Shown piece by piece: positions 1 through 10,385 of a DNA stretch of 10,385 bases. The DNA comes from Thermoproteota archaeon. Lineage in GTDB: Archaea; Korarchaeota; Korarchaeia; B14-G2. The stretch is from NCBI GenBank assembly GCA_003661385.1, contig QMWA01000049.1, positions 1 to 10,385 of the forward strand, written 5' to 3'. Position 1 is the first letter of the stretch; each line of letters begins with the position of its first letter. Under the pieces are notes generated by a model, which saw nothing but the letters and a program-made list of their open reading frames with translations, did no database searches and had not been told where the DNA came from. The position numbers and the translations under genes are program-made.

Positions 1-1
1 A

Positions 2-1078
2 GCTGGCTACACTCCTGTTGACACCATGATCCAGACTAGGCTGAAGCCCACGACAAGCTACTGCTTTGGGAAGGGGAAGGCTCAGGAGCTCAGGGAGAAG
101 GTTGAGGCCCACAAGGCTGACACCGTGATATTCTACAACACGCTCTCCAGCAAGCAGAAGCTTAACCTTGAGAGGCTCCTCTACCCAGCTAGGGTCATAG
201 ATAGGGTTGAGCTCACTCTCGAGATATTCCAGCTCTCTTCAGCTGACGTTTTCTCAGCTCTCCAGATCATGCTTGCGTTCAAGAAGAAAGTCTTCCCGTA
301 CCTTAAGCTTGAGGCAGCAAGGAGGTACTTCAGGCACAGAGCTGGGTTCAGAGGTGGTGGAGAGTACGCCTACATGTCTAGGGTCAGAGGGCTCCACAAG
401 GAGATCAAGGCCTTGGAGAGGAAGATAGAGAAGTACAGGAGGATGAGAGCTGACCAGGTGAGGAAGAAGCTTGAGAATGGAGCTTGGATAGTCTGCATAA
501 CAGGCTACTACAACGCTGGGAAGACCACGCTGTTCAACCTCCTCACAGGGCTGAGCATGCCGGTAAGCGACCAGCCCTTCACAACTCTCTCAAGCAAGTA
601 CGGCAGGCTCCTAGATGAGAGCAGGGAGATATACCTGGTTGACACCATAGGATTCGTCCTGGACCTGGATCCAGAGCTCATCCTCTCGTTCAAGCTGAAC
701 GTAGACGACATGAAGGCAGCTCACATCCTGCTCTTCATGCTTGACATAAGTGAACCCCCACTCCTCTTGAAGACCAAGCTGGAGCAGGGCTTAGCTCTTC
801 TCACAGAGAAGATAGGCATACCGGAAGAGAAGATAGTCATTGTGCTGAACAAGACTGACCTCATATCACCTGAGCAAGCTGATCTCATGCTGAAGGAGAT
901 AGCAGAGGCTGCAGACGGCATCCCAGTCTGCAGGACCTCAGCTGCAAGCGGGGAGGTATCTGAGCTCCTAGCTACACTGAGAGATCTGATGGAGAAGCTG
1001 AAGACCCCCCAGCAGAAGGTGGTCAAGGCTAAGACAGCCCTGAAGCTGGGGCTGATCAGGAGGCCTCCTCCGTCATAG
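2..1078 (+). CDS. hflX: HflX-type GTPase, 5' end cut by window edge
   Basis: HflX family GTPases bind ribosomes, and in bacteria they split stalled or stressed 70S particles; an equivalent role here is inferred. The frame is open to the left edge, and the codons before the first ATG (position 26) read AGYTPVDT, which fits the usual HflX N-domain just before the Q-x-R...GKGK stretch. The true start is therefore outside the window and the ATG at 26 is internal. Counting from that ATG, the G1 loop GYYNAGKT is at 160-167, G3 DTIG at 206-209, G4 NKTD at 275-278, and a G5-like TSAASG follows. Between the N-domain and the G-domain lies a basic, charged helix (about 120-150), as expected. The glycine-rich linker reads FRGGGEYAY, where bacterial HflX has GPGETQLE, so the family is recognisable but diverged. 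The protein ends soon after the G-domain. Confidence 0.93.
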   Translation, partial: AGYTPVDTMIQTRLKPTTSYCFGKGKAQELREKVEAHKADTVIFYNTLSSKQKLNLERLLYPARVIDRVELTLEIFQLSSADVFSALQIMLAFKKKVFPYLKLEAARRYFRHRAGFRGGGEYAYMSRVRGLHKEIKALERKIEKYRRMRADQVRKKLENGAWIVCITGYYNAGKTTLFNLLTGLSMPVSDQPFTTLSSKYGRLLDESREIYLVDTIGFVLDLDPELILSFKLNVDDMKAAHILLFMLDISEPPLLLKTKLEQGLALLTEKIGIPEEKIVIVLNKTDLISPEQADLMLKEIAEAADGIPVCRTSAASGEVSELLATLRDLMEKLKTPQQKVVKAKTALKLGLIRRPPPS

Positions 1079-1116
1079 CCCTGCCTATGTTCTCATAAAT
1101 GAGACATAATAGAAAC

Positions 1117-1124
1117 ATTTTTAG
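1117..1124 (+). promoter_or_regulatory. TATA-like box of the ECF S component gene
   Basis: An A/T-rich patch, CATTTTTA preceded by the purine-rich AGAAA that could act as a BRE, lies in an otherwise GC-rich stretch. It sits about 26 nt before the GTG at 1147, the spacing expected for an archaeal promoter with a leaderless or very short-leader transcript. If the ATG at 1099 were the start, this patch would lie inside the gene. Confidence 0.45.
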
Positions 1125-1146
1125 TAACAGCTCCAGTGAGCTGCTG

Positions 1147-1767
1147 GTGTCCGGCTTGAAGCCCAGGGACATAGCATCCTCGATAGTCTTCGGTGGCCTA
1201 ACGCTTGCGCTCGAGCTAGCTGGGCTAGGCCACATCCTCCACTTCCCCCCGCTTAGCTACCTGATCTTCGACCCATGTGAGGTGCTTGTTGTAGCAGCGT
1301 ACTTCATATTCGGCTTCACCTCTGCTGCACTGGCCACGCTGGTCCTAGTGCTTGGGCTTTCAATCAACATGGATCCCTTCAGCCAGATGATAATGGCTTC
1401 AACTGGGATCCCAGCATTCGGCCCGCTCATGAAGGGGCTTGCAATACTAAGCACTCTAGCTGGGATGTGGGCTGTATCAAGGAAGGTCAATCCATCTGGC
1501 AGCATAGCTGGTGTCGCAGCATACATGGCCTCGCCTATGGCTGTGAGAGCTCTCGCGATGACTCCGCCAAACTACCTGTTCATAAAGTACATTGTGGTGA
1601 GGCTTCCACTCCCCCAGGAGACCATAAGCTGGTTCCTAGAGAGCATGAGTTACATCCTGGTGATGACCGCTGTATTCAACGTGCTCCACGTGCTGCTGAC
1701 AGTAGGGCTGGCTCTAGTCCTGTACAAGGCGGTCAAGCCAGCCTTGAGAGGGCACCTGCAAGGCTAG
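1147..1767 (+). CDS. ECF transporter S component, RibU-like membrane protein
   Basis: This is probably the substrate-binding membrane subunit of an energy-coupling-factor vitamin importer. About six hydrophobic segments span roughly 9-31, 36-55, 57-75, 93-115, 120-140 and 165-200 of the 206 residues. The segment HFPPLSYLIFDPCEV (32-46) resembles the P-P-x-x-x-L-x-F-D-P-S-E signature of riboflavin/RibU-type S components, but vitamin specificity is not certain. The frame opens at an ATG at 1099. I prefer the GTG at 1147 because the first 16 codons are A/T-rich and non-membrane, a GTGAG ribosome-binding-like site (1136-1140) lies 6 nt before the GTG, and a TATA-like CATTTTTA at 1117-1124 lies about 26 nt upstream. 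No ATPase or T component gene is in the window, so it would rely on a shared ECF module elsewhere. Its stop shares CTAG with the convergent protease gene. Confidence 0.78.
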   Translation: MSGLKPRDIASSIVFGGLTLALELAGLGHILHFPPLSYLIFDPCEVLVVAAYFIFGFTSAALATLVLVLGLSINMDPFSQMIMASTGIPAFGPLMKGLAILSTLAGMWAVSRKVNPSGSIAGVAAYMASPMAVRALAMTPPNYLFIKYIVVRLPLPQETISWFLESMSYILVMTAVFNVLHVLLTVGLALVLYKAVKPALRGHLQG

Positions 1768-2657
1768 AGCCCTACTGCTGCCATGGCCTCCCATATCGTA
1801 GAGGCCTCCACCACCTTGATGTCATATCCCTGCTGCCGCAGGTACTCCTCTAGGCTTATCACCTTGTACTCGTAGACCACCAGGGTGAAGCCTGGAGCAA
1901 GCTTCCTCTCAACAGGCACTGGGACCTCTATCCTAGACTGGCCTGCTGGGACTACGAAGACACGTGCTCCAGCCTCTGCTGCCGCAGAAGCCTTCTCTAA
2001 GACCCCTCCAACAGCCCCTATGCTGCCACCTGGCTCTATCGTCCCAGTGATGTAGATGCCTGGCGGCATCTCCTCTCCTCTGATGGCTGCTATGATCGCT
2101 AGAGTCAAGGCTGCGCCAGCGCTTGGGCCGTCTACAATCTCCATCTCCTCTTCCCCAATTATCGTCACCACCACATCTGTAGATGACAGGCTTGCCCCAG
2201 TCACCTGCTCAGCTACCTCAACAGCTGTCCTCAGTGAGGCCTGCAGGTCTATTCCTATCAGGGGGGTTGTGCTCACCAGGACTCTGCCTTGGCCTGGCTT
2301 AAGCTCCACTATAGCCTTGAGCACAACTCCCTCCAGGCTGTAGGTGAGGAAGCCTGGCTTAGCCTTCACTGCCACAAGCTGTACTTCAGCTCTCCCAGCT
2401 AGCTCCTGTGCCTGCTCCCCTCTGGGCTGAGCCCTTGTGAGGTGCTCCACTAGCCTCCTGTAGTGCTCCAGCTGAGCTGAGGTCATGTTGAGCTGCTCTC
2501 TCAGCGCCCTAATCTCAGCTTGAGCCCTCTCGTACTCTGATGCAAGCTCCATGAAGTGCCTCTTAAGCTGGGTGTAGCTCGAGTATACTCCAGCCAAGTA
2601 GGCTATCGCTATGGCGTTTAAGGCTAGGCTCAAGGCTAGGAGAGCTCTCTCCCTCAA
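1764..2657 (-). CDS. membrane-anchored Lon-like S16 serine protease without ATPase domain
   Basis: This 297-residue protein has an N-terminal hydrophobic anchor (about residues 5-25), a coiled-coil-like segment rich in Glu, Gln, Arg and Leu (about 30-85), and a C-terminal Lon proteolytic domain (about 90-297). The catalytic serine is S179 in DGPSAGAA and the lysine is K222 in GGVLEKA; this 43-residue spacing equals that of the Ser-Lys dyad in bacterial Lon. TGTIEPGGSIGAVGG is the typical strand-turn before the lysine. There is no AAA+ module, so it is not a complete LonB and may act alone or with a separate partner. The protease domain is probably on the outer face, but topology is an inference. 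The start is a TTG at 2657, supported by GGAGGAG at 2662-2668 on the coding strand. It is divergent from the oxidoreductase operon and convergent with the ECF gene. Confidence 0.88.
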   Translation of the reverse strand: MRERALLALSLALNAIAIAYLAGVYSSYTQLKRHFMELASEYERAQAEIRALREQLNMTSAQLEHYRRLVEHLTRAQPRGEQAQELAGRAEVQLVAVKAKPGFLTYSLEGVVLKAIVELKPGQGRVLVSTTPLIGIDLQASLRTAVEVAEQVTGASLSSTDVVVTIIGEEEMEIVDGPSAGAALTLAIIAAIRGEEMPPGIYITGTIEPGGSIGAVGGVLEKASAAAEAGARVFVVPAGQSRIEVPVPVERKLAPGFTLVVYEYKVISLEEYLRQQGYDIKVVEASTIWEAMAAVGL

Positions 2658-2731
2658 GCTGCTCCTCCATGCCCTATGTGGTTAAAAGGTTTAGCTATTA
2701 AGCTGGCATGTAGCAGGGTTATGGTGTCCTG
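2658..2731. promoter_or_regulatory. divergent promoter region between S16 protease and korB
   Basis: This 74-nt gap holds the start signals for both flanking genes. The A/T-rich core (2682-2702) includes TTAAAA and TTAGCTATTAAG. Read on +, the core centred near 2697 is about 35 nt before the korB TTG, implying a leader of roughly 10 nt with a weak GGTG site at 2723-2726. Read on -, the same core is followed by a strong GGAGGAG site at 2662-2668 ahead of the protease TTG. Whether one or two TATA boxes are used cannot be decided by eye. Confidence 0.5.
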
Positions 2732-3526
2732 TTGACGCACCCCCTAGACCCATACCTGAGGCCTGAGACTCTGCCTACACCATTCTGCCCTGGATGCGGC
2801 TGCGGCATCGTGGCTTCAGCGTTCCTGAGAGCTGCCAGAGAGCTAGGGCACAGCGACCTCTCTGGGTTCGTGTTCGTCAGCGGGATAGGCTGCTCCTCTT
2901 GGATCCCCTCACCGCACTTCAAGGCTGACAGCATACACATACTCCACGGGCGCTCAATCCCGACAGCGATGGGTGTGAAGGCTGTCAGGCCAGAGCTTGA
3001 GGTTGTGGTCTTCGGTGGAGACGGGGACCTAGCTAGCATAGGCTTAGGCCACCTGGTTCACGCTGCGAGACGCAACTTGGAGGTCCTCGTGATAATGGTC
3101 AACAACATGGTGTATGGGATGACTGGAGGCCAGCTTGCGCCAACAACCCCCAGAGGGGCTGTCACAGCTACATCACCCTATGGGAACCCAGAGAGCCCAA
3201 TAGACATGGTCAGGACGCTTGCTGCAGCTGGAGCAAGCTACGTAGCTAGGGGATGCGTGGCCTACCCAAGGCACCTAGAGAAGCTCATGCTAGAAGCCCT
3301 GCAGGCTAGCGGCTTCAGGTTCGTTGAAGCAGTCTCCACGTGCACAACACACTTCCAGCTCATGCTAGGCACCAAGAGCCCAGTTGAGGCCTTGAAGAAG
3401 CTGAGGGAGCTTGTGGAGTTCAGGGATGTGATGCAGGGGCCTAGGGAAGGCAGGCTCCCCCTGGGATCCTGGAGGCCTCCAGGTAGGAGGCCTGGCTTCG
3501 TAGAGAGCTTGAGGGGCCTGAGATGA
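2732..3526 (+). CDS. korB: 2-oxoacid:ferredoxin oxidoreductase, beta subunit (KorB-like)
   Basis: The beta subunit of these enzymes binds thiamine pyrophosphate and the [4Fe-4S] cluster that passes electrons from the 2-oxoacid to ferredoxin, giving an acyl-CoA and CO2. The 264 residues show the cluster-type cysteines C19 and C22 (FCPGCGCG), C54 (GIGCSS) and C204 (STCTTHF), matching the four-cysteine pattern of the family. The TPP/Mg motif GGDGD is at 95-99, followed by the NNMVYGMTGGQ loop and PTTPRG. The YGMTGGQ wording is most typical of 2-oxoglutarate-type (Kor) enzymes, but substrate choice is not proved by it. The start is a TTG: the frame has a stop at 2711-2713, and no ATG or GTG lies between that stop and the TTG. 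It is the first gene of the operon, and its stop overlaps the gamma start by ATGA. Confidence 0.92.
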   Translation: MTHPLDPYLRPETLPTPFCPGCGCGIVASAFLRAARELGHSDLSGFVFVSGIGCSSWIPSPHFKADSIHILHGRSIPTAMGVKAVRPELEVVVFGGDGDLASIGLGHLVHAARRNLEVLVIMVNNMVYGMTGGQLAPTTPRGAVTATSPYGNPESPIDMVRTLAAAGASYVARGCVAYPRHLEKLMLEALQASGFRFVEAVSTCTTHFQLMLGTKSPVEALKKLRELVEFRDVMQGPREGRLPLGSWRPPGRRPGFVESLRGLR

Positions 3527-4020
3527 GGCTTGAGATAAAGGCTGTTGGAGTGGGAGGGCAGGGTATACAGTTCCTTGGGCGTGTCCTGGCGCACGCCGCT
3601 GTCCTAGAGGGATTACACGCCACCTTCACAGGGTCCTATGGGGCTGAAGTCAGGGGGACACCCTCCTGGGCTGATGTCGTGGTCTCCACAGAGCCAGTCA
3701 CATACCCCTTCTGTGAGAAGCCCACCATCATCATATGCATGTTTCCGCCTCTGCTCAAGGGCATGGAGGCTGAGAGGGTTTATGTGAACTCACAGAAACC
3801 TATACCTGGAGCCATCACGGTGGATGCTGAGGGTGCTGCAGAGAGGGTAGCTGGGAGGAGGGTCTTAGGCAACATGGTGATGGCTGCATTTGTGTCAGCT
3901 AGGGAGAGGATAGCTTCACTAGGTTCCCTTAAGGAGGCGGTGAGAGAGGAGAGGTTCCCTCTCCCTGAGCTCAACTTTAAGGCCCTAGAGGAGGGGTGGA
4001 GGCTCGCTGAGGTGGCTTAG
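3523..4020 (+). CDS. korC: 2-oxoacid:ferredoxin oxidoreductase, gamma subunit (KorC-like)
   Basis: This 165-residue protein is the gamma subunit that packs against alpha and beta and helps form the CoA site. The N-terminal GVGGQG (residues 9-14) and the signature SYGAEVRGTPS (38-48) are characteristic of the family, followed by the usual region around VDAEGAAERVAGRRVLGNMVMAA. The length is normal for a stand-alone gamma subunit; in many aerobic crenarchaea gamma is instead fused to alpha, so the separate gene points to the four- or three-subunit anaerobic layout. The ATG overlaps the beta stop (ATGA), which implies coupled translation, and the stop is directly followed by the TTG of the hydroxymethyltransferase gene. 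Confidence 0.92.
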   Translation: MRLEIKAVGVGGQGIQFLGRVLAHAAVLEGLHATFTGSYGAEVRGTPSWADVVVSTEPVTYPFCEKPTIIICMFPPLLKGMEAERVYVNSQKPIPGAITVDAEGAAERVAGRRVLGNMVMAAFVSARERIASLGSLKEAVREERFPLPELNFKALEEGWRLAEVA

Positions 4021-5241
4021 TTGGGTGGAGTTAGGGCAGCTAGCCTGCTGAAGCAGGCTTTAGACAGGCATGAGGAGCTGAGGTCAAGGTCCCTAAGCCT
4101 AATTCCATCAGAGAATGTGATGAGCCCTGAGGCTAGGAGGCTGCTTTCAGCAGACTTAGCTCACAGGTACACCAGCTTGAAGCCCCGCCCGCTACACGGG
4201 CAGCCTGTAGAGGACTACTACATGGGAACCAGGTGGTCTAGAGAGGTCATTAGGGTATGTGAGGATGCAGCTAGAAGCCTCTTCAAATGCGGCTACGCTG
4301 ATGTCTCGCTTATCTCAGGGCACATAGCAGACCTAGCCATGGTGGCAGGCGTCTGCAAGCATGGCGATAAGATTGCTGTAGTAGAGCCCTTGAGCGGAGG
4401 CTACCCAGGCTTCCAGAGGGAGAAGATCCCCTCCCTGCTAGGCGTGGATGTGGTTTACCTCCCTACCAAAAGCTATACTCCAGTAGCTGAGGAGGCTGCT
4501 AGCATAGTGAGGAGGGAGAAGCCGAAGCTCGTGGTCTTAGGTGGCTCAATCATACTGTTCCCCCATCCAGTCAGGGAGCTAGCTGAGGCATGCAGCGAGG
4601 TTGGAGCAGTTCTAGCATATGATGGCTCACATGTGCTTGGGCTGATAGCTGGAGGAGAGTTCCAGCTCCCCCTAGATGAGGGAGCTCACCTGCTGGCTGG
4701 AAGCACCCACAAGACTCTCCCAGGCCCGCAGGGCGGCATCCTGCTTGCGTCAAGCCGCGAGCTAGGAGAGCAGGTGTCTGAGCACATACCCCATAAGCTG
4801 GTAGACAACCCCCACCTCCACAGGATAGCTGCCCTAGCCTACACCCTAGCTGAGATGCTAGAGTACTCCAAGAGCTACGCTAGGCAGGTTGTCTCGAATG
4901 CGAGAGCTCTAGCTAGAGCACTTGACGAGAGCGGTGTGCCAGTGCTGTTCAGGGAGCTAGGGTACACCTGCAGCCACCAGGTGAAGCTTGAGGTCACGGA
5001 AGACTACCTGGAGAAGGCTAAGCGCCTCGAGCAGGCACACCTGATAATAGACCTTGGAGGGAGGCTCGGCACACAGGAGCTAACCCGCAGAGGCATGAAG
5101 GAGAAGGAGATGGAGAAGGTAGCTGAGCTCTTCTCAAGAGTCTGGCGCGGAGAGCCGCCTGAGAAGGTCAGGAGGGAGGTCATGGAGCTCTCAGCTGAGT
5201 TCAGCAAGGTCTACTACAGCCTTGAGGAGGGCTTGCCATGA
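4021..5241 (+). CDS. glyA: archaeal-type serine hydroxymethyltransferase
   Basis: This PLP enzyme interconverts serine and glycine, moving a one-carbon unit to or from a pterin cofactor (tetrahydrofolate or tetrahydromethanopterin type; which one is not visible). It has 406 residues, normal for the family. The PLP lysine is K231 in GSTHKTLPGPQGG. D201 and H204 in AYDGSH match the pyridine-binding Asp and its stacking partner region, and R348 in GGRLGTQELTRRGM matches the carboxylate-binding Arg. SLIPSENVMSPE near the N-terminus is the expected substrate loop. GTQE and FPHPV are wordings I associate with archaeal members. Where bacterial enzymes have the catalytic Glu (GGCEYVD), this protein reads YYMGTRWSREV. 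The TTG start directly follows the gamma stop, with GAGGTGG 5 nt upstream inside the gamma gene. Its position inside an oxidoreductase operon is unusual. Confidence 0.9.
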   Translation: MGGVRAASLLKQALDRHEELRSRSLSLIPSENVMSPEARRLLSADLAHRYTSLKPRPLHGQPVEDYYMGTRWSREVIRVCEDAARSLFKCGYADVSLISGHIADLAMVAGVCKHGDKIAVVEPLSGGYPGFQREKIPSLLGVDVVYLPTKSYTPVAEEAASIVRREKPKLVVLGGSIILFPHPVRELAEACSEVGAVLAYDGSHVLGLIAGGEFQLPLDEGAHLLAGSTHKTLPGPQGGILLASSRELGEQVSEHIPHKLVDNPHLHRIAALAYTLAEMLEYSKSYARQVVSNARALARALDESGVPVLFRELGYTCSHQVKLEVTEDYLEKAKRLEQAHLIIDLGGRLGTQELTRRGMKEKEMEKVAELFSRVWRGEPPEKVRREVMELSAEFSKVYYSLEEGLP

Positions 5242-5251
5242 GGTGAGCTTG

Positions 5252-6376
5252 TTGAAGCCGAGGTTCATGCAGGGGAATGAAGCCTGCGCCGAGGGCGCCA
5301 TACTAGCAGGCTGCAAGTTCTTCGCAGGCTACCCCATAACCCCGCAGTCTGAGATAATGAGGTACATGGCTGAGAAGCTCCCTAAGCTAGGAGGCGTGTA
5401 CATCCAGGCTGAAGACGAGATAGCTGCAATATGCTCTGTGATAGGCGCATCCTGGGCTGGAGCCAAGGCTATGACAGCAACAAGCGGTCCAGGGTTCAGC
5501 CTCATGCAAGAAGCTCTGAGCTATGCTGTCATGACAGAGACCCCCCTCGTCGTGGTGGATGTCCAGAGGCTTGGGCCATCTACAGGCCAAGCCACTAAGT
5601 GCGGGCAAGGAGACATAATGCAGTCCAGGTGGGGGAGGCATGGAGACCAGACTCTAGTAGTCCTAGCCCCATACTCACCACAGGAGATGCTAGAGCTCAC
5701 AGCCAGGGCGTTCAGCATAGCATGCAAGCTGAGGACACCTGTCATAGTCCTCTCAGATGAGACTGTAGCCCACATGAGAGAGGAAGTCTACATCCCAGAG
5801 GGCCTTGAAGCACCTGAGCCCCCTAGGCCTAAGCCAGGTGAAGCAGAGTTCTTCGGGTCAAGGGAGCCAGCTGGAGTCCCTCCGATGCCTAGGGTTGGGG
5901 ACGGGTTTAATGTCATGGTGACTGGGTCAACACACGACAGCAGAGGCTACAGGAAGACTGCTGACCCACAGGTACACAGGAGGCTGGTCACCAGGATAGT
6001 GGCGAAGATAGAGTCTAGGGAGCCAGAGCTCCGTGACATAGACTACTATGGTGTAGAGAGCCCTGAGCTCCTGCTTGTAGCAGTAGGCTCAGCAGCTAGG
6101 TCAGTGAAGGAAGCTGTGAGAAGGCTTCTGTCTAGGGGGGTGAGGGCAGCTTTGTTCAGGCCTAGAACCCTCTTCCCATTCCCAGCTAGCACTCTGTCGC
6201 AGCTAGCTGAGGAAGCTAAGGCAGTGCTGGTGGTAGAGCTGAACCTAGGCCAGCTCATAGAAGAGGTCAGGAAGCACATTAAGCCACCATGCAGGGTAGA
6301 GGGCCTCAACAAGATAGGTGGGGGAGAGCCCATAGCTCCATCAGAGGTAGAGAAGGCAGCTGCCAGGCTGCTTTAG
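5252..6376 (+). CDS. korA: 2-oxoacid:ferredoxin oxidoreductase, alpha subunit (KorA-like)
   Basis: The alpha subunit completes the TPP site and recognises the 2-oxoacid. Near the N-terminus it shows FMQGNEACAEGA, then AGYPITPQSEI. The TPP-facing stretch TATSGPGFSLMQEALSYA and then GPSTGQATKCGQGD follow. Domain II has LLLVAVGSAARSVKEAV and FRPRTLFPFP. The length, about 374 residues, is normal for KorA. The frame is open from a TTG at 5222 inside the preceding gene, and a GTG at 5243 is also possible. I chose the TTG at 5252 because GAGGTGA (5240-5246) sits 5 nt before it and the protein then begins MKPRFMQGNEA, as in relatives. It is the last gene of the operon, and its stop lies 1 nt from the 3' end of the opposing tRNA gene. 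The conserved Thr of PITP is present, so the subunit looks active. Confidence 0.92.
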   Translation: MKPRFMQGNEACAEGAILAGCKFFAGYPITPQSEIMRYMAEKLPKLGGVYIQAEDEIAAICSVIGASWAGAKAMTATSGPGFSLMQEALSYAVMTETPLVVVDVQRLGPSTGQATKCGQGDIMQSRWGRHGDQTLVVLAPYSPQEMLELTARAFSIACKLRTPVIVLSDETVAHMREEVYIPEGLEAPEPPRPKPGEAEFFGSREPAGVPPMPRVGDGFNVMVTGSTHDSRGYRKTADPQVHRRLVTRIVAKIESREPELRDIDYYGVESPELLLVAVGSAARSVKEAVRRLLSRGVRAALFRPRTLFPFPASTLSQLAEEAKAVLVVELNLGQLIEEVRKHIKPPCRVEGLNKIGGGEPIAPSEVEKAAARLL

Positions 6377-6391
6377 GTGGGGGCGAGGGGA

Positions 6392-6404
6392 GTTCCAGGA
6401 GCCT
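6392..6404 (-). other. tRNA intron in the T loop (59/60), 13 nt
   Basis: On the minus strand the intron AGGCTCCTGGAAC interrupts the T loop after TTCAAG and before T, i.e. between positions 59 and 60. The T stem GGGGG/CCCCT forms the outer helix, exon TTCA pairs with intron TGGA (4 bp with one T-G), and the bulges are AGA and ACT, 3 nt each. Cutting after the second base of each bulge restores TTCAAGT. A shift of 1-3 nt would also give a 7-nt loop, but only this frame gives both a full central helix and symmetrical bulges. Confidence 0.82.
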
Positions 6405-6447
6405 CTTGAACCCCCGACCGTCGGGTCTGGAGCCCGCCGCTCTACCA

Positions 6448-6465
6448 CACCAGGGATCCGAGCCT
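6448..6465 (-). other. tRNA intron in the D loop, 18 nt
   Basis: On the minus strand the intron AGGCTCGGATCCCTGGTG lies between AGCA and TGGTA of the D loop. A bulge-helix-bulge can be drawn: exon TCAG pairs with intron CTGG (4 bp with one T-G), with 3-nt bulges CAA and TGT on opposite strands. Cutting after the second base of each bulge gives exactly the standard D loop AGCATGGTA. An inner GG/CC pair closes a 7-nt loop. The outer helix is weak, so it is a relaxed motif. Confidence 0.8.
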
Positions 6466-6509
6466 TGCTGAGCTACGCCCCCACCTAGCATACCAGCAGC
6501 CTTCATCAT

Positions 6510-6515
6510 TTTAAA
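6510..6515 (-). promoter_or_regulatory. TATA box of tRNA-Trp
   Basis: TTTAAA, flanked by AAAAG on its upstream side (minus strand) as a possible BRE, lies 28-33 nt before the tRNA 5' end. This is the typical archaeal distance, giving a start a few bases ahead of the mature tRNA. It is the most A/T-rich spot of the surrounding region. Confidence 0.75.
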
Positions 6516-6521
6516 CTTTTA

Positions 6522-6535
6522 GCCTGCGTGCAGGC
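6522..6535. repeat. short perfect inverted repeat upstream of tRNA promoter
   Basis: GCCTGC GT GCAGGC is a 6-bp inverted repeat with a 2-nt centre. It lies just outside the tRNA TATA box and 78 nt beyond the hydrolase stop. It could be a protein-binding site at the tRNA promoter or part of the 3' end of the hydrolase transcript, but it lacks the T run of an archaeal terminator. Its role is unknown and a chance occurrence is possible. Confidence 0.3.
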
Positions 6536-6613
6536 GCGCTATGCTCTTCCACCTCACTGCGCTCTGCAGCCAGCTTCCTCAGCTGGCCACTAAGCCTACT
6601 ACAGCTGCTGAAG

Positions 6614-7516
6614 TCATCCACCCAGCAGGTTTGCTCTCAGGAACTCGGCAACTCTCCTGACATACTCCTCTGGATGCTGCTTGAATATCCCACAGTGCGG
6701 TGCATCCTCATCAACCCACAGCAGCTTCTTATCCCTGCTGCACGTGCTCTTCTCGTAGAGCAGCAGCCCGTCCCTGTAGTCTACTATCCTGTCTCCCTTG
6801 GAGCATATTATGAAGAGAGCCTGCTCTGGCCTCATCTTAGCAGCGTAGTCTACTGGTCTTATGTCATCCAGCTCTATTCCACTGACCATCTCACCGAAGA
6901 AGACGATCATGTCCTTAAGCAGGAACGATGGCAGCCCTGTGAACTCGCTGAACCCGTAGTCTACTGCGCCAGTGAACGTGGCATATGGGCAGTCTGCTAC
7001 CACAGCCTTGAAGCGCTCTGATGCTCCTGCTCCCTCTATTGCTACTGAGCCCCCCATGCTGAAGCCTACCACACCTATCTTCTCTGGGCTCACATCTGTC
7101 CTATTCAGCAGGTAGTCCAAGGCCCCAAGCAGGTCAAGCACCTCCCTTAGCCCGAACGTGGTGTACTCTCCCTCGCTCTCCCCATGTGCTCTAAGGTCGA
7201 ACATCAGGATGCTGAACCCTGCCTTGTTGAGCTCAGCTGCCAGGGGAAGCAGCTTCTCCTTCCTCGAGTGCAGCCCGTGTACAAGTATGATAGCTGCATC
7301 TGTCTCTCCAGGTATATACCAGCCTCTCAGCAGCACGCCATCCCTGCTATGGAATGTCACATTGATGTAGCTGAGCCCATACTTCGATGGCAGCTCGCTT
7401 GGAGGCCCCTTCTTCGGATGCAGCATCCTGTAGGAGACGTAGCATGAGAACCCGGCTAGGCCGACAGCTACAGCAACAAGAGCCACCCCGAGAGCTTTAG
7501 CCGCCCGCCTGGCCAA
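6614..7516 (-). CDS. membrane-anchored alpha/beta hydrolase
   Basis: This 300-residue protein has an N-terminal hydrophobic segment (about 8-27) after a basic start, so it is anchored or exported with the catalytic domain probably outside. The alpha/beta-hydrolase core follows: oxyanion-side HGLHSRKE, DLRAHGESEG, nucleophile elbow GFSMGGS with S153, the acid D242 in SKGDRIVDY, and H274 in APHCGIF. All three triad residues are present, so it should be an active serine hydrolase. It belongs to the broad dienelactone-hydrolase/acyl-peptidase-like group; the substrate (ester, peptide or lipid) cannot be told. The start is a TTG at 7516. The TATA-like CTTAAG at 7542-7547 lies about 26-31 nt upstream, so the transcript is probably leaderless. 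It is probably monocistronic: a 152-nt gap separates it from the DUF72 gene upstream on the same strand. Confidence 0.85.
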   Translation of the reverse strand: MARRAAKALGVALVAVAVGLAGFSCYVSYRMLHPKKGPPSELPSKYGLSYINVTFHSRDGVLLRGWYIPGETDAAIILVHGLHSRKEKLLPLAAELNKAGFSILMFDLRAHGESEGEYTTFGLREVLDLLGALDYLLNRTDVSPEKIGVVGFSMGGSVAIEGAGASERFKAVVADCPYATFTGAVDYGFSEFTGLPSFLLKDMIVFFGEMVSGIELDDIRPVDYAAKMRPEQALFIICSKGDRIVDYRDGLLLYEKSTCSRDKKLLWVDEDAPHCGIFKQHPEEYVRRVAEFLRANLLGG

Positions 7517-7541
7517 GATCCCCTATGCACCTATGCTTTCC

Positions 7542-7547
7542 ACTTAA
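7542..7547 (-). promoter_or_regulatory. TATA-like box of the hydrolase gene
   Basis: CTTAAG preceded on the minus strand by AGAAAAA lies about 26-31 nt before the TTG at 7516. That spacing would place the transcript start on or next to the start codon. It is the only A/T-rich block in this intergenic stretch. Confidence 0.5.
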
Positions 7548-7666
7548 GTTTTTCTGAAAGCCTCCCCGCCTCTGTGGGAGCGTACTCTCACTTGCACGTG
7601 GGTTAGGGAGCTGAATAGCAGCTTCACGCTGAGTAGGCTTGGCTGCAGTGCTGTGCCTCAGCTTCT

Positions 7667-7682
7667 CTCTACTCTAGTAGAG
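7667..7682. repeat. small hairpin over the DUF72 stop codon
   Basis: CTCTAC TCTA GTAGAG is a 6-bp inverted repeat with a 4-nt loop covering the last codons and the stop of the DUF72 gene. No T run follows on the minus strand, so it is not a convincing terminator. The rest of the 152-nt gap (7517-7668) holds only the hydrolase promoter-like block and nothing else I recognise. Confidence 0.3.
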
Positions 7683-8832
7683 GCCTGAACTTCCAGGAGC
7701 TCCTCTCAGACGCTATCCTAGCCAGGATCTCTCTGCTCCTCTCCTCTGGCATCGCCAGGAAGAGAGCCACCATGTGCTTGCATAGCTGCTTGTAAGCTGC
7801 TACCCTACCCCAGTCCGCGCAGTCATGCCTTATCTCCCTTTTCACGAGGTCTATCACGATGCTGTACTCCTTAACCCTGGCCTCCACGGTGTCCTCACCT
7901 AGGTGCAGGAGCTTGACCTGCTCTCTCGGTATCTGAAGCCCCCTCTCATACCTCCTCTTGTCTACCAGCAGCTTGATGAGCTCCTGTGGAGAAGAGCTCT
8001 CCCAGGCTGCTAGCCCAGATGCCATGGGCTTAGGAGGCCTATCAGCTCCAGCGAACCAGCTGTCAATTCTCCTCTTAGCGAGCTGAGCTTGAGGGGGGAG
8101 CTCAAGCCCCAAGAGCTCCATCAGCTCAAGGCAGTTCTTCGGAGCATACCCCTTAAAGTGGTTGTTGAAGTACCCATAGACCACATCAACCTGCTCACTT
8201 AGCTCCCTAACCTTACTCGCCCACTTCTCAAGCTCCTCCCTCCTGTAGTGGTAGTTGTACCACGGCCTCTCACCATGCCCATGCCACCTGATGTAAGCGA
8301 AGTCTGCTGTGACCACGCAGACAGGCGGCAGCAGCGGCTCATCTACTATCGTGTATGCGACGTTAAACTCCTCAAGCAGCCTATAGGACTCGCCTCTAAG
8401 CCAGCTTGGGTGCCTGAACTCGACAGCGAACATGTACTCTGATGCAGGCAGCTTCTCAAGGAACTCCCTGAGGAGCTTGATGTCGAACTCGAGCTTCGGA
8501 GGCAGCTGAGCCAGCAGAGGCCCAAGCTTACCTGCCTTCCTCAAGGGCTCCATCAGCTCAAGAAAGCTGTCAAGCACCTCAGCTACGCCTTCAAGCTTCC
8601 TCCTGTGAGTGATCTCCCTGGGAAGCTTAGCTGCGTACCTGAAGCCAGATGGAGCCTTCCTAGCCCAAACCTGGGGAAGCCAAGCTTCAGGCATAGAGTA
8701 GAAAGTCGAGTTGATCTCAGTTGTGTTGAAGACTCTGGTGTACTGCTCAAGCTGCCTCTCTTTGCTCTCATAGAATGGCCCAACCCACTCATCATAACTC
8801 CAGCCAGAGGTCCCCAGGTAATATATAGCCAA
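7669..8832 (-). CDS. DUF72 family protein with C-terminal SWIM-type zinc finger
   Basis: Residues about 1-240 form a DUF72 domain, a TIM-barrel-like family of unknown function: YLGTSGWSYDEWVGPFY at the start, then TEINSTFY, FAVEFRHPSW, YIRWHGHGERPWYNY and YGYFNNHFKGYAPKN, all family hallmarks. DUF72 proteins are normally about 240-260 residues. This one continues for another 130, in which YSIVIDLVKREI is followed by H336-x-C338, 12 residues, then C351-K-H353 and MVALFL. This is the layout of a SWIM zinc finger (CxC...CxH) with His in place of the first Cys. The frame opens at an ATG at 8886; I chose the TTG at 8832 because the family starts right there and GGTGGTG (8838-8844) is 5 nt upstream. 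The function is unknown; SWIM domains often bind DNA or protein, so a nucleic-acid role is a guess. Confidence 0.82.
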   Translation of the reverse strand: MAIYYLGTSGWSYDEWVGPFYESKERQLEQYTRVFNTTEINSTFYSMPEAWLPQVWARKAPSGFRYAAKLPREITHRRKLEGVAEVLDSFLELMEPLRKAGKLGPLLAQLPPKLEFDIKLLREFLEKLPASEYMFAVEFRHPSWLRGESYRLLEEFNVAYTIVDEPLLPPVCVVTADFAYIRWHGHGERPWYNYHYRREELEKWASKVRELSEQVDVVYGYFNNHFKGYAPKNCLELMELLGLELPPQAQLAKRRIDSWFAGADRPPKPMASGLAAWESSSPQELIKLLVDKRRYERGLQIPREQVKLLHLGEDTVEARVKEYSIVIDLVKREIRHDCADWGRVAAYKQLCKHMVALFLAMPEERSREILARIASERSSWKFRPLLE

Positions 8833-8868
8833 CCACACACCACCAGCTAGCTCAGAGCCCCAGTCATG

Positions 8869-8880
8869 TAAGATAAGCTT
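8869..8880 (-). promoter_or_regulatory. possible TATA region of the DUF72 gene
   Basis: On the minus strand AAGCTTATCTTA lies about 25 nt before the predicted transcript start near 8845, just ahead of the GGTGGTG site and the TTG at 8832. If this is the promoter, the ATG at 8886 cannot be the start. The call depends on that start choice. Confidence 0.35.
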
Positions 8881-8906
8881 TAGCATGGAGGCTGCGGGTC
8901 CTCAGC

Positions 8907-9339
8907 CTAGCAGTCTACCTCCTGCTCTCTAGCCTTGAGAACCACCCTCCTAGCTAGCTCACTTATGTCAGCGTATCTCCCCTCTTCCAGGATCCTCTCT
9001 AGGATCTCGATGGAAACCCTCGTATACCCGTGGACTAATATGTTCCTGAACCCTATAGCCTTTCTCATCGCTGAACCCCTCTTCTCTACTCAGCACTCCA
9101 ATCTTCTCAAGCACCACAGGGACTTCGCTGTAGCTTCCTGGAGGCTTCTCTCCCATCTCAGCTATCAGGTGAGCCCCCATGTCTATTAGCGCCTGAATTG
9201 AGACCTGAAGCATGTGTAGGACTGCATTGAGCATATAGTAGTCTCTAAGCACGCTGCCTACACTCCTCTCTGATAGCAGCTGCCTTAGCTTACGTGTGTT
9301 CTCCTCTATGACTGCATGCAGCTCTATGAGCTTACCCAT
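8907..9339 (-). pseudogene. hepT: HepT-like HEPN (DUF86) toxin, frameshifted
   Basis: HepT toxins are HEPN-fold RNases that work with an MNT-domain antitoxin. The frame starting at 9339 reads a normal HepT N-terminus (IELHAVIEENTRKL, LRDYYMLNAVLHMLQVSIQA, SYSEVPVVLEKIGVLSREEG) and then degenerates to a stop at 8968. The next frame continues the family perfectly: MRKAIGFRNILVHGYTRV, ending at TAG 8907-8909. Removing one G from the GGGG run at 9076-9079 joins both frames into a 143-residue protein, with the RX4HXY catalytic motif at R98, H103 and Y105. As written, the toxin lacks its active site. Alternatives are a base-calling error, a +1 programmed shift, or a split gene, since GAGGGG at 9076-9081 precedes an ATG at 9068 that would start a 53-residue C-terminal piece. 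The start overlaps the antitoxin stop by 8 nt. Confidence 0.85.
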
Positions 9340-9760
9340 GTTCCTCAGCTCTAAGCCTCTCGAAGTAGCTCTCTACAAGCCTATGCTTCCTCAGGTATAT
9401 GCTGAGATCTGCCTGCAGGCTCCAAGCTCTCAGCATGAGGTCTAGGAAGAGCTCTCTGCTCTTACAGTACAGCAGGATGCCTTCAGCTAGCGCCCTATAC
9501 ACGAGCTCATATGGGGCTCCCGCAGGGTCCAGCACGACTACATCCACTCTGTCTTCAGTGACACCAAGCTCTCGAGCTACCTCTGCAGCTACGTCTGAGA
9601 TGAGCTCAAGCAAGTCCTCTCCATCCTCTGGCACAATACCTATGTCGAAGTCGCTGAGCATACCAGCCTTCCCAGCTACCTGAGAGCCGAAGAGCACAGC
9701 TAGCTTAAGCCTTCCACCCAGCTTAGACAGGGCTCTCCTCAGCCCAGCTACCTCTACCAT
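9332..9760 (-). CDS. mntA: MntA-like minimal nucleotidyltransferase antitoxin
   Basis: This 142-residue member of the minimal nucleotidyltransferase (MNT) family pairs with the downstream HepT gene. The catalytic pattern GSX10DXD is exact: G25-S26, then D37 and D39 in LSDFD, with a third acidic residue in RVDVVVLD (D73). In characterised MntA-HepT pairs the antitoxin transfers AMP to the Tyr of the HepT RX4HXY motif; the same reaction is inferred here. The C-terminal half is helical (LVYRALAEGILLY, LMLRAWSLQADLSIYLRKH). Its stop overlaps the HepT start by 8 nt, so the two are translated together. It begins 31 nt after the reductase stop, with no clear promoter in that gap, so read-through from the reductase is possible. 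The gene itself is intact. Confidence 0.9.
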   Translation of the reverse strand: MVEVAGLRRALSKLGGRLKLAVLFGSQVAGKAGMLSDFDIGIVPEDGEDLLELISDVAAEVARELGVTEDRVDVVVLDPAGAPYELVYRALAEGILLYCKSRELFLDLMLRAWSLQADLSIYLRKHRLVESYFERLRAEEHG

Positions 9761-9791
9761 ACCAAGCCCCTATAGGCAGCTCCCCTCTAGC

Positions 9792-10385
9792 TCACCCACA
9801 CTTCGAGTATCCACAGAAGTAGCATATGAAGCATCCTCCCTCATATACTATCTGCCCACCACACTCTGGGCAAGCTCCCATGTGTATGCTGCCCCCTCCA
9901 GTCTCTGCCCTGCTCTCCACTAGGGCAGCCTCCCTAGTAGCCTCCTTCTCCTTCTCTTTTGCTTTAAGGTGTTTTTCTAGGGCTATCCCGACTGCATCTG
10001 GGCATGAGAGTATCTGCATCCCCTGGTATAGGCTTGGTGAGTGGCATCTTATCCCCCTGAGGTGCTTCACTATCGCCTCAGGCTTCACTCCAGCTCTCAG
10101 TGCTAGGGAGATTAGCCTGCCTACCGCCTCAGCTTGAGCCATAGCGCAGCCACCAGACTTCCCTATGTGCAGGAACACCTCACAGAGCCCTAGGGCGTCT
10201 TCGTTTATCGTCACATAGAGGTTGCCGCAGCCTGTCCTCAGCTTGTAGGTTTTGCCTGATGTCACGAGGGGCCTAGGCCTAGGTGTCAGCTCAGCTCTAG
10301 GGAAGCCCTTCTGGAGCACCTGCTCCTCCCTGCACCTGTCCCTATAGACCGTCACACCCTTCACTCCAAGCTCATATGCCAGCAT
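9792..10385 (-). CDS. nrdJ: adenosylcobalamin-dependent ribonucleotide reductase, C-terminal part
   Basis: Only the last 197 residues are in the window; the frame stays open to the right edge, so the ATG at 10385 is an internal codon. The sequence matches the C-terminus of class II (B12-dependent) ribonucleotide reductase: AYELGVKGVTVYRDRCREEQ ends the catalytic domain, then GKTYKLRTGCGNLYVTINED, HIGKSGGCAMAQAEAVGRL and ILSCPDAVGIALE belong to the TSCPD-type domain. A Lys/Glu-rich linker leads to a C-terminal zinc-ribbon-like tail, CPECGG...CFICYFCGYSKCG, which carries the cysteines expected to shuttle electrons to the active site. The enzyme makes deoxyribonucleotides without oxygen, in keeping with an anaerobe or facultative organism. 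The stop at 9792-9794 lies 31 nt before the antitoxin gene on the same strand. Confidence 0.94.
   Translation of the reverse strand: MLAYELGVKGVTVYRDRCREEQVLQKGFPRAELTPRPRPLVTSGKTYKLRTGCGNLYVTINEDALGLCEVFLHIGKSGGCAMAQAEAVGRLISLALRAGVKPEAIVKHLRGIRCHSPSLYQGMQILSCPDAVGIALEKHLKAKEKEKEATREAALVESRAETGGGSIHMGACPECGGQIVYEGGCFICYFCGYSKCG

Follow-up and report, generated by a model that had tools for sequence, protein, structure and literature searches.

Transfer RNA genes with more than one intron have been recorded in the Korarchaeota (PMC4033280), and the multi-intron tRNAs of Korarchaeum cryptofilum, the Thermoproteales, Thermofilum and Caldiarchaeum carry noncanonical bulge-helix-bulge (BHB) introns, two per tRNA. 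The site between nucleotides 59 and 60 is among the listed noncanonical intron positions (PMC4090602). In the Korarchaeota such introns occur together with an alpha2 splicing endonuclease (EndA) that has a specific loop (PMC4033280), and the lysine of the EndA loop is required for broad specificity (PMC6379350, PMC12397907). In the tRNA-Trp of Haloferax and Pyrococcus, a box C/D guide is nested in the anticodon-loop intron, and C34 is a methylated position of the Haloferax tRNA (PMC11408192, PMC7994747). The gene described here, a tRNA-Trp that likewise has two noncanonical BHB introns, adds another case to an archaeal branch in which twice-interrupted tRNA genes are already known, although the kinship table places its lineage apart from the known multi-intron systems at the family level. 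A tRNA-Trp with introns at 17/17a and 59/60 and no intron at 37/38 was not found in the literature searched.

The window, that is, the whole 10,385-nucleotide stretch of contig QMWA01000049.1 analysed here, belongs to an assembly of 206 contigs and 1.74 Mb that is 91% complete. An archaeal 16S model found no match in this assembly, homologues of KOR alpha gave no guide to its affiliation, the best being 58% identical and mixed (Bathyarchaeota, Thermoprotei), and the kinship table assigns the genome to the Korarchaeota, in the same class as the Korarchaeum family (f2). It stands alone in its own family, its classmates being that one large family and a singleton (f3, G021). The placement agrees with the sequence-only reading, which had named deep archaeal lineages among the sources of multi-intron tRNAs. 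The gene lies on the minus strand and reads from 6482 to 6378 as a 105-nt precursor, GGGGGCGTAGCTCAGCA[AGGCTCGGATCCCTGGTG]TGGTAGAGCGGCGGGCTCCAGACCCGACGGTCGGGGGTTCAAG[AGGCTCCTGGAAC]TCCCCTCGCCCCCA, where brackets enclose the two insertions; their loss leaves a mature tRNA-Trp(CCA) of 74 nt. Its features are as follows.

6378..6482, minus strand: tRNA-Trp(CCA) gene, from the splice-and-score search and ARAGORN on the spliced form, with G1-C72, A73 and anticodon CCA
6466..6482, minus strand: exon 1, acceptor 5' strand, D-stem 5' strand and D-loop nucleotides 14-17
6448..6465, minus strand: intron 1, 18 nt, in the D loop between nucleotides 17 and 17a, AGGCTCGGATCCCTGGTG
6405..6447, minus strand: exon 2, remaining D arm, anticodon arm, variable loop, T-stem 5' strand and T-loop nucleotides 54-59
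6392..6404, minus strand: intron 2, 13 nt, in the T loop between nucleotides 59 and 60, AGGCTCCTGGAAC
6378..6391, minus strand: exon 3, nucleotides 60-73
6510..6520, minus strand: candidate TATA-like archaeal element AAAAGTTTAAA, by sequence inspection

Once spliced, the tRNA carries T8, A14, G18G19, TTC, A58, A73 and a cloverleaf with the CCA anticodon, which lies at 6428-6430 on the minus strand in an uninterrupted anticodon arm; the intron common elsewhere in this loop had indeed been read as absent. The acceptor (7/7), D (4/4) and T (5/5, one G-U) stems are fully paired, and the anticodon stem has 4/5 pairs, with a G27-A43 mismatch at a position where most relatives have G-U. The CCA end is absent from the gene sequence, CCT following directly on the 3' side. 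Upstream, TTTAAA occupies -33 to -28 relative to the tRNA 5' end, and comparable AT-rich boxes lie ahead of several further tRNA genes in the genome. Genes for subunits of a 2-oxoacid:ferredoxin oxidoreductase occupy 2732-6376 of the window. Between its gamma-like and alpha subunits lies a gene resembling serine hydroxymethyltransferase (4021-5241), and the alpha gene runs tail to tail with the tRNA gene, stopping 1 nt short of the tRNA 3' end.

Both introns had been proposed from the sequence-only reading, and their positions, like the tRNA-Trp identity and the BHB geometry, held up in every respect that was checked. We removed every combination of BHB-compatible introns and scored the resulting tRNA by a scheme of our own, and the pair 17/17a and 59/60 came out on top with 76 against 65 for the runner-up. 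Removal of AGGCTCGGATCCCTGGTG (6465-6448) restores the D-loop sequence AGCATGGTA and removal of AGGCTCCTGGAAC (6404-6392) restores TTCAAGT, both exactly as predicted, and given these target sequences the 18 nt and the 13 nt can each be removed in a single register only. ARAGORN reports the unspliced gene as a truncated Trp (6387-6459), makes no call when the D intron alone is removed, gives a false tRNA-Thr when the T intron alone is removed, and calls a full tRNA-Trp(CCA) on the doubly spliced 74-mer.

With the BHB motif defined as in PMC4090602, each site has a 4-bp central helix and two 3-nt bulges, with the cut after the second nucleotide of each bulge. The central helices, TCAG (6468-6471) with CTGG (6450-6453) at the D site and TTCA (6407-6410) with TGGA (6394-6397) at the T site, have 4/4 pairs with one G-U each. 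Shuffled introns reach 4/4 pairing at these cuts in 2.5% of cases at the D site and 1.4% at the T site, or jointly about 3e-4. The outer and inner helices fall short of the strict hBHBh' form, with 1 outer and 2 inner bp at the D site and 5 outer and 1 inner bp at the T site, and as judged from pairing these are relaxed BHBs, of a kind accepted by broad-specificity EndA enzymes (PMC6379350). ViennaRNA predicts other folds for the isolated arms, at -13.5 versus -6.8 kcal/mol for the BHB in the T arm and -5.2 versus -0.6 kcal/mol in the D arm; the T-arm gap is 6.7 kcal/mol, where the remaining 59/60 introns of the genome show 0 to 4.1. This predicted preference, clearest in the T arm, is a real weakness of the splicing interpretation, although EndA reads the BHB and cells are not tied to a predicted minimum fold.

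Intron-aware parsing of the tRNA candidates suggests introns in about two dozen genes of this genome, some parses being approximate. By the same partly approximate parsing, two introns each are present in Trp, Met, Ala-TGC, Phe, Pro-GGG, Ser-CGA, Thr-TGT and Arg-CCT. T-loop introns of 12-14 nt at 59/60 are found in five further tRNAs: in Met, Ala-TGC, Phe and Asn (read by eye), with 4/4 central pairs in the same register as in Trp, and in Thr-GGT, with 3/4. The heavily interrupted loci (L012, L014, L006, L026, L253 and others) include some that ARAGORN misses or misnames. Parts of the Trp introns recur elsewhere, at L014 and L253: AGGCTCGGAT is common to the Trp D-loop intron and the Met anticodon-loop intron, and AGGCTCCTG to the Trp T-loop intron and the D-loop intron of a tRNA on C2. 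Sharing on this scale has a joint shuffle P of about 0.001 and a single best P of about 0.014, for a set that has loosely parsed introns and a statistic picked after the match was seen, and the shared sequences are only suggestive of intron transposition between tRNAs.

These recurrent 59/60 introns also bear on whether just one insertion is spliced, the other being kept as an enlarged loop. Left unspliced, the T arm can fold as one uninterrupted hairpin, GGGGGUUC/GAACUCCC, which would suit such an arrangement, but neither singly spliced form is accepted as tRNA-Trp by ARAGORN. Intact D and T loops are required for the tertiary folding of tRNA, and a kept insertion would disrupt one of them. 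We regard splicing of a single intron as highly improbable.

The D-loop site is shared with relatives. All 20 tRNA-Trp genes read in the Korarchaeum family have an interrupted D arm and a second intron after the anticodon; in the 12 parsed base by base (12/12) the D-loop intron lies at 17/17a as in the window gene, and the remaining eight show the same layout without an individual parse. The two lineages have in common this intron position, the CCA anticodon and near-identical BHB helix bases, the central helix in the parsed Korarchaeum-family genes being mostly CCAG/CTGG, with a compensated CTAG/CTAG in G020. They differ in the introns themselves. The Korarchaeum-family D-loop intron has 34-39 nt and an RTGAT motif, whereas that of the window has 18 nt and no motif; the family also has an anticodon-loop intron of 20-47 nt with a guide and a D-like box, which is absent from the window gene. 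Conversely, a T-loop intron like that of the window gene was seen neither in the Korarchaeum family nor in any other tRNA-Trp gene read among relatives. In G021, from the third family of the class, and G026, from an outgroup class, tRNA-Trp has an anticodon-loop intron only. The comparison suggests that the 17/17a site was probably inherited from a common ancestor of the window lineage and the Korarchaeum family; the intron may have been gained once, or it may have been lost in G021.

A plain tRNA search had been expected to miss or truncate this gene, and both outcomes were seen: ARAGORN truncates it, and the 28 tRNAs reported across the genome with Rfam RF00005 do not include it. An Rfam cmscan of the window gave sub-threshold tmRNA and SNORA70 matches, which we dismissed as chance or as resemblance to a tRNA acceptor and T arm. 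A second intact tRNA-Trp, named beforehand as the observation that would suggest a dead copy, was not found when a tRNA-Trp covariance model was run over the whole 91% complete assembly. The window gene scored 74.5 bits, a value inflated by its membership in the training set of the model, and the next match, at 37.9 bits, was rejected as tRNA-Trp as it parses as Pro-GGG. The window locus is probably a functional tRNA-Trp gene and the only one of the genome.

The alternative, a dead or decaying copy with two small insertions whose working counterpart belongs to the ~9% of the genome absent from the assembly, would account for the G27-A43 mismatch and for a T-arm BHB that is not the predicted minimum-energy fold, and an incomplete assembly in 206 contigs leaves room for it. 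Against this, splicing leaves every other stem intact and restores the consensus loops exactly, and both insertions fall at BHB-compatible sites, the one in the D loop conserved in relatives. Many other tRNAs of the genome have similar insertions, and the assembly holds no second tRNA-Trp that the search could find. We consider a dead copy very unlikely.

The window genome encodes a single EndA, a 367-aa open reading frame that spans two endonuclease domains. Its C-terminal half can be aligned to the alpha subunit of Aeropyrum pernix (3p1z_B, E 2.8e-32): the catalytic Tyr, His and Lys are retained, and in the crenarchaea-specific loop KPK stands opposite K44-P45-R46 of Aeropyrum, in line with a K-P-[KR] pattern. 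The N-terminal half matches the Nanoarchaeum equitans subunit NEQ261. Among the other genomes of the phylum, the three with a match (G001, G026 and G028) show this fused layout as well. As far as the korarchaeal alpha2-type enzyme is described where Fujishima 2011 is cited in PMC4033280, it has the same single open reading frame, two domains and KPK loop, the enzyme of the window genome being described here at the sequence level. A fused EndA with a crenarchaeal-type loop agrees with the published association of such an enzyme and noncanonical introns in Korarchaeota, and with the role of the loop lysine in broad specificity.

A frameshift close to a contig end interrupts the open reading frame for the ligase RtcB (L264 / L265, G000:C181); it may be either an assembly error or real. 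Coming from another contig of a fragmented assembly, it hints at local errors and hence at the idea that the tRNA insertions themselves are sequencing or assembly errors. Insertions of 18 and 13 nt placed precisely at BHB sites are untypical of errors, however, and D-loop introns occupy the same site in independent genomes, so that this explanation is almost certainly wrong.

We therefore think it very likely that this is a functional, probably sole, tRNA-Trp gene of a Korarchaeota-related archaeon, from which two introns are spliced out at relaxed BHBs. The two-intron interpretation is favoured by the optimum of the splice-and-score search together with the acceptance by ARAGORN of the fully spliced form only, and further by the 4/4 helices at both joins, the conserved D site, the recurrent 59/60 introns, the EndA and the TATA-like element. 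It is weakened by the non-BHB minihelix folds, G27-A43, a T-loop intron peculiar to this tRNA-Trp among the relatives, the incomplete genome, from which another tRNA-Trp could be missing, and the rtcB frameshift. In the mechanism that we infer, the precursor would be transcribed from the TATA-like box and fold into relaxed BHBs at the D-loop (17/17a) and T-loop (59/60) sites. The fused beta-alpha EndA has the crenarchaeal-type loop, a feature known to allow noncanonical sites; it would cut both BHBs, whichever is cleaved first, and RtcB would presumably join the exons into a normal 74-nt tRNA-Trp that would function as such. The T-loop intron would be one of the recurrent local 59/60 set, possibly spread by intron transposition.

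The introns of the Korarchaeum relatives appear to have a role that those of the window gene lack. The D-loop intron of that family holds a C-box-like RTGAT, and the anticodon intron has (T)GGAGC, separated by a single base from a D-like box (CTGA, ATGA, TTGA or TCGA); the guide base reached by counting back five from that box stands opposite C34. The seven nucleotides that precede the C-like box, set off from it by one base, pair with the seven that follow the D-like box. Over 13 distinct genes, 90% of the cells of this inter-intron stem are paired and four pairs have changed on both sides. Its covariation score is 0.264, against 0.164 in shuffles (1/500 as high), and is lower at every slid register, for a set of related sequences aligned by anchoring on the two boxes, with two of the seven pairs invariant. 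The kink-turn is not a textbook one, as the first base of box D varies and the C box is without its usual sixth G. Loci with these motifs are L171, L163, L165, L167, L168, L172, L173, L178, L185-L193, L195, L197 and L206. Taken together, the motifs and pairing point to a probable box C/D guide for C34 split over two introns of one pre-tRNA. The Korarchaeum relatives would thus resemble Haloferax and Pyrococcus in that introns appear to guide C34 methylation, but differ from them in having the C and D boxes in two different introns. Guides published in the literature searched are nested within one tRNA-Trp intron, and no report of a guide split over two introns was found in a search covering few subscription papers. 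In the outgroup genome G026, the single anticodon-loop intron of tRNA-Trp (L292) has CTGGTGC-G-ATGA and a nearby GATGATT, motifs similar to those of a C'/D' guide for C34 contained in a single intron.

The window gene, although the same isoacceptor as in Haloferax and Pyrococcus, has neither an anticodon intron nor a C/D motif, there being no TGAT or TGA box in either of its introns. A search of its genome for a stand-alone C34 guide with the pattern GGAGCNCTGA, covering the flanks of 30 of the 43 sites, gave no convincing candidate; two GGAGCNCTGA sites with an upstream C-like motif were considered as C34 guides and were both unconvincing. The window D-loop intron could be a reduced counterpart of a half-guide intron, the Korarchaeum introns forming one kink-turn guide (C box in the D-loop intron, D box and C34 guide in the anticodon-loop intron) and the window lineage having no such device, a joint reading for and against which we see the balance as even.

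The window gene is an example of an essential single-copy tRNA gene that plain tRNA searches overlook or misinterpret, and it connects noncanonical introns with a fused korarchaeal EndA with the specific loop in a lineage of many intron-bearing tRNAs. The probable split guide of the Korarchaeum family is the more unusual result, the window gene keeping only its intron site. If the joint reading is true, both Korarchaeum introns must remain in place until C34 is methylated, and the window lineage methylates C34 by a separate guide or not at all. Set side by side, the window gene and its Korarchaeum relatives offer a testable case for the purpose of an odd tRNA intron.
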